Shown: one piece after another, positions 1 through 64,000 of the stretch
Layout of the letters: the number at the start of each line of letters is the position of its first letter
Position numbering within the stretch: position 1 is the stretch's first letter
From: an uncultured Sphingomonas sp.
Lineage (GTDB): Bacteria > Pseudomonadota > Alphaproteobacteria > Sphingomonadales > Sphingomonadaceae
NCBI RefSeq assembly: GCF_937871615.1
Contig: NZ_CALMPA010000012.1
Span: 1 to 64,000, forward strand
DNA: 64,000 nucleotides
Reading direction: 5' to 3'
Program-made: the position numbers and the translations under genes
The notes under the pieces: model-generated
The model's input: only the letters and a program-made list of their open reading frames with translations
The model's database searches: none
What the model was told of the DNA's origin: nothing

Positions 1-2254
1 GCGCGGCGCGGTCGGCGCGCGCCTGTGCAACGGCGCCGCGCCGGGATTCGGCTGACCGCTGGAGCGCGGAGACCTCGCCCGCGGTCGCGCTGGTATCGGG
101 CAGCGCGACGATCGCGGCCTCGGCCTGCGCGACTTCGGCAGCGACCACATCGCGCTCCGCGCCGGTTTGTGCGGCGCGCGCAGCAAGATCGGTGCGCTGC
201 CCGGCGAGCCGCTCGATCTGATTGGCCGCGCGGTCGATGCGCTGCTGGGCGTCGCGGGCGGCAGCTTCGGCGCGGGAGAGGGTGGCGCGTGCGGTGCCGG
301 CGGCGGTGCGCGCGGCGGCGATCGCGGCGTCGATCGTGGCAAGCGCGGCGTCGGCCATGGTTACGGCGGTGCGCGCGGCGGGTAATTCCTCCTCGATCGC
401 GGCGAGCCGATTGAGCCGTTCGAGCCGCTCCGCCGCCGCTGCTCCGCCGCTCCGTGCGACGAACCCGTCCCAGCGACGAAGCTGCCCCGTCAGCGTCACC
501 AGCCGCTGCCCGACCGCGAGCGCGCGCCCGTCGTCCGCCGGGACGACGATGATCTGCGCCAGCCGCCGCGCGAGTTGCGGCGGCGCGGCGACATGCGCGG
601 CAAGTGCATCCCCGGCGGGCGCGGGATCGCCGGGCAGCGCCGCCGCGCCCGCCCAATGCGCTTGCGCGGCGATATCCAGCCCAACCTCCAGATCGTCGCC
701 CAATGCCGCTGCGAGCGCACGTTCGTAGCCGGGCGTGGCGCGGACGTGATCGAGCAACCGATCGCGGCCCGAACGCTGCGTCGCGCGGGTGAGCGTGGCG
801 GCCTCGCTCTCCAGCGCGGTGAGTTCCGCGCGCGCGGCGGCGCGGCGGCTCTGTGCCTCGTCGCGGGCGGAGAGGGCGGATTTCTCCTCCTCCTCGGCGC
901 AGGAGAGATCGCGCCCCGCCTGTCCGGCGTCGGTTTGAGCGGTCGCCAGCGCCTGCTCCGCGCCCACACGGCCCTCCTCCAGCGGCCCGGCATCGGGCAA
1001 AGCGGCGAGAGCGGTGGCGGCGGCGCGTGCCTCGCGTTCGGCGCGTTCGGCGCGGGCGCGCGCGGCGGCGAGTGCCGCATGGGCAACGCGCGTTTCCGCC
1101 GCCTCGCTCGCCTGTCGCGCCAGCGCCTGCGCGAGCGCCACCTCGGCGTCGCGCGCGTCGCGCTCCGCTTCGGCCTGCGCATGATCGAGTGCGGGCAGAT
1201 CGGCGGCGGCGGCGGTGATTTCCGCCTCCAGCGCCTTGCTCTCGCCGGTGAGCCGCGCCAGCGCCTCGGCGGCATCATTGGCGAGTTGCCCCTCGCGCTC
1301 GCGATCCGTGGTGATCCGTGCGGCTGCGTCCGCCAGTTCGGCGAGGCGGCGTTCGATCCCGGCCTTTTCGGTGGTGAGTGTGGCGAGCCGGTGCGCGACA
1401 TCGGTCACCCGATCGCGCGCGGCGAGTGCTGCGGCGCGCGCCTCGGCCAATGTTTCGGTCGCCTGCATCTGATAGGCGGCGGCGGCGTCTTGTGCTTCTC
1501 CGGCGCGGGCGACGCGTGTTTCGGCCTCGGCGGCTTCGGCTTTTGCGGCATCCGAAGCGCCTGCCGCCTCGCGCCAGCGGCTGAAGATCATCCGCGCCTC
1601 GGCGACGCGGATTTGCGCGGAAAGCACGCGATAGCGCTCGGCCTGTCGCGCCTGCCGCCGCAGCGCCGCCGCGCGTGTTTCCTGATCCGCGATCACTTCG
1701 TCGAGCCGCTGGAGATTTGCCTCGGTCGCGCGCAGCTTTTGCTCGGCATCCTTGCGGCGGACGTGCAGGCCAGCGATCCCCGCCGCTTCCTCCAGCATCG
1801 CGCGGCGCTCGGCGGGCTTGGCGGAGATCACCGCGCTGATCCGCCCCTGGCTGACCAGCGCGGGCGAATGCGCGCCGGTCGCCGCGTCCGCGAACAGCAA
1901 CGCCACGTCCTTCGCGCGCACGTCGCGCCCGTCGATGCGATAGGCGGAACCAGCGCCGCGCTCGATGCGGCGGACGACTTCCTTCTCCTCGCCCTCAAGC
2001 TCGGCGAGGATGGAGACTTCGGCGAAATCGCGCGCCGGGCGGGTCGCGGTGCCGGCGAAGATCACGTCTTCCATGCCAGCGCCGCGCATCGACTTGGGCG
2101 AATTCTCGCCCATCGTCCAGCGCAACGCCTCCAGCAGATTGGATTTGCCGCAGCCATTCGGCCCGACGACACCCGTAAGCCCCGGCTCGATCCGAAGATC
2201 GGCCGGGTCGACGAAGCTCTTGAAGCCCGAAAGCCTCAGCCGCTTTATCTGCAT
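1..2254 (-). CDS. smc: Chromosome segregation ATPase SMC (C-terminal part outside window)
   Basis: SMC forms a dimeric coiled-coil ATPase ring that compacts and segregates the chromosome. The frame starts at an ATG (MQIKRLRLSGFKSF) and has the SMC Walker A motif GPNGCGKSN near residue 35, then the VSQGRISAVI segment and a long Ala/Arg/Glu-rich coiled coil. A hinge-like segment (GYERALAAALGDDLEVG) begins around residue 509. The second coiled coil then runs off the window. About 751 residues are visible of a family length near 1150, so the C-terminal coil, signature motif and Walker B are not seen. The next gene upstream on this strand is a DsbA-like lipoprotein gene 36 bp away. The frame is open throughout. 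Identity is secure. Confidence 0.95.
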   Translation of the reverse strand, partial: MQIKRLRLSGFKSFVDPADLRIEPGLTGVVGPNGCGKSNLLEALRWTMGENSPKSMRGAGMEDVIFAGTATRPARDFAEVSILAELEGEEKEVVRRIERGAGSAYRIDGRDVRAKDVALLFADAATGAHSPALVSQGRISAVISAKPAERRAMLEEAAGIAGLHVRRKDAEQKLRATEANLQRLDEVIADQETRAAALRRQARQAERYRVLSAQIRVAEARMIFSRWREAAGASDAAKAEAAEAETRVARAGEAQDAAAAYQMQATETLAEARAAALAARDRVTDVAHRLATLTTEKAGIERRLAELADAAARITTDREREGQLANDAAEALARLTGESKALEAEITAAAADLPALDHAQAEAERDARDAEVALAQALARQASEAAETRVAHAALAAARARAERAEREARAAATALAALPDAGPLEEGRVGAEQALATAQTDAGQAGRDLSCAEEEEKSALSARDEAQSRRAAARAELTALESEAATLTRATQRSGRDRLLDHVRATPGYERALAAALGDDLEVGLDIAAQAHWAGAAALPGDPAPAGDALAAHVAAPPQLARRLAQIIVVPADDGRALAVGQRLVTLTGQLRRWDGFVARSGGAAAAERLERLNRLAAIEEELPAARTAVTMADAALATIDAAIAAARTAAGTARATLSRAEAAARDAQQRIDRAANQIERLAGQRTDLAARAAQTGAERDVVAAEVAQAEAAIVALPDTSATAGEVSALQRSAESRRGAVAQARADRAA

Positions 2255-2290
2255 CGCGCGCGCCCCCCTTTGACGCCGATGCCGCCGGGA

Positions 2291-3028
2291 TCAGGCGCCT
2301 GCGTTCTTCAGCGCCGCTTCGATCTGCGGCCAGGTGACCGATCCTTCGAGCGGCTTGCCGTTGAGGAAGAAGCTCGGCGTGCCGGTGACATTATGCTGCT
2401 GCATCCCGGCCTCGGTGATCTTGGCGATCGCTTCCAGCTTCTTGCCATCGGCGAGGCAGGCGCGGGCCTGCGCCTCGGTGACGCCGCGCTGCTTCACGAA
2501 ATCGAGATAGCCGAGATATTCCACCCATGCGGTCGCCTGCTGCGCCGGGGTCATCGCCTGAAGCTTCTGCTGGAAATCGGTGGGGAGCTTTTCGAGCTTT
2601 TCGAGGAACTTGGGCTGCTCGACATACATTTGTTCGAGCAGTGGGAAGAACGGCGCCTCGCCGACGCATTCGCCCAGTGCCGCAACGCCAAGATCGGGGG
2701 CGTGGACGAGGAAGTCGCGGAATTCATACGAGACCTTGCCGGTCTTGACGTAATTTTCCTCCAGCGGCTTCATGCCCGTCTGGCCGAACGCGCCGCAGGT
2801 GGGGCAGGTGCGCGAGCCATATTCCACCAGCTTGATCGCCGCATCGGGATTGCCCATCAGATAGCCGCCGTCGGCGGTTTTCGAGACAACCTGGGTCCAG
2901 TCCTGCCCCGCCGGCGCGGCCACGGCGGCGACCGGCGCGGCAGGAGCGGAGGAATTGCCCGCGCCATTGCCGCCACAGGCGGAAAGCAAAGCGAGCGCGG
3001 CGGCCGAAACGGCGAAACGAAGCGTCAT
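2291..3028 (-). CDS. DsbA-family thiol:disulfide protein, predicted lipoprotein
   Basis: This is a thioredoxin-fold disulfide oxidoreductase of the DsbA/DsbG group, expected to act in the periplasm. The ATG at 3028 is preferred because GGAG lies about 10 nt upstream. From it the protein begins MTLRFAVSAAALALLSAC, a lipoprotein signal with lipobox LSAC, so it is probably membrane anchored. The mature part has the active site CPTC in YGSRTCPTCGAFG and the cis-Pro segment TGTPSFFLNGK. Length is 245 residues. It directly follows a second DsbA-like gene with a 40-bp gap. The two share architecture (GNP-AA-KLVEY before the CxxC, GTP and LNGK near the end), so they look like diverged tandem duplicates. 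The substrate is unknown. Confidence 0.88.
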   Translation of the reverse strand: MTLRFAVSAAALALLSACGGNGAGNSSAPAAPVAAVAAPAGQDWTQVVSKTADGGYLMGNPDAAIKLVEYGSRTCPTCGAFGQTGMKPLEENYVKTGKVSYEFRDFLVHAPDLGVAALGECVGEAPFFPLLEQMYVEQPKFLEKLEKLPTDFQQKLQAMTPAQQATAWVEYLGYLDFVKQRGVTEAQARACLADGKKLEAIAKITEAGMQQHNVTGTPSFFLNGKPLEGSVTWPQIEAALKNAGA

Positions 3029-3068
3029 GGGTGGTTCACTCCAGAAATTGTCATTTGGCCCGAAGGGT

Positions 3069-3737
3069 TCATTTGGCACCGGCGGCGCGCAGCATCGGTT
3101 CGAGCTTTGCCCAATCGACGCCCTCGATCAACTTGCCGTTCAGTTCGAATGCCGGGGTGCCGCGAATTCTGCCGGCGATCGCGGTGGCGCGCTCCATCAC
3201 CTTTTGCGCGACGCCGGGGTCGGCGAGGCATTGGTCGATCGCGGCCTGCGACATTCCCGCCTCGCGCGCGATTACGTCAAGCCCCGCGCCCTGCGCGATC
3301 AGCCGATATTGCGCCGCCGCGCCGTACAGCCCGAGCCGCTGGGCGTTGGCGGAATCGAAATCCACCGCGCGTTGCAGCCATTGTTCCTGCTGGGCGAACA
3401 GCGCATCGTGCAGCTTCGGGAAAATCGCCGGGCCGGAGCAGTGCGCCAGCATCGCCGCGACGAGATCATAGCGATCGTGGATCGAACTGCGAATTTCGAG
3501 GCTGAGCGAGCCGGACGCGATCATCCTGCCTTTCAGCACCGCCGCCGAATCGCGCGTGAAATGCATACAATGCGGGCAGGTGTAGCTGACATATTCGACC
3601 AGCTTCACCCGCGCCGCCGGATTGCCGATGACATAGCTGCCCTGCGCGGCGGGCGCGGCAACGCTCGCCCATGGGCGCGGCGCGGCGACGAGCGGGGCGG
3701 AAAGCGCGAGCGCGAGGATCGGGAGCAATCGTTTCAT
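3069..3737 (-). CDS. DsbA-family thiol:disulfide protein, periplasmic
   Basis: Second DsbA-type thioredoxin-fold protein, 222 residues, with a cleavable signal peptide (MKRLLPILALALSAPLVAA) instead of the lipobox of its neighbour. The active site is CPHC within YVSYTCPHCMHF. The cis-Pro loop is RGTPAFELNGKLIEG. The start is fixed by the ATGA overlap with the stop of the upstream dciA frame. The frame can be extended upstream through the dciA region, but that extension is an antisense-like shadow and lacks a signal peptide. The CPHC dipeptide is that of classical DsbA, so a dithiol oxidase role is likely, but partner DsbB is not in view. Probably cotranscribed with dciA and the second Dsb gene. 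Confidence 0.9.
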   Translation of the reverse strand: MKRLLPILALALSAPLVAAPRPWASVAAPAAQGSYVIGNPAARVKLVEYVSYTCPHCMHFTRDSAAVLKGRMIASGSLSLEIRSSIHDRYDLVAAMLAHCSGPAIFPKLHDALFAQQEQWLQRAVDFDSANAQRLGLYGAAAQYRLIAQGAGLDVIAREAGMSQAAIDQCLADPGVAQKVMERATAIAGRIRGTPAFELNGKLIEGVDWAKLEPMLRAAGAK

Positions 3738-4255
3738 CGGATGATCGGCAGCCTTGGTGTCGCGACGCCGGAGGCAAGCGCCTCCAGCACCGCCTTGAGT
3801 TCGGGATCGCCGATCGCGCGCAGGCTCTCGCCCAGTTCGGCGGGGACGGGGCGTGGCTCGGGGCGCGGGCGGGGAATTGCGCGTGGCGCGACATCGCCCT
3901 GCCGGATCGAGACGCGCGCGATCGCGGCATAACCGAAGAAGCGGTTCACCCGCTCGATGATCTCCGGGGTGATATGGCTCATCATCGCGGCATGGGCGCC
4001 GCGCACGGTGAGCGTCAGCACGCCATCCTGCTTCTTCCCCTGCGGGAAGCGGATCGATTCGGGGCTGCTGGCGCGGGCCAGCTTCTCGCCAACGATCTCC
4101 GGCCAGCGCGTCACCACGGCGGACTGGACGAAGCCGAACCTGCGAAACGCCGCGCCGCCGATCGCCGGCAGCAGTTCGGCCACCTGTCGCGCCCGGTTCT
4201 GCCGCACTGGCTCTGGCTGTGGTGCACGCGGGCGCTTGCTCATTCGGCTGCTCAT
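3734..4255 (-). CDS. dciA: DUF721 / DciA-family protein (replicative helicase loader type)
   Basis: 173 residues. The DUF721 core is visible as RWPEIVGEKLARASSPESIRF followed by VLTLTVRGAHAAMMSHITPEIIERVNRFFGY. DciA proteins assist loading of the replicative helicase DnaB in bacteria without DnaC. This role is known for the family and is inferred here. The C-terminal third is Pro/Arg-rich and less conserved. The ATG at 4255 and one at 4243 are both possible; neither has a strong ribosome site. The gene is divergent from mutY with only a few bases between them and overlaps the following Dsb gene by ATGA, so it heads a dciA-dsb-dsb(-smc) cluster. Confidence 0.85.
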   Translation of the reverse strand: MSSRMSKRPRAPQPEPVRQNRARQVAELLPAIGGAAFRRFGFVQSAVVTRWPEIVGEKLARASSPESIRFPQGKKQDGVLTLTVRGAHAAMMSHITPEIIERVNRFFGYAAIARVSIRQGDVAPRAIPRPRPEPRPVPAELGESLRAIGDPELKAVLEALASGVATPRLPIIR

Positions 4256-4269
4256 GCCATAGCCGGGGC

Positions 4270-5292
4270 GTGGACGCCAAGCGCTCGATCAGTGACGATT
4301 TGCTTATCTGGTATGACGCGCATCGCCGTGACCTGCCATGGCGCGCGGCACCGGGCGCCCGCGCGGATCCCTATCGCGTCTGGCTGAGCGAGGTAATGCT
4401 CCAGCAGACGACGGTGGCGACGGTGATCCCGCGCTTTTCCCAATGGATCGCGCGCTGGCCGGATATCGCCAGCCTTGCCGCCGCCGACGAAGCGGCGGTG
4501 ATGGCCGCCTGGGCGGGGCTTGGCTATTACGCCCGCGCGCGCAATCTGGTGAAGGCGGCGCGCATCGTTGTGATCGAGCATGGCGGCAGGCTGCCCGATA
4601 CGGAGGCGGCGCTGCGCGCTTTGCCGGGTCTCGGCGACTATACCGCCGCCGCGATCGCCGCGATCGCCTTCGGGCGGCGCGCGGTGGTGATCGACGCCAA
4701 TGTCGAGCGCGTTGTCTCGCGGTTGTTCATGGCCGCCGGCAAATCCGCCGTTCGCGCCGCCGCAGAGGCGATCACGCCCGATGAGCGCGCCGGTGATTTC
4801 GCGCAGGCGATGATGGACCTTGGCGCGAGCATCTGCACGCCGCGCAGCCCGCGCTGCATGTTGTGTCCGCTCGCCGGGGATTGCGGCGCACGGGCGGCGG
4901 GGGCGCAGGAAAGCTATCCGGTGAAGCCGGCGAAAAAGCCGCGGCCACAGCGTTACGGCACGATCTTCTGGCTGGAGCGCGATGGCGCGGTGCTGCTCGT
5001 GCGGCGCCCGGCGCATGGGCTGCTTGGCGGGATGCGCGCCTTGCCGACGGGGCCATGGGCCGACAGCCAGCCCGCGCTGGCCGATGCGCCGGTGGCGGGG
5101 GAGTGGCGGCTGCTCAACACGACGGTTAGCCATGTTTTCACGCATTTCGCGCTCGAACTCGCGCTTGCCGTTGCCCGCGCGGACGCGCACAAACCGCGCG
5201 AGGCTGAGGAATGGTGGCCGGTGGAGACGATTGATTCGGCGGGCTTGCCGACCGTCTTCGCCAAGGCCGCACGGGCGATTAGGGGAGTGTGA
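4270..5292 (+). CDS. mutY: A/G-specific adenine glycosylase MutY
   Basis: MutY removes adenine mispaired with 8-oxoguanine or guanine. The catalytic Glu region LSEVMLQQTTV is near residue 41 and the helix-hairpin-helix is LPGLGDYTAAAI. The catalytic Asp region VIDANVERVVSRL follows. The 4Fe-4S cysteines have the C-x6-C-x2-C-x5-C spacing (CTPRSPRCMLCPLAGDC). A C-terminal NUDIX-like 8-oxoG recognition domain completes about 340 residues. I chose the GTG at 4270 (Met-Asp-Ala-Lys) because the upstream ATG at 4219 adds a Cys-rich, unlike-coding stretch that overlaps dciA. The stop TGA overlaps the ATG of the next gene. Identity is firm; the start is less so. Confidence 0.95.
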   Translation: MDAKRSISDDLLIWYDAHRRDLPWRAAPGARADPYRVWLSEVMLQQTTVATVIPRFSQWIARWPDIASLAAADEAAVMAAWAGLGYYARARNLVKAARIVVIEHGGRLPDTEAALRALPGLGDYTAAAIAAIAFGRRAVVIDANVERVVSRLFMAAGKSAVRAAAEAITPDERAGDFAQAMMDLGASICTPRSPRCMLCPLAGDCGARAAGAQESYPVKPAKKPRPQRYGTIFWLERDGAVLLVRRPAHGLLGGMRALPTGPWADSQPALADAPVAGEWRLLNTTVSHVFTHFALELALAVARADAHKPREAEEWWPVETIDSAGLPTVFAKAARAIRGV

Positions 5293-6644
5293 TGCGGTTA
5301 ATCCATCTGATCGGCGCCGGTGGCGCGCTGGCGATGATCGCCGCCGGGGCGAGCATCGCGCGGCAGGCGGAGCCCGCGCCGGCGGTGCAGACGCCCGCGA
5401 TGCCGACGGTCGCTGCGCGCACCAATTCGATCCTGCCCAATATGCAGGCGCTGTTCGATGGCTATGTCGCGGATGGCAAGATGCCCGGCGTGGTCGGCGC
5501 CTTCGGCTTCGGCGATCGGCCCACCCTGTTCGTTTCCGCCGGCCGGATCAGCGATGATCCCAATGCCGCGCTCGCCGGGCCGGATAGCCTGTGGCGCGTC
5601 TATTCGATGACCAAGCCGATCACCGGCATGGCGGCGATGATCCTGGTGCAGGAAGGCAAGATCCGGCTCGACGATCCGCTCAGCAAATACTTCCCCGCCT
5701 TTGCCAAGATGCGCGTGCTGACCAGCCCGGATACCTCGCTGGACAGCGTTCCGGCGAAAAGCCAGATCACGATCCGCGAATTGCTGACCCACACCGCGGG
5801 CCTCAGCTACAACATTTCCGCCAAGGGGCCGTTGCTCAAGGAATATGAGCGGCTGGGCATCCTTCCCGGTCAGGTCAATGCGCAGATGGAGGTGCAGGCA
5901 CGCAAAGCCCGTCCGGCGACGCTCGCGGAATTCGCCGATCGCGTCGCACAGGCGCCGCTGATCGCGCAGCCGGGGACGAAGTGGAGCTATTCGATCGGCC
6001 TCGACGTGATGGGCGCGGTGATCGAAAAGGCGAGCGGGATGCCGTTCGATCGCTTCGTCCAGACGAAGCTGCTCGATCCGCTCAGGATGACATCGACCTA
6101 TTGGACCGTTCCCGCGCGCGAGGCGGGGCGCCTGTCGACCAATTATGTTTTCGTTGGTGACCAGCGGATGCCGATAGATCCGGCGGCCACATCGGTTTAC
6201 CTTCAGCCGCCGAGCTTTCCCTATGGCGGCGCGGGGCTGGTAAGCTCGGCGCGCGATTATGATCGCTTTCTCCATATGTTGCAGGATGGCGGCACGCTGG
6301 ATGGCGTGCAGGTGATGAAGCCCGAAACGGCGGCGCTGGCCATGTCGAACCTGCTGCCGGCGGGAGTGATCTTCGGCGGGCTGGGCGATGGCACTGGCGG
6401 CAACATGTCCGCGAAGATGGGCTTCGGCGCGGGCGGTTCGGTCTATCTGGAGGATGGCCCCGGCGGGGTGCCGGCGAAGGGCACCTATGGCTGGGGCGGT
6501 GCCGCCGGCACGATCGCCTGGGTCGATCCGGTGAAGAAGATACGCGGCACAGTGATGGTGCAATATTTTCCGTCGGAGAAATGGCCGTTGCGGCAGGAAG
6601 TGGTCGCAGCACTCGCCAGGGATGTCGCGAGGTTCCACCGATGA
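5292..6644 (+). CDS. Beta-lactamase-fold serine hydrolase (class C / esterase family)
   Basis: 450-residue exported protein with an N-terminal signal (MRLIHLIGAGGALAMIAAG). The Ser-x-x-Lys motif is SMTK at residues 105-108 after WRVY. The second motif reads YSIGLDVMG instead of Tyr-x-Asn, as in many esterase-type members. The third is GWGGAAGT near the C terminus, and LLTHTAGLSY is the usual family signature. It belongs to the serine hydrolases with a beta-lactamase/PBP-like fold that are usually esterases or peptidases. True beta-lactam hydrolysis cannot be predicted. The ATG at 5292 overlaps the mutY stop (TGATG) and its own stop overlaps nudC (ATGA), so it is translationally coupled to both. 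Confidence 0.88.
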   Translation: MRLIHLIGAGGALAMIAAGASIARQAEPAPAVQTPAMPTVAARTNSILPNMQALFDGYVADGKMPGVVGAFGFGDRPTLFVSAGRISDDPNAALAGPDSLWRVYSMTKPITGMAAMILVQEGKIRLDDPLSKYFPAFAKMRVLTSPDTSLDSVPAKSQITIRELLTHTAGLSYNISAKGPLLKEYERLGILPGQVNAQMEVQARKARPATLAEFADRVAQAPLIAQPGTKWSYSIGLDVMGAVIEKASGMPFDRFVQTKLLDPLRMTSTYWTVPAREAGRLSTNYVFVGDQRMPIDPAATSVYLQPPSFPYGGAGLVSSARDYDRFLHMLQDGGTLDGVQVMKPETAALAMSNLLPAGVIFGGLGDGTGGNMSAKMGFGAGGSVYLEDGPGGVPAKGTYGWGGAAGTIAWVDPVKKIRGTVMVQYFPSEKWPLRQEVVAALARDVARFHR

Positions 6645-7510
6645 TCGCGACGGGATTTACCGGCGGCACGCTCGATCGCGCCGATCACATGCGCCACGAT
6701 GCGGATGCGCTGGCCGCCGCGATCGGCAATTGGCAGGCGCGGCTGCTCAAGCTCGAAGGCTGGGAACCGGAAGTAACCGAGGATGGCCGGCTCGGCTGGA
6801 CGATGCTGACCGAGGCATCGGACGAGGCGGAGTTCGTGCTGCTCGGGCTGGACGAAGGGCGCCCGCGCTTCGCGGCATACGAACCGGCGGCGGGCGCCGC
6901 GCCGCCTTTTCGCTCACCCAGCCTGTTCGGTATGCTCGATCAGCTTCAGGAGGGGGAGGCGGCCACCTTCGCCGCCGCGCGCTCGGTGCTCGATTGGCAC
7001 GCGCGGCACCGTTTCTGCGCCAGTTGCGGCGGGCCGACGCGGATGTTTCGGGCCGGCTGGGCGCGGCGCTGCGACAATTGCAATTCGGAGCATTTCCCGC
7101 GCGTCGACCCGGTGGTTATCATGATCGCCGAGCATGACGGTCGCGCGTTGCTTGGCCGCCAGCCGAGCTGGCCCGCTGGCCGCTATTCCGCGCTGGCCGG
7201 TTTCGTCGAGCCGGGGGAGTCGCTGGAAGAAGCGGTGCGCCGCGAGATCGCCGAGGAAGCCGGCGTGCGCGTCGGCGAGGTGCGTTATGTCGCGAGCCAG
7301 CCGTGGCCGTTCCCGTCGCAACTGATGATCGCCTGCGTCGGCATCGCCGAGGGGGATGCGCTGACGATCGACAGAAACGAACTGGAAACTGCCGGCTGGT
7401 TCACCCGCGACGAGGTGCGCGCATCGCTCGCGGGCGAAGACGCGCCGTTCACCGCGCCGCCGCGCTACGCGATCGCGCATACGCTGCTAACCGAATGGGC
7501 GCGGGGATAG
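6641..7510 (+). CDS. nudC: NAD(+) diphosphatase NudC (NUDIX hydrolase)
   Basis: 289 residues. The zinc ribbon is visible as CASCGGPTRMF followed by CDNCNSEHFPRVDPVVIM. The NUDIX box is GFVEPGESLEEAVRREIAEEAGV-like (G-x5-E-x7-REUxEExGU) and is followed by the NudC-specific SQPWPFPSQLM element. These three in order define the NADH pyrophosphatase subfamily, which cleaves NAD(H) and removes NAD caps from RNA; the decapping role is known for the family. The start at 6641 is fixed by the ATGA overlap with the upstream hydrolase and by MIATGFTGGTLDRADHMR resembling the family N terminus. Last gene of the mutY operon, convergent with the next gene. Confidence 0.95.
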   Translation: MIATGFTGGTLDRADHMRHDADALAAAIGNWQARLLKLEGWEPEVTEDGRLGWTMLTEASDEAEFVLLGLDEGRPRFAAYEPAAGAAPPFRSPSLFGMLDQLQEGEAATFAAARSVLDWHARHRFCASCGGPTRMFRAGWARRCDNCNSEHFPRVDPVVIMIAEHDGRALLGRQPSWPAGRYSALAGFVEPGESLEEAVRREIAEEAGVRVGEVRYVASQPWPFPSQLMIACVGIAEGDALTIDRNELETAGWFTRDEVRASLAGEDAPFTAPPRYAIAHTLLTEWARG

Positions 7511-7543
7511 CGGGTGGCGGCGCGGGTAACGTCCGCCCCGCGC

Positions 7544-8707
7544 TCATCCGCCGGTGAACGTCATCCCCGCCTTCGCGATCAGCCGCTTGCGCAGCGCATC
7601 GCCCATGATCGCGCCCGGCGTCCATATGCCGCCGCTGCCCGCCACATCCTCGACCAGGCAAAGCGCGCTTTCCGCGAGCATCTTGCTGGTGGAGCCATAG
7701 CCCGGATCGCGATCGCCGGTGACGACCGCGTCGATCCGCGTGCCATCGGGCATCAGGCCGATGAACAGCACATCGTAATGCCCGCTGTCGCGTTCTTCCT
7801 TCGACGGGCCTTCGCCGGGCTTCGGCCCCTTGTCGCCGCCCAGCGGGTTCATCTTCGCGATCGCTTCGGCGGCGGCCTTGCCGATATCGCCCAGCCCCGC
7901 GACCATCATCTCGTCATAAACGAAATCGCCGCCGTATTTCTGCCCGAGGAGGAAATTGGTGCGATGGACGTTCTTGGTGTTGATCGGCGCCATGATGAAC
8001 GGCGCGACCCAGGCGTTGATCGTCGGATCATATTCCGGAATCAGCCCGGTCGGCTGATGCGGGCCGCTGTGGCCGGGGGTGAGCGCGAACGGGCTGGTGA
8101 GCAGCGCGAGCAGCGAGGGATCGCGCGCGGCGGCGGCCAGCGTCGCCTTCAGGCTCGCCGCGGTGCCGCCGGAGAATTTGCCCTTCATCGTCCGCACGCG
8201 GCATTTCACGCGCGGCGCGGGTTTGCCGAAGCGCTTGATCGCGGCCTCCTGCAAGGTCAGCACACCCAGATCGAACGGAATCGAATCAAAGCCACAGGAA
8301 AAGACGATCCGCGCGCCGGTTTCCTTCGCCCGCGCTTCATGCGCGTCGATCATCTTGCGCATCCATCCCGGCTCGCCGCACAGATCGACATATGCCGTGC
8401 CGGTCTCGACGCAGGCGGCGACGAGATCGCTGCCATAGAGTTGATACGGCCCGACGGTGGAGATCACCACGGTCGCGCGGGCTGCCATCGCGCTGAGGCT
8501 GGCGGGATCGTCCGCATTGGCGGTGATTAGCGACACCTCGGCGGCGACGCCCATTTCGTCGCGTACTTCCTGAAGCTTGGAGAGCGAGCGCCCGGCCATC
8601 GCCCATTTCGGGCCGCCCGCGCCATAGGTTAGCTGGAGATATTCCGCCACCAGCCGCCCGGTGAAGCCGGTTGCGCCATAAACGATCACATCGAATTCGC
8701 GGGCCAT
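7544..8707 (-). CDS. Saccharopine dehydrogenase-like NAD(P)-binding oxidoreductase
   Basis: 387 residues. The N-terminal Rossmann motif VIVYGATGFTGRLVAEYL binds NAD(P), and the sequence continues with WAMAGRSLSKL and TVGPYQLYGSDLVAACVETGTAYVDL-type blocks. These belong to the saccharopine dehydrogenase/trans-acting enoyl reductase family. Members of this branch often act on lipid intermediates, and lysine metabolism is not implied. The ATG at 8707 has AAGGAG 9 nt upstream, so the longer upstream reading is rejected. Monocistronic in appearance, with a 100-bp palindromic repeat upstream and nudC convergent 33 bp downstream. The substrate is unknown. Confidence 0.85.
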   Translation of the reverse strand: MAREFDVIVYGATGFTGRLVAEYLQLTYGAGGPKWAMAGRSLSKLQEVRDEMGVAAEVSLITANADDPASLSAMAARATVVISTVGPYQLYGSDLVAACVETGTAYVDLCGEPGWMRKMIDAHEARAKETGARIVFSCGFDSIPFDLGVLTLQEAAIKRFGKPAPRVKCRVRTMKGKFSGGTAASLKATLAAAARDPSLLALLTSPFALTPGHSGPHQPTGLIPEYDPTINAWVAPFIMAPINTKNVHRTNFLLGQKYGGDFVYDEMMVAGLGDIGKAAAEAIAKMNPLGGDKGPKPGEGPSKEERDSGHYDVLFIGLMPDGTRIDAVVTGDRDPGYGSTSKMLAESALCLVEDVAGSGGIWTPGAIMGDALRKRLIAKAGMTFTGG

Positions 8708-8764
8708 TGCAGCTCTCCTTGTATTTTCCCCCAATAGGATAGGGACATTTGTGTACCAACCAAG

Positions 8765-8864
8765 CCCGTCATTTCCGCGAAGGCGGGAATCCTGAGGCAC
8801 TTGTGTTTCGCTTCTATCAGATCGTTCAGCGTGAATGGATTCCCGCCTTCGCGCGAATGACGGG
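8765..8864. repeat. REP-like palindromic repeat, copy A
   Basis: Left arm 8765-8792 (CCCGTCATTTCCGCG...GGAATCC) and right arm 8837-8864 are near-perfect reverse complements separated by about 44 bp. Each arm is itself partly palindromic (CCGC..GCGGG). Two further copies lie at 14529 and 44655. It starts 13 bp downstream of the stop of the ABC exporter gene and lies upstream of the next minus-strand gene. Likely a 3'-UTR hairpin or REP-family element. Confidence 0.85.
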
Positions 8865-8877
8865 AGAGCGGCCTGCG

Positions 8878-10653
8878 CTACGCCGCTTCGCTGAACTGGA
8901 GGCTGGCGAGCCGCGCATAAAGGCCGCTGCGCGCCATCAGCGCGGCATGGGTGCCTTCCTCCACGATCCGCCCGTCGTCCATCACCACGATGCGGTTAGC
9001 GGCGCGCACGGTGGCGAGGCGATGCGCGATGACAAGCGTGGTGCGATCGGTCATCAGCCGGTCAAGCGCCTGCTGGACGAGCAATTCGCTTTCCGCGTCG
9101 AGCGCGCTCGTCGCCTCGTCGAGCAGCAGGATCGGCGCATCGCGTAGCAGCGCGCGGGCGATCGCCACGCGCTGCCGCTGCCCGCCGGACAGCCGCGCCC
9201 CGCCTTCACCGAGATAGGTATCCAGCCCATCGGGCAGCGCGCGAAGGAAATCGGCGGCATTGGCGGCTTCGGCGGCGGCCCAAAGCTCATCGTCATGCGC
9301 TTCCCAGCGGCCGTAGCGCAGATTGTCCCGCGCGGAGGCGGCGAAGATCACCGTCTCCTGCGGCACCATCGCGATATGCGAACGGATCGCGGCGGGATCG
9401 GCATCACGCAGGTCGATGCCGTCGATCGTGATGCGCCCGTTCGCCGGATCGTAGAAGCGCTGGAGCAACTGGAACAGCGTCGTCTTCCCGGCGCCCGACG
9501 GGCCGACCACCGCCACGGTTTCGCCCGGCGTGATCGCCAGGCTGAAATCGTGGAGTGCCGCTGTATCCTGTCGCGTGGGATAGCGGAATTCGACATGCTC
9601 GAACGCGACCGCGCCGCGCGGCGGCAGCGGGAGCAGCAGCGGGGCAGGGGGCGCGGCGATCTCGGGGCGTTCGGCGAGCAGTTCGGAAAGGCGCCCGGCG
9701 GCGCCTGCGCCACGCAACAGATCGCCATAAACCTCGGTCAGCGCGCCGAATGCGCCGGCGACGATCCCGCCGGTCAGCACGAAAGCCGCGATCGCGCCGC
9801 CGGAAAGGCGCCCCGCGGCAACGTCGATCGCGCCCTCCCACAGAACCAGCGTGATCGAGCCGAAGATCAGCCCGATGACGATCGCGGTCATCATCGCGCG
9901 CACCAGGATGCGGTGGCGGGCGGCGGCCATCGTCGCCTCCACCGCGTCGGAAAAGCGTTGCGCCTCGCGTTCCTCCTGCCCGAACGCCTGCACGATCTTC
10001 ATCGCGCCGAGCGTTTCGGTCGCCATCGCGCCGACATCGGCGATGCGATCCTGCGAGGTGCGCGAATAGGCGCGCACGCGGCGCCCGAGCAGCGCGATCG
10101 GCAGGATCACCACCGGAATGCCCAGCACCAGCATCCCCGCGAGCTTGGGCGAGATCGCGAACAGATAGATCAGCCCGCCAAAGCCGGTGAAAAGATTGCG
10201 CAGCGCGACGGAAACGGTCGATCCGACGACATTCTCGATCTGCGCGGTATCCGCCGTCAGCCGCGAGGCGATTTCGGACGGGCGATTTTCCTCGAAGAAA
10301 CGCGGGGTGAGCGTGAGCAAGTGGCGCTGCACGCGGGCGCGGATATCCGCCACCACACGCTCGCCGAGCCATGACACGAAATAGAACCGGATCGCCGTCG
10401 CCACCGCCAGCACCACGACGATCATCAGCAGATAGTGGAACGGGCCGGCTACATCGCCATGCTCTCCGGGGCCGAAGCCGCGATCAATCACGCGCTTGAA
10501 GCTATAGGGGATTGCGATCGTCGCCAGCGAAGTGACGGTGAGCGCGGCGCAAGCCGCGGCGATCCTGCCGGGATAGCGGCGCGCGTGCTCCCACACCAAC
10601 GCGAGATTGCCGAGACGGCGGCGAGGGGCTTCGGTGGGCGCTTCGGTGGACAT
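8878..10653 (-). CDS. ABC exporter, fused membrane and ATPase domains (ABCB/MsbA-like)
   Basis: 591 residues, a half-transporter that should work as a homodimer. The N-terminal membrane domain (about residues 25-310) has six likely helices, for example HYLLMIVVVLAVATAIRFYF and MLVLGIPVVILPIALLG. The nucleotide-binding domain has Walker A GPSGAGKTT, signature LSGGQRQRVAIARALL, Walker B ILLLDEATSALD and the H-loop VIAHRLATV. The family includes lipid A flippase MsbA and many multidrug or lipid exporters; context does not tell which. The start at 10653 gives the expected short hydrophilic leader. phaZ is divergent 158 bp away and a REP-like repeat follows the stop. Confidence 0.93.
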   Translation of the reverse strand: MSTEAPTEAPRRRLGNLALVWEHARRYPGRIAAACAALTVTSLATIAIPYSFKRVIDRGFGPGEHGDVAGPFHYLLMIVVVLAVATAIRFYFVSWLGERVVADIRARVQRHLLTLTPRFFEENRPSEIASRLTADTAQIENVVGSTVSVALRNLFTGFGGLIYLFAISPKLAGMLVLGIPVVILPIALLGRRVRAYSRTSQDRIADVGAMATETLGAMKIVQAFGQEEREAQRFSDAVEATMAAARHRILVRAMMTAIVIGLIFGSITLVLWEGAIDVAAGRLSGGAIAAFVLTGGIVAGAFGALTEVYGDLLRGAGAAGRLSELLAERPEIAAPPAPLLLPLPPRGAVAFEHVEFRYPTRQDTAALHDFSLAITPGETVAVVGPSGAGKTTLFQLLQRFYDPANGRITIDGIDLRDADPAAIRSHIAMVPQETVIFAASARDNLRYGRWEAHDDELWAAAEAANAADFLRALPDGLDTYLGEGGARLSGGQRQRVAIARALLRDAPILLLDEATSALDAESELLVQQALDRLMTDRTTLVIAHRLATVRAANRIVVMDDGRIVEEGTHAALMARSGLYARLASLQFSEAA

Positions 10654-10811
10654 GTATCGCGCCTAGCAGGGGCGCTCTTCCGGCTCAACGGCGCGGGCGT
10701 GCCAACGGAGCGTGCCGAAAGCTGCTTCGCGATTGCAGCATTTTAATTTGTCATCGACCCGAAACGGTTTACCTAGTTTGAATTCAAAGGTTCGGCAGCA
10801 CAGGATACCCG

Positions 10812-12029
10812 ATGCTCTACGACGCATATGAATTCCAGCGATCGGTGCTCGCCAGCGCGGGGGCGTGGGCCAATTTCGGCGCGGGCATGTTGCAGAATCC
10901 GGCAAACCCATTCGCCTATTTCGGCGGCGGCACGGTGATGGCCTCCGCGCTTGAGGTGTTCGCCCATGCCGCCGCGCCGCGCGGCAAGCCGGCGTTCGGG
11001 CTCGATCGCACTATCGTCGATGGCCGCGAAGTCGATGTGATCGAGGAAATCGTGCTGCAAAAGCCGTTCGGCCAGCTCAAGCGCTTCGTGCGCAAGGGCG
11101 TGACGGGCGGGCCGAAGCTGCTGATCGTCGCGCCCATGTCGGGCCATTTCGCCACGCTGCTGCGCGGCACGGTGGAGCGGATGCTGCCGACGTGCGATGT
11201 TTACATCACCGATTGGCGCGATGCGCGGCAGGTGCCGCTGTCCGAAGGCTTCTTCGATCTCGACGATTATGTCGATTATCTCGTTGAATTCATGGAGGCG
11301 ATCGGGCCGGGCGCGCATATGCTCGCGGTGTGCCAGCCTTCGGTGCCCTGTTACGCGGCGGCGGCGCTGATGAGCGCGGACAAGAATCCGTGCCGACCGA
11401 AGACGCTCACCATGATGGGCGGCCCGATCGACACGCGCGAAGCGCCGACAGCGGTGAACACGCTCGCCACCGAGCGGCCACATGCGTGGTTCAGCCAGAA
11501 TGTCATCGCCACCGTGCCGATGATGTATCCGGGCGCGGGGCGGCGGGTCTATCCCGGATTCCTCCAGCTCACCGGCTTCATGTCGATGAACCTTGGCAAT
11601 CACATGATGAGCCACTGGCAGATGTTCAAACATCTCGTGCGTGGCGATGGCGAAAGCGCGGAGGCGACCAAGGAATTCTACGACGAATATCGCTCGGTCT
11701 GCGACATGACCGAGGAATTCTACCTCCAGACGATCGACGTGGTGTTCCAGGAACACAAGCTGCCGAAGGGCGAGATGACGCATCGCGGGCGGGCGATTGA
11801 TCTTGGCGCGATCACCGATATCGCGTTGCTGGCGGTGGAGGGCGAACGGGACGATATCTCCGGCATCGGGCAGACCAAAGCGGCGCTGACGCTGGCGACG
11901 AACCTTCCGGACGAGAAGAAGCAATATCTGCTTGCGGAAGGCGTTGGCCATTACGGCATTTTCAACGGCTCCAAATGGCGCGATCGCATCGCGCCGGTGG
12001 TGGAGCGGTGGATCGCCGATCACGACTGA
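10812..12029 (+). CDS. phaZ: Intracellular polyhydroxyalkanoate depolymerase
   Basis: 405 residues, beginning MLYDAYEFQRSVLASAGAWA, the typical N terminus of intracellular PHB depolymerases. It mobilises stored polyhydroxybutyrate granules to hydroxybutyrate. The nucleophile region is LAVCQPSVPCYAAAALM, where Cys replaces the lipase-box Ser, as known for PhaZ of this type. The C-terminal His is in LLAEGVGHYGIFNGSKWR. No signal peptide is present, in keeping with a cytosolic granule enzyme. AGGA lies just upstream of the start. No phaC, phaA or phaP genes are in the window, so polymer synthesis must be encoded elsewhere. Confidence 0.93.
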   Translation: MLYDAYEFQRSVLASAGAWANFGAGMLQNPANPFAYFGGGTVMASALEVFAHAAAPRGKPAFGLDRTIVDGREVDVIEEIVLQKPFGQLKRFVRKGVTGGPKLLIVAPMSGHFATLLRGTVERMLPTCDVYITDWRDARQVPLSEGFFDLDDYVDYLVEFMEAIGPGAHMLAVCQPSVPCYAAAALMSADKNPCRPKTLTMMGGPIDTREAPTAVNTLATERPHAWFSQNVIATVPMMYPGAGRRVYPGFLQLTGFMSMNLGNHMMSHWQMFKHLVRGDGESAEATKEFYDEYRSVCDMTEEFYLQTIDVVFQEHKLPKGEMTHRGRAIDLGAITDIALLAVEGERDDISGIGQTKAALTLATNLPDEKKQYLLAEGVGHYGIFNGSKWRDRIAPVVERWIADHD

Positions 12030-12042
12030 TCGGGTTGCGCGT

Positions 12043-12062
12043 GCCCCGGCGCGGCCGGGGGC
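12043..12062. terminator. GC-rich hairpin between convergent phaZ and ABC permease
   Basis: GCCCCGGC and GCCGGGGGC form a short strong stem with one bulge in the 43-bp gap between the two stop codons. No T-tract follows on either strand, so it may be a weak or Rho-assisted terminator. Confidence 0.4.
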
Positions 12063-12072
12063 GTATCGCGGC

Positions 12073-12834
12073 TTAATTCTTGAGCCGCCAGCCGGTGCGA
12101 AACACCACGGCGATCGTGGCGAGGCACGCGGCAAGCAGCCCGAGCGTGACGGTGAGGCTCACCGCCACCGCCACGTCGCTGGTGCCGAAGAAGGTCCAGC
12201 GAAAGCCATTGATAAGATAGACGACCGGGTTGAACAGCGTCACCGTCCGCCATGGTTCGGGCAGGATATGCACCGAATAGAATGCGCCGCCGAGAAAGGT
12301 CAGCGGGGTGACGATCAGCAGCGGGATCACCTGCAATTGTTCGAAGCCCTTGGCGAAAATGCCGATGACGAAGCCGAACATGCAGAAGGTGACCGAAACA
12401 AGCACGAGATAGCCGATCATCGCGAACGGATGCTGGACGGTGAGATCGACGAAGATATGCGCGGTCGCGAAGATGATGAGCGCGATCAGCAAAGATTTGC
12501 TCGCCGCCGCGCCGACATAGCCGAGCACCGTTTCGAACGGCGATAGCGGCGCGGAGAGCAGTTCATAGATCGTGCCGGTGAAGCGCGGCATATAGATGCC
12601 GAAACTGCCGTTCATGATGCTTTCGGAAAAGATCGCGAGCAGCATCAGCCCCGGCACGATGAACGCGCCGTAAGGCACGCCCGACACTTCGCGCATCTGC
12701 GATCCGATCGCCGAGCCGAACACGATGAAATAGAGCGAGGTGGTGATGACCGGCACCAGCAGGCTGGTCCAGATCGTGCGGCCGAAGCGCGCCATTTCAA
12801 AGCGGTAGAGCGCCCAGACGCCGTTGAGGTTCAT
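12073..12834 (-). CDS. ABC-2 type transporter permease (YadH-like)
   Basis: 253 residues with about six membrane segments, including [20 protein letters not shown], the conserved [22 protein letters not shown] region, and [21 protein letters not shown]. This pattern matches the ABC-2 family and specifically the YadH-like branch from memory of its sequence. It should pair with the ATPase encoded immediately upstream (start/stop ATGA overlap) to form an exporter. Substrates of YadGH-type transporters are not established. The start at 12834 is the first ATG after the overlap and gives [20 protein letters not shown], a normal cytoplasmic N terminus. Confidence 0.92.
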
Positions 12835-13766
12835 CGCCGTTCTTCCCCCACCAGATCGACGAATATGTCCTCCAGGCTCGATCGCGACGTTTCCAGATCC
12901 TTGAATGCGATCCCGCGATCGGAAAGCGCGCGCAGCAGCGAGGGGACGCCGGTATGCTCGGCCTGCGCATCGAAAACGTAGCGCAGGGTGTGGCCGTCAT
13001 TCTCCAGGCGCGGGCTCCATTGCTCCAGCCCGTCCGGCAGCGCCGCGAGCGGCTCGACCAGCGCCAGTTCCAGCTCGCGGCGCCCCAGCTTGCGCATCAG
13101 CGCGGCCTTCTCCTCGACCAGCAGCAGCTTGCCACGGTTGATTACGCCCACGCGGTCGGCCATTTCCTCGGCCTCCTCGATATAATGCGTGGTGAGGATG
13201 ATCGTCGCGCCCGCATCGCGCAGCCGATGGACCAGCTTCCACATATCGCGGCGCAGCGCGACATCGACGCCGGCGGTCGGCTCGTCGAGGAACAGGATCT
13301 GCGGCTCATGCGCCAGCGCCTTGGCGATCAGCACGCGGCGCTTCATCCCCCCGGAAAGCTCCAGAATCCGCGCCTTGCGCTTGTCCCACAGCGAAAGATC
13401 ACGCAGGATCTGCTCGATATAGGCCGGGTTCGGGCCATGGCCGAACAGCCGGCGCGAAAAGGTGACGGTGGCGAGCACGCTTTCGAACGAATCGGTCGAA
13501 AGCTCCTGCGGCACCAGCCCGATCGCGCGCCGCGCCGCCTTGTAATCGCGGATCGCGTCATGCCCGGCGACGGTGATCGTGCCCGCCGATGGCTTGACGA
13601 TGCCGCAGATGATGCTGATGAGCGTTGTCTTGCCCGCGCCATTGGGGCCGAGCAGCGCGAAAATCTCCCCCTTGCGGATCGCGAGATCGACCGGCTCCAG
13701 CGCGGTTACGCCGCCGGCATAGGTTTTGGCGACGCCCTCAACGCGGAGGATCGCCTCGCCGGTCAC
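12831..13766 (-). CDS. ABC transporter ATP-binding protein (YadG-like)
   Basis: 311 residues. Walker A is GPNGAGKTT, the signature is [15 protein letters not shown], and Walker B is [12 protein letters not shown] followed by the H-loop [21 protein letters not shown]-terminal extension of about 80 residues is typical for ABC-2 export ATPases. I chose the GTG at 13766, which overlaps the TGA of the upstream DsbA gene (GTGA) and gives [19 protein letters not shown]. The longer frame reading into the dsbA gene is an overlap artefact. It energises the permease encoded downstream. The DsbA-ATPase-permease order with two 4-bp overlaps argues for one transcript and coupled translation. Confidence 0.93.
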
Positions 13767-14485
13767 GAACGCGCGGCCCGCGCGGCGGCGATCGCCTCCT
13801 GCAATTTGTCGAGCGGCAACGCGCCGGATAATACGCGATCGCCGACGATCCAGCTCGGCGTGCCGCGCATCCCGAGTTTGGCGGTGGTGGCGAGGTTGTT
13901 GCGGATTTCGTCGTCGGCATCCGACGGCGTCTTGGCGAGATCGACCCCGGCGGCGCGCGCGGCGGCGGCGATCGTCTGGTCGCTCACCGGGCCGCCGGCA
14001 TAAAGCGCGTCGTGGAATGCCTTGAACTTGCCCTGCGACGCGGCGGTGAGCGAGGCGCGCGCGGCGGTGAGGCTGGTTTCGGCCAGCACCGGCATTTCGC
14101 GGAACACGATGCGCAGCTTCGGATCGGCCTGCACCAGCTTTTCCAGCGTCGGCAGGCTGGCGCGGCAATAGCCGCAATTGTAATCGTAATATTCAACCAG
14201 CGTCACATCGCCGTTCGGATTGCCCATATAGGCGTTGCCATAAGGCGTCTCGATCGCCGAGCGCATCGAGCCGATCACCTTGGCGTTCTCGCGATCGTTT
14301 AGCCGCTGCATCGCCTCGGGGATGATATCCGGATTGGCGAGGATATAGTCGCGCACGGTGTGTTCGATGCGCGCGCGATCGCCATCGGAAAGCGCGCCCG
14401 GCGCGATACGTTCGGCGAGCCAGGTGCCGCCCGCGCCAAACGCCGCGCCGATCACCACCAGCGCCACCAACAGGGTACGGTTCAT
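13763..14485 (-). CDS. DsbA-family thioredoxin-fold protein, membrane anchored or exported
   Basis: 240 residues. The N-terminal hydrophobic segment ([20 protein letters not shown]) is a signal anchor or uncleaved signal. A helical region follows ([20 protein letters not shown]), typical of Com1/ScsC-like members, then the thioredoxin fold with active site CGYC in [14 protein letters not shown]. The cis-Pro loop is [15 protein letters not shown]. This is the third DsbA-like protein in the first 15 kb and of a different subfamily from the pair at 2.3-3.7 kb. It heads the operon with the ABC ATPase and permease. The physiological link between them is not known. Confidence 0.9.
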
Positions 14486-14528
14486 CTGGATGAAGTCTCG
14501 GCTTGAAAGGATAGCGCATCAAACGACA

Positions 14529-14631
14529 CCCCGGCCATTCCCGCGCGGGCGGGAATCCGGAAGCACTGCGGTTGCGGCTCCATCATGGAGACCTGCGAGA
14601 ATGGATTCCCGCCTGCGCGGGAATGACGGGG
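14529..14631. repeat. REP-like palindromic repeat, copy B
   Basis: Arms at 14529-14558 and about 14603-14631 are reverse complements (CCATTCCCGCGCGGGCGGG against the ATTCCCGCCTGCGCGGGAAT side) around a variable centre. It lies 8 bp past the M48 protease stop and upstream of the DsbA gene. Same family as the elements at 8765 and 44655. Confidence 0.87.
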
Positions 14632-14639
14632 CGGCGATT

Positions 14640-15992
14640 TCATTTGCGTTTATACTTCTTCGGGTTGTCGTTCATGTCGTTCTGCGCCGTCATCGCGATA
14701 TCCTGCGCGCGAATCCAGTCCGGCGTATTCTGCGGGATGCCGGCCATCGCGATCCGCGCGGTATAGGCGGCGGTGCGCATGTCGCCGTTCATGCTCGCGG
14801 TTTCCGCGGTGGCGAGCGCGGCGCGCGCCTGGTCGCCGCTCTGTTCATAAGCGGTGCCGAGTTGATACCAGGCGAAGGGATTCTCGTCATCGCGCGCCAC
14901 CGCCGTGCGCAGCACCTTGATCGCTTCGGGCAGATTGGCCTTGTTCTCCGTCGCGATCAGCGCGTGGCCGAAGGTGGTGGCGATCAGCGGATTGTTGCGT
15001 GACAATTCGGTCGCCGCGCGCAGCGGCGCCAGCGCCTCGTTCGGCTTGCCCGCCTCAAGCAGGATCTGGCCTTTGATCTCAAGGAAATATGGGTCGTTCG
15101 GCGCGGCCTTTACCAGCGCGTTCGCTTCCGCATCGGCTTTGTCGGGGAAGCCGGCCTTGTGATAGGCATAAGCCCGCGCGTAATGCGCGTAGATCGACTG
15201 GTTGCTTTCGGGATAGGCGGCGAGCGTGCGTGGCGCGGGGTTCACATAGCCCGCGAGCTTCGCCTTGACGCGCAGGAACCGTTCCTGAAGCGCGGGATCG
15301 GGCGGGGTGTTATAGGCCGGGGAGGCGGTGATATCCGCCGTCATCGTCTGGATGCGATCGCCCGACAGGGGGTGGGTCTGCATGAACGGGTCGATATTGT
15401 TGAGCCCGTAGCGATATTCCTGCTGTTGCAGCGTCTTGAAGAAAGACAGCATCCCCTTGCCGGTGATCCCGGCGGTGTTGAGATATTTCACCGCGCTGGC
15501 GTCCGCGGTCGATTCCTGCGTGCGGGTGAAGGCGAGGAACTTGCCCAGCGCGGCCTGTTGTCCAGCGGCCATCACGCCCATGCCCGCTTCGCCCGCACCA
15601 GCGGCGGCGGCGGCGATGCCCAGCACCATGCTGAGCAGATAGATCGCCATCGCGGGCTTCGTCCCCGCGCTCGCGTTGACGATATGGCCGTCGGCGATGT
15701 GGCCGAGTTCATGGGCGATCACGCCCTGCACCTGATTGGCGTTGTCGGCGCTCTGGATCAGGCCGGAGTGGATATAGACGATCTGGCCGCCGGCCACGAA
15801 GGCGTTGATCGAATCATCGTTGACCAGCGCGAATTGCACGTCGCGCGGGCTTAGCCCGGCGGCCTTCACCAGCGGCGCGGACATGTCGCGGAGCAGGGAT
15901 TCGGTTTCCGCGTCGCGCAACAGCGATTGCGCATGGGCCGGTTGCGCCCAGATGAGGATGGCCGTGGCAAAGGCGGCCAGCGTCCGCTTCAT
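14640..15992 (-). CDS. M48-family zinc metalloprotease with TPR domain (BepA/YfgC-like)
   Basis: 450 residues. The cleavable signal peptide is MKRTLAAFATAILIWAQPAHA. The zinc motif HExxH occurs in GVIAHELGHIADGHIV, with the third ligand in ESTADASAVKYL. The C-terminal half contains TPR-like repeats (YHKAGFPDKADAEANALVKA, LEAGKPNEALAPLRAATEL, FAWYQLGTAYEQSGDQARAAL). This architecture is that of periplasmic proteases such as BepA, which survey outer-membrane protein assembly; the role is inferred from the family. The start at 15992 is chosen because the signal peptide begins there; longer readings run into the rne 3' region. It follows rne on the same strand with a hairpin-containing 100-bp gap. 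Confidence 0.92.
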   Translation of the reverse strand: MKRTLAAFATAILIWAQPAHAQSLLRDAETESLLRDMSAPLVKAAGLSPRDVQFALVNDDSINAFVAGGQIVYIHSGLIQSADNANQVQGVIAHELGHIADGHIVNASAGTKPAMAIYLLSMVLGIAAAAAGAGEAGMGVMAAGQQAALGKFLAFTRTQESTADASAVKYLNTAGITGKGMLSFFKTLQQQEYRYGLNNIDPFMQTHPLSGDRIQTMTADITASPAYNTPPDPALQERFLRVKAKLAGYVNPAPRTLAAYPESNQSIYAHYARAYAYHKAGFPDKADAEANALVKAAPNDPYFLEIKGQILLEAGKPNEALAPLRAATELSRNNPLIATTFGHALIATENKANLPEAIKVLRTAVARDDENPFAWYQLGTAYEQSGDQARAALATAETASMNGDMRTAAYTARIAMAGIPQNTPDWIRAQDIAMTAQNDMNDNPKKYKRK

Positions 15993-16035
15993 CGAAAGAC
16001 TTCTTTCCTGCGCATGGCCCGTAAATGGGCGGAGA

Positions 16036-16085
16036 CGACCGGGTTTCTGCGACGGTTGCGATGAACCGACGCTGAAACCCGGTCG
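16036..16085 (-). terminator. Nested long hairpin downstream of rne
   Basis: A 12-bp perfect stem (CGACCGGGTTTC at 16036-16047 and its complement at 16074-16085) encloses an inner CGGTT/AACCG stem at 16053-16068. It begins 8 bp after the rne stop. No T-tract follows on the minus strand, so it may be a processing or stabilising structure and not a classical intrinsic terminator. Confidence 0.5.
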
Positions 16086-16092
16086 CCCACGA

Positions 16093-18681
16093 TCACGCGC
16101 CGAACGTCCGCTGCCACCAGCCGCGGCGTGGCGCGCCGGACGCATCGTCTGCGGCGTCACTCTCGCCAGCGTTCGCCTCGGCGGCATCGCTTGCGGTCGC
16201 GGCGGCGGGCGCTTCGGCCTCCGCCGCTGCGTCCGCCTTCTTGCGGCGAGTGCGCTTGGGCTTGGCGGGCGCTTCCGCTGCTGCATCGGCAGCGGGTTCG
16301 GCGGGCGTCGCCGCAGCGGCGACTGCCGCCTCCGCTTCGATATCCGCCTTCTTGCGGCGGGTGCGCTTCGGCTTGGGCGCCGGCTCCTCGGTCGGCTCCG
16401 CAGGGGCCGGAGCCTCGGCTGCGGGCGCCTCCGTGGTGGCGGTTGCCTCCGCCTTGCCGGCAGCGCGCGCGCGCGGGCGGCGGCGCGTTTTCGGCGCGGC
16501 TTCCACTGCGACCGGGGCCTCGACGGCTTCCGGCTCGGCGGTCACGACCGCGACTGTTTCTTCCGCGACCGGGGCCTCCTCGTTCGCCTCTTCGGAGGTC
16601 ACGCCCGCTTCGTCGCGATTCCGGCCACGGCCACGGCGCCCGCGACGGTTGCGACGACGACCGCCCTCGCGCTCGCCCTCGGCCCGCGCCTCGCCGGCTT
16701 CGTGATGCTCGTCGGCGTCGGCTTCCGCCTCGTCATCGGCGGCCTCATCGGCAACGCCATCCTCGGACACCTCACCCTCGGGGCGAGCCCGACCGCGACG
16801 ACCACGGCGACGGCGACGGCGACGCCCGCCTTCGCCTTCCTCACGCGGGCGATCGGTGCGGCGGTCCTCGGCGGCTGCTCCCTCCTCGTCCTCGGCGTCG
16901 ATCTCGTCCTCGAACTCCTCGGGGTAATCCTCCTCGATCTCCTCGACCGGGGCGGCGAACTTCGGCGCATAGGCGGGCGGCGGGCCGGATGCCTCGACCG
17001 ACATGCGCGCGCCTTCCTGTTCCCCATCGGGGAGGATTTCGACGCGGACGCCGTAGCGATCCTCGATCTCCGCGATATCGGCGCGCTTGCGGTTGAGGAC
17101 ATAGACCGCCGCCTCGACGCTGGCGCGCAGCGTGAGCAACGAGCCGCGACCGCGCGCCGCTTCGTCCTCGATCAGCCGCAGCGCGGAGAGGCCGGCGGAC
17201 GATGCGGTGCGGACGAGCCCAGTGCCCTCGCAATGCGGGCAGGCGCGGGTCGATGCCTCCAGCACGCCGGTGCGCAGGCGCTGGCGGCTCATTTCCATCA
17301 GGCCGAAGGACGAGATGCGGCCGACCTGGATGCGGGCGCGATCGTTCTTCAGCGCCTCCTTCATCGCCTTCTCGACCTTCCGGACATTGGAATTGTTATC
17401 CATGTCGATGAAGTCGATCACGACGAGGCCGGCCATGTCGCGCAGGCGCAACTGGCGCGCGATTTCGTGCGCGGCCTCAAGATTGGTCGCTGTCGCGGTC
17501 TGCTCGATATTGTGCTCGCGCGTCGAGCGGCCCGAGTTGATGTCGATCGAGACGAGCGCCTCGGTCGGGTTGATGACCAGATAGCCGCCGGATTTGAGCT
17601 GCACCACCGGATGATACATCGCGGCGAGCTGATCCTCGACATGGCTGCGCTGGAACAGCGGGATCGGATCGCTGTAATGCTGCACCCGCCGCGCGTGGCT
17701 GGGCATCAGCAGCTTCATGAATTCCTTCGCCTGGCGATACCCCTCATCGCCCTCGACGATCACCTCGTCGATATCCTTGTTATAGATATCGCGGATCGCG
17801 CGCTTGATGAGATCGCTGTCGCCATAAACCAGCGCCGGCGCGGACGAGGAGAGCGTCTGCTCGCGGATACCATCCCACAGCCGGGCGAGATAATCGAAAT
17901 CCCGCTTGATCTCGACCTTGGTGCGCTGCAACCCGGCGGTGCGGACGATGCAGCCCATCGACGATGGCAGCTTCAGATCCGCCATGATCGCCTTCAGCCG
18001 CTTGCGATCGCTCGCGTTCGAAATCTTGCGCGAGATGCCGCCGCCGTGCGACGTATTCGGCATCAGCACACAATAGCGGCCCGCGAGGCTGAGATAGGTG
18101 GTGAGCGCCGCGCCCTTGTTGCCGCGTTCTTCCTTCACGACCTGCACCAGCAGCACCTGGCGGCGGCGGATCACGTCCTGAATCTTGTAGCGGCGGCGCA
18201 GGTTCATGCGGCGCTGGCGCAGCGCCTCCACCTGATCGTCGTTGACGGTCGAGCGGGCCGGGCGCGCTTCGCCATCTAGCTCATCGGCGTCCGTGCCGCC
18301 ATTGTCGTCGAACTGCTCGCCATCCTCGTCGGACGCCTCATCGGCCTCCTCGGCGGCTTCCTGTTCGGCGCGCAGGGCAGCTTCCTCGGCGGCGTGCTCC
18401 GCCTCCTCACGCAGCAATGCGTCGCGATCCTCCTTGGGGATCTGATAATAATCCGGGTGGATTTCCGAGAAAGCGAGGAAGCCGTGGCGATTGCCGCCGT
18501 AATCGACGAACGCCGCCTGAAGCGATGGTTCGACGCGGGTTACCTTGGCGAGATAGATATTGCCCTTGAGCTGCTTGCGCTCGGCGCTTTCGAAATCGAA
18601 TTCCTCGATCCGGTTACCCTTGACCACCGCCACGCGGGTTTCTTCCCGGTGGCGTGCGTCGATCAGCATACGCATTGTCAT
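16093..18681 (-). CDS. rne: Ribonuclease E (RNase E/G family)
   Basis: 862 residues. The N-terminal catalytic half starts MTMRMLIDARHREETRVAVV. It has an S1 domain whose core is split by a long acidic Glu/Ala/Asp insertion at about residues 90-150, as in other alphaproteobacterial RNase E. The DNase I-like part includes VVIDFIDMDNNSNVRKVEKA, followed by the zinc-link CPHCEGTG. The C-terminal ~300 residues are low complexity, with Arg-rich blocks (RRRRRRGRRGR) and two copies of PKRTRRKKAD separated by Ala/Glu-rich linkers; these should be the RNA-binding and degradosome scaffold. The ATG at 18681 is preferred because GGAG lies 8 nt upstream. The enzyme initiates mRNA decay and processes rRNA and tRNA. 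Divergent from amiC. Confidence 0.96.
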   Translation of the reverse strand: MTMRMLIDARHREETRVAVVKGNRIEEFDFESAERKQLKGNIYLAKVTRVEPSLQAAFVDYGGNRHGFLAFSEIHPDYYQIPKEDRDALLREEAEHAAEEAALRAEQEAAEEADEASDEDGEQFDDNGGTDADELDGEARPARSTVNDDQVEALRQRRMNLRRRYKIQDVIRRRQVLLVQVVKEERGNKGAALTTYLSLAGRYCVLMPNTSHGGGISRKISNASDRKRLKAIMADLKLPSSMGCIVRTAGLQRTKVEIKRDFDYLARLWDGIREQTLSSSAPALVYGDSDLIKRAIRDIYNKDIDEVIVEGDEGYRQAKEFMKLLMPSHARRVQHYSDPIPLFQRSHVEDQLAAMYHPVVQLKSGGYLVINPTEALVSIDINSGRSTREHNIEQTATATNLEAAHEIARQLRLRDMAGLVVIDFIDMDNNSNVRKVEKAMKEALKNDRARIQVGRISSFGLMEMSRQRLRTGVLEASTRACPHCEGTGLVRTASSAGLSALRLIEDEAARGRGSLLTLRASVEAAVYVLNRKRADIAEIEDRYGVRVEILPDGEQEGARMSVEASGPPPAYAPKFAAPVEEIEEDYPEEFEDEIDAEDEEGAAAEDRRTDRPREEGEGGRRRRRRRGRRGRARPEGEVSEDGVADEAADDEAEADADEHHEAGEARAEGEREGGRRRNRRGRRGRGRNRDEAGVTSEEANEEAPVAEETVAVVTAEPEAVEAPVAVEAAPKTRRRPRARAAGKAEATATTEAPAAEAPAPAEPTEEPAPKPKRTRRKKADIEAEAAVAAAATPAEPAADAAAEAPAKPKRTRRKKADAAAEAEAPAAATASDAAEANAGESDAADDASGAPRRGWWQRTFGA

Positions 18682-19122
18682 TGAATAGTCTCCGCGCACG
18701 GGCGCCGAATGGCGGCGCTGCCGTGCGATAATCTGGCGCGGGCCGGGCGACGTGCCCGACCGTGCGAATTGTTGGTGAAATCGCCTTCGTCCGCGCCGCA
18801 CGCCGGGGCGCGTCGCCCCGGAACAAGCCCAAACCCGCGCCGCCGGCGAGAGCCGGGCGGTTCAGCGGTGGGGAAAGATGCGGCATGTGAACGTCAACCT
18901 GATAGCCCGATCCCGCGAAAAAGCGGGCGGGCGGTGGGCCGGAAGTGAGCGCGAACAACACGCGCCTTTCCGGTCAAGGTGGTGACTAGCACCGGACTTG
19001 TCACGCATCAACCGGCACGTCCTGCCGCAAAACGCTCGTCGCGGCGTCAAGCCCCTGTTAACCCGTATAATGTCAGGCTTTATGGTGAATCGCCCCAACG
19101 CAGGGAGGGGCGGGAAAGGGCG
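18682..19122. promoter_or_regulatory. rne-amiC divergent intergenic region
   Basis: About 440 bp with no convincing gene. On the plus strand a perfect TATAAT lies at 19066-19071, about 52 bp before the amiC ATG; the matching -35 is poor. A GC hairpin (CCCGC-GAAAAA-GCGGG) lies near 18915. The rne leader is long, which would suit RNase E feedback on its own message as known in E. coli, but I see no specific conserved element. Confidence 0.45.
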
Positions 19123-20361
19123 ATGAGGGCGGCACGGATGGTGGGGCGATGGGCCGATACGGTCGCGCGGCGATGGTGTCGCGCTTCGGCGGCGGTCGTC
19201 CTCGCGCTGCTCGCCGGTGTCGCCGATGCCGCGACCGTGCGGCAGATCGAAATCGAACATGATCGCGTGCTGATCCATTTCGATGATGCGGTCGGGCAGG
19301 CATCGAGCTTCGTGCTCGATGCGCCGCGCCGGATCGCGATCGACATTGATGGCGCGCGCCCCGGCCCGTCGCTGGCGGGGGATGGCGCGGTTGCCGCGAT
19401 CCGCCAGGGCTGGCGCGGCAGCGATGGCGCGCGCGTCGTGCTCGATCTGGAACGGCCGATGATCGTTTCGGGCGGCGAGTTTCGCGATGCCGGGCGCACG
19501 CTGGAACTGACGCTGGAGCGGGCCAATGCGCGCCGCTTCGCTGAGGCGAGCGGGGAACGCCCGCTGAGCTTTCTGCCGTTTCATTTCGGAGACAGTAGGC
19601 CGAAGTACAAGATTTCCGTTCCTGTTCCGCCGGCGAAGCGCGCGCCGTTGCCGCGCGTGTCGGGCGCTGCCGATCGTCCGCTGGTGGTGATAGATGCGGG
19701 GCATGGCGGGGTGGATCCCGGCGCGATCAACACCGAGAGCGGGTTGCGCGAAAAGGACGTTACGCTGAAGATCGCACGGGCGATCCGCGACAGGCTCGTC
19801 GCCTCGGGCCGCGTGCGGGTGGCGCTGACGCGTGACGACGATCGCTATCTGGTGCTGCGCGAACGCTTCGGGATCGCGCGGCGGCTGCACGCCGATCTGT
19901 TCATCTCGATCCATTGCGACAGCGTGGGCGCGGGGGATGCCAGCGGCGCGACCGCCTATACGCTGTCGGAAGTCGCGTCGGACAAGGAAGCCGCGCGGCT
20001 GGCGGCGCGCGAGAACAAGGCCGATATCATCGCCGGGGTCGATCTCGATCAGAACCCGGATGTCTCTTCGATCCTGATCGACCTCACGCAGCGCGAGACG
20101 ATGAACGCGTCCGCAGGTTTCGCCCGATTGCTGGGGCGCGAGGCCGCGCCGCTGATGCCGGTGAAGGCGAATTTTCATCGCATGGCATCGCTAATGGTGC
20201 TGAAGGCGCCGGATATGCCCTCGATCCTGTTCGAGACGGGATACATCTCCAATCCGCAGGATGCCGCCTTCCTCGACAGCAAGGCCGGGCGCGAGCGGAT
20301 CGCGGAGAGCGTGAAACGCGCGGTGGAAATCCATTTCGCGCGGCGCGTCGCCGCAAAATAG
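19123..20361 (+). CDS. amiC: N-acetylmuramoyl-L-alanine amidase (AmiC type)
   Basis: 412 residues. A signal peptide lies around RASAAVVLALLAGVADA. An AMIN domain (about residues 35-140, VRQIEIEHDRVLIHFDDAVG) targets septal peptidoglycan. The C-terminal Amidase_3 domain has zinc ligands in VIDAGHGGVDPGA, then REKDVTLKIA, HADLFISIHCDS and the catalytic Glu in ILFETGYISNPQDAAFL. It cleaves the amide between MurNAc and L-Ala during daughter-cell separation. The ATG at 19123 follows purine-rich GGGAAAGGG; the frame is open further upstream, but that extension would precede the signal peptide by about 50 residues. PBP1A follows 71 bp downstream on the same strand, a functional pairing in cell-wall growth. 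Confidence 0.93.
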   Translation: MRAARMVGRWADTVARRWCRASAAVVLALLAGVADAATVRQIEIEHDRVLIHFDDAVGQASSFVLDAPRRIAIDIDGARPGPSLAGDGAVAAIRQGWRGSDGARVVLDLERPMIVSGGEFRDAGRTLELTLERANARRFAEASGERPLSFLPFHFGDSRPKYKISVPVPPAKRAPLPRVSGAADRPLVVIDAGHGGVDPGAINTESGLREKDVTLKIARAIRDRLVASGRVRVALTRDDDRYLVLRERFGIARRLHADLFISIHCDSVGAGDASGATAYTLSEVASDKEAARLAARENKADIIAGVDLDQNPDVSSILIDLTQRETMNASAGFARLLGREAAPLMPVKANFHRMASLMVLKAPDMPSILFETGYISNPQDAAFLDSKAGRERIAESVKRAVEIHFARRVAAK

Positions 20362-20432
20362 CTGTCGTGCGACGGGTGGTCGAGGCTTGGGCTTCCCCAG
20401 CCGGGCAATCCTGCTAAACACCGGCGTCGCGT

Positions 20433-22949
20433 ATGGCGTCTTCTCCTCCCGAACCCGCGACGATCAAGCTGCATCGTAATTCTGGCCGCCTGCGTCAGGC
20501 GCTCGGCGAAGCATGGGCGAAGCGCTGGGTGAAGCTCGTCGCTGCGCTGGCCGCGCTGCTGGTGGTGGCATTTGGCGTGTTCTGGCTGATCTTCGCGCGC
20601 GATCTGCCGTCGGTCGATCAGTTGCGCACTTATGAGCCGCCGCTGCCCACCAACGTGCGCGGAATCGACGGCGCGCCGATCTATTCCTATGCGCGCGAAC
20701 GCCGGGTGGAGCTGTCGTTCGCCGAATATCCGCCGCTGCTCGTCAAGGCATTCCTCGCGGCGGAAGATAAAAGCTTCTTCGAGCATCACGGCGTCGATTA
20801 TCCCGGCATCGCGGGCGCGGTGATTGATTATGTGTCGAAGCTCGGGTCTGGCCGGCGCGCGCGCGGTGGTTCGACGATCACCCAGCAGGTCGCGAAGAAC
20901 CTCTTGATCGGCAACGCTTATTCGCCGACGCGCAAGGTGAAGGAAGCGATCCTCGCGTGGCGGATCGAGAATGCGCTGACCAAGCAGCAGATTCTCGAAC
21001 TCTATCTCAACCAGATTTTTCTCGGTCGTAACGCTTATGGGGTGGAAGCTGCGAGCCACGCTTATTTCGACAAGGAACTGAATGAGCTGACGCTGCCGCA
21101 GATGGCCTATCTCGCCATCCTGCCGAAGGGGCCGGCGAATTACGATCCCTATCGCGATACCGAGCGCGCGATCACCCGCCGCAACTGGGCGCTGGGCGAG
21201 ATGGCGAGGAACGGCTTCATCACCGCCGCCGAGCGCGATGCGGCGCAAGCGCAGCCGATCGGCGCGATTTCGCATCGTATGCCGAAATTCGAAAGTGTCG
21301 GCGGCTATTTCGTGGAGGAAGTGCGTCGCCAGTTGATCGACAAATATGGTGAAACGGCGCGTGACGGGCCGTATAGCGTCTATTCTGGCGGCTTGTGGGT
21401 GCGCACCTCGCTCGATCCGAAGATTCAGGCCTATGCCGCGCAGGCGTTGCGCGATGGCCTGATCCGTTACGATCGCGGGCGCGGCTGGGCGGGGCCGTTG
21501 CGGCATGTCGATTTCGAAGGCGATGGCTGGCTCGGCGCGCTGATCGGCACCAACATCGGCATCAACTATGCCGATTGGCGTGCCGCGATCGCGATCGCGC
21601 GGGATGGCGATGCGTGGCGCATCGGCTTCATCAACGGGCAGACGGGCGAGTTGCCGCGCGATCTGGCGCAGATGCCGGTGCGCGGGAAGGGCGGCAACGC
21701 GTTCGCGGCGATCAGGCCCGGAGATATTATCGCCGTCGCGCCCGAAGGGGGGCGGTTCGCGCTGCGCGCGGTGCCGAAGGTTTCGGGCGGGTTCGTCGTG
21801 CAGGAGCCGGCGACGGGGCGCATCCTCGCGATGCAGGGCGGCTTCGACAGCTCGATCCAGCCGTTCAACCGCGCGACACAGGCGATGCGGCAGCCGGGAT
21901 CGACGATCAAGCCGATCGTCTATTCCGCCGCGCTGGAACACGGGATGACGCCGGCCTCGATCATCATCGACGGTCCGTTCTGCGTCTATCAGGGCGCGCG
22001 TCTGGGGCAGAAATGCTTCCGTAATTTCGGCAACAGCCGTGGCGCCGGGCCGCACACGTTGCGCTGGGGAATCGAGCAATCACGCAACCTGATGACGGTG
22101 CGTCTCGCCGCGCAGACCGGGATGACGAATGTTGTCGGGCTGATGAAGGCGATGAACATCGGCGATTACCAGCCCTATCTCTCCTATGCGCTCGGCGCCG
22201 GCGACACCACGGTGATGCGGATGGTCAATGCCTATGGCGTGCTCGCCAATCAGGGGCGCTGGCATTCGCCGACGCTCGTTGATTTCGTGCAGGATCGCCA
22301 CGGCAAGGTGATCTGGCCGGAAAACTGGCGCGCGTGCGATCGCTGCAACATGCCCGATTGGGATGGCAAGGCGATGCCCCGCCCGGCGTCGCGCGGGCGC
22401 CAGGTGGTCGATGCAATGACCGCCTATCAGATGATCCACATCACCGAAGGCGTGATCCAGCGCGGCACCGCCACCGTGTTGCGCGATCTCGATCGCCCGA
22501 TGTTCGGCAAGACGGGCACCAATTCCGGGCCGACCGACGTGTGGTTCATCGGCGGCACGCCGCAGATGGTCGGCGGGCTCTATATGGGCTACGACACACC
22601 GACCAACCTCGGCGGCTATGCGCAGGGCGGCACGATGGCCGCGCCGATCTTCAAGGAATTCGCGATCAAGGCCTATGACGGGCTGGAGAAGCTGCCGTTC
22701 CGCGCACCGGAAGGCATCCGCATGGTGCGTATCGACCGCGCATCCGGGCAGCCGGTGTTCGGCGTGTGGCCCTCGACCGGAGACCCCAGGCCAAGCGTGA
22801 TCTGGGAAGCGTTCAAGCCGCAGAGCGAGGCGCGCCGCGCGCCGCGCCGCCCGGAAGCGGCGCCCAGCGCCGCCGCCACAACGGCTGCGGGGCCGCGCAC
22901 GCAGGCCAATGACAGCGAATTCTTGCAGCGGCAGGGTGGAATCTACTAA
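20433..22949 (+). CDS. mrcA: Penicillin-binding protein 1A (bifunctional class A PBP)
   Basis: 838 residues. A membrane anchor lies around 32-53 (LVAALAALLVVAFGVFWLIF). The GT51 glycosyltransferase follows, with the catalytic Glu in AAEDKSFFEHHGVD, then GGSTITQQVAKNLL and the RKVKEAILAWRIE helix. The transpeptidase has SxxK as STIK at Ser490, SxN as SRN at 550-552, and KTG as KTGTNSGPTD at 693. It polymerises and cross-links peptidoglycan at the inner membrane. A Pro/Ala-rich tail closes the protein. Downstream of amiC and likely coexpressed with it. Confidence 0.95.
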   Translation: MASSPPEPATIKLHRNSGRLRQALGEAWAKRWVKLVAALAALLVVAFGVFWLIFARDLPSVDQLRTYEPPLPTNVRGIDGAPIYSYARERRVELSFAEYPPLLVKAFLAAEDKSFFEHHGVDYPGIAGAVIDYVSKLGSGRRARGGSTITQQVAKNLLIGNAYSPTRKVKEAILAWRIENALTKQQILELYLNQIFLGRNAYGVEAASHAYFDKELNELTLPQMAYLAILPKGPANYDPYRDTERAITRRNWALGEMARNGFITAAERDAAQAQPIGAISHRMPKFESVGGYFVEEVRRQLIDKYGETARDGPYSVYSGGLWVRTSLDPKIQAYAAQALRDGLIRYDRGRGWAGPLRHVDFEGDGWLGALIGTNIGINYADWRAAIAIARDGDAWRIGFINGQTGELPRDLAQMPVRGKGGNAFAAIRPGDIIAVAPEGGRFALRAVPKVSGGFVVQEPATGRILAMQGGFDSSIQPFNRATQAMRQPGSTIKPIVYSAALEHGMTPASIIIDGPFCVYQGARLGQKCFRNFGNSRGAGPHTLRWGIEQSRNLMTVRLAAQTGMTNVVGLMKAMNIGDYQPYLSYALGAGDTTVMRMVNAYGVLANQGRWHSPTLVDFVQDRHGKVIWPENWRACDRCNMPDWDGKAMPRPASRGRQVVDAMTAYQMIHITEGVIQRGTATVLRDLDRPMFGKTGTNSGPTDVWFIGGTPQMVGGLYMGYDTPTNLGGYAQGGTMAAPIFKEFAIKAYDGLEKLPFRAPEGIRMVRIDRASGQPVFGVWPSTGDPRPSVIWEAFKPQSEARRAPRRPEAAPSAAATTAAGPRTQANDSEFLQRQGGIY

Positions 22950-23050
22950 GCCCCGCCGCCACACTTACGTTATCCCGGCGTGATCTGGCACTTCACGTTC
23001 GAAACGCGGGGTTTTGCCGCGTCGGATGATGCGACCTTTGGAGAATTGAA

Positions 23051-24178
23051 ATGCGCGCCGAGGCGCAGGCCCATGTCGAGACGATCAAGGAGGCGCTGGC
23101 GCTGTTGCGTCGGTTCCTCGATTGGGACCGCGCGCTTCGCCGGCTCGACGAACTGAACGCACGGGTCGAAGATCCGACGCTGTGGGAAAATCCCAAGGCG
23201 GCGCAGGAAGTGATGCGCGAGCGTCGGCGGCTGGACGAGGCGATCGGCGCCACGCGCGCGATCGAGCGCGAACTCGCCGACACCAGCGAACTGATCGAGA
23301 TGGCCGAGGCCGAAGGCGACGAGGAGATGGCGGGCGAGGGCACGCAGGCGCTCGCCCAACTCGCCGTGCGCGCGCAGCAGGACAAGGTGAAGGCGCTGCT
23401 CGCCGGTGAGGCCGACAGCAACGATACCTATCTGGAGATCAACGCCGGCGCCGGCGGCACCGAGAGCCAGGACTGGGCCGAGATGCTCCAGCGCATGTAC
23501 ACGCGCTGGGCCGAGCGGCGCGGCTACAAGGTGGAACTGGTGGATTATCATGCGGGCGAACAGGCCGGCATCAAATCCGCGACGCTGCTGGTGAAGGGTG
23601 AGAACGCCTATGGCTATGCCAAGGTGGAAAGCGGCGTGCACCGGCTGGTGCGCATTTCGCCCTATGACAGTTCGGCGCGGCGGCACACCAGCTTCTCGTC
23701 GGTGTGGGTCTATCCGGTGATCGACGATTCGATCGACATCGAGATCAACGACAGCGAATTGCGCATCGACACCTATCGCGCGTCGGGCGCGGGCGGGCAG
23801 CATATCAACACCACCGATTCGGCGGTGCGGATCACGCACTTGCCGACTGGGATCGTCGTCGCCTGCCAGAACCAGCGCAGCCAGCACAAGAACCGCGCAG
23901 AGGCCTATAACCAGCTCCGCGCGCGGCTCTACGAGCATGAACTGCGCAAGCGCGAGGAGGAGGCGAACGCGGTCAACGCCACCAAGACCGATATCGGCTG
24001 GGGGCATCAGATCCGTTCCTATGTGCTCCAGCCCTATCAACTGGTGAAGGATCTGCGCACGGGCACGACCTCCACGTCGCCCGGCGATGTGCTCGACGGC
24101 GATCTCGACGATTTCATGGCCGCAGCCCTGTCGCAGCGCGTGACGGGCGAGACGGTGGAGGTGGAGGACGTCGATTGA
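23051..24178 (+). CDS. prfB: Peptide chain release factor 2
   Basis: 375 residues, releases peptides at UGA and UAA. The GGQ motif is in [16 protein letters not shown]. The anticodon-mimic loop reads [15 protein letters not shown], so the usual SPF tripeptide is SPY here. The reading frame is uninterrupted from the ATG at 23051. The CTTTGA-type programmed frameshift site found near codon 25 in many bacteria is absent, so RF2 autoregulation by frameshifting should not occur. The stop TGA overlaps a TTG start of the next gene. Confidence 0.96.
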
Positions 24179-24966
24179 GGCTGGCGCCGCTCTCGCTCGT
24201 TCTGCTTGTGCTTGCCGGTTGCGACGGATCGCAGCCGCTGATCCGGCATAACGATCGCGAGCCGGGGCCGTTTCCCGCCGCCGATCGCCCGGTGGCGCAT
24301 ATCGTCTCCGCGCGCTGGTCGACCGAGGAAGCGCGCGATCGGCTGAACGAGGCGGGCGAGGTGATGGCGCGCGCGCGGATCGCACCCGGCATGACGGTCG
24401 CGGATATCGGCGCGGGCGAGGGCTATTACACGGTCCGCCTCGCGCAGCGCGTCGGCAAGGACGGGCGCGTGCTGGCGGAGGATATCATGCCGGCGGTGCG
24501 CGATGCACTGGCCGAGCGCGTCGCGCGCGAGCGGCTCGACAATGTCAGCGTCCGGCTGGGCGTGCCGGCGGACCCCAAGCTGCCGGAGGCGAGCTTCGAC
24601 CGGATATTCATGGTGCACATGTACCATGAGATCGAGCAGCCATATGAGTTCCTGTGGCGGATGCGCCCGTCGCTTCGCCCCGACGGGCTGGTGGTGGTGG
24701 TCGACGCGAACCGACCGACCGCCGATCACGGCACGCCGCCCGCGCTGCTGAAATGCGAATTCGGCGCTGTCGGCTATCAATTGGTGAAGATCGAGAACAT
24801 GCCGTCGGCGGGCGGCTATTTCGCGACGTTCAAGGCATCTGGCGCAAGACCGGACCCAACCGCGATCAAGCCCTGCCGCCAGCAATCGCTAGAGCAGGCC
24901 CCTGGCGCGAAGGCTGATGATGCGCCCACCCGCCAGCACCAGATGGTCGACGAGCCGGATTCCTAA
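24175..24966 (+). CDS. Exported/lipoprotein-type class I SAM-dependent methyltransferase
   Basis: 263 residues. It starts at TTG (24175) overlapping the prfB stop and encodes [16 protein letters not shown], a lipoprotein signal with lipobox LAGC. The methyltransferase fold has motif [18 protein letters not shown], an acidic residue in LAEDIMP, and [13 protein letters not shown] as motif IV. An exported SAM-dependent enzyme is puzzling because SAM is cytosolic; the hydrophobic start may instead be an anchor. The last 26 codons are read through the antisense strand of convergent radC, so the tail after about AIKPCRQQ is probably not conserved. The substrate is unknown. Confidence 0.82.
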
Positions 24967-25320
24967 GGCGTCCAGCGCCGTGGCGATCCGGCGCGTCGTC
25001 GCCAGATCGTCGCGCGTAGGCTCGGGCTTTCCCGATGGATGGTTGTGCGCCATCATCACCTGATCCGCGCCAAACGCCAGCGCATCGCCCGCGATCGCGC
25101 GGATCGGCACCTCCACTTCGGCGGCATGGCCCGACGGGACGTGACGCAGTGCGAGCAATCGTCCGGCCGAATCGAGATAGGCGAATATCGCGATCTCCGT
25201 GGTGGCGCGTGCGATCGGCAAAAACAGGCGGGTTATTTCCGGGTCGATCATCGCGGCACGATGCGGGGCGGCGAGGCGTTCGCCACCGCTTATCATCCGA
25301 AACGGATTCAACTGCGCCAA
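24889..25320 (-). CDS. radC: RadC-like JAB/MPN-domain protein (short form)
   Basis: About 143 residues. The JAMM metal motif is HNHPSGKPEPTRDD (H-x-H-x7-D type), preceded by TEIAIFAYLDSAGRLLALRHV, which places it in the RadC/UPF0758 family. It lacks the helix-hairpin-helix N-terminal half of full-length RadC (~220 residues). The DNA-repair role of RadC is doubtful in general. The start is uncertain: TTG at 25320 or ATG at 25296 (MISGGERLA). The 3' end overlaps the convergent methyltransferase gene by 78 bp. Divergent from thyA. Confidence 0.82.
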   Translation of the reverse strand: MAQLNPFRMISGGERLAAPHRAAMIDPEITRLFLPIARATTEIAIFAYLDSAGRLLALRHVPSGHAAEVEVPIRAIAGDALAFGADQVMMAHNHPSGKPEPTRDDLATTRRIATALDALGIRLVDHLVLAGGRIISLRARGLL

Positions 25321-25369
25321 TAACGGCGATGCCCTTGCGGCACGTGCCGGGGGCTGTCACTGCTGCGGC

Positions 25370-26299
25370 ATGAGCGATGGGCGGCATTACGAGGATCAGT
25401 ATCTGCGGCTGCTGCGCGACGTGTGGGAACACGGCGACGAGCGGCGCGACCGTACCGGCGTCGGCACGCGATCGCTGTTCGGCCCGACGCTGCGCTTCGA
25501 TCTTTCGGGGAACCGCGTGCCATTGCTCACCACCAAGCGCGTCGCGTGGAAAACCGCCGCGCGCGAGATGCTGTGGTTCCTCACCGGCGACACTAATATC
25601 CGCGAACTGGTGCGCCAGAAGGTGCATATCTGGACCGACTGGCCGCTTGACCATTATCGCCGCGAAACCGGCGAGGCGATCGACCGCGATGCGTTCGAGG
25701 CGCGTATCCTTGGCGATGATGCGTTCGCCGCAGCCTGGGGCGATCTCGGCCCGGTCTATGGCAAGCAATGGGTGAAATGGGACACCTATGAACCGGCGGG
25801 CGAGGGGCTGTTCCGGCGCGGTGCCCCGGTCAACCAGATCGCGGAACTGGTGCACGCGATCCGGCACAACCCCAGCTCGCGGCGGCTGCTGTTCACCGGC
25901 TGGAATGTCGCGGAGCTTGGTGGGATGGCGCTGCCGCCGTGCCACATGACCTATCAATATCATGTCGCGGGCGGGCGTTTGTCGGGCATGTTGTGGCAGC
26001 GTTCGTGCGATCTTGGCCTTGGTTTCGCGTTCAACGCCTTTTCGGCGGCGATGCTGCTCAGGATGCTGGCGCAGCAATGCGATCTGGAGCCGGGCGAACT
26101 GGTGTGGAGCGCGGGCGACGCGCATATCTATCTCAACCACGCGCATCTGGTGGAGGAGACGCTGGCGCGCTCCCCGCGTGGCGCGCCGCGCCTTCATATC
26201 GCGCGGCGGCCCAACTCGATCTTCGATTACCGGATCGAGGATTTTTCGGTGAGCGATTATGATCCGCATCCGCATATCGCTGCGCCGGTGGCGGTTTAG
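25370..26299 (+). CDS. thyA: Thymidylate synthase
   Basis: 309 residues. It converts dUMP and methylene-tetrahydrofolate to dTMP and dihydrofolate. The catalytic Cys191 is in ALPPCHMTYQYHV; RRDRTGVGTRSLFG (the folate- and phosphate-binding start), RSCDLGLGFAFN and DAHIYLNH are also family blocks. The ATG at 25370 gives MSDGRHYEDQYLRLLRDV, the normal N terminus; an in-frame upstream reading through the radC promoter region is rejected. The stop TAG is formed by the first bases of a 149-bp hairpin repeat. folA, its metabolic partner, lies 3.5 kb downstream after glcB instead of next to it. Confidence 0.97.
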   Translation: MSDGRHYEDQYLRLLRDVWEHGDERRDRTGVGTRSLFGPTLRFDLSGNRVPLLTTKRVAWKTAAREMLWFLTGDTNIRELVRQKVHIWTDWPLDHYRRETGEAIDRDAFEARILGDDAFAAAWGDLGPVYGKQWVKWDTYEPAGEGLFRRGAPVNQIAELVHAIRHNPSSRRLLFTGWNVAELGGMALPPCHMTYQYHVAGGRLSGMLWQRSCDLGLGFAFNAFSAAMLLRMLAQQCDLEPGELVWSAGDAHIYLNHAHLVEETLARSPRGAPRLHIARRPNSIFDYRIEDFSVSDYDPHPHIAAPVAV

Positions 26300-26445
26300 G
26301 GCCGACGCGACATTCAACCCATGCCGGCCTGCAAATGGCGGTTTCCCGCGCTTTTCGGTGCTCACGTACCTTTAGTACGCTGCGCTTGCGGGTCACGGAA
26401 ACCACCATTTTCCGCTCGACCTGACCTGAATGTCGATTGGCCCTA
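26297..26445. repeat. 149-bp long-hairpin repeat element, copy 1
   Basis: An imperfect inverted repeat over its whole length. Outer arms are TAGGGCCGA...CATTCA (26297-26316) and TGAATGTCGATTGGCCCTA (26427-26445). Middle arms are AAATGGCGGTTTCC (26333-26346) and its one-mismatch complement (26397-26410). The apex is CGTAC-CTTTA-GTACG (26365-26379). A second copy of the same length, roughly 90% identical by eye, lies at 60178-60326. The terminal TAG on each strand is the stop codon of thyA and of the LysR gene. It could act as a bidirectional terminator or be a non-autonomous mobile element. Confidence 0.85.
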
Positions 26446-27330
26446 GAACGCCGCGTCGGCGAATATCTCGCGCAGGAAGGCGATGAACGCGGTGACCGCC
26501 GGCAGGACGGTGGGCGCGGCGGGATGGACGGCATAGATGCCGACATCGGCCGATCCCTCCCATTGCGGCAACACGCGGACCAGCGCGCCACGCTCCAGCG
26601 CGTCGCTCACATCCCATAGCGAGCGCAGCGCGATGCCGGACCCGGTCAGCGCCAGTTCGCGCACGATCTCGCTGGAATTGGTGGCAACCGCGCTCGGCTG
26701 ATCCACCGTCGCGCGGCGCGTGCCGCTCACCAGCCGCCATGGCATTTGCCCGCTCGCGGCGAGCAGCCGCTGCTCCGCGAGCGCCGCGATCGTTTCCGGC
26801 GCGCCATGCCGCGCAAGATAAGCCGGCGCGGCGCACAGCAGACGGTGGCTGGTGCCCAGGCGATGCGCGACGAGGCCCGATGCGATCTGTGGCGCGATGC
26901 GGATCGCAAGGTCTATGCGCTGGGCCAGCAGGTCGTCGAACCCGTCGGACAGGTTGAACTCCAGCGCGACAGCGGGATAGGCATCCAGAAAGCGGTGGAG
27001 GCGCGGCGCGATATGCAGCCGCCCGAACGACGTGGGTGCGGACACGCGCAGCGGGCCGCCGGGCGCGGCGCTCACCCCGGTGAGGCGCGCCTCCGCCGCC
27101 CGAACATCAGCAAGGATCGTCGTAAGATCGGCGTGGAAACGGGCGCCCGCCTCGGTCAGCGCGAGGCGCCGCGTGGTGCGATGGACGAGGCGCACGGCGA
27201 GCCGTTCCTCCAGCCGTGCCAGCCTTTTCGACACCATCGCCGGCGAGATGCCGAGCGCGCGACCGGCGGCGGAAAGGCTGCCGGCTTCGACAACCTGCGC
27301 GAAAAGCTCATAATCCGGATCGAGCATCAT
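26443..27330 (-). CDS. LysR-family transcriptional regulator
   Basis: 295 residues. The N-terminal winged HTH is [53 protein letters not shown]-like (residues about 8-62). The LysR substrate-binding domain runs to the end ([43 protein letters not shown]). The effector is unknown. It is divergent from malate synthase glcB with an 89-bp shared upstream region, the usual arrangement for a LysR regulator and its target, so control of glcB is a reasonable guess. ATGs at 27330 and 27327 are both possible. Its stop codon TAG is supplied by the flanking 149-bp element. Confidence 0.92.
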
Positions 27331-27419
27331 TCATTCCGTTTTGGAAAAGCTGCTTCAATTTCTTCAAGTCTACCGATCAGGTGGTGGATGGTCTATCCGG
27401 GGCGTCAAAGGAGCGTGCG

Positions 27420-29495
27420 ATGGCGATGGTCGACAAGGCGGGCTTACGGGTTGCGGAAGAACTGGCGCGGTTCGTGGATGGGCGGGCGTTGCCCGGCACG
27501 GGGATTGCGGCGGAGGATTTCTGGCGCAATGCAGCGGCGATCTTCGCCGATCTCGCCCCGGAGAACCGCGCGCTGCTGGCCGAGCGCGAGCGGCTGCAAC
27601 AGGCGATCGACGCGCGTTACATGGCCGGCGAAGCGGTGGACGCGGCATTCCTGCGCGGCATCGGTTATCTCGCCGACGAGCCGGCGCCGTTCACCGTCGC
27701 CACCGCCAATGTCGATGACGAGATTGCGCGGCTCGCCGGGCCGCAACTCGTCGTGCCGATCCTCAATGCGCGCTTCCTGCTCAACGCGGCCAATGCGCGC
27801 TGGGGTAGCCTCTATGACGCGCTCTACGGCACGGACGCGATTCCCGGCACGGCGGCGGGCGGCTATGATGCGGCGCGTGGCAGCCAGGTGATTGCCTGGG
27901 CCAAAGCGTTCCTTGATGAAGCGGTGCCGCTCGCGCGCGGTTCATGGGCGGAGCTTGCAGGTGATCCGGTGCTTCGCGATCCGGCGCAACTGGTGGGGCA
28001 GACGGATAAGGCGCGGCTTTATCGCCACAACGGGCTGCATATCGAGGTCATATTCGATCGCGATCATCCGATCGGGCGCGACGATCCGGCGGGGATCGCC
28101 GATGTGGTGCTGGAATCAGCGCTCACCACGATCTGCGATCTGGAGGATTCGGTCGCGGCGGTGGATGCGGTGGACAAGGTGGCGGCCTATGCCAACTGGC
28201 TGGGGCTGATGCGCGGCGATCTGGAGGAGACGTTCGAAAAGAACGGTCGCCGCATGACGCGGCGGTTGAACGATGACCGGCGCTATATCGCCATTGATGG
28301 CTCCTGCCTCACCTTGCCGGGGCGCAGCCTGCTGCTGGTCCGCAACGTCGGCCATCTGATGACCAATCCGGCGGTGATGCTGCCCGACGGCAACGAGGCG
28401 CCGGAGGGCATTCTCGACGCGATCGTCACCAGCCTGATCGCGCTGCATGATCTCAAGCGGCAGGGCGGGATGGCGAACAGCCGCGCGGGGTCGATCTATA
28501 TCGTCAAGCCGAAGATGCATGGCCCCGCCGAATGCGCGTTCGCCGATCGGCTGTTCGATCGGGTCGAAGACCTGCTGGGGCTCGCGCGCCACACGATCAA
28601 GGTGGGGGTGATGGATGAGGAGCGCCGCACCTCCGCCAATCTCGCGGCGTGCATCCACGCGGTGAAGGATCGCATCATGTTCATCAATACCGGGTTCCTC
28701 GATCGCACCGGCGATGAGATGCACACCGCGATGCGTGCCGGCCCGATGATCCGCAAAAGCGAGATGAAGGCGGCGCCGTGGATCGCGGCTTATGAGGATC
28801 GCAACGTCCAGATCGGCCTTGCCTGCGGTCTTTCGAGGCGCGCGCAGATCGGCAAGGGCATGTGGGCGGCGCCAGACAGGATGGCCGAGATGCTCGATCA
28901 GAAGATCGGGCACCCGCGATCGGGCGCCAACACCGCATGGGTGCCATCGCCAACCGCCGCGACTCTGCACGCGACGCATTATCACCGCGTCGACGTGTTT
29001 GCGCGGCAGCGGGCGCGCGCCGCCGAGCCAATCGCGCCGCTGGAAAAGCTGCTGACCGTTCCGGTCGCGAGCGGACGCAATTGGCAGCCGGACGAGGTGC
29101 GCGAGGAACTCGATAATAACGCGCAAGGGATCCTTGGTTATGTCGTGCGCTGGATCGACCAGGGGATCGGCTGCTCCAAGGTGCCCGACATCCACGATGT
29201 GGGGCTGATGGAAGATCGCGCAACCTTGCGTATCTCGTCGCAGCATATCGCCAACTGGCTGCTGCACGGCGTCGCGAGCCGGGAGCAGGTGGACGAAGCC
29301 TTCACCCGTATGGTCGCGAAGGTCGATGCCCAGAATATTGGCGACGCCGCTTACCGGCCGATGGCACGGGAAGGGGATGCGAATCTCGCGCTCCGCGCGG
29401 CGAAGGCGCTGGTGTACGAAGGCGTCGCGCAGCCGAGCGGCTATACCGAGCCGCTGCTTCACCGCTTCCGTGCGGAGGCGAAAGCCCGTGGGTAG
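27420..29495 (+). CDS. glcB: Malate synthase G
   Basis: 691 residues, the long G isoform. It condenses glyoxylate with acetyl-CoA to malate in the glyoxylate bypass or glycolate use. Family blocks include [55 protein letters not shown] (catalytic and acetyl-CoA region), [13 protein letters not shown] and the C-terminal catalytic region with [27 protein letters not shown]. The ATG at 27420 follows AAAGGAG at 6 nt; longer upstream readings cross the LysR start and are rejected. No isocitrate lyase gene is in the window. Confidence 0.97.
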
Positions 29496-29567
29496 CGCGC
29501 TTCCGTTCGACGCGAGATTCCCCTAACCTTCCGCGCATGATCGCATCGGTTCACCCATCGTTCAGCC

Positions 29568-29593
29568 GTATTGACTACATACGTAGTCAATAC
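29568..29593. promoter_or_regulatory. Operator-like palindrome upstream of the micro-ORF and folA (BlaI/MecI-type look)
   Basis: GTATTGACTAC (29568-29578) and GTAGTCAATAC (29583-29593) are perfect 11-bp inverted arms around a 4-bp centre ATAC. The left arm contains a -35-like TTGACT. The core TACATACGTA resembles the TACATATGTA core of BlaI/MecI/CopY-family operators (recalled, not searched). It lies 17 bp before the micro-ORF start, so repressor binding would block transcription or ribosome loading. No cognate regulator gene is in the window. Confidence 0.55.
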
Positions 29594-29609
29594 TTGGGGA
29601 GACGGTGCG

Positions 29610-29735
29610 ATGCGAGACTATCTCATCACGATCATCACCGCCACGGCGGCGGCATGGCTGCTCCAGCATACGGCGCCGCCATCGCCGGTGGTCGCGGCCC
29701 GCGCGACGGCGCCAACGGGTGCGGCCACGCACTGA
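29610..29735 (+). CDS. 41-residue predicted single-pass membrane peptide
   Basis: A small ORF not recognised as a known family. It begins MRDYLITIITATAAAWLLQ, a hydrophobic segment long enough for one membrane pass or a signal, followed by a Pro/Ala/Thr tail ending GAATH. A good ribosome site (GGGGAGA) lies 7-8 nt before the ATG. The stop is 16 nt from the folA ATG, so it should be cotranscribed with folA, behind the palindrome at 29568. Support is from position, ribosome site and composition only. Confidence 0.6.
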   Translation: MRDYLITIITATAAAWLLQHTAPPSPVVAARATAPTGAATH

Positions 29736-29751
29736 AACGGGGGTGGCGGGC

Positions 29752-30231
29752 ATGACGCGGGTGTCGCTGCACCTCGCGCGCGCCGACAATGGCGTGATCG
29801 GCCGCGATGGCGGGCTTCCGTGGCATCTGCCGGCTGACCTGAAGCGCTTCAAGGCGCAGACGATGGGGCGCCCGATGATTATGGGCCGCAAGACTTTCGA
29901 GAGCTTTCCCGCGCCCTTGCCGGGGCGGCGCCACATCGTGCTGACCCGCGATCCATCGTGGCACGCGCATGGCGCCGAGATCGCCTCCACCGTCGCGGAA
30001 GCGCTGGCGCTGGCGGGGGAGGATGCGGCGGTGATCGGCGGCGCGGAGATATTCGCGCTGTTGCTGCCGTTCGCCGAGCGCGTCGAACTGACCGAGGTGC
30101 ATCTTGCTGCGGAAGGCGATACGATCGTTCCGCCGTTCGATGGTTGGTGCGAGGTGGGGCGGGAAGATCACCCGGCGGCGGATGCGCGGCCAGCCTATAG
30201 CTTCGTCACACTCGCGCGGAAGGCGGACTGA
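29752..30231 (+). CDS. folA: Dihydrofolate reductase
   Basis: 159 residues. It reduces dihydrofolate to tetrahydrofolate with NADPH. Family features in order: NGVIGRDGGLPWHLPADLKRF (substrate site; the acidic residue in LPADLKRF pairs with the pteridine), MGRPMIMGRKTFESF (NADPH phosphate site), IVLTRDPSW, and VIGGAEIFALLLPFAERVELTEV. The start at 29752 (MTRVSLHLARADNG) is the only ATG that keeps the family N terminus. The gene is downstream of a membrane micro-ORF and an operator-like palindrome, and separated from thyA by the LysR-glcB pair. No unusual residues are seen in the trimethoprim-contact blocks that I can read by eye. Confidence 0.96.
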   Translation: MTRVSLHLARADNGVIGRDGGLPWHLPADLKRFKAQTMGRPMIMGRKTFESFPAPLPGRRHIVLTRDPSWHAHGAEIASTVAEALALAGEDAAVIGGAEIFALLLPFAERVELTEVHLAAEGDTIVPPFDGWCEVGREDHPAADARPAYSFVTLARKAD

Positions 30232-30266
30232 CGCGGCGATGCGCGTTGGTGTCGCGGCCTGGGCTG

Positions 30267-30294
30267 GCGCGGCGGGGATTGTTCCCCGCCGCGC
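30267..30294. terminator. Strong hairpin between convergent folA and PEP-CTERM gene
   Basis: An 11-bp GC-rich stem (GCGCGGCGGGG with CCCCGCCGCGC) extended by an A-T pair encloses a small T-rich loop, in the 86-bp gap between two convergent stops. There is no T-tract on either side, so intrinsic termination may be inefficient. Confidence 0.5.
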
Positions 30295-30317
30295 GCCCTA
30301 TCATGGATTGATGCCGA

Positions 30318-30956
30318 TTAGGCGAGGCTGACGCGCGCGGCATGGCGATGCTTGCGCCGCAGCACGCCGCCGATCGCGCCAAAGCCGAGGATCATCAGCG
30401 CCCAGGTGGCGGGTTCGGGCACGGCGCCCGCAAGCCCCGAGATGCTGAACGCCGCGACCTGATCGGCGTGGAAACCCGCACCGGCCTGATAGAGTTGCCC
30501 GCCCGCCTTGGCATAACCCGGCACGCCGAGATTCGTCGGGCTGTAGAAACTCACGTCATAGCTGCCGGCGCCAAGCGCAAGGCCAGGCAGCGCGACCGTG
30601 ATGAGCGCGGTATTGTTTCCGGTCAGCGTGGCCGAGACGAAAGCGGATGGATTGAACGTATAGGACGCGATCGTCGAGCCCGGCAGCCCGCCCGACAAAG
30701 TGTGGAAGCTGACGGTAGTTGCGGTGGGATAATTGTAATTCGCCTGGACCGCGAAGGTAATGCTGTTGAGCGTCGATGCGCTGCCGAGCGAGAAAGTGTC
30801 GAAAACCTGATAGCTACCGCCGCAACTGCTGCACCACGCATTGGTGGCGGGCGCGACCGTAAGATCGGGAAGCGACTGGAACAGCGTTGCCGCGGAGGCG
30901 GCGGCCGGCATTGCCAGGGTGAGCGCCGCTGCGGTGATTAAAAGGCGATTTTTCAT
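30318..30956 (-). CDS. PEPxxWA-CTERM sorting-domain protein
   Basis: 212 residues. The N-terminal signal is MKNRLLITAAALTLAMPAAASA. The middle is a secreted beta-rich domain with no family I recognise (a CSSCGG cysteine pair, many Ser/Thr/Asn/Gly). The C terminus has VPEPATWALMILGFGAIGGVLRRK: PEP motif, hydrophobic helix, Arg cluster. Such proteins are exported and sorted by exosortase; no exosortase gene is nearby. The start at 30956 follows a G-rich ribosome site. About 220 bp separate it from rpoC, which has its own terminator, so it is probably monocistronic. Confidence 0.9.
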   Translation of the reverse strand: MKNRLLITAAALTLAMPAAASAATLFQSLPDLTVAPATNAWCSSCGGSYQVFDTFSLGSASTLNSITFAVQANYNYPTATTVSFHTLSGGLPGSTIASYTFNPSAFVSATLTGNNTALITVALPGLALGAGSYDVSFYSPTNLGVPGYAKAGGQLYQAGAGFHADQVAAFSISGLAGAVPEPATWALMILGFGAIGGVLRRKHRHAARVSLA

Positions 30957-31115
30957 TGGACCCCCTTGGTCGGGATCGGCGCCGGGATCGTGCTCCGATC
31001 AGGTTGTTAATCGCTCGTTAACAGGAATTGTCGCGCCTGGATCGCGTAATTTTCTGTCGCGCGGCCGAATGGCGTCCCAAATATGGATGAGGCGAACATG
31101 AGCGTTTTGAAACGA

Positions 31116-31147
31116 AAACAGCCGCCGCCCGCATCGCGGACGACGGC
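31116..31147 (-). terminator. Intrinsic terminator after rpoC
   Basis: On the minus strand GGCCGTCGTCCGC-GAT-GCGGGCGGCGGC forms a stem (two internal mismatches) followed by TGTTTTCGTTTC. It lies 32 bp past the rpoC stop and should end the rpoBC transcript. Confidence 0.75.
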
Positions 31148-31178
31148 CCTTTTCGAACCGGACAAATGACTGCCCGGA

Positions 31179-35462
<4,284 letters not shown>

Positions 35463-35539
35463 AATCTCATCCCTCTAGAGGGTAATTCTGCTGGGCGAAG
35501 GAAGGGCGGGGCGCCGCCAGCCGGCGACGCCCGCACCCG

Positions 35540-39688
<4,149 letters not shown>

Positions 39689-39870
39689 GTAGCTGTCAGC
39701 CCTCAGTCAAAAAACCGTTCGAGCGCAAGAACAGACGCCAAAAGGCCGCAGTCAACTCCCCCAATCGGAGCGACGGCAGCCTTGAGCGTCCTTATGAAAC
39801 CGAAAACTCCCATTCGTCCAATACGGTGCGCGACGCCGCATCATGTCCCGAAGCTTCCGGTAAGGGGCGT

Positions 39871-39899
39871 GATGTAGGAGACAAGGCGCGCAGCGTCAA
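39871..39899 (-). promoter_or_regulatory. Candidate rpoB promoter
   Basis: On the minus strand TTGACG (39899-39894) and TACATC (39876-39871) are separated by 17 bp, about 180 bp before the rpoB start. A weaker alternative is TTGGAC-18 bp-TCATAA at 39821-39792. It is needed because rpoB is cut off from rplJL by divergently oriented genes. Confidence 0.4.
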
Positions 39900-39975
39900 G
39901 GCGCGTGCGGCAGGTTGATCGTGCCGGGCAACCGGGCATAACCCGGCGCATCATCCGCCGGAACAGGGAAGTTCG

Positions 39976-41904
39976 ATGCACCGCAAATCGCTGATCCTCG
40001 CCTGCCTCGCGCTGTCTGCCGCGCCGCTTGCCGCGCAGCAACTGTACGCCCCGCCCGTCGGGGGCGATATCCCCGCGAACTTCGCCTATTCGACCGAGGC
40101 GAACGATTATGTGAAGCGCGAAGTGATGATCCCGATGCGCGACGGCGTGAAGCTGCATACGGTTATCGTCATCCCGAAAGGGGCGGTGAACGCGCCGATC
40201 CTGCTGACGCGGACGCCCTATAACGCCTCCGCCCGCGTCGCGCGGATGGCAAGCCCCAAGATGATCTCGATCCTGCCGCAGGGGGACGAGCCATTCGCTC
40301 GCGCGGGCTATATTCGCGTGTTTCAGGATATTCGCGGCAAATATGGATCGGAGGGCGATTATATTGTCACGCGCCCGGTGGTCGGTCCGCTCAACCCGAC
40401 GAAGGTGGATCATAGCACCGATGCGTGGGATACGATCGACTGGCTGGTGAACAAGGCAAATCTGCCTCAATCAAACGGGCGCGTCGGGATGCTCGGCTCC
40501 TCTTATGAGGGGTTCACGGTGGTGATGGCGCTGCTCCATCCGCACCCCGCGCTGAAGGTCGCGGCGCCGGAAAGCCCGATGATCGACGGCTGGATGGGGG
40601 ACGACTGGTTCCATTATGGCGCGTTCCGCCTCGCCAATATCGGCTGGCTCGGCGCGCAAACCGGCTTCAAGGGCGCGGGCGATGCGCCGGCGTCCGACGG
40701 CTATGACGATTACGAACGCTTCCGCCGCGTCGGCTCGGCTGGCGCATGGGCGGCGAAATCGGGTTATGCCGCCTTGCCTTACTGGGAGCAGATGGCGGCG
40801 CATCCCGCGTATGATGGTTTCTGGCAGGGGCAGGCGCTCGACAGGATCGTCGCGGCCAATCCCTCGAATGTGCCGACGATGTGGGAACAGGGGCTGTGGG
40901 ATCAGGAGGATATGTATGGTGCGATCCATACGTGGGAGGCGCTGAAGGCGAAGGGCAGGCTCGGCACCAACTTCCTGGTGATGGGGCCGTGGCGGCATAG
41001 CCAGGCGAATTACGACGGATCGTCGCTCGGTGATTTCCGCTGGAAGGGCGACACCGCGACGGAATGGCGCGACCAATATCTGTTTCCGTTCTTCGATCAG
41101 TATCTGCGCGATGGCCGCCCGGCCTTCACCCCGCCGCAGGCGCTGATCTACAACACCGGGGAGAACCATTGGGACAAGCTTTCGGCGTGGCCGCTCGCCT
41201 GCGACGCGGGATGCGCCGCGCCGCTCAAGCCGATTTACCTTGAGGCCGATGGCGCGCTCGGTTTTGCCAAGGGCGGGGAGGGGGGCGACAGCTACGTCTC
41301 CGATCCCGCCAAGCCGGTGCCGCATCTGCCGCGCCCGGTGAATTTCGGCGACAGCGCGCGCTGGCAGACGTGGCTGGTGCACGATCAGCGTTTCGTTGAC
41401 GGTCGCACCGATGTGATGACCTACGAAACCGCGCCGCTGACGCAGGCCGTGCGCGTGTCCGGCGCGCCGCTTGCCGATCTGTTCGCGAAAACGACCGGCA
41501 CCGACGGGGATTTCGTCGTCAAGGTGATCGACGTCTATCCCGATCAATATGCCGATGAGCCGAAGAAAGGTGGATATCAGCTTTCGATCAGTCAGGATAT
41601 CTTTCGGGGCCGCTATCGCGACAGCTTCGAGCATCCCTCGCCGATCCCGGCCAATAAGGTGCAGCGTTATCGTTTCCGCCTGCCCATGGTGAACCATGTG
41701 TTCCAGCCGGGGCACCGCATCATGGTGCAGGTGCAATCGTCGCAATTCCCGCTCTATGATCGCAACCCGCAGAAATATGTGCCGAATATCTTCCTCGCGA
41801 AGCAGGGGGATTACCAGAAGGCAACGATCACGCTGATGCGCGGCGGGGCGCAGGCGAGCGCGGTGTGGCTGCCAATCGTGCCCGCGACGCGACCGGGCGA
41901 ATGA
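39976..41904 (+). CDS. Alpha-amino-acid ester hydrolase-like (CocE/NonD, S15 family)
   Basis: 642 residues, with signal peptide MHRKSLILACLALSAAPLAAQ. The alpha/beta hydrolase nucleophile is in GMLGSSYEGFTVVMALLHPH, the signature of alpha-amino-acid ester hydrolases. The acidic cluster residues known to bind the substrate amino group appear in DGWMGDDWFHYGAF and in QGLWDQEDMYGA. The C-terminal jelly-roll domain (X-Pro dipeptidyl peptidase type) contains RYRFRLPMVNHVFQPGHRIMV. Such enzymes hydrolyse or synthesise esters and amides with an alpha-amino group, including beta-lactam side chains. The natural substrate is unknown. It is inserted between rpoB and rplL on the opposite strand and followed by the Pro-rich gene. 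Confidence 0.88.
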   Translation: MHRKSLILACLALSAAPLAAQQLYAPPVGGDIPANFAYSTEANDYVKREVMIPMRDGVKLHTVIVIPKGAVNAPILLTRTPYNASARVARMASPKMISILPQGDEPFARAGYIRVFQDIRGKYGSEGDYIVTRPVVGPLNPTKVDHSTDAWDTIDWLVNKANLPQSNGRVGMLGSSYEGFTVVMALLHPHPALKVAAPESPMIDGWMGDDWFHYGAFRLANIGWLGAQTGFKGAGDAPASDGYDDYERFRRVGSAGAWAAKSGYAALPYWEQMAAHPAYDGFWQGQALDRIVAANPSNVPTMWEQGLWDQEDMYGAIHTWEALKAKGRLGTNFLVMGPWRHSQANYDGSSLGDFRWKGDTATEWRDQYLFPFFDQYLRDGRPAFTPPQALIYNTGENHWDKLSAWPLACDAGCAAPLKPIYLEADGALGFAKGGEGGDSYVSDPAKPVPHLPRPVNFGDSARWQTWLVHDQRFVDGRTDVMTYETAPLTQAVRVSGAPLADLFAKTTGTDGDFVVKVIDVYPDQYADEPKKGGYQLSISQDIFRGRYRDSFEHPSPIPANKVQRYRFRLPMVNHVFQPGHRIMVQVQSSQFPLYDRNPQKYVPNIFLAKQGDYQKATITLMRGGAQASAVWLPIVPATRPGE

Positions 41905-41949
41905 GGATTTTATGGCGCGGTTCAGCTTGGACGGGATAACGCGCGCGGC

Positions 41950-43194
41950 ATGAAGATAAGCATCGAGATGTTGGCGCTCGCCGGGGCGGCGCTGGCGGGC
42001 GGACAGGCGATCGCGCAGGCGACGCCGCAAACCGCGCCGGAAAACCTCGCGCCCGCCCCGATCAAGGTGCCGCTGGCGACACCAACGCCTACGCCTACGC
42101 CTACGCCTACGCCCACACCTGGGCCGGCGCCGGTGGCGGGCGGGGAGGCGCCACTCGCTATCGTGCCGGTTGAACCGTCGACCGCGCCGCTGGCGCCGCC
42201 GCGCGCGCGGGCCACGCCTCGCCCGGTCGAACCGGCGGCGCTGCGTCAGCCGGTGCCACGCCCCACCACGCGTGCGACCCCTCAGGCGAACGCGCCGCGC
42301 GCGGAGCTGGCTGGCGTACCAATTGCTGCGCCGGTGATCGAGCCGACGCCCGCGTCGTCTGCGGCGCCCGCTGCACCAGCCTCAGCCGCCGTTGCTCCAG
42401 CGCCCGAGCCGGAAATCGCGGAAGGTTGGCCGGGCTGGCTCCTCCCTGCGGCGCTGGGCGGAATCGCGGCGCTGGTTGCGGGGCTAGCGGCGCTGAAACG
42501 GCGTCGTGGGATAACGGAGACCGCAGGCGCCGCGCCCGGCGCCCCGATCCGGGGCACGTCGCAGCTCGTGCCTGATGATCCTGAACCGGCGGCGGCACCC
42601 GTCGTCCCCGCGGCAGCGCCGGCTTCGCGGCCAGTGTCCGCGCCGGTGGCCGATCCGCCGCAGTTTCTCGAACGCAGCGCGCCGAGCGAGCGCGCATGGC
42701 TCGATCTCGCCGCCCCGGTGGTGCATCGCGCGGGCATCAACTTCGTTACCGCCACTGCGGATGTCGAACTGGTCGTCCGCAACGAGGGAAGCGCGCCGGC
42801 GCGTGGCGTGCGGCTCGCGATCCGGCTGACCAGCGCGCAGCCGGGGCAGGATGCGGTGCTCGACGCGCTGTTCGCCGAGCCGATCGAGCGCCCGGCGACG
42901 CCGCCGTTCGATCTCGCGCCGGGTGAGGAACGGGCCGTGCGCGGGATCGCCACGTTGGCGCGCGACGCGATCGTCGCGCTTGATGCGGGCGGGCGACCGA
43001 TGTTCGTGCCGGTCGTCGCGCTCAACCTGCTTTATGACGCGGGTGGCGGTGCGCCGGGGCAGACGACCGCGGCATTCGCGGTGGGGGTTGAACGGGCGGA
43101 TGGGGCCAAGCTCGGCCCGCTGTGGCTCGATGAGCCGGCCCGGATGCATGACGCGATCGGCATTCGCGCGCATGGGACGACCGTGAAGCGATAG
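41950..43194 (+). CDS. Pro/Ala-rich membrane protein with Thr-Pro repeats (unrecognised)
   Basis: 414 residues. Order: signal peptide (MKISIEMLALAGAALAGGQAIAQA), a low-complexity Pro/Ala/Thr region with a (Thr-Pro)n run encoded by a hexamer repeat, one membrane helix near residue 165-185 (WLLPAALGGIAALVAGLAAL) followed by KRRRG, another Pro/Ala linker, and a C-terminal beta-rich domain of about 170 residues (VELVVRNEGSAPARGVRLAI, FDLAPGEERAVRGIATL) resembling CARDB-type domains that bind or display at the envelope. The Arg/Lys cluster after the helix would put the beta domain in the cytoplasm if the signal is cleaved, which is odd. Function unknown. It ends before a bidirectional terminator shared with rplL. 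Confidence 0.72.
   Translation: MKISIEMLALAGAALAGGQAIAQATPQTAPENLAPAPIKVPLATPTPTPTPTPTPTPGPAPVAGGEAPLAIVPVEPSTAPLAPPRARATPRPVEPAALRQPVPRPTTRATPQANAPRAELAGVPIAAPVIEPTPASSAAPAAPASAAVAPAPEPEIAEGWPGWLLPAALGGIAALVAGLAALKRRRGITETAGAAPGAPIRGTSQLVPDDPEPAAAPVVPAAAPASRPVSAPVADPPQFLERSAPSERAWLDLAAPVVHRAGINFVTATADVELVVRNEGSAPARGVRLAIRLTSAQPGQDAVLDALFAEPIERPATPPFDLAPGEERAVRGIATLARDAIVALDAGGRPMFVPVVALNLLYDAGGGAPGQTTAAFAVGVERADGAKLGPLWLDEPARMHDAIGIRAHGTTVKR
42085..42120 (+). repeat. Hexanucleotide tandem repeat (ACGCCT)n in coding sequence
   Basis: Four perfect ACGCCT units (42085-42108) are followed by two degenerate ones. Each unit encodes Thr-Pro, so slippage would change linker length without a frameshift. 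Confidence 0.85.
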
Positions 43195-43214
43195 CGCGCG
43201 GTTTGAGTGCGACG

Positions 43215-43259
43215 AAAAAAGGGGCGGCTCCCGCAGTGGGAACCGCCCCTTTCTTTTTG
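43215..43259. terminator. Bidirectional intrinsic terminator between the Pro-rich gene and rplL
   Basis: AAAGGGGCGGCTCCC (43218-43232) pairs with GGGAACCGCCCCTTT across a GCAGT loop. T-tracts flank both sides (TTTCTTTTTG on plus; TTTTTTC on minus). It serves the convergent plus-strand gene ending at 43194 and rplJL ending at 43368. Three more GC hairpins, at 43269-43285, 43293-43308 and 43332-43353, sit on the rplL side. Confidence 0.9.
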
Positions 43260-43367
43260 TCGGCCCGCCACGGGCAAAGCCCGTGACGTCGGACGCGGCC
43301 ATGGGCCGCGCCGGCCGGCCTTGTGCGAGTTGCGGGCTGGCGTGCCAGCCCGCATCCGCACAGCGGC

Positions 43368-43745
43368 TTACTTCAGCTCGACGGTCGCGCCAGCTTCTTC
43401 AAGCTGCTTCTTGACCTTCTCGGCCTCGTCCTTCGAGACGCCTTCCTTGATCGGCTTCGGGGCCGACTCAACGAGCGTCTTGGCTTCGGTCAGGCCGAGG
43501 CCGGTGATCGCGCGGACTTCCTTGATGACGTTGATCTTCTTGCCACCGTCGCCGGTGAGGATCACGTCGAACTCGGTCTTCTCGTCAGCCGCAGCAGCCG
43601 CACCGGCGCCGCCGGCCGGAGCCGCAACCGCAACCGCCGCAGCGGCGCTCACGCCCCACTTCTCTTCGAGAAGCTTCGACAGCTCGGCCGCTTCGAGAAC
43701 GGTGAGTTCGGAAAGCTGGTCAACCAGCGCGTTCAGGTCTGCCAT
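43368..43745 (-). CDS. rplL: 50S ribosomal protein L7/L12
   Basis: 125 residues. It has the N-terminal dimerisation helix pair ([31 protein letters not shown]), the Ala/Gly-rich hinge ([19 protein letters not shown]) and the C-terminal factor-binding domain ([32 protein letters not shown]-like). It forms the ribosomal stalk that recruits translation GTPases. It follows rplJ by 77 bp and is expected to be cotranscribed with it. Unusually, rpoB does not follow; a bidirectional terminator lies downstream. Confidence 0.97.
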
Positions 43746-43822
43746 TGTTCATTTCCTTCAAATCGTTGCCCGGCGCATTTCGCGCAAGGCATCAAGATTG
43801 GTTGATAAAGACGCCTGAGGGA

Positions 43823-44338
43823 TCAGGCGGCTTCCTTCTCCGAATATGCCTTGAGCACGCGCGCGAGCTGGCCCGCGGGCGCCTGGGTGATGGTCGCCAG
43901 CTTCGTGGCGGGTGCCACGAGAAGCCCGACGATCTTCGCCCGCAGCTCGTCCAGCGACGGCAGCGAGGCGAGCGCCTTCACGCCCTCCACATCGAGCGCG
44001 TTCGCGCCCATCGCCCCGCCCACGATTTCGAACTTGTCGTTCGTCTTCGCGAACTCGACCGCCACCCTCGCCGCAGCGACGGGGTCGATCGAGCTGGCGA
44101 GACCGACCGGACCCGTGAGCATTTCGCCCAGCGAGAGATAGTCGGTGCCGTCGAGCGCGATCTTGGCAAGCTTGTTCTTCGAGACCTTGTAGCTGGCGCC
44201 GGCCTCCCGCATCTTGTTGCGCAACTGGGTTGATTGCGCGACGGTCATCCCGAGATTGCGGGTGACAACCACCACGCCGACCTCGGAAAAATTGCGGTTG
44301 AGCTCGGCGACGGCAGCGGCCTTTTGACCACGATCCAT
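43823..44338 (-). CDS. rplJ: 50S ribosomal protein L10
   Basis: 171 residues, anchors L7/L12 dimers to the ribosome. It begins [26 protein letters not shown] and includes [23 protein letters not shown]; the C-terminal helix that binds L7/L12 is [15 protein letters not shown]. The ATG at 44338 has GGAGAATGGC directly upstream. Longer in-frame readings continue into the leader and are rejected. The ~260-nt leader contains an L10-type regulatory structure, and the candidate promoter lies at 44604-44631. Confidence 0.97.
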
Positions 44339-44598
44339 GCCATTCTCCACGTTCTGGGCACAAGCCGAAGCCCATGCCCGGTTGCATTGCCCCACGCGCC
44401 TTGCGGGCGCATGAGATTGTCCAGCGATGGGGAATGGGAAGCAGACGCATCGCCTGCATGAGCAGGCCGCGGCAGACCGGCGCGGCACGAATGACCAGCC
44501 GGTAAAATCCTGTCCCCGTCTCGGTAGGAAGATTAAGCCGGCTGACCGGCACCTACTGTCTCGGACGGTGCCCGGCGGCACGAAGCTGCCGGACGAGC
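44339..44598 (-). ncRNA. Candidate L10(L12) autoregulatory leader of rplJL
   Basis: The 5' leader of rplJ. On the minus strand GGCACCGTCCGAGACAGTAGGTGCC-like sequence at 44572-44548 (GGCACC/GGTGCC stem enclosing CCGAGACAGTA) resembles the L10-binding region of rplJ leaders. A GCCGG/CCGGC stem and a GCGCC-GCAA-GGCGC hairpin closer to the start follow. Binding of the L10-L12 complex here normally represses translation. The assignment is from pattern memory; a covariance-model scan would settle it. Confidence 0.55.
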
Positions 44599-44603
44599 GC
44601 GGG

Positions 44604-44631
44604 CCATTACAGGCTGCGCGGTGAAAGTCAA
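44604..44631 (-). promoter_or_regulatory. Candidate rplJ promoter
   Basis: On the minus strand TTGACT (44631-44626) and TAATGG (44609-44604), spacer 16 bp. Predicted transcription would start near 44598 and give the ~260-nt leader. It lies between the palindromic repeat at 44655 and the leader structure. Confidence 0.5.
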
Positions 44632-44654
44632 TTGCGGCGGAGGGAAATGACTTT

Positions 44655-44756
44655 CCCCGTCATTCCCGCGCAGGCGGGAATCCGCTCTCGCACGCGCCCC
44701 GGATGGAGCCTTGACGACAGTGCTTATAGATTCCCGCCTGCGCGGGAATGACGGGG
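44655..44756. repeat. REP-like palindromic repeat, copy C
   Basis: CCCCGTCATTCCCGCGCAGG...GAATCC (44655-44683) and its exact reverse complement ending GACGGGG at 44756 flank about 44 bp of unrelated sequence. The outer arms are perfect. It begins 19 bp past the stop of the flavoenzyme gene. The best preserved of the three copies. Confidence 0.9.
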
Positions 44757-44775
44757 ACGACAGGAAAGCGAGGGG

Positions 44776-45945
44776 TTACCGATCCGTCCGCCGCGCGCCC
44801 TCCGCGCGGACCGCCGCCAGCGTGGGATAGCCATTGACCGCCATCAGCAAATCCGCTTCAGCGAGGATCGACTTCAGCACGTGCGCTGCGCCATCCGCGC
44901 CGGCGAGGGCGAGGCCATAGGCATAGGGCCGACCGATCCCCACCGCATCCGCGCCCAGCGCGATCGCTTTGATTACATCGCTGCCCGAACGGATGCCGGA
45001 ATCGAACAGCACTGGCACGCGCCCCTGAACGGCCTCCGCGACCCCCGGCAGCATGTCGATCGCGGCGATCCCGCCATTTGCCTGCCGCCCGCCATGGTTT
45101 GAAACGTAAATGCCGTCCGCGCCGCTATCGAGCGCGCGGCGGGCATCATCGGGGTGGCAGATTCCTTTCAGAACGATCGGTAGCCGCGTGAGCGATTTGA
45201 GCCACGGCAGATCATCCCAGGTCAGCACCTTGCCGAAGGTCCCGCTCCATGTGCCGATCGCGGCCCGCAAATCGTCTTCCGGCGTCTTGACGAGCAATTT
45301 GCGAAATGCGGGGTCGACGAAATAATTGGTCAGCACGTGGCCGCGTAGTTGCGGAAAATTCGATACGTTGAGATCGCGCGGGCGCCATCCCGTCACCCAC
45401 GTATCGAGCGTGACGACGATCGCCTTAGACCCGGCGGCCTCGGCCCGGCTGACGAGGCTTGCCGCGACATCCCTGTCGCGTGGGGTGTAGAGTTGGAAGA
45501 AAGCAGGTGTTTCGCCACATGCGGCGTGCACGTCCTCCAGCGGATCGTTCGACAGGGTGGAGGCGCAGAGCGGCACTCCGCTCGCCGCCGAGGCGCGCGC
45601 GGCGGCGAGATCGCCGTGCTGGTCGGGCGTGACAATGCCGGTGACGCCGATCGGCGCCATGAACAGCGGCGAGGGGAGCTTCTGCCCGAACAATTCGATC
45701 GACAGGTCGCGGTTCGTGCAATCCACCATCATGCGCGGCACCATGCCCCAGTGGCGGAAGGCGCGGGCGTTTTCGTCTTGCGTGAATTCGTCGCCGCAGC
45801 CGCCCTGCACGTAATTGAGCACCGAGGGCGGCATCGCGGCTTCCGCCCGCGCTTTCAGTGTCGCGAAATCCACCGGGAGCGTCGGCTGGATGCCGGTGAG
45901 CCCGGCGCCATAGATCAAATTCTGGAAATCGCCGTAATGCGGCAT
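44776..45945 (-). CDS. FMN-dependent alpha-hydroxy-acid oxidase, lactate 2-monooxygenase-like
   Basis: 389 residues, a TIM-barrel flavoenzyme of the glycolate oxidase/lactate dehydrogenase family. SNHGGRQANGG carries the catalytic His and substrate Arg; LFDSGIRSGSDVIKAIALGADAVGIGRPY binds the FMN phosphate; VLKGI has the flavin Lys. The N terminus (YGDFQNLIYGAGLTGIQPTLPVDF) and the WVTGWRPRDLNVSNFPQLRGH insert resemble mycobacterial lactate 2-monooxygenase more than LldD, suggesting oxidative decarboxylation of lactate or a similar 2-hydroxy acid. The substrate is not proven. It sits between rplJL and a TonB receptor, within the broken ribosomal operon. Confidence 0.88.
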   Translation of the reverse strand: MPHYGDFQNLIYGAGLTGIQPTLPVDFATLKARAEAAMPPSVLNYVQGGCGDEFTQDENARAFRHWGMVPRMMVDCTNRDLSIELFGQKLPSPLFMAPIGVTGIVTPDQHGDLAAARASAASGVPLCASTLSNDPLEDVHAACGETPAFFQLYTPRDRDVAASLVSRAEAAGSKAIVVTLDTWVTGWRPRDLNVSNFPQLRGHVLTNYFVDPAFRKLLVKTPEDDLRAAIGTWSGTFGKVLTWDDLPWLKSLTRLPIVLKGICHPDDARRALDSGADGIYVSNHGGRQANGGIAAIDMLPGVAEAVQGRVPVLFDSGIRSGSDVIKAIALGADAVGIGRPYAYGLALAGADGAAHVLKSILAEADLLMAVNGYPTLAAVRAEGARRTDR

Positions 45946-46009
45946 CCTCGCCTCCGCCTGTCATGCTTGTGCCGGTGTTTTCGGCCAGCATGAGCGGCGG
46001 CGTCAAGGA

Positions 46010-48079
46010 TCACCGCATCCGATAGCGCACGCCCAGCCACAAGGTGCGCGGCGTGGCCCGCTCGACGATATTGTTTCCGCTGATCCCGGCTTCCACCCGC
46101 GCATCGAACGCATTTTCCGCGCGCGCCTCGATCAGCCACGCTCGGTTGAGCGGCACTGTGGCCACGGCGTCCATCGTGGTGGCCGGGCGCAGGCTGCGCG
46201 TATTCTGGTCATCGTCGAATTGCCGCGCGACATAGCGCAGCGTCGCCGCGAGCGACGCGGCGCCCGCGCGCCAGCCGAGCGTGCCGGACACCTGATCGAG
46301 CGGCGTTTGCGCCGGGCGCAGACCGTCGAGCCGCGCCGCCGCGCCCGATGCGACCACGCGCGGATCGACATGCTGCCATGAGGCGCGCGCGCTGAACGGC
46401 CCGATGCGCCAACTGGCGTCCAGTTCCACCCCGGTAGAGGTGATCGCATCGAGATTCTGGCGGATGCGATAGACGCCGCCCGCCGCGACGAAGCCGACGC
46501 CGGGGAAATTGCCCGGCCCGGTGCCGGCGGTGACGTTGGCGATCGCATCGTCGAGCCGGTTGTGGAACACGGTGACCGCGATCGAGGTGGTGGCCGTCGG
46601 CGTGATCGTCAGCCCGCCCTCATATCCCGTCAGCTTCTCCGGGTTCAGCGCGGCATTGGCGGCGGTGGCATCGGCGCCGACGCGGAACGGGCGATAAAGC
46701 TCGTTCAGCGTGGGCAGCCGCCAGCCGCGATAGGCCGCCGCGCGCACGGTGATCGCGTCGATCGGCCGCCAGGCGATGCCCACGCGGCCGGTCGCCTCGC
46801 TCCCGTCGCGGTTCGGGAAGCGCAGGTTGTTGAGCGAGGCGCCGGTCGCCAGCACATGCTCGCTGAGATAGCCGTCGGCGATCCGCCACCAGTCGATCCG
46901 CCCGCCGAGATCGAGCGTCACCCGCCCGAGCCGGGCGCTGCCGTCCGCGAACAGCCCGGCGTTGCGCGTCTCGCCGCCGGCATAACGCTGGCGGGTCGGC
47001 GCGGCGGCGACATAGCTGAACAATTCCTGCGTCCGGCCCGATACCGCGCGCACGTCCGCGCCGAGCCGCAGCGACAGCCCCTCACCGATGGGCGGGGCGA
47101 CTTCCAGCCGCGCGCCGATCCCGGTCGCGGGGGTGTTATACTGGTCGAGCGTTTCGGTCGCGGCGGTACGCGTGGCGTTGATGCTGGCGAAGTTCGAGGC
47201 GAAAGCGCGCGTCTGGAGATAGGCGAGCGCGGACCAGTTCCACGCGCCATGCCCCACCAGCCGCAGGCTGGCGTCCGCGCCCTTGCTTGTGTTGGCGGTG
47301 AAGGCGGTGCCGCGATCGCGCGTGTCGGTGAAGGCGCTGACGTTGGCCTGAAGCTCGGTCGCCGGCGCGATGCCGATCACGCCGCGAAATGCGCCGCTCG
47401 CCTGCTCATAAGGGGCAGGGCGATCGACCGGCCCGCGCGATTCGGCCACTGTCGGCGTGAAGCCGTCGCCGCGCGCATAGCTGCCGGAGATGGTGGCGAA
47501 GCCGCCGTCGCGCACCAGCGCCGCGCTGCCGTCCGCCTCCAGCGAATTGCGGCTGCCATAGGCGACGCCCATCGCGAGCGGGGAAAGCTGATCCGGGGTC
47601 GCGCTATCCATCTCCACCGTGCCGGCGAGCGCGCCCGGCCCGAAATAGCCGCTGCCGCCGCCACGCGTCACGCGGATCCGACCGAGCCGTTCGGGCGCAT
47701 AGGCGGGGAAGGGCACCCAGCCGCCGAACGGATCGGCCTGCGGCACGCCATCGAGGATCAGCAGCGCGCGGCTGGAGGCATTGCCGCCGATGCCGCGCAG
47801 CGAAATGCCCTGGCTGCTCGCATTGGCCGAAGTCGAGTCCGAGCGACGGAATTGCTGGAGCCCCGCTGCATCGCGCAGGATGCTTTCCAGCCGCCCGCTC
47901 GCGTTGTCGGTGATTCGATCCCGGTCGATCGTCACCACATCGAGCGCGCTGTCGCCGACACGGTCATCCAGCCCGCGCCCGGTGACGACAACGTCGGGCT
48001 GCGCAGAGGGTTCGACGGCCTGCGCGATGGCGGGCGACGCGGCGGAGCAGAGCAATGCGATGGCGAGCAAGCGGATCAT
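46010..48079 (-). CDS. TonB-dependent outer-membrane receptor
   Basis: 689 residues, small for the family. The signal is [21 protein letters not shown]. The plug domain has [20 protein letters not shown] (TonB-box region), then [29 protein letters not shown] and [25 protein letters not shown] 22-strand barrel follows, ending [11 protein letters not shown]; the usual terminal aromatic residue is not last. It imports a siderophore, vitamin or other nutrient, not predictable here. Codon use looks native. It lies between rplKA, which ends at its own terminator, and the lactate monooxygenase-like gene, with a 64-bp gap to the latter, so the two may be coexpressed. Confidence 0.93.
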
Positions 48080-48140
48080 GCGCGTCCCTTTAGTGGGATA
48101 TCAAACTATTTTAAAGCGCGTAATATCTGCCGCGCACATG

Positions 48141-48166
48141 AAAAGAGCCGGGATTTCTCCCGGCTC
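48141..48166 (-). terminator. Intrinsic terminator of rplKA
   Basis: GAGCCGGGA (48145-48153) pairs with TCCCGGCTC (48158-48166) around TTTC. On the minus strand the stem is followed by TTTTC. It lies about 35 bp past the rplA stop and separates the ribosomal genes from the TonB receptor. Confidence 0.85.
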
Positions 48167-48199
48167 CTTCCCGATATCCGTACAGGAAAGTACGCTGGC

Positions 48200-48892
48200 T
48201 CAGGCGCCGGCGACTTCCGCCACGTCAACCTTGATGCCCGGACCCATCGTCGAGCTGACGGCGATCTTGCGGACATATTTGCCCTTGGCGCCCGACGGCT
48301 TGGCCTTCACCACCGCATCGACCAGCGCGTCGAAGTTGCGGCGCAGATCCTCGGCGGCGAAGCTCGCCTTGCCGATGCCGGAGTGGATGATGCCGGCCTT
48401 TTCGACGCGATATTCCACCTGGCCGCCCTTGGCTGCCTTCACCGCTTCGGCGACGTTCATCGTCACGGTGCCGAGCTTCGGGTTCGGCATCAGGCCCTTG
48501 GGGCCGAGCACCTTGCCGAGACGACCGACGACGCCCATCATGTCCGGGGTCGCGATGCAGCGATCGAAGTCGATCGTGCCGCCCTGAATGGTCTCCATCA
48601 GGTCTTCCGCACCGACGACATCCGCGCCAGCCTCGCGGGCCTCGTCAGCCTTCGCGCCCTTGGCGAACACGCCGACGCGCACCGTCTTGCCGGTGCCGGC
48701 CGGCAGCGTGACGACGCCGCGCACCATCTGGTCGGCATGGCGCGGATCGACGCCGAGGTTCAGCGCGATCTCGATCGTTTCGTCGAACTTCGAGGTGGCA
48801 TTGGCCTTGGCCAGTGCGATCGCCTCATCGACGCCGTGCAGCTTCTCGCTGTCGACCTGGTTCGCCTTCTGCTTCTTGGTCAGCTTCGCCAT
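48200..48892 (-). CDS. rplA: 50S ribosomal protein L1
   Basis: 230 residues, builds the mobile L1 stalk. Family blocks: [63 protein letters not shown] and [20 protein letters not shown], read in order. It follows rplK with 2 bp between stop and start, so translation is coupled. L1 usually represses its own operon by binding the rplK leader. A terminator follows, so rplJL is not cotranscribed. Confidence 0.97.
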
Positions 48893-48894
48893 GT

Positions 48895-49326
48895 TCAGCC
48901 CTCCACCACTTCGAGGCCCATGGCCCGCGCGCTGCCTTCGATGATCCGGGTTGCGGATTCGAGATCGGTCGCGTTCAGATCCTTCATCTTGGTCTGCGCG
49001 ATTTCCGAAAGCTGCGAACGCTTGATCTTGCCCGCGCTCACCTTGCCCGGCTCCTTCGAGCCGGACTTCAGGTTCATCGCCTTCTTGATGAGGAAGGTCG
49101 CCGGCGGGGTCTTCGTCTCGAACGAGAATGAGCGATCCGCATAGACGGTGATGATCGTGGGCAGCGGCGCGCCCTTTTCCATGTCCTGCGTCTGGGCGTT
49201 GAACGCCTTGCAGAATTCCATGATGTTCACGCCACGCTGACCGAGCGCCGGGCCGATCGGGGGCGAGGGGTTTGCGGCGCCGGCGGGCACCTGCAACTTG
49301 ATATAGCCGGTAATCTTCTTTGCCAT
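48895..49326 (-). CDS. rplK: 50S ribosomal protein L11
   Basis: 143 residues, part of the GTPase-associated centre that contacts 23S rRNA and L10. It begins [23 protein letters not shown], followed by [23 protein letters not shown] and the Pro-rich hinge. It is the first gene of a two-gene rplKA operon. Neither nusG nor secE is upstream; instead a CAP-domain lipoprotein gene on the same strand lies 162 bp away. A good promoter candidate sits at 49451-49479. Confidence 0.97.
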
Positions 49327-49450
49327 GTCACTCTCTCAATCCGGTCGGCTCGTGGGCGAAGCCACGCGGCGACCTGGTTTCAAGTTTAGCGGTTCGATCG
49401 GGCATTCGCCCTCCCGCAAGCATTCCCACGCTATCGCGGGGAAGCTGGCG

Positions 49451-49479
49451 CCGTTAGCCGAAACGGCGCGGCCTTGCAA
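49451..49479 (-). promoter_or_regulatory. Candidate rplK promoter
   Basis: On the minus strand TTGCAA (49479-49474), 17-bp spacer, TAACGG (49456-49451). This gives a ~120-nt leader, which contains a GGGCGAATGCCC palindrome and is the place where L1 would bind. Confidence 0.4.
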
Positions 49480-49488
49480 CCGCGCGGA

Positions 49489-50490
49489 TCAGATGACGCG
49501 GAAGCTGTAGCTGTAGCTCGATTGCGGCGCGCCGCTCACGCCGTTGATTCTCACGGTATAGGAAACGCCGGCCTGAAGCCCGGTGACGCGCCACTGAAGG
49601 CTGTTGGGCACGCCATAGCCCTGATTGTCGATGGCGATGTCGGTAACGGTCATCGGGCCGGACGGGCCGGTGACGGTGATCGTCGCGCTGGCGAAGCTGA
49701 CGCTCTGATTCGCCCAAGAACTGGTGGGATCGGCGATCGCGGTGAACGACAGATAGTTCGACAGCCCGAAATAACGCTGCGGATAATCGCCATAAGGATA
49801 AGCGACGAACGGCGGCACGCCGCCCGGCACCGGCGGATCGCTCTTGAATTTGAACACGCGCATTGATGCCGCGCTGGCCCGCGTCCCGTCCGGCAGGACC
49901 ACCGCGACGCGGCCATAGGATGTCTTGCCCAGGAACGGACTCAGGATCCACCGGCGATGGCCGATGTCGGCGGACCCGCCTTCGGTCAGCCATAGCCCGA
50001 GATAATCGTCCTCGCTGTGGAACGGCAGGCTCGTGCCCCAGCCGCCGACGAGATTGCTCGATCCCGCGCCGCTCGCCCCGCTCGCGCTATAGCAGCGCCA
50101 GTTCGTATCCGGCTCATGGCTGAGTTGCTTCGCCAGCACCATCATCAGCGATGAATCCGCTTCCTGCCCGTCCTCGTCATCCGAATAGGTCACGGCGGGA
50201 AGATTGTGCAGCGCGCGAATGCCGTTGAGCCTGTTGAGGAAATCCTGCTTCACCGATGCCTTGAGCGTGCCGGATGTGCAGGCGGAGACATTGGGCGGTA
50301 CATCATAAAGCGCGGCGGCGAGGCCGGCCCAGCTATTCGATGCGGTCGGTGTCGCGGTTGGCGTCGGCGATGGCGTTGCGATCGGAGGCGCGATGCCGCT
50401 TCCCGCCGATCCGCCGCCATCCGATCCGCCACAGCCGGTGACGAGAATCGCGACGGCCAAAGCGGCAAGGGAGCGGGGCGGGATTCGCAT
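49489..50490 (-). CDS. CAP (SCP/PR-1)-domain lipoprotein
   Basis: 333 residues. The lipoprotein signal is MRIPPRSLAALAVAILVTGC, then a Gly/Ser and (Pro-Ser/Thr)n linker. The CAP domain (about residues 85-220) shows FLNRLNGIRALHNLPAVTYSDD, LAKQLSHEPDTNWRCYS and GSADIGHRRWILSPFLGKTSYGRVAV, where HRRW is characteristic of bacterial CAP proteins. A C-terminal beta domain (YTVRINGVSG) follows, perhaps fibronectin-like. Role unknown; CAP proteins are extracytoplasmic and may bind lipids. It precedes rplK on the same strand with a promoter between, so they are not expected to be cotranscribed. Confidence 0.85.
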   Translation of the reverse strand: MRIPPRSLAALAVAILVTGCGGSDGGGSAGSGIAPPIATPSPTPTATPTASNSWAGLAAALYDVPPNVSACTSGTLKASVKQDFLNRLNGIRALHNLPAVTYSDDEDGQEADSSLMMVLAKQLSHEPDTNWRCYSASGASGAGSSNLVGGWGTSLPFHSEDDYLGLWLTEGGSADIGHRRWILSPFLGKTSYGRVAVVLPDGTRASAASMRVFKFKSDPPVPGGVPPFVAYPYGDYPQRYFGLSNYLSFTAIADPTSSWANQSVSFASATITVTGPSGPMTVTDIAIDNQGYGVPNSLQWRVTGLQAGVSYTVRINGVSGAPQSSYSYSFRVI

Positions 50491-50608
50491 GGCCTGCCCC
50501 TAACCGGAAAACTCCTGCGAATTCGCAAAAAATATTGCGGCGGCGGGTGGCAACGTCGCTTCCAGCCCGCCGCCGCCGGAATATCAGCGCATTATCTCGC
50601 CACCCGCT

Positions 50609-51394
50609 TCACGCGAACAGCGCGACCGACTGCATCTGCTCCGCCACCATCTCGCCGCTCGCGTTCCAGATCCCCATCTGCTGCGAGGAACTGCCCGAGC
50701 GGGCATAATCGGCGTTGGAGCGCAGCAGCCACCAACCGTCCTCGGTTGAAGGCGAGGGGCCGAGCAGGTTCAATATCCATGTCATCGAACTCATCGGCAC
50801 ATTGCGCCCGATCAGGCGCAGCGCGGCGGGCGGGAGGCAATCGCCGACCGCGATCAGTTCGACCATCGGATCAAGCCCCTCGCGCTCGTTGAGCCGGGTC
50901 CAGCGCAGCCATTCCGCGGGCTGAAGACCAGGCCCCTCGCGCCGATCGACGAATTCGAAGTTGCGGGTGAAGGATACGTGAGCGTTGCCCCTGAACGTCG
51001 TGTCGCCGGGGCCGGGGCGGGGAAAATCGGGCAGAACGGTGGTTTGATAATCCACTTCGCTTTCGATCGCGCGCATGAAAACGAAGGTGCAGCGCAGGCC
51101 GAGGCCCGCCTCGCTCTCGATATCGGCCTGGATGAACGCGGCGTTCTTGCCGCGCCGCAGCCGGTGCGTCGTCACCAGGATCGGGCCGGAGAGCGGGCCG
51201 ATGAACGAAACCTGCGCCGAACGCAGCGGAGGCAGATTTTCATCGGACTGCATCGCGCAATGCAGCGCGATTGCCGCTGAAACGCCGCCATAAGCGGTGC
51301 GGCCCTGCAACCAGTCGTCGGGGATCGTCCCACGCCAGCCGATGCCTTCGGCAAGTGGCTCCAGCGCGTCGAGTATCTGCTTCAGGCTTGTCAT
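50609..51394 (-). CDS. Acyl-CoA thioesterase (TesB-like double hot-dog)
   Basis: 261 residues made of two hot-dog domains. The first carries WLQGRTAYGGVSAAIALHCAM (typical of thioesterase-superfamily TesB-like proteins) and the second ends RSNADYARSGSSSQQMGIWNASGEMVAEQMQSVALF. It hydrolyses acyl-CoA thioesters; chain length is unknown. The start overlaps the stop of the acyl-CoA ligase by ATGA, so the two are coupled and probably act on the same acyl-CoA pool. Belongs to the lipid catabolic region that extends to the end of the window. Confidence 0.87.
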   Translation of the reverse strand: MTSLKQILDALEPLAEGIGWRGTIPDDWLQGRTAYGGVSAAIALHCAMQSDENLPPLRSAQVSFIGPLSGPILVTTHRLRRGKNAAFIQADIESEAGLGLRCTFVFMRAIESEVDYQTTVLPDFPRPGPGDTTFRGNAHVSFTRNFEFVDRREGPGLQPAEWLRWTRLNEREGLDPMVELIAVGDCLPPAALRLIGRNVPMSSMTWILNLLGPSPSTEDGWWLLRSNADYARSGSSSQQMGIWNASGEMVAEQMQSVALFA

Positions 51395-52923
51395 GCGAAC
51401 TCCCCCGCCGCGAGGCGATCCCGCAACTCGCGCTTCAAAACCTTACCGATCGCGCTGCGCGGCAATTCGCGCGCGCCGAACAGCGCGGACAGCCGCTGCG
51501 TCTTGCCCAGTCGTGCATTCGCCCATTGGCGGATGTCTTCCGCGCTATCGGTCGCATCGGCGCGCGGCACATAGAAACCAACCGGCGTTTCGCCCCATTC
51601 CTCGCTTGGCACACCGACCACGGTGCAGTCCGCCACAGCCCGGTGCGTGGCCAGCACGGCCTCCAGATCCGATGGATAGATATTGAACCCGCCGGAGATA
51701 ATCATGTCCTTCTTGCGGTCCATGAGCGTCAGGAAGCCGTCCTCGTCGAACCGCCCCACGTCGCCGTGCCGCAGCCAGCGATCGCCGTTTCCGTCGAACC
51801 ATTCGGCATCCCGCGTCGCCTGTTCGCGGCGGTGATAGCCGTTCATCATCGCGGGCGAGCGACCGACGATCTCGCCGATGCCGCCGGGGGGCACTTCGTT
51901 GCCCTCGTCATCCAGCAGCTTCGCTTCATGCCCCGGAAGCAGGCGGCCCACCGTGTGAAGCTTGTCCGGAAACTCGTCCGCCACCAGCGCGAAGGATGCG
52001 CCGCCCTCCGTCATGCCGTAATATTCCACCAGCTTGCCCGGCCAGCGCGCGATCACGTCGCGCTTCAGTTCGGCCTTGAACGGCGCCGAGGTGCAGGTCT
52101 TGAAGCGGAAGGCGGAAAGATCGAAGCGATCGAAATCAGCCAGCGCCATGATCCGCTGATATTGCACGGGCACCAGCATCGTGTGCGTCGCGCGATATTC
52201 CTCGGCCAGTTCGAGGAAGCGGCGCGCCTCGAACTTCTTCATCAGCACGACGCTGCCGCCCCATGCCAGCGTTGGCAGGAAGCTGACGAGCGTGGTGTTC
52301 GAATAGAGCGGGGTGGAAAGCAACGTCACCGCCGAGCCGAACCCGGCGGCCGCATTGCGCGAGAAATGCTGCCAGCGCATCGCATGGCTCTGGACGATGC
52401 CCTTGGGCAGCCCGGTGGTGCCCGACGAATAGATGATGTTGAAGCCGTCGTCCGGCGCGATTTCCACCGGGGCGGGCGTGGCGCCTTCCGGGGCGAGCCA
52501 GTCGTCCAGCGCCTCCAGCGGCACGACGCGCGCGGCGAGCGACTGATCTTTCAGCGCCTCGGCATTGGCGGCGTCGAGAAAAACGAGGTTCGCGCCGCTG
52601 TCCGCCACCATGCCCGCGATCTGCTCCGGCGTGGCGGAGGGCTGGATCGGCGCGGCGATGCTGCCCGCGCGCAACGCGCCAAGGAACACGATCGCCTGCC
52701 GGACGGACGGATAGGAAACCATCGCCACTGCCTGACGTTGCGCGGTGCCGTCGCGTTGCAGCGCGGCGGCCACGCGATCCATCGCACGATCCAGTTCGGC
52801 ATAGCTGACCCGCGAATCCTCGTCGGCGATGGCGAGCTTTTCCGGCTGGGTGGTCGCATGGCGGCGGATGAGGTCGGGCAGGAGCCCGAACGGCTCGGCG
52901 AGCATCGCGGCGGCGTCGATCAT
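51391..52923 (-). CDS. Acyl-CoA synthetase / AMP-dependent ligase (ANL superfamily)
   Basis: 510 residues. The P-loop is IIYSSGTTGLPKG; YGMTEGG is the second core motif; the hinge is GDVGRFDEDGFLTLMDRKKDMIISGG; and the C-terminal catalytic Lys is in AIGKVLKREL. It activates a carboxylic acid to an acyl-adenylate and then to the CoA thioester. Substrate not predictable, though the neighbouring thioesterase and dehydrogenases suggest a fatty or isoprenoid-like acid. I use the ATG at 52923; a TTG six bases earlier is possible. Divergent from an SDR gene with a 71-bp shared upstream region. Confidence 0.93.
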   Translation of the reverse strand: MIDAAAMLAEPFGLLPDLIRRHATTQPEKLAIADEDSRVSYAELDRAMDRVAAALQRDGTAQRQAVAMVSYPSVRQAIVFLGALRAGSIAAPIQPSATPEQIAGMVADSGANLVFLDAANAEALKDQSLAARVVPLEALDDWLAPEGATPAPVEIAPDDGFNIIYSSGTTGLPKGIVQSHAMRWQHFSRNAAAGFGSAVTLLSTPLYSNTTLVSFLPTLAWGGSVVLMKKFEARRFLELAEEYRATHTMLVPVQYQRIMALADFDRFDLSAFRFKTCTSAPFKAELKRDVIARWPGKLVEYYGMTEGGASFALVADEFPDKLHTVGRLLPGHEAKLLDDEGNEVPPGGIGEIVGRSPAMMNGYHRREQATRDAEWFDGNGDRWLRHGDVGRFDEDGFLTLMDRKKDMIISGGFNIYPSDLEAVLATHRAVADCTVVGVPSEEWGETPVGFYVPRADATDSAEDIRQWANARLGKTQRLSALFGARELPRSAIGKVLKRELRDRLAAGEFA

Positions 52924-52994
52924 GGACAACGGCGCTAGGCGATGCGATCGCCGAATGCCATACGCGATTTTCGAAAAAGCATCAGGAGGGATGG

Positions 52995-53783
52995 ATGAAG
53001 GGCTCGGTAGCGATCGTGACCGGCGGTGGCACGGGGATCGGCGCGGCGGTGGTGCGGCGACTCGCGCGGCGCGGGGTGGCCTGCGTCATCAACTACGCCC
53101 ACAGCCGCGCCGAGGCGGAGGCGCTAGCAGTTGAGGTGGGGGTGGGCGCGATCGCGGTTCAGGCCGATATCACCGAGGACGCCACGTGCCGCGCGCTCGT
53201 CACGACCGCGCTGGAACGGTTCGGGCGCGTCGATTTCCTCGTCAACAACGCGGGGCGCACCAAGCATATGGCGCATGAGCGGCTCGACGGGCTGGAGGCG
53301 GAGGATTTCATCGACATCTATCGCCTCAACACGATCGCCGCCTTCCAGATGACGCGCGCGGGCGCCGCGGCGCTGGGCGAAAGCCCGCACGGCGCGGTGG
53401 TCAACGTCGCCTCGGTCGCGGGGCTTCACGGGATCGGCTCGTCGATCGCCTATGCCGCGTCGAAAGGCGCGATGATTACAATGACGCAGAGCCTCGCACG
53501 GGTGTTGGCGCCGAACATCCGGGTGAACGCCGTGGCGCCCGGCTATGTCGGCACCGGCTGGTTCGAAAAGGCGCTGGGGGCAGAGGGCAAGGCCGCGCTC
53601 GACACGCGCATCGCGGGGATGACCCCGATGGCGATGGCCCCGCAGGCGGAAGATATCGCCGGCCCGATCGAGATGCTGCTAGACCCCGCCGCCCGCGCGA
53701 TCACCGGCGAGGTGTGGCGGGTGGACGCGGGCGCACACCTCGACGTGGGGCTGAGCCGCCGACCGGGGCGGGAGATGGGGTGA
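52995..53783 (+). CDS. SDR-family NAD(P)-dependent oxidoreductase
   Basis: 262 residues. The cofactor motif is TGGGTGIGAAV (classical SDR TGxxxGxG), then NNAG, and the catalytic triad is Ser in NVASVAG, Tyr and Lys in YAASKGA. The closing pattern AITGEVWRVDAGAHLDVGL is typical of FabG-like enzymes. It probably oxidises or reduces a hydroxyacyl or alcohol intermediate of the nearby acyl-CoA pathway. AGGAGG lies 5 nt before the ATG, an excellent ribosome site. Divergent from the acyl-CoA ligase gene. Confidence 0.94.
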   Translation: MKGSVAIVTGGGTGIGAAVVRRLARRGVACVINYAHSRAEAEALAVEVGVGAIAVQADITEDATCRALVTTALERFGRVDFLVNNAGRTKHMAHERLDGLEAEDFIDIYRLNTIAAFQMTRAGAAALGESPHGAVVNVASVAGLHGIGSSIAYAASKGAMITMTQSLARVLAPNIRVNAVAPGYVGTGWFEKALGAEGKAALDTRIAGMTPMAMAPQAEDIAGPIEMLLDPAARAITGEVWRVDAGAHLDVGLSRRPGREMG

Positions 53784-53893
53784 GCGCGGCGGGTTGCGCG
53801 CCGGATTGTGGGCGTGACTGTGACGGGGATTGGGTGAATTCTTGCCTGTCTCTTTCCACGTGTGCATCGTGATCTCGGGCCATTCGCGAGAGC

Positions 53894-54502
53894 ATGATGC
53901 AAGACATTCTGGAAGGATATGCCGCTGCCGCCACAGCGGACTTCGTCGCTGCGTATGACGGCCTTTCTCCGGAAAGCATATACGAGCACGTTATTGATCT
54001 GTTCCCAACTAGAAATGCTAAAGTTGCAGATATCGGGGCCGGGACGGGGCGGGACGCAGCTTGGTTCGCCGGTAAGGGGCATTACGTGCTTGCAGTCGAG
54101 CCGGTCCGGGAACTTCGCGAGGCAGGCCGGGCGCTCCACACCGCCGGAAATATTGAGTGGATCGACGATCGCCTGCCGCACCTTTCCGTCGTCCCCGCCT
54201 CGGCTTCGTTCGATCTGGTGATCTTGTGCGCCGTGTGGCAGCACCTGACGGATGAGGATCGTACGGTCGCGATCTCACGCCTCGCGACGCTCATCGCACC
54301 AGAAGGAATCCTCATTGTGTCGCTTCGGCACGGCCCTGGCGGCGTGGGCCGCAGAGTATTTCCGGTGTCGCCTGACATGATGGTCGAGGAGGCACGGACT
54401 TGCGACCTGCATCTTATACGCAGGCGGGAAGCCAAGTCCGTGCAATTGAACAATCAGGTGATGGGGGTATCTTGGACGTGGCTCGCGTTCCAGAAGATCT
54501 GA
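53894..54502 (+). CDS. SAM-dependent methyltransferase, atypical base composition
   Basis: 202 residues. Motif I is KVADIGAGTGRDAAWFAGKGH, the acidic residue is in LAVEPV, and FDLVILCAVWQHL is motif IV; WIDDRLP lies between. A small-molecule or cofactor methyltransferase of class I; substrate unknown. The DNA is visibly more A/T-rich than its neighbours and uses AGA, AAA and ATA codons that are rare here, which suggests recent acquisition. ATGs at 53894 and 53897 are both possible. No ribosome site is convincing. It is flanked by an SDR gene and a convergent GST gene and has no clear operon partner. Confidence 0.85.
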   Translation: MMQDILEGYAAAATADFVAAYDGLSPESIYEHVIDLFPTRNAKVADIGAGTGRDAAWFAGKGHYVLAVEPVRELREAGRALHTAGNIEWIDDRLPHLSVVPASASFDLVILCAVWQHLTDEDRTVAISRLATLIAPEGILIVSLRHGPGGVGRRVFPVSPDMMVEEARTCDLHLIRRREAKSVQLNNQVMGVSWTWLAFQKI

Positions 54503-54574
54503 TAACGGGATACAATACGAAGGGATCGGCAGGCTCATTTTGCGGCGCTTCCCGCCACCGCGCCGCTTCCAACC

Positions 54575-55267
54575 TCACCCCCGTGCCGTCTGCCCGAACA
54601 ATATCTTCTTCGCCTCCTCGCTCAGCGTCTGTTGCTGCGGGGCGATCGCTTTGCCTTTCGCATAGGCGCGTTCGGTGGCGGGGCGGGCGCGGATCGTGGC
54701 GCGCCAGCGGGCGAGGTTGGGGAAATCGGCCATGTCCTGCCCCTGTATCTCGGGCAGGATCCATGGATAGCTCGCCATGTCGGCGATCGTGAAATCGTCT
54801 CCGATGATGAATTCGCGCCCCTCCAGCCGCCGGTCGAGCACGCCGTAGAGCCGGTTGGTTTCCCGGACGTAGCGATCGACCGCATATGGGATTTTTTCAG
54901 GCGCGTAGCGGGTGAAATGGTGGTTCTGCCCCAGCATCGGGCCAAGGCCGCCCATCTGCCACATCAGCCACTGGTTCACCTTGGTCCGTTCGCGCAGCCC
55001 TTCGCCGCCGAACCTGCCCGTCTTTTCCGCGAGATAGAGCAGGATCGCGCCGGATTCGAAGATCGCGATCGGCTCCCCGCCGTCGGATGGCGCGTGATCG
55101 ACGATCGCGGGCATCCGGTTGTTCGGGGCGATCGTCAGAAACTCGGGTTTGAACTGCTCGCCCCCGCCGATATTGACCGGCTTGATCGTGTAATCGAGCC
55201 CGGCTTCCTCAAGAAACAGCGTGATCTTGTGGCCGTTCGGCGTGGGCCAGAAATGCAGGTCGATCAT
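54575..55267 (-). CDS. Glutathione S-transferase, YfcG/YghU-like
   Basis: 230 residues. The N-terminal thioredoxin-like domain starts MIDLHFWPTPNGHKITLFLEE, where the Thr/Asn of TPNG are the glutathione-contacting residues of the YfcG (Nu-class) group. NNRMPAIVDHAPSDGGEPIAIFESGAILLYLAEKTG is the GSH-binding region, read in pieces. The helical C-terminal domain follows. Nu-class enzymes have disulfide-bond reductase activity. The start at 55267 has AAGGGGAAT upstream. It follows an MFS transporter gene with a 40-bp gap on the same strand and may be cotranscribed. Confidence 0.93.
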   Translation of the reverse strand: MIDLHFWPTPNGHKITLFLEEAGLDYTIKPVNIGGGEQFKPEFLTIAPNNRMPAIVDHAPSDGGEPIAIFESGAILLYLAEKTGRFGGEGLRERTKVNQWLMWQMGGLGPMLGQNHHFTRYAPEKIPYAVDRYVRETNRLYGVLDRRLEGREFIIGDDFTIADMASYPWILPEIQGQDMADFPNLARWRATIRARPATERAYAKGKAIAPQQQTLSEEAKKILFGQTARG

Positions 55268-55307
55268 TGGATTCCCCTTCGCGACGAAGATGGGCGGGCG
55301 CGAACGA

Positions 55308-56519
55308 TCACGCAAGCGCGCCCTGCCGCCGCACGACGCCAAGCCAGATCGTCACCAGCGACAACCCGGCCAATATCGCGGCGAGCAGGAAGGCGCTGCC
55401 CGGTTCGCCATGATCGGCGCCGAACGCCAGCGCCTGCGTCATCGCCAGCGGCCCGACGATCGAGGAGATGCTGGCAAGGCTCGCCATGCCGCCCTGCAGC
55501 GCACCCTGATGGCCGGCATCCACTCGATTGGACAGGATCGCGTTGATCGACGGGAAGATCAGCCCGGTCAGCGCGCCGCCCAGAATCAGCGTATAGGCCT
55601 GCCAGCCCTTCGTCACGAAGACGAACAGGAAGAATTCGATCACGCCGATCGCCAGCCCGATCAGAACGGTGCGTTCCTCGCCGAACCGCTCGATCGCGCG
55701 CCCGGTTAGAAATATCTGCACCAGCATCATCGTCGCGCCGACGGCGGCGAGCGACCAGCCGATCGCGCGCGCATCCCAGCCGAGCGCGATCTCCGCGTAG
55801 AAAGACCAGGTCGCCGGATAGACCATATGCGCGATCTGCCACATCAGCGCGGCCAGCAGCAGCGGCGCGGCGCCGCCCGCGTGAAGCAGCGGTGCGAAGG
55901 CGCCGAACACATTGGCGCGTTTCCACTCGAACGGGCGCCGGCGCTCGCGTGACAGGGTTTCGGGCATGATGAGCGCGATCGTCGCCGCATTGGCGAGCGC
56001 GAGGCACGCCGCCGCCACGAAGGGCGCGCGGGGGCCGAGGGTGGAGAGCAGGCCGCCGATCGCCGGGCCGATGATGAATCCCGCGCCGAATGCCGCGCCG
56101 ACCAGCCCGAAGGTCGCGCCGCGCTTTTCCGGCGGGGTCACATCGGCCAGCACCGCATTGACCGGGCCATAGGTCGCGCCGGTTATCCCCGCGATCACGC
56201 GACCGAGGAACAACCAGCCGATCGTCGGCGCCAATGCCATCAGCGCATAATCGGCGGAAAAAGCCGTCATCGCGGCGAGCAGCACCGGGCGGCGGCCGAA
56301 ACGGTCCCCCAGATTGCCCAGCACCGGCCCCGCGAAGAATTGCGCCACCGCAAAGGCGATCAGCATATAGCCACCGATCCGGGTGGCCTCGGGCAGGCCG
56401 ACATGCGCCAGCTCGACGATCAGCGTCGGCAGCACCGGGGTGACAATCCCGAACCCGATCGTGTCGATCAGCACGGCGGCCAGCGCGATCGGCACCGCGC
56501 GATGGTGGAAACGGATCAA
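55308..56519 (-). CDS. MFS drug-efflux-type transporter (TetA-like TCR/Tet family)
   Basis: 403 residues, 12 predicted membrane helices. Motif A of the major facilitator superfamily is GNLGDRFGRRPVLL between helices 2 and 3; IDTIGFGIVTPVLPTLI in helix 1 and GRVIAGITGATYGPVNAVLADV in helix 4-5 are typical of TetA-like proton antiporters. The name does not establish tetracycline resistance; many chromosomal members export other compounds. Divergent from an acyl-CoA dehydrogenase gene, upstream of a GST gene on the same strand; together they look like a small detoxification unit. Confidence 0.9.
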   Translation of the reverse strand: MIRFHHRAVPIALAAVLIDTIGFGIVTPVLPTLIVELAHVGLPEATRIGGYMLIAFAVAQFFAGPVLGNLGDRFGRRPVLLAAMTAFSADYALMALAPTIGWLFLGRVIAGITGATYGPVNAVLADVTPPEKRGATFGLVGAAFGAGFIIGPAIGGLLSTLGPRAPFVAAACLALANAATIALIMPETLSRERRRPFEWKRANVFGAFAPLLHAGGAAPLLLAALMWQIAHMVYPATWSFYAEIALGWDARAIGWSLAAVGATMMLVQIFLTGRAIERFGEERTVLIGLAIGVIEFFLFVFVTKGWQAYTLILGGALTGLIFPSINAILSNRVDAGHQGALQGGMASLASISSIVGPLAMTQALAFGADHGEPGSAFLLAAILAGLSLVTIWLGVVRRQGALA

Positions 56520-56677
56520 GCGGCCCCCTCATGTTGCGATCCGGCGCGAGCCGCGCCTGTCGTCCGGTGTGTTTTTATCAGGTCGCGATCGCGCTGTCCC
56601 TTTGCATCTTCGTGCGAGTCGTGCGATGCCGCTTGCCATACCCGATCTTCAGATTTGCGAATCGTGGAGTAATGCCG

Positions 56678-57898
56678 ATGGCGACAGCCGCCGATTTGGA
56701 CCGTCCTGCCGACAATCTCGAAACCTTCCGTGATGAAGCGCGCGCGTGGCTTGGGGAGAATTTCCCCGCCGAGTTGCGCGGGCACGACAATGCGATGTCC
56801 GCGGTGGACGGGCCGACCGCCGAAACGCCCGCGCAGAGGAAATGGCGCGAGGCGATGGGCGACAAGGGCTGGGGCGTGCCGACCTGGCCGACGGAATATG
56901 GCGGCGGCGGCCTTTCCCGCGCGCAAGCCCGCGTACTCCAGGAGGAAATGGGCCGCATCGGCGCGTGGAACCCGATCGGTGGGATGGGCGTGATGATGTT
57001 CGGCCCGACCTTGCTCGAATATGGCAGCGAGGCGCAGAAACAGCAGCATATCCCCGGCATCGTCCGTGGCGAGGTGCGCTGGTGCCAGGGCTATTCCGAG
57101 CCGGGCGCCGGCTCTGATCTTGCGAGCCTGCAGACCTTCGCGGAGGACAAGGGCGATCATTATATCGTCAACGGGCAGAAGACGTGGACGAGCGGCGGCC
57201 AATGGGCCGACAAATGCTTCGCGCTCGTTCGCACCGACAAATCCCAGAAACATGCCGGGATCAGCTTCCTTCTGCTCGATATGACGAGTGCGGGTGTGGA
57301 AACCCGGCCAATCCGGCTGATCTCCGGCTCGTCGCCGTTCTGCGAGACCTTCTTCACCAACGTGAAGGTGCCGAAGGAAAATCTCGTCGGGCGCGAAGGG
57401 CAGGGCTGGGAAATCGGCACGCGCCTGCTTCAGCATGAACGAAATTCGCTTTCGGGCGGCGGCGGTTCGGCCGGGCGGATGAATGCCGGCGAGCGCGTGG
57501 CGGATATCGCCAAACGCTATCGCGAAACCGATGCGTCGGGGCGTCTCGCGGATGCTGATCTTCGCACGCGGATCATCAAGCACGAGATGGATCAGCGCGC
57601 CTTCGCGCTGACGCTGCGCCGCGCCGCGCTTGAGGCGAAGGGCAATGCCGGCCCCTCCGCCGCGACGAGCGTGATGAAGAATGTCGGCGCGCGCATCACG
57701 CAGGATCGCGCGGAACTGAATGTGGAGATCATGGGGCTGCAGGGCCTCGGCTGGGAAGGCGAGGGCTTCACCCAGGCCGAACTCGAACAGACGCGCACCT
57801 GGCTGTGGGGCAAGGCGGTGTCGATCTACGGCGGCTCCAGCGAAATCCAGAACAACGTGATCGCGAAGCGCATTCTGGGGATGCTGGATCACCAGTGA
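56678..57898 (+). CDS. Acyl-CoA dehydrogenase, putative alpha subunit of a pair
   Basis: 406 residues. FAD-dependent alpha,beta-dehydrogenation of an acyl-CoA. WCQGYSEPGAGSDLASLQT and VNGQKTWTSGG are family signatures. A candidate base Glu lies in LLQHERNSL, and SIYGGSSEIQNNVIAKRIL ends the fold. At the position of the MCAD-type catalytic Glu (YEG) there is Gly (YGG). I prefer the ATG at 56678, 8 nt past GGAG; another ATG lies at 56672. The next gene is a second, shorter acyl-CoA dehydrogenase 109 bp downstream, the layout of heteromeric enzymes in steroid and isoprenoid breakdown. Confidence 0.92.
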   Translation: MATAADLDRPADNLETFRDEARAWLGENFPAELRGHDNAMSAVDGPTAETPAQRKWREAMGDKGWGVPTWPTEYGGGGLSRAQARVLQEEMGRIGAWNPIGGMGVMMFGPTLLEYGSEAQKQQHIPGIVRGEVRWCQGYSEPGAGSDLASLQTFAEDKGDHYIVNGQKTWTSGGQWADKCFALVRTDKSQKHAGISFLLLDMTSAGVETRPIRLISGSSPFCETFFTNVKVPKENLVGREGQGWEIGTRLLQHERNSLSGGGGSAGRMNAGERVADIAKRYRETDASGRLADADLRTRIIKHEMDQRAFALTLRRAALEAKGNAGPSAATSVMKNVGARITQDRAELNVEIMGLQGLGWEGEGFTQAELEQTRTWLWGKAVSIYGGSSEIQNNVIAKRILGMLDHQ

Positions 57899-57947
57899 TG
57901 CATGATGGTTAGGCGCATGGGGATCGAGCCCCAGCGTCTGGAGAGGG

Positions 57948-57986
57948 CCGGGTGGAGGAGGGTGCGCCAGATGCCCTCCTCCCCGG
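57948..57986 (+). other. Intercistronic hairpin between two acyl-CoA dehydrogenase genes
   Basis: GGAGGAGGG (57954-57962) pairs perfectly with CCCTCCTCC (57974-57982) around an 11-nt loop, extended outward by CCGG/CCGG. It lies just before the ribosome site of the downstream gene, with no T-tract, so RNA processing or stability control is more likely than termination. Confidence 0.5.
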
Positions 57987-58007
57987 TAATTCCAAGAGGG
58001 AATGAAG

Positions 58008-59072
58008 ATGGCGGCACTGAACGAAGAACAGGTGATGCTGCGCGATATGGCGCGCGAATGGGCCGATAACGAAAGCCCGGTCGCCGCTTTCCGCAAGTTG
58101 CGCGATGCGGGCGCGGGCAAGGGCTTCGATGCGGAGGCGTGGGGCGCGATCGGCGGCATGGGCTGGGCCGGGATCGTTATCCCGGAGGAGTTCGGCGGAT
58201 CGGCGTTCGGCTATCTCTCGCTCGGGCTGGTCATGGAGCAACTCGGTCGCAACCTCGCCGCCTCGCCGCTTGCCTCGACGGCGGTTGCCGCCAGCGCGAT
58301 CGTGATGGGATCGTCGGACAAGGCGAAAGGCGACTGGCTGCCCCGGCTCGCTGCCGGCGAAGCGATCGCCACGCTGGCGATCGACGAGGGGCCGAGCCAC
58401 GATCTGAAGATTGCCGCAAGCGTTTCAGGCGGCAAGCTGAGCGGAACCAAGCAGTTCGTCGCGGAAGCCGAGAGCGCGGACGCGTTCGTCGTCGCCGCGA
58501 CCGACGGGCTTTACCTCGTCGCCAAGGGCGAAGGCGTAACGGTGAGCCCGCGGCGCATGGCCGATAGCCGCAGCCGTGCGGCGGTGACCTTCAAGGATGC
58601 GCCCGCCGAGAAACTGGGCGATGTCGCGCTGACGCAGGCGGTTGCCGATCGCGCCGCCGCCGTCACCGCCGCCGAGATGCTCGGCATGGCGGACAGCGCG
58701 TTCCACCAGACGCTCGATTATCTTAAGCAGCGCGTTCAGTTCGGCCAATTGCTCTCCACCTTCCAGGCGCTCCAGCACCGCATGGCGAAGATGCTGACCG
58801 AACTGGAACTGATGCGTTCCGCGGTGGAAGGCGCGCTGGAAGCGATCGACGCGGGGCGTTCGGACGTGGATCAGGCGGTAAGCCTCGCCAAGGCGGTGGC
58901 CAATGATACGCTGCGTCTCGTCAGCCGGGAGATGGTGCAGCTTCACGGCGGCGTGGGCATGACCGACGAATATGATGCCGGGCTGTATCTGAAGCGCGCG
59001 GCGGCGCTGGAGGCGATGTGGGGAACGGCATCCTATCATCGCGATCGTTTCGGACGCCTCAACGGCTATTGA
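58008..59072 (+). CDS. Acyl-CoA dehydrogenase, putative beta subunit of a pair
   Basis: About 354 residues. Family blocks: GWAGIVIPEEFGGSAFGYLSLGLVMEQLGRNLA, LKQRVQFGQLLSTFQALQHRMAKM, and VQLHGGVGMTDEYDAGLYLKR. The signature WCxGxSEPGAGSD is replaced by ATLAIDEGPSHDLKIAA, and no catalytic Glu is obvious at either known position (MWGTASYH in place of YEGTSEIQ). This is the expected look of the non-catalytic or FAD-contributing subunit of an alpha2beta2 enzyme with the preceding gene. The ATG at 58008 is 8 nt past AGAGG; the ATG at 58002 is possible. Confidence 0.88.
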   Translation: MAALNEEQVMLRDMAREWADNESPVAAFRKLRDAGAGKGFDAEAWGAIGGMGWAGIVIPEEFGGSAFGYLSLGLVMEQLGRNLAASPLASTAVAASAIVMGSSDKAKGDWLPRLAAGEAIATLAIDEGPSHDLKIAASVSGGKLSGTKQFVAEAESADAFVVAATDGLYLVAKGEGVTVSPRRMADSRSRAAVTFKDAPAEKLGDVALTQAVADRAAAVTAAEMLGMADSAFHQTLDYLKQRVQFGQLLSTFQALQHRMAKMLTELELMRSAVEGALEAIDAGRSDVDQAVSLAKAVANDTLRLVSREMVQLHGGVGMTDEYDAGLYLKRAAALEAMWGTASYHRDRFGRLNGY

Positions 59073-59337
59073 GCGGCAGGCGTTCCAGCGCTCGTCCGGG
59101 TGAATATATTGTAATTCAATATCTTATTCCGGTTGCAGCCATTTCGGTACCGTTCTTTTCCCGGCGATGGTCTCGGCGCGCGTCGGTCCTTTCCGCCATG
59201 TTTTCCTTTATCCGCGCGAACGGTTTCTGAAACGAAAACAGCAGGCGGTGGCGTGGATCGCAAAAATTGATCGCAAAATTGGTAGCAAATGTTGACCTTT
59301 TTGGTGCTAACGCCATTCTCAACGGGTGAGGGATGAA
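59073..59337. promoter_or_regulatory. A/T-rich upstream region of the AraC-type gene with palindrome
   Basis: 265 bp without a gene. A 17-bp palindrome ATATTG-TAATT-CAATAT lies at 59106-59122 and a tandem near-repeat GATCGCAAAA(A)TTG at about 59257-59280. TTGACC near 59293 could be a -35. The palindrome resembles a dimeric regulator site. Confidence 0.45.
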
Positions 59338-60180
59338 ATGGCGAACGCGGATAACTCGCCCGTCACTTTCTGGCGGGCGAGTGAAAGGTTTGAAGGGCTG
59401 GTAACAGGGTTTCACCGTTTCCGGCTTGGACTTCCCTCCGCGGTGCCGTTTCGAGACGTTTTCTTTCCGAGCTTCGCCACTATTCGGTTTGCGATCGAAG
59501 ATGCACGGCCCTGGTCGATGCGGCTTGGCGCGCGCCGGTTTGACATGCCGTTCGCCTCGTTCGCCGGGCCAACCGACGTGGCCGGCTGGGTGGAGGCGCA
59601 GGGCGGCGCGGTTGTCGGCCTCGGGCTGCGCGCGCAAGGGTGGGCGCGGTTGTTCGGTGGCGATCTTTCCGCCTACGCCAACCGGGTCGTCCCGCTCTCA
59701 ACGCTTGATATCGGCGCCGACGCGCTGCTCGACAAGCTTGACGGATGCGAGCATCCGCCGGCGGTGTTCGAGCGATGGCTCGATTGCCTGCTCGCCGCGC
59801 GCCGCACGGTCGATCCGCGGCTGACGCGGCTGGAGGCGCTGATCGCGGACGCGGCGACGGCGCGGATCGAAACGCTCGCGGAGGAACTCGATCTCACCGC
59901 GCGCCAACTCGGCACGCTGTCGCGGCGGAATTTCGGGTTCACCCCCAAGGTGCTGCTGCGCCGCCGCCGTTTCCTTCGCGCGCTGAGTGTCACGCTGGAT
60001 GCCGCGCCCGAGGAATCTGGCGGGTTGCTGGCAGAGGCGGGTTATTGGGATCGCTCGCACTTCCTGCGCGATGCGCATCTTTTCCTTGGTTGCTCGATCC
60101 GAGAATTCCGCCAGCGGCGCGGCCCGCTCCACGCGCTCGTCATGCAGACCCGTGCCGAAGTGCTCGGCGCGCCGGTCTAG
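59338..60180 (+). CDS. AraC-family transcriptional regulator
   Basis: 280 residues. The N-terminal domain (about 1-150) is an effector or dimer domain that I do not recognise. The C-terminal part has two HTH motifs: RIETLAEELDLTARQLGTLSRRNFGFTPKVLLRRRRF and GGLLAEAGYWDRSHFLRDAHLFLGCSIREFRQRRGP, the AraC/XylS signature. The ATG at 59338 follows GAGGGATGAA; a GTG at 59326 is possible. It lies between acyl-CoA dehydrogenase genes and a double-TetR regulator and may respond to a catabolic intermediate. Its stop TAG is the first triplet of the second 149-bp repeat. Confidence 0.88.
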   Translation: MANADNSPVTFWRASERFEGLVTGFHRFRLGLPSAVPFRDVFFPSFATIRFAIEDARPWSMRLGARRFDMPFASFAGPTDVAGWVEAQGGAVVGLGLRAQGWARLFGGDLSAYANRVVPLSTLDIGADALLDKLDGCEHPPAVFERWLDCLLAARRTVDPRLTRLEALIADAATARIETLAEELDLTARQLGTLSRRNFGFTPKVLLRRRRFLRALSVTLDAAPEESGGLLAEAGYWDRSHFLRDAHLFLGCSIREFRQRRGPLHALVMQTRAEVLGAPV

Positions 60181-60326
60181 GGCCGATCGGCATCCAACCC
60201 ATGCTGGCCTGCAAATGGCGGTTTCCCGCGCTTTTAGGTACTCACGTACCTTTAGTACGCTGCGCTTGCGGGTCACGAGAAACCACCATTTCCGGCTCGA
60301 CCTGGCCTGAATGTCGATCGGTCCTA
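60178..60326. repeat. 149-bp long-hairpin repeat element, copy 2
   Basis: Same length and structure as the element at 26297-26445. Outer arms TAGGGCCGATCGGCATCCA (60178-60196) and TGAATGTCGATCGGTCCTA (60308-60326). The central segment from about CTCACGTACCTTTAGTACG through GGGTCACG is identical to copy 1, whereas the arms differ by several substitutions. It again lies between convergent genes (AraC-type and TetR-type) and supplies TAG stops to both. Confidence 0.85.
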
Positions 60327-61568
60327 AGCCGCGATCGCGCGATCGTCGAACAGGCCGAACATGAGGGTGGAGGCGTAGAGCGCGATGGCGCGTTCGCGCG
60401 GCATCGACCAGGCCCATTTGCGCATATCGAACGCCGCGTTGAGAAACGCCATCAGCGCCTGCGCCGCGATCAGCGCATCGACCGGGCGGATCGTTCCTTC
60501 GGCGATGCCATCGGAGATGGTGCCGGCGAAGCGCCGCGCGATACGGTTCGATCGCTCCACCATCACCTGCCGCACGCCCAGTGGCAGCGCGGTGAGCGCG
60601 GTGGTGCGAAGCAGCGGCCCCAGTTCGGAGAATTGCACGTCGAGCAGCGTCGCGATCATGCTCGCCAGCCGCTCCCAATGGTTGCCGTCGCGCTCGTCTG
60701 CCAGGCGCTGCGCGGCGGCGATCGCGTCGAAGCTGCGCTTGTAGCAGGCGACCACCAGATCGTCCTTGGCGTCGAGATGATGGTAGAAACTGCCCTTGGT
60801 CACGTTCAGTTCGGACGCGATCCGCTGAACCGATGCGCCGCGATAGCCGAGTTCGTTAATCAGGCGCGTCGCGGCGAGCAGGAAGGCTTCGCGCCCCGGC
60901 ACCGCCTCGTCATGCGGCAGGCCGATCGGCTCGGGCCGCCAGATGGCGTGCGGCCCGGCGATGCCATGGCGGAACACATCCATCAGCCGCGCTTCGGCCC
61001 GGCCATATTGATCGGGCTCGTAACGCCCCAGCCACACCGGCAGCCAGAAGGTGTTTTCCAGCAGCACGTGCGCGCGCGCGCCCTTGAGATCGGTTTCGTC
61101 ACGGGTCTGGGCCGGCCCCCATAACAGCCGGGTGCGGCGGAACACCTCGCGCCAGCGCGCCATCAGCCGCGATCGCACGGGTTCGTCCATCGCGCGCAGA
61201 TCGGAAAGGCCGGCCATCTGCCGTTCCTCGCCGCGCTGAACCCGCGCCAGCCGCGCCATGTTGAGCGCGAGATAGCGTTCGACCCGCGCCTCCGGCGTCG
61301 GCTCCGTCATCGCCTGATCGAGCATGTCGAGCAGCGAATCGAGCGTATGCTCGAACGCGGCGGCGGCGAGATCCTCCTTGCGCTTGAAATAATAAGTGAC
61401 GCTGGTGGTGTTCAGGCCCACGCGCCGCGCGACATCCGCGAAGGTCATGCCCTTCGCGCTCTGTTCGTTGATTGCGTCAGCGGCCGCGGCAAGGATCGCA
61501 TCACGCTTCGCCCGGAAGCGGCGCGTGCTCGTATCCTCCCCCCGGCCGGTTTCCCCAGAGCCGTGCAT
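60324..61568 (-). CDS. Tandem double-TetR transcriptional regulator
   Basis: 414 residues, about twice a normal TetR protein. The first TetR HTH is TFADVARRVGLNTTSVTYYFKRKEDL (residues about 42-67). A ligand domain follows to about 220. A second HTH, SVQRIASELNVTKGSFYHHLDAKDDL (about 246-271), precedes a second ligand-type domain. Both recognition helices look intact. It is divergent from an acyl-CoA dehydrogenase gene with a 155-bp shared upstream region, so repression of that gene and the following alcohol dehydrogenase is likely. The fused form could bind DNA as a monomer or bridge two sites. Confidence 0.9.
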   Translation of the reverse strand: MHGSGETGRGEDTSTRRFRAKRDAILAAAADAINEQSAKGMTFADVARRVGLNTTSVTYYFKRKEDLAAAAFEHTLDSLLDMLDQAMTEPTPEARVERYLALNMARLARVQRGEERQMAGLSDLRAMDEPVRSRLMARWREVFRRTRLLWGPAQTRDETDLKGARAHVLLENTFWLPVWLGRYEPDQYGRAEARLMDVFRHGIAGPHAIWRPEPIGLPHDEAVPGREAFLLAATRLINELGYRGASVQRIASELNVTKGSFYHHLDAKDDLVVACYKRSFDAIAAAQRLADERDGNHWERLASMIATLLDVQFSELGPLLRTTALTALPLGVRQVMVERSNRIARRFAGTISDGIAEGTIRPVDALIAAQALMAFLNAAFDMRKWAWSMPRERAIALYASTLMFGLFDDRAIAA

Positions 61569-61723
61569 TCAGCCACTCTAGCAGCAAGATTTCGAAGAAA
61601 CAGTCCCTTTCTATATGCCCGTTTCGGCGCGCATTCATATGGGGCGAAATGATGATTAGATCGCTTTACCGAAAGATGGGTACGGTCTAGAGCGGTTCCC
61701 GAAACAGGCTTTGGAGGGATGCA

Positions 61724-63031
61724 ATGGACTTCACGCTGACCGAGCGCGAAACATATTTCCGGGACCGGGTACGCGATTTCATCGACCAGCATATTCGCCC
61801 TCGGCAGGAAGAATATGAGCGCCAGCACCACGAGGGCGATCCGTGGAAGGTGCTACCCGTGATCGAGGAGGTGAAGGCCAAGGCCAAGGCCGCCGGGCTG
61901 TGGAATTTCTTCATGCCGCCGCATTCCGGGCAAACCCATGTCGACGACACGTTCGAATTCGAGGGCACGCAGCTTACCAACCTCGAATATGCGCTGTGCG
62001 CCGAGGAAATGGGCAAGATCGGCTGGGCGAGCGAATGCTTCAACTGCTCCGCGCCCGATACCGGCAACATGGAAGTGCTGCACCGCTACGGCACGCGTGA
62101 GCAGAAGGAGCAATGGCTCCGCCCGCTGATGAACGGCGAAATCCGCTCCGTATTCCTGATGACCGAGCCGGCGGTCGCTTCGTCCGATGCGACCAATATC
62201 GAAACGCGGATCGAGCGTGACGGCGATCATTACGTCATCAACGGGCGCAAATGGTGGTCTTCCGGGGTGGGCGATCCGCGCTGCAAGATCGGCATCCTGA
62301 TGGGCAAGACGAGCTTCGAAGGCTCGCGCCACCAGCAGCAGAGCCAGATCCTCGTTCCGATGGACACGCCGGGCGTGAAGGTCGAGCGGATGCTGTCGGT
62401 TTACGGCTACGATCATGCGCCGCACGGCCATGGCGAGGTGAGCTTCACCAACGTCCGCGTGCCGGTGGAAAATCTGCTGCTCGGCGAGGGCCGCGGATTC
62501 GAGATCGCGCAGGGGCGGCTCGGGCCGGGCCGCATCCACCATTGTATGCGCACGATCGGCGTGGCCGAGGTCGCGATCGAGAAGATGGCGAAGCGCCTCG
62601 TCAGTCGCATCGCGTTCGGCAAGCGATTGTCCGATCATAGCGTGTGGGAACAGCGCATCGCCCGCGCGCGCATCGACATCGAGATGACGCGGCTGCTGTG
62701 CCTCAAGGCAGCCGATCTGATGGACAAGGCCGGCAACAAATCCGCCAAGCTCGAGATCGCGATGATTAAGGTCTATGCGCCGAACATGGCGCTCCAGATC
62801 ATCGACGATGCGGTGCAGGCGCATGGCGGCGGTGGCGTGGCGGAGGATTACGGCCTTGCGCACGCCTGGGCCTCGATGCGCACGCTGCGGCTCGCCGATG
62901 GGCCGGACGAGGTTCACGCCCGCGCGATCGCTCGCGACGAATTCGGCAAATATGCCGATTGGAAGGCCGAGCGCCCGGCGCCCCGTCAGGGAAGCGACGT
63001 ATCGAGCGGGGATATCGGCGTTTCGCGCTGA
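61724..63031 (+). CDS. Acyl-CoA dehydrogenase, ACAD10/11-like
   Basis: 435 residues. It starts [20 protein letters not shown], with [18 protein letters not shown] in place of the SEPGAGSD motif and [29 protein letters not shown] for FAD and substrate contacts. [29 protein letters not shown] follows, and the end has [34 protein letters not shown]. The [12 protein letters not shown] and DGPDEVH blocks are those of the ACAD10/11 branch, which acts on longer or hydroxylated acyl chains. GGAGGG lies 7 nt before the ATG. Followed after 84 bp by an alcohol dehydrogenase, probably one transcript. Confidence 0.94.
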
Positions 63032-63115
63032 TATCCCCGGCGCGGGCCGGAGCATCGCAGCAGAAGTAATGCCGCCACCCTGCGGTCGCGGCAAGGATAT
63101 GGATAGGAGAGGCGC

Positions 63116-64000
63116 ATGAAGGCCGCCGTTTTGTTCGAAGCCAAGAAGCCGCTGGAAGTGACCGACGTGCTCGTCGCCAAACCGGCCGCGCACGAGGTGC
63201 TGATCCGCACGCTGGCGTGCGGCGTGTGCCGATCGGACCTGCATTTCGTCGACGGCGCCTATCCGCATCCGCTCCCGGCGATTCCCGGCCATGAAGCCGC
63301 CGGGATCGTCGAGGCGGTGGGCGATGAAGTGCGCACCGTGAAGCCGGGCGATCATGTCGTCACCTGCCTTTCCGCGTTCTGCGGGCATTGCGAGTTCTGC
63401 GTCACCGGGCGGATGTATCTTTGCCTTGGCGCCGATACGCGGCGCCCGGCCGGCGCGGAGCCGCGCCTGCGGCTCGCCAGCGGCGATCCGGTCAATCAGA
63501 TGCTCAATCTGTCGGCCTATGCCGAAATGATGCTGGTGCATGAACATGCCTGTGTCGCGATCGACCGCGATATGCCGCTCGATCGCGCCGCGCTGATCGG
63601 CTGCGCGGTGACGACCGGGGCGGGCGCGGTGTTCAACACGACGGATGTGTCTCCGGGCGAAACGGTGTGCGTCGTCGGTTGCGGCGGCATCGGGCTTGCG
63701 GCGGTCAACGCGGCGAAGATCGCCGGCGCGGGCAAGATCATCGCGCTCGATCCGGTGCCCGAAAAGCGCGCGATCGCGGAGAAGCTGGGCGCGACGCACA
63801 GCTATGATCCGATGGCGGAGAATGTCGTCGCCGAAGTGATCGAGGCCACGAAGGGCGGGGTCGATCACGCGATCGAGGCGGTCGGCAGGCCGCAATCGGC
63901 AGCAACCTCCGTGGCGGTGTTGCGGCGCGGCGGCACGGCGACCATCCTCGGCATGATGCCGCTCAGCGAGAAGGTGGGCCTCTCGGCGATGGATCTGCTT
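63116..64000 (+). CDS. Zinc-dependent alcohol dehydrogenase (3' end outside window)
   Basis: 295 codons visible. It begins MKAAVLFEAKKPLEVTDVLV. The catalytic zinc ligands are in CGVCRSDLHF and GHEAAGIVEAVG, and the structural zinc cysteines in CGHCEFCVTGRMYLC. The Rossmann motif is VCVVGCGGIGLAAV. It is a medium-chain dehydrogenase of the class III-like (Zn, NAD) group and oxidises an alcohol to an aldehyde. AGGAGAGG lies just before the ATG. The protein is cut at GMMPLSEKVGLSAMDLL by the window end. It follows an acyl-CoA dehydrogenase gene and fits the same catabolic region under TetR control. Confidence 0.93.
   Translation, partial: MKAAVLFEAKKPLEVTDVLVAKPAAHEVLIRTLACGVCRSDLHFVDGAYPHPLPAIPGHEAAGIVEAVGDEVRTVKPGDHVVTCLSAFCGHCEFCVTGRMYLCLGADTRRPAGAEPRLRLASGDPVNQMLNLSAYAEMMLVHEHACVAIDRDMPLDRAALIGCAVTTGAGAVFNTTDVSPGETVCVVGCGGIGLAAVNAAKIAGAGKIIALDPVPEKRAIAEKLGATHSYDPMAENVVAEVIEATKGGVDHAIEAVGRPQSAATSVAVLRRGGTATILGMMPLSEKVGLSAMDLL

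Follow-up and report, generated by a model that had tools for sequence, protein, structure and literature searches.

Insertion sequences of the IS630 group duplicate the TA at which they insert and prefer CTAG as target, and for IS630 itself a preference for the TA within CTAG is reportedly stated in the title of a 1991 paper by Tenzen and Ohtsubo. In the alphaproteobacteria, the class in which the element described here is found, CIR (Caulobacter and other members) and RIME (rhizobia) are described as intergenic repeats. CIR are tied to CcrM sites, GANTC. According to PMC2170065, TA duplications flank insertions of the IS630 family, and the pneumococcal RUP, a 107-bp element with IS630-Spn1-like ends, is over-represented between convergent genes (PMC3049150). 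Repeats that lend stop codons to their neighbours are also on record. The pneumococcal BOX encodes the stop codon in 36 of the 58 CDSs that it overlaps, with truncation of these genes described as lacking strong evidence (PMC3049150), and the termini of GTAG REPs, which prefer gene 3' ends and lie downstream of genes, often give the flanking ORFs their TAG; REPs are 20-40 bp long, carry a tag on one end and are linked to RAYTs (PMC3733652).

The element analyzed here is a 149-nt fold-back sequence with hosts among many soil and plant bacteria, and it occurs twice in the window, the whole 64,000-nucleotide stretch of Sphingomonas DNA that was analyzed. The copies and the genes that they separate are as follows.

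26297-26445, strand not applicable: copy 1 of the element, a near-palindrome of 149 bp whose ends are both TA.
26370-26374, plus strand: CTTTA hairpin apex of copy 1, from sequence and fold.
25370-26299, plus strand: thyA-like gene ending ...APVAV-TAG; the TAG (26297-26299) is the first triplet of copy 1.
26443-27330, minus strand: LysR-type regulator ending ...FADAAF-TAG; the TAG (26445-26443) is the last triplet of copy 1.
60178-60326, strand not applicable: element copy 2, a 149-bp palindromic repeat.
60250-60254, plus strand: CTTTA hairpin apex of copy 2, from sequence and fold.
59326-60180, plus strand: AraC-type regulator ending ...LGAPV-TAG; the TAG (60178-60180) is the first triplet of copy 2.
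60324-61568, minus strand: TetR-type regulator of 414 aa ending ...RAIAA-TAG; the TAG (60326-60324) is the last triplet of copy 2.

An earlier note on this DNA had described two 149-bp copies folding end to end, each between convergent genes and each with TAG as the terminal triplet at the gene ends on both sides. Our analysis bore this out, as both copies are exactly 149 bp, both separate convergent genes, and gene calling placed all four stops in the terminal triplets of the element. The predicted folds reach -62.6 kcal/mol (z -4.9) for copy 1 and -68.4 kcal/mol (z -5.3) for copy 2, none of 200 dinucleotide shuffles was as stable as either, and each copy can be aligned to its own reverse complement. 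The copies are 91% identical across the whole element, and their identical centre, put at 35 bp in the earlier note, has a longest run of 37 bp. No Rfam family matched anywhere in the window at the gathering threshold, and the exact 34-bp core gave no match in a genome contig collection from which records of the own genome were possibly excluded.

The two copies belong to a dispersed family. In the own Sphingomonas genome (3.99 Mb) 18 full copies were found by blastn, and a covariance model built from the own-genome copies added three weak ones. With the covariance model, 36 of 295 genomes of the genus had matches, where at most ten candidates were scored per genome and copy numbers in the relatives are thus lower bounds; across the order, matches were seen in 66 of 296 genomes and in 23 of 79 genera. 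The element is also carried on plasmids, with 31 plasmid records matched by a Sphingomonas query copy and 34 by a Shinella query copy. The plasmid hosts are Sphingomonadaceae and Rhizobiales, including Sphingobium, Novosphingobium, Shinella, Agrobacterium, Phyllobacterium and Ensifer; the genus tallies name no Sinorhizobium and hold one Ensifer record in each of two tallies. A search of phage records with the element gave no match. For the analyses below a set of 128 copies was fetched, of which 127 were 144-151 bp long (about 146 bp); this set excludes L009-L011 and L014-L018 (superseded by L054-L061) and L019-L024 (fragments, second-strand matches, or superseded), and it omits some copies of the relatives (at contig edges, weak, or beyond those fetched). 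One match, G215:C1:1416917-1416989, has two element ends within a span of only 73 bp and is likely an internal-deletion derivative.

Of the two readings offered in the earlier note, a non-autonomous mobile element or a dedicated stop cassette, the first is supported by the dispersed copies, by TA at both ends and by empty sites that are gapless at TA. TA is present at both ends in 57 of the 128 copies, and when their flanks are joined on one TA a YTAR results in 51 of the 57, with CTAG in 27. Judged from the letters, a TA duplication would look no different from the insertion of a sequence merely ending in TA. The terminal TAs of the window copies, all of them within stop codons, are listed here together with the alignments on which they rest.

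26297-26298, plus strand: TA at the left end of copy 1, in the ThyA TAG; putative half of a target duplication, the joined flanks corresponding to the empty sites in G083, G210 and G007, gapless at TA.
26444-26445, minus strand: TA at the right end of copy 1, in the LysR TAG; the other half of the putative duplication, from the empty-site alignments.
60178-60179, plus strand: TA at the left end of copy 2, in the stop of the AraC-type gene; empty site in G210, gapless.
60325-60326, minus strand: TA at the right end of copy 2, in the stop of the TetR-type gene; from the empty-site alignments.

The earlier note had proposed to compare orthologous loci lacking the element for target duplication, and this comparison gave single-TA gapless empty sites at three loci, namely those of copy 1, copy 2 and the own copy L008. 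Of the ThyA loci, 29 were compared and three reach across the copy-1 site, with TTAG in G083, CTAG in G210 and CTAA in G007, and all are gapless at the TA (G007 has one gap far off). In all three a long forward and a long reverse frame end on one common TA, giving a 4-nt tail-to-tail overlap in which ThyA ends in ...APVAV and LysR in ...AAF or ...TAF. The TetR comparison took in 109 loci. Six of them reach across the copy-2 site, and two of the six are gapless, L176 (in G210) and L251 (Sphingomonas sp. 3P27F8), which apparently represent one species; in both, one CTAG is common to the AraC and TetR stops. The copy-2 site was gapped in G083, L250, L252 and L181. In G083 (L174) a 24-nt TA-bounded insert lies at this site between the TetR-type and AraC-type genes, and on inspection it resembles an element end and may be a deletion remnant. 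For L008 the alignment to G083 was gapless, with GTAA at the site and the TAA stop in place.

Other copies of the own genome gave less simple pictures. For L002 and L054 the aligned relatives (three each) have TGA at the stop and not TAR, so that one has to suppose a change from TGA to TAR prior to insertion. At L056 the relatives show another spacing and TGA is the stop of the right gene, and for L005 a search for KdgK orthologues gave best matches of at most 67% identity. L006 (locus positions 1501-1649) lies away from stops, both flanking called genes ending in TGA 26 bases off, and is apparently inserted into the loop of a GC-rich hairpin. A palindromic target was considered and rejected, as flank symmetry showed no excess over re-paired flanks (224 matches vs a mean of 214.8, sd 11.3). 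At L028 the flanks form a 10-bp palindrome round the TA (ggcgctgggcTAgcccagcgcc), so that both convergent genes end in the same codons.

The empty sites bear directly on the proposal that insertion of the element took place within coding sequence, close to gene ends, and left truncated or capped proteins. The G of each TAG belongs to the element, which thus literally completes the stop, as this proposal would have it, but both stops are already present in the empty sites, and the element-free orthologues end at the same codon (ThyA and LysR in G083, G210 and G007; AraC and TetR in G210). Ten element-free ThyA orthologues that were read all have the same final residues, followed by TAA or TAG in four and by TGA in six. 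Since the orthologues and empty sites keep the same gene ends, the window proteins have not been shortened by the element, and the truncation claim is refuted for both window copies. In the wider family a stop lies within the element for genes at only 7 of 128 copies, and the element is rarely inside a called gene (2 of 128 copies). We consider truncation or capping extremely improbable.

To relate element ends to stop codons we called genes in the 1.5-kb flanks of the 128 copies with a home-made codon-model caller, which reproduces all four window stops. As background we used YTAR sites between called genes in one genome, the own one (864 kb, elements removed, gaps >600 bp excluded). Placement of the copies relative to stops was not random; a random one would have spoken against the earlier note. 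A stop lay exactly at an end in 51 of the 57 both-TA copies, compared with 58 of 308 background YTAR sites (Fisher p 5e-25, as for all Fisher tests here under the assumption of independent copies, though some are orthologous or sister copies). Stops were found at both ends in 11 of these copies, at one end in 40 and at neither in 6; 41 of the 57 lay in convergent, 15 in tandem and 1 in neither setting. In the 71 copies with TA missing at one end at least, a single stop was seen in 33 and no stop in 38. Altogether 95 gene ends coincided exactly with an element end in the 128 copies.

An effect of this kind could arise by chance, if gene ends in GC-rich DNA often carry CTAG and any TA-targeted element would look alike. 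This accounts for part of the effect, as 27 of 43 background YTAR sites in convergent gaps are themselves stops. In the own genome at least one stop lay exactly at an end in 12 of 19 scored copies; for the own both-TA copies alone the fraction was 9 of 12 (p 6e-5), and split by gene orientation the excess was non-significant within both convergent and tandem gaps. Over all copies, however, the excess persisted in convergent gaps (39 of 41 copies vs 27 of 43 background sites, p 2.5e-4) as well as in tandem gaps (12 of 15 vs 31 of 159, p 3.6e-6), and because of the tandem copies YTAR targeting alone is insufficient to explain the enrichment. The same pattern was seen again in other genera, where 8 of 9 both-TA copies and 11 of 15 across all loci had a stop at an end, these loci being inspected only once the idea had been formed. 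We find chance very improbable as the explanation. The preference for stops rather than the remaining YTAR sites of such gaps may possibly reflect tolerance, targeting or selection, all three being compatible with a background as small as 43 convergent sites from one genome.

Plasmids could be compared using public annotation. Nineteen regions were fetched and 18 scored, L388 having no annotation, and in 10 of the 18 a CDS ends exactly at an element end, while seven regions and L379 have no such CDS end. The regions with a coincident CDS end are listed below.

L377, L378, L380, L381, L383, L385, L386, L389, L390 and L391: plasmid regions with a CDS end at an element end, public annotation.

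CDS ends fall at both element ends in L378 and L383; L377 and L378 are related. In the related plasmids of L381 and L386 the second stop is one base off, the end reading CTTA and not CTA. In L379 (Sphingobium sp. TomTYG72 plasmid, 2426-2809) the copy lies wholly within an annotated hypothetical protein beside repA, a CDS that may be mis-annotated.

Conservation of the fold was analyzed in an alignment of 94 distinct, hand-chosen copies (30 second-strand rows dropped from 124). Over 54 stem pairs 92.2% of the cells were paired, a figure inflated by the fitting of the alignment to the structure, compared with 27-40% for sliding partners, and both sides had changed in 530 cells vs 132 (sd 10) with shuffled partners. 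Homologous sequence up to one element end is shared by L049 and L119, where 9 pairs were compensated and 6 lost or gained, with no one-sided change. For further pairs of copies, for some of which it is not certain that they represent the same insertion (L064-L123 was not counted), the numbers compensated, lost or gained, and one-sided were 12, 7 and 2 (L043-L098), 6, 9 and 0 (L032-L094), 3, 9 and 5 (L066-L070), 5, 5 and 0 (L099-L138) and 8, 12 and 4 (L067-L141). The covariation fits selection on the hairpin, repair of the palindrome and conversion by another copy.

This strong covariation, and the pair L049 and L119 with no one-sided change, would fit a bidirectional stop and hairpin cassette maintained by the host, in which selection keeps copies because their hairpin terminates, insulates or protects both convergent mRNAs. 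The convergent setting of 41 of 57 intact copies vs 43 of 308 background sites, and the preference for stops even in convergent gaps, point the same way. However, covariation could also come from a mobile palindrome or from conversion by another copy, and pairing was kept less well in L032/L094 (6 compensated vs 9 lost or gained), L066/L070 (3 vs 9) and L067/L141 (8 vs 12). Presence is also patchy, with no match in 259 of the 295 genomes of the genus and in 230 of the 296 of the order, and the same loci in relatives manage without the element. A T-tract would be expected of a classical intrinsic terminator, but a run of four or more T's within 40 nt beyond the element was seen at only 15 of 256 ends and a search for T-tract terminators gave no match at the element, for which reason a terminator of this class appears unlikely. 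A host-maintained cassette is in our judgement possible, though doubtful.

We searched for a mobilizer of the element in 12 genomes (DDE_3 and Y1 domains) and in four of them for end pairs, but these searches gave no autonomous partner. The DDE_3 domain of IS630-type transposases (PF13358) was present in 4 of the 12, the own genome contributing an open frame of 176 aa, and none of the six DDE_3 loci had an IS630 with ends matching the element, which speaks against a resident IS630 as mobilizer. Y1_Tnp/RAYT (PF01797) was present in 3 of the 12, the own genome not among them, and was rejected, as no significant element match lay beside the DDE_3 or Y1 loci (one match had E 0.83). Facing end pairs 0.8-2 kb apart, looked for by eye with the 20-base end in four genomes, were not seen either. 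An IS partner would be recognised by the end sequence TAGGGCCGATCGACATTCAG.

These searches also bear on the possibility that the element is a REP/RAYT-type repeat like the GTAG REPs, moved as single-stranded DNA by an HUH tyrosine transposase. The resemblance is real in that the element is palindromic with TAG ends and that GTAG REPs likewise give TAG to flanking ORFs and favour their 3' ends (PMC3733652). In contrast to those repeats of 20-40 bp with a tag on one end, as the same text has them, our element is symmetric, about 146 bp long (144-151 bp) and bounded by TA at both ends, a G precedes TAG at only 6 of 147 ends, and where Y1 was found no significant element match was adjacent. We therefore hold this origin to be very improbable. 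As to the other known repeats, BOX resembles the element in supplying stop codons, a likeness by description only, and stops at both ends are not mentioned in the accessible part of PMC3049150. CIR and RIME were also compared by description, and GANTC, the site associated with CIR, is found in 30 of 128 element copies and in neither window copy.

The closest match is with MITEs. The element is short, dispersed and non-autonomous, with terminal inverted repeats and no transposase gene, and it has empty sites at three loci and TA at both ends in 57 of 128 copies. In these respects it is like MITEs derived from IS630/Tc1-mariner elements, such as RUP. Unlike RUP-type MITEs it is palindromic over its full length, its ends preserve stops, and no IS with matching ends was found in the IS630 loci or the end-pair scan. 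A TA duplication and a preference for CTAG (27 CTAG and 51 YTAR among 57 copies) are traits of the IS630 group, and this pattern suggests a transposase that is IS630-like or similar. In a literature search that covered few subscription papers no description of the family was found, and in the text of the MITE review PMC10969869 neither "stop codon" nor "convergent" occurs. The statement of the earlier note that no named family has this property is thus upheld for the naming of the family and contradicted for the property, since GTAG REPs (PMC3733652) and BOX (PMC3049150) are reported to supply stops too. As far as the literature was searched, the family, the stops at both ends, the stop-preserving YTAR rule with its empty sites and the spread over two orders are new.

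Taken together, our results argue that the family is quite probably an unnamed MITE-like, fully palindromic and non-autonomous element that targets YTAR, keeps stops intact on insertion and places a covarying hairpin at the 3' ends of mRNAs. The element (about 144-151 bp) would insert at the TA within YTAR, most commonly CTAG, leaving TA at both ends, and it would be moved by a TA-duplicating transposase of the IS630/Tc1 or IS5/IS427 type. In this GC-rich genome a YTAR at convergent gene ends would often be one stop, or the 4-nt overlap of both, and the G adjoining the TA at each element end would convert TAA or TAG to TAG on that side. Where both stops use one TA, both genes would keep their stop at the same codon, with unchanged proteins. 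Each gene would then have a predicted long hairpin at its 3' end, and a YTAR hit inside a reading frame would give no in-frame TAG. Possibly, such sites are retained as a harmless or mildly useful 3'-end structure of the mRNA. A bolder version, which we think rather unlikely, is a widespread alphaproteobacterial element whose ends have evolved as stops, spreading by replacement of the shared convergent stop and then selected as a bidirectional 3'-end hairpin, i.e. a portable insulator moving between Sphingomonadales and Rhizobiales.

The preferred reading, a stop-preserving mobile element, provides a testable rule, by which a palindromic target that is a stop on both strands, combined with an end base by which the stop is restored, would let a mobile element fill a compact genome harmlessly. 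Loci with and without the element form a natural series on the effect of a stop-codon hairpin on convergent transcription, and for annotation the rule offers a check on genes that end beside such repeats.

Two further observations were made in the window. The TetR-type protein (60324-61568) by eye apparently contains two TetR-like parts, and most of the 121 genomes sampled from the genus have a near full-length match to it, at about 67-96% identity. A second palindromic family (about 100 bp, ends CCCGTCATTCCCGCG...) is found at 8765-8864, 14530-14631 and 44655-44756; its copies lie 8-304 bp off the neighbouring called genes and touch no stops, and they form a contrast within the same window.
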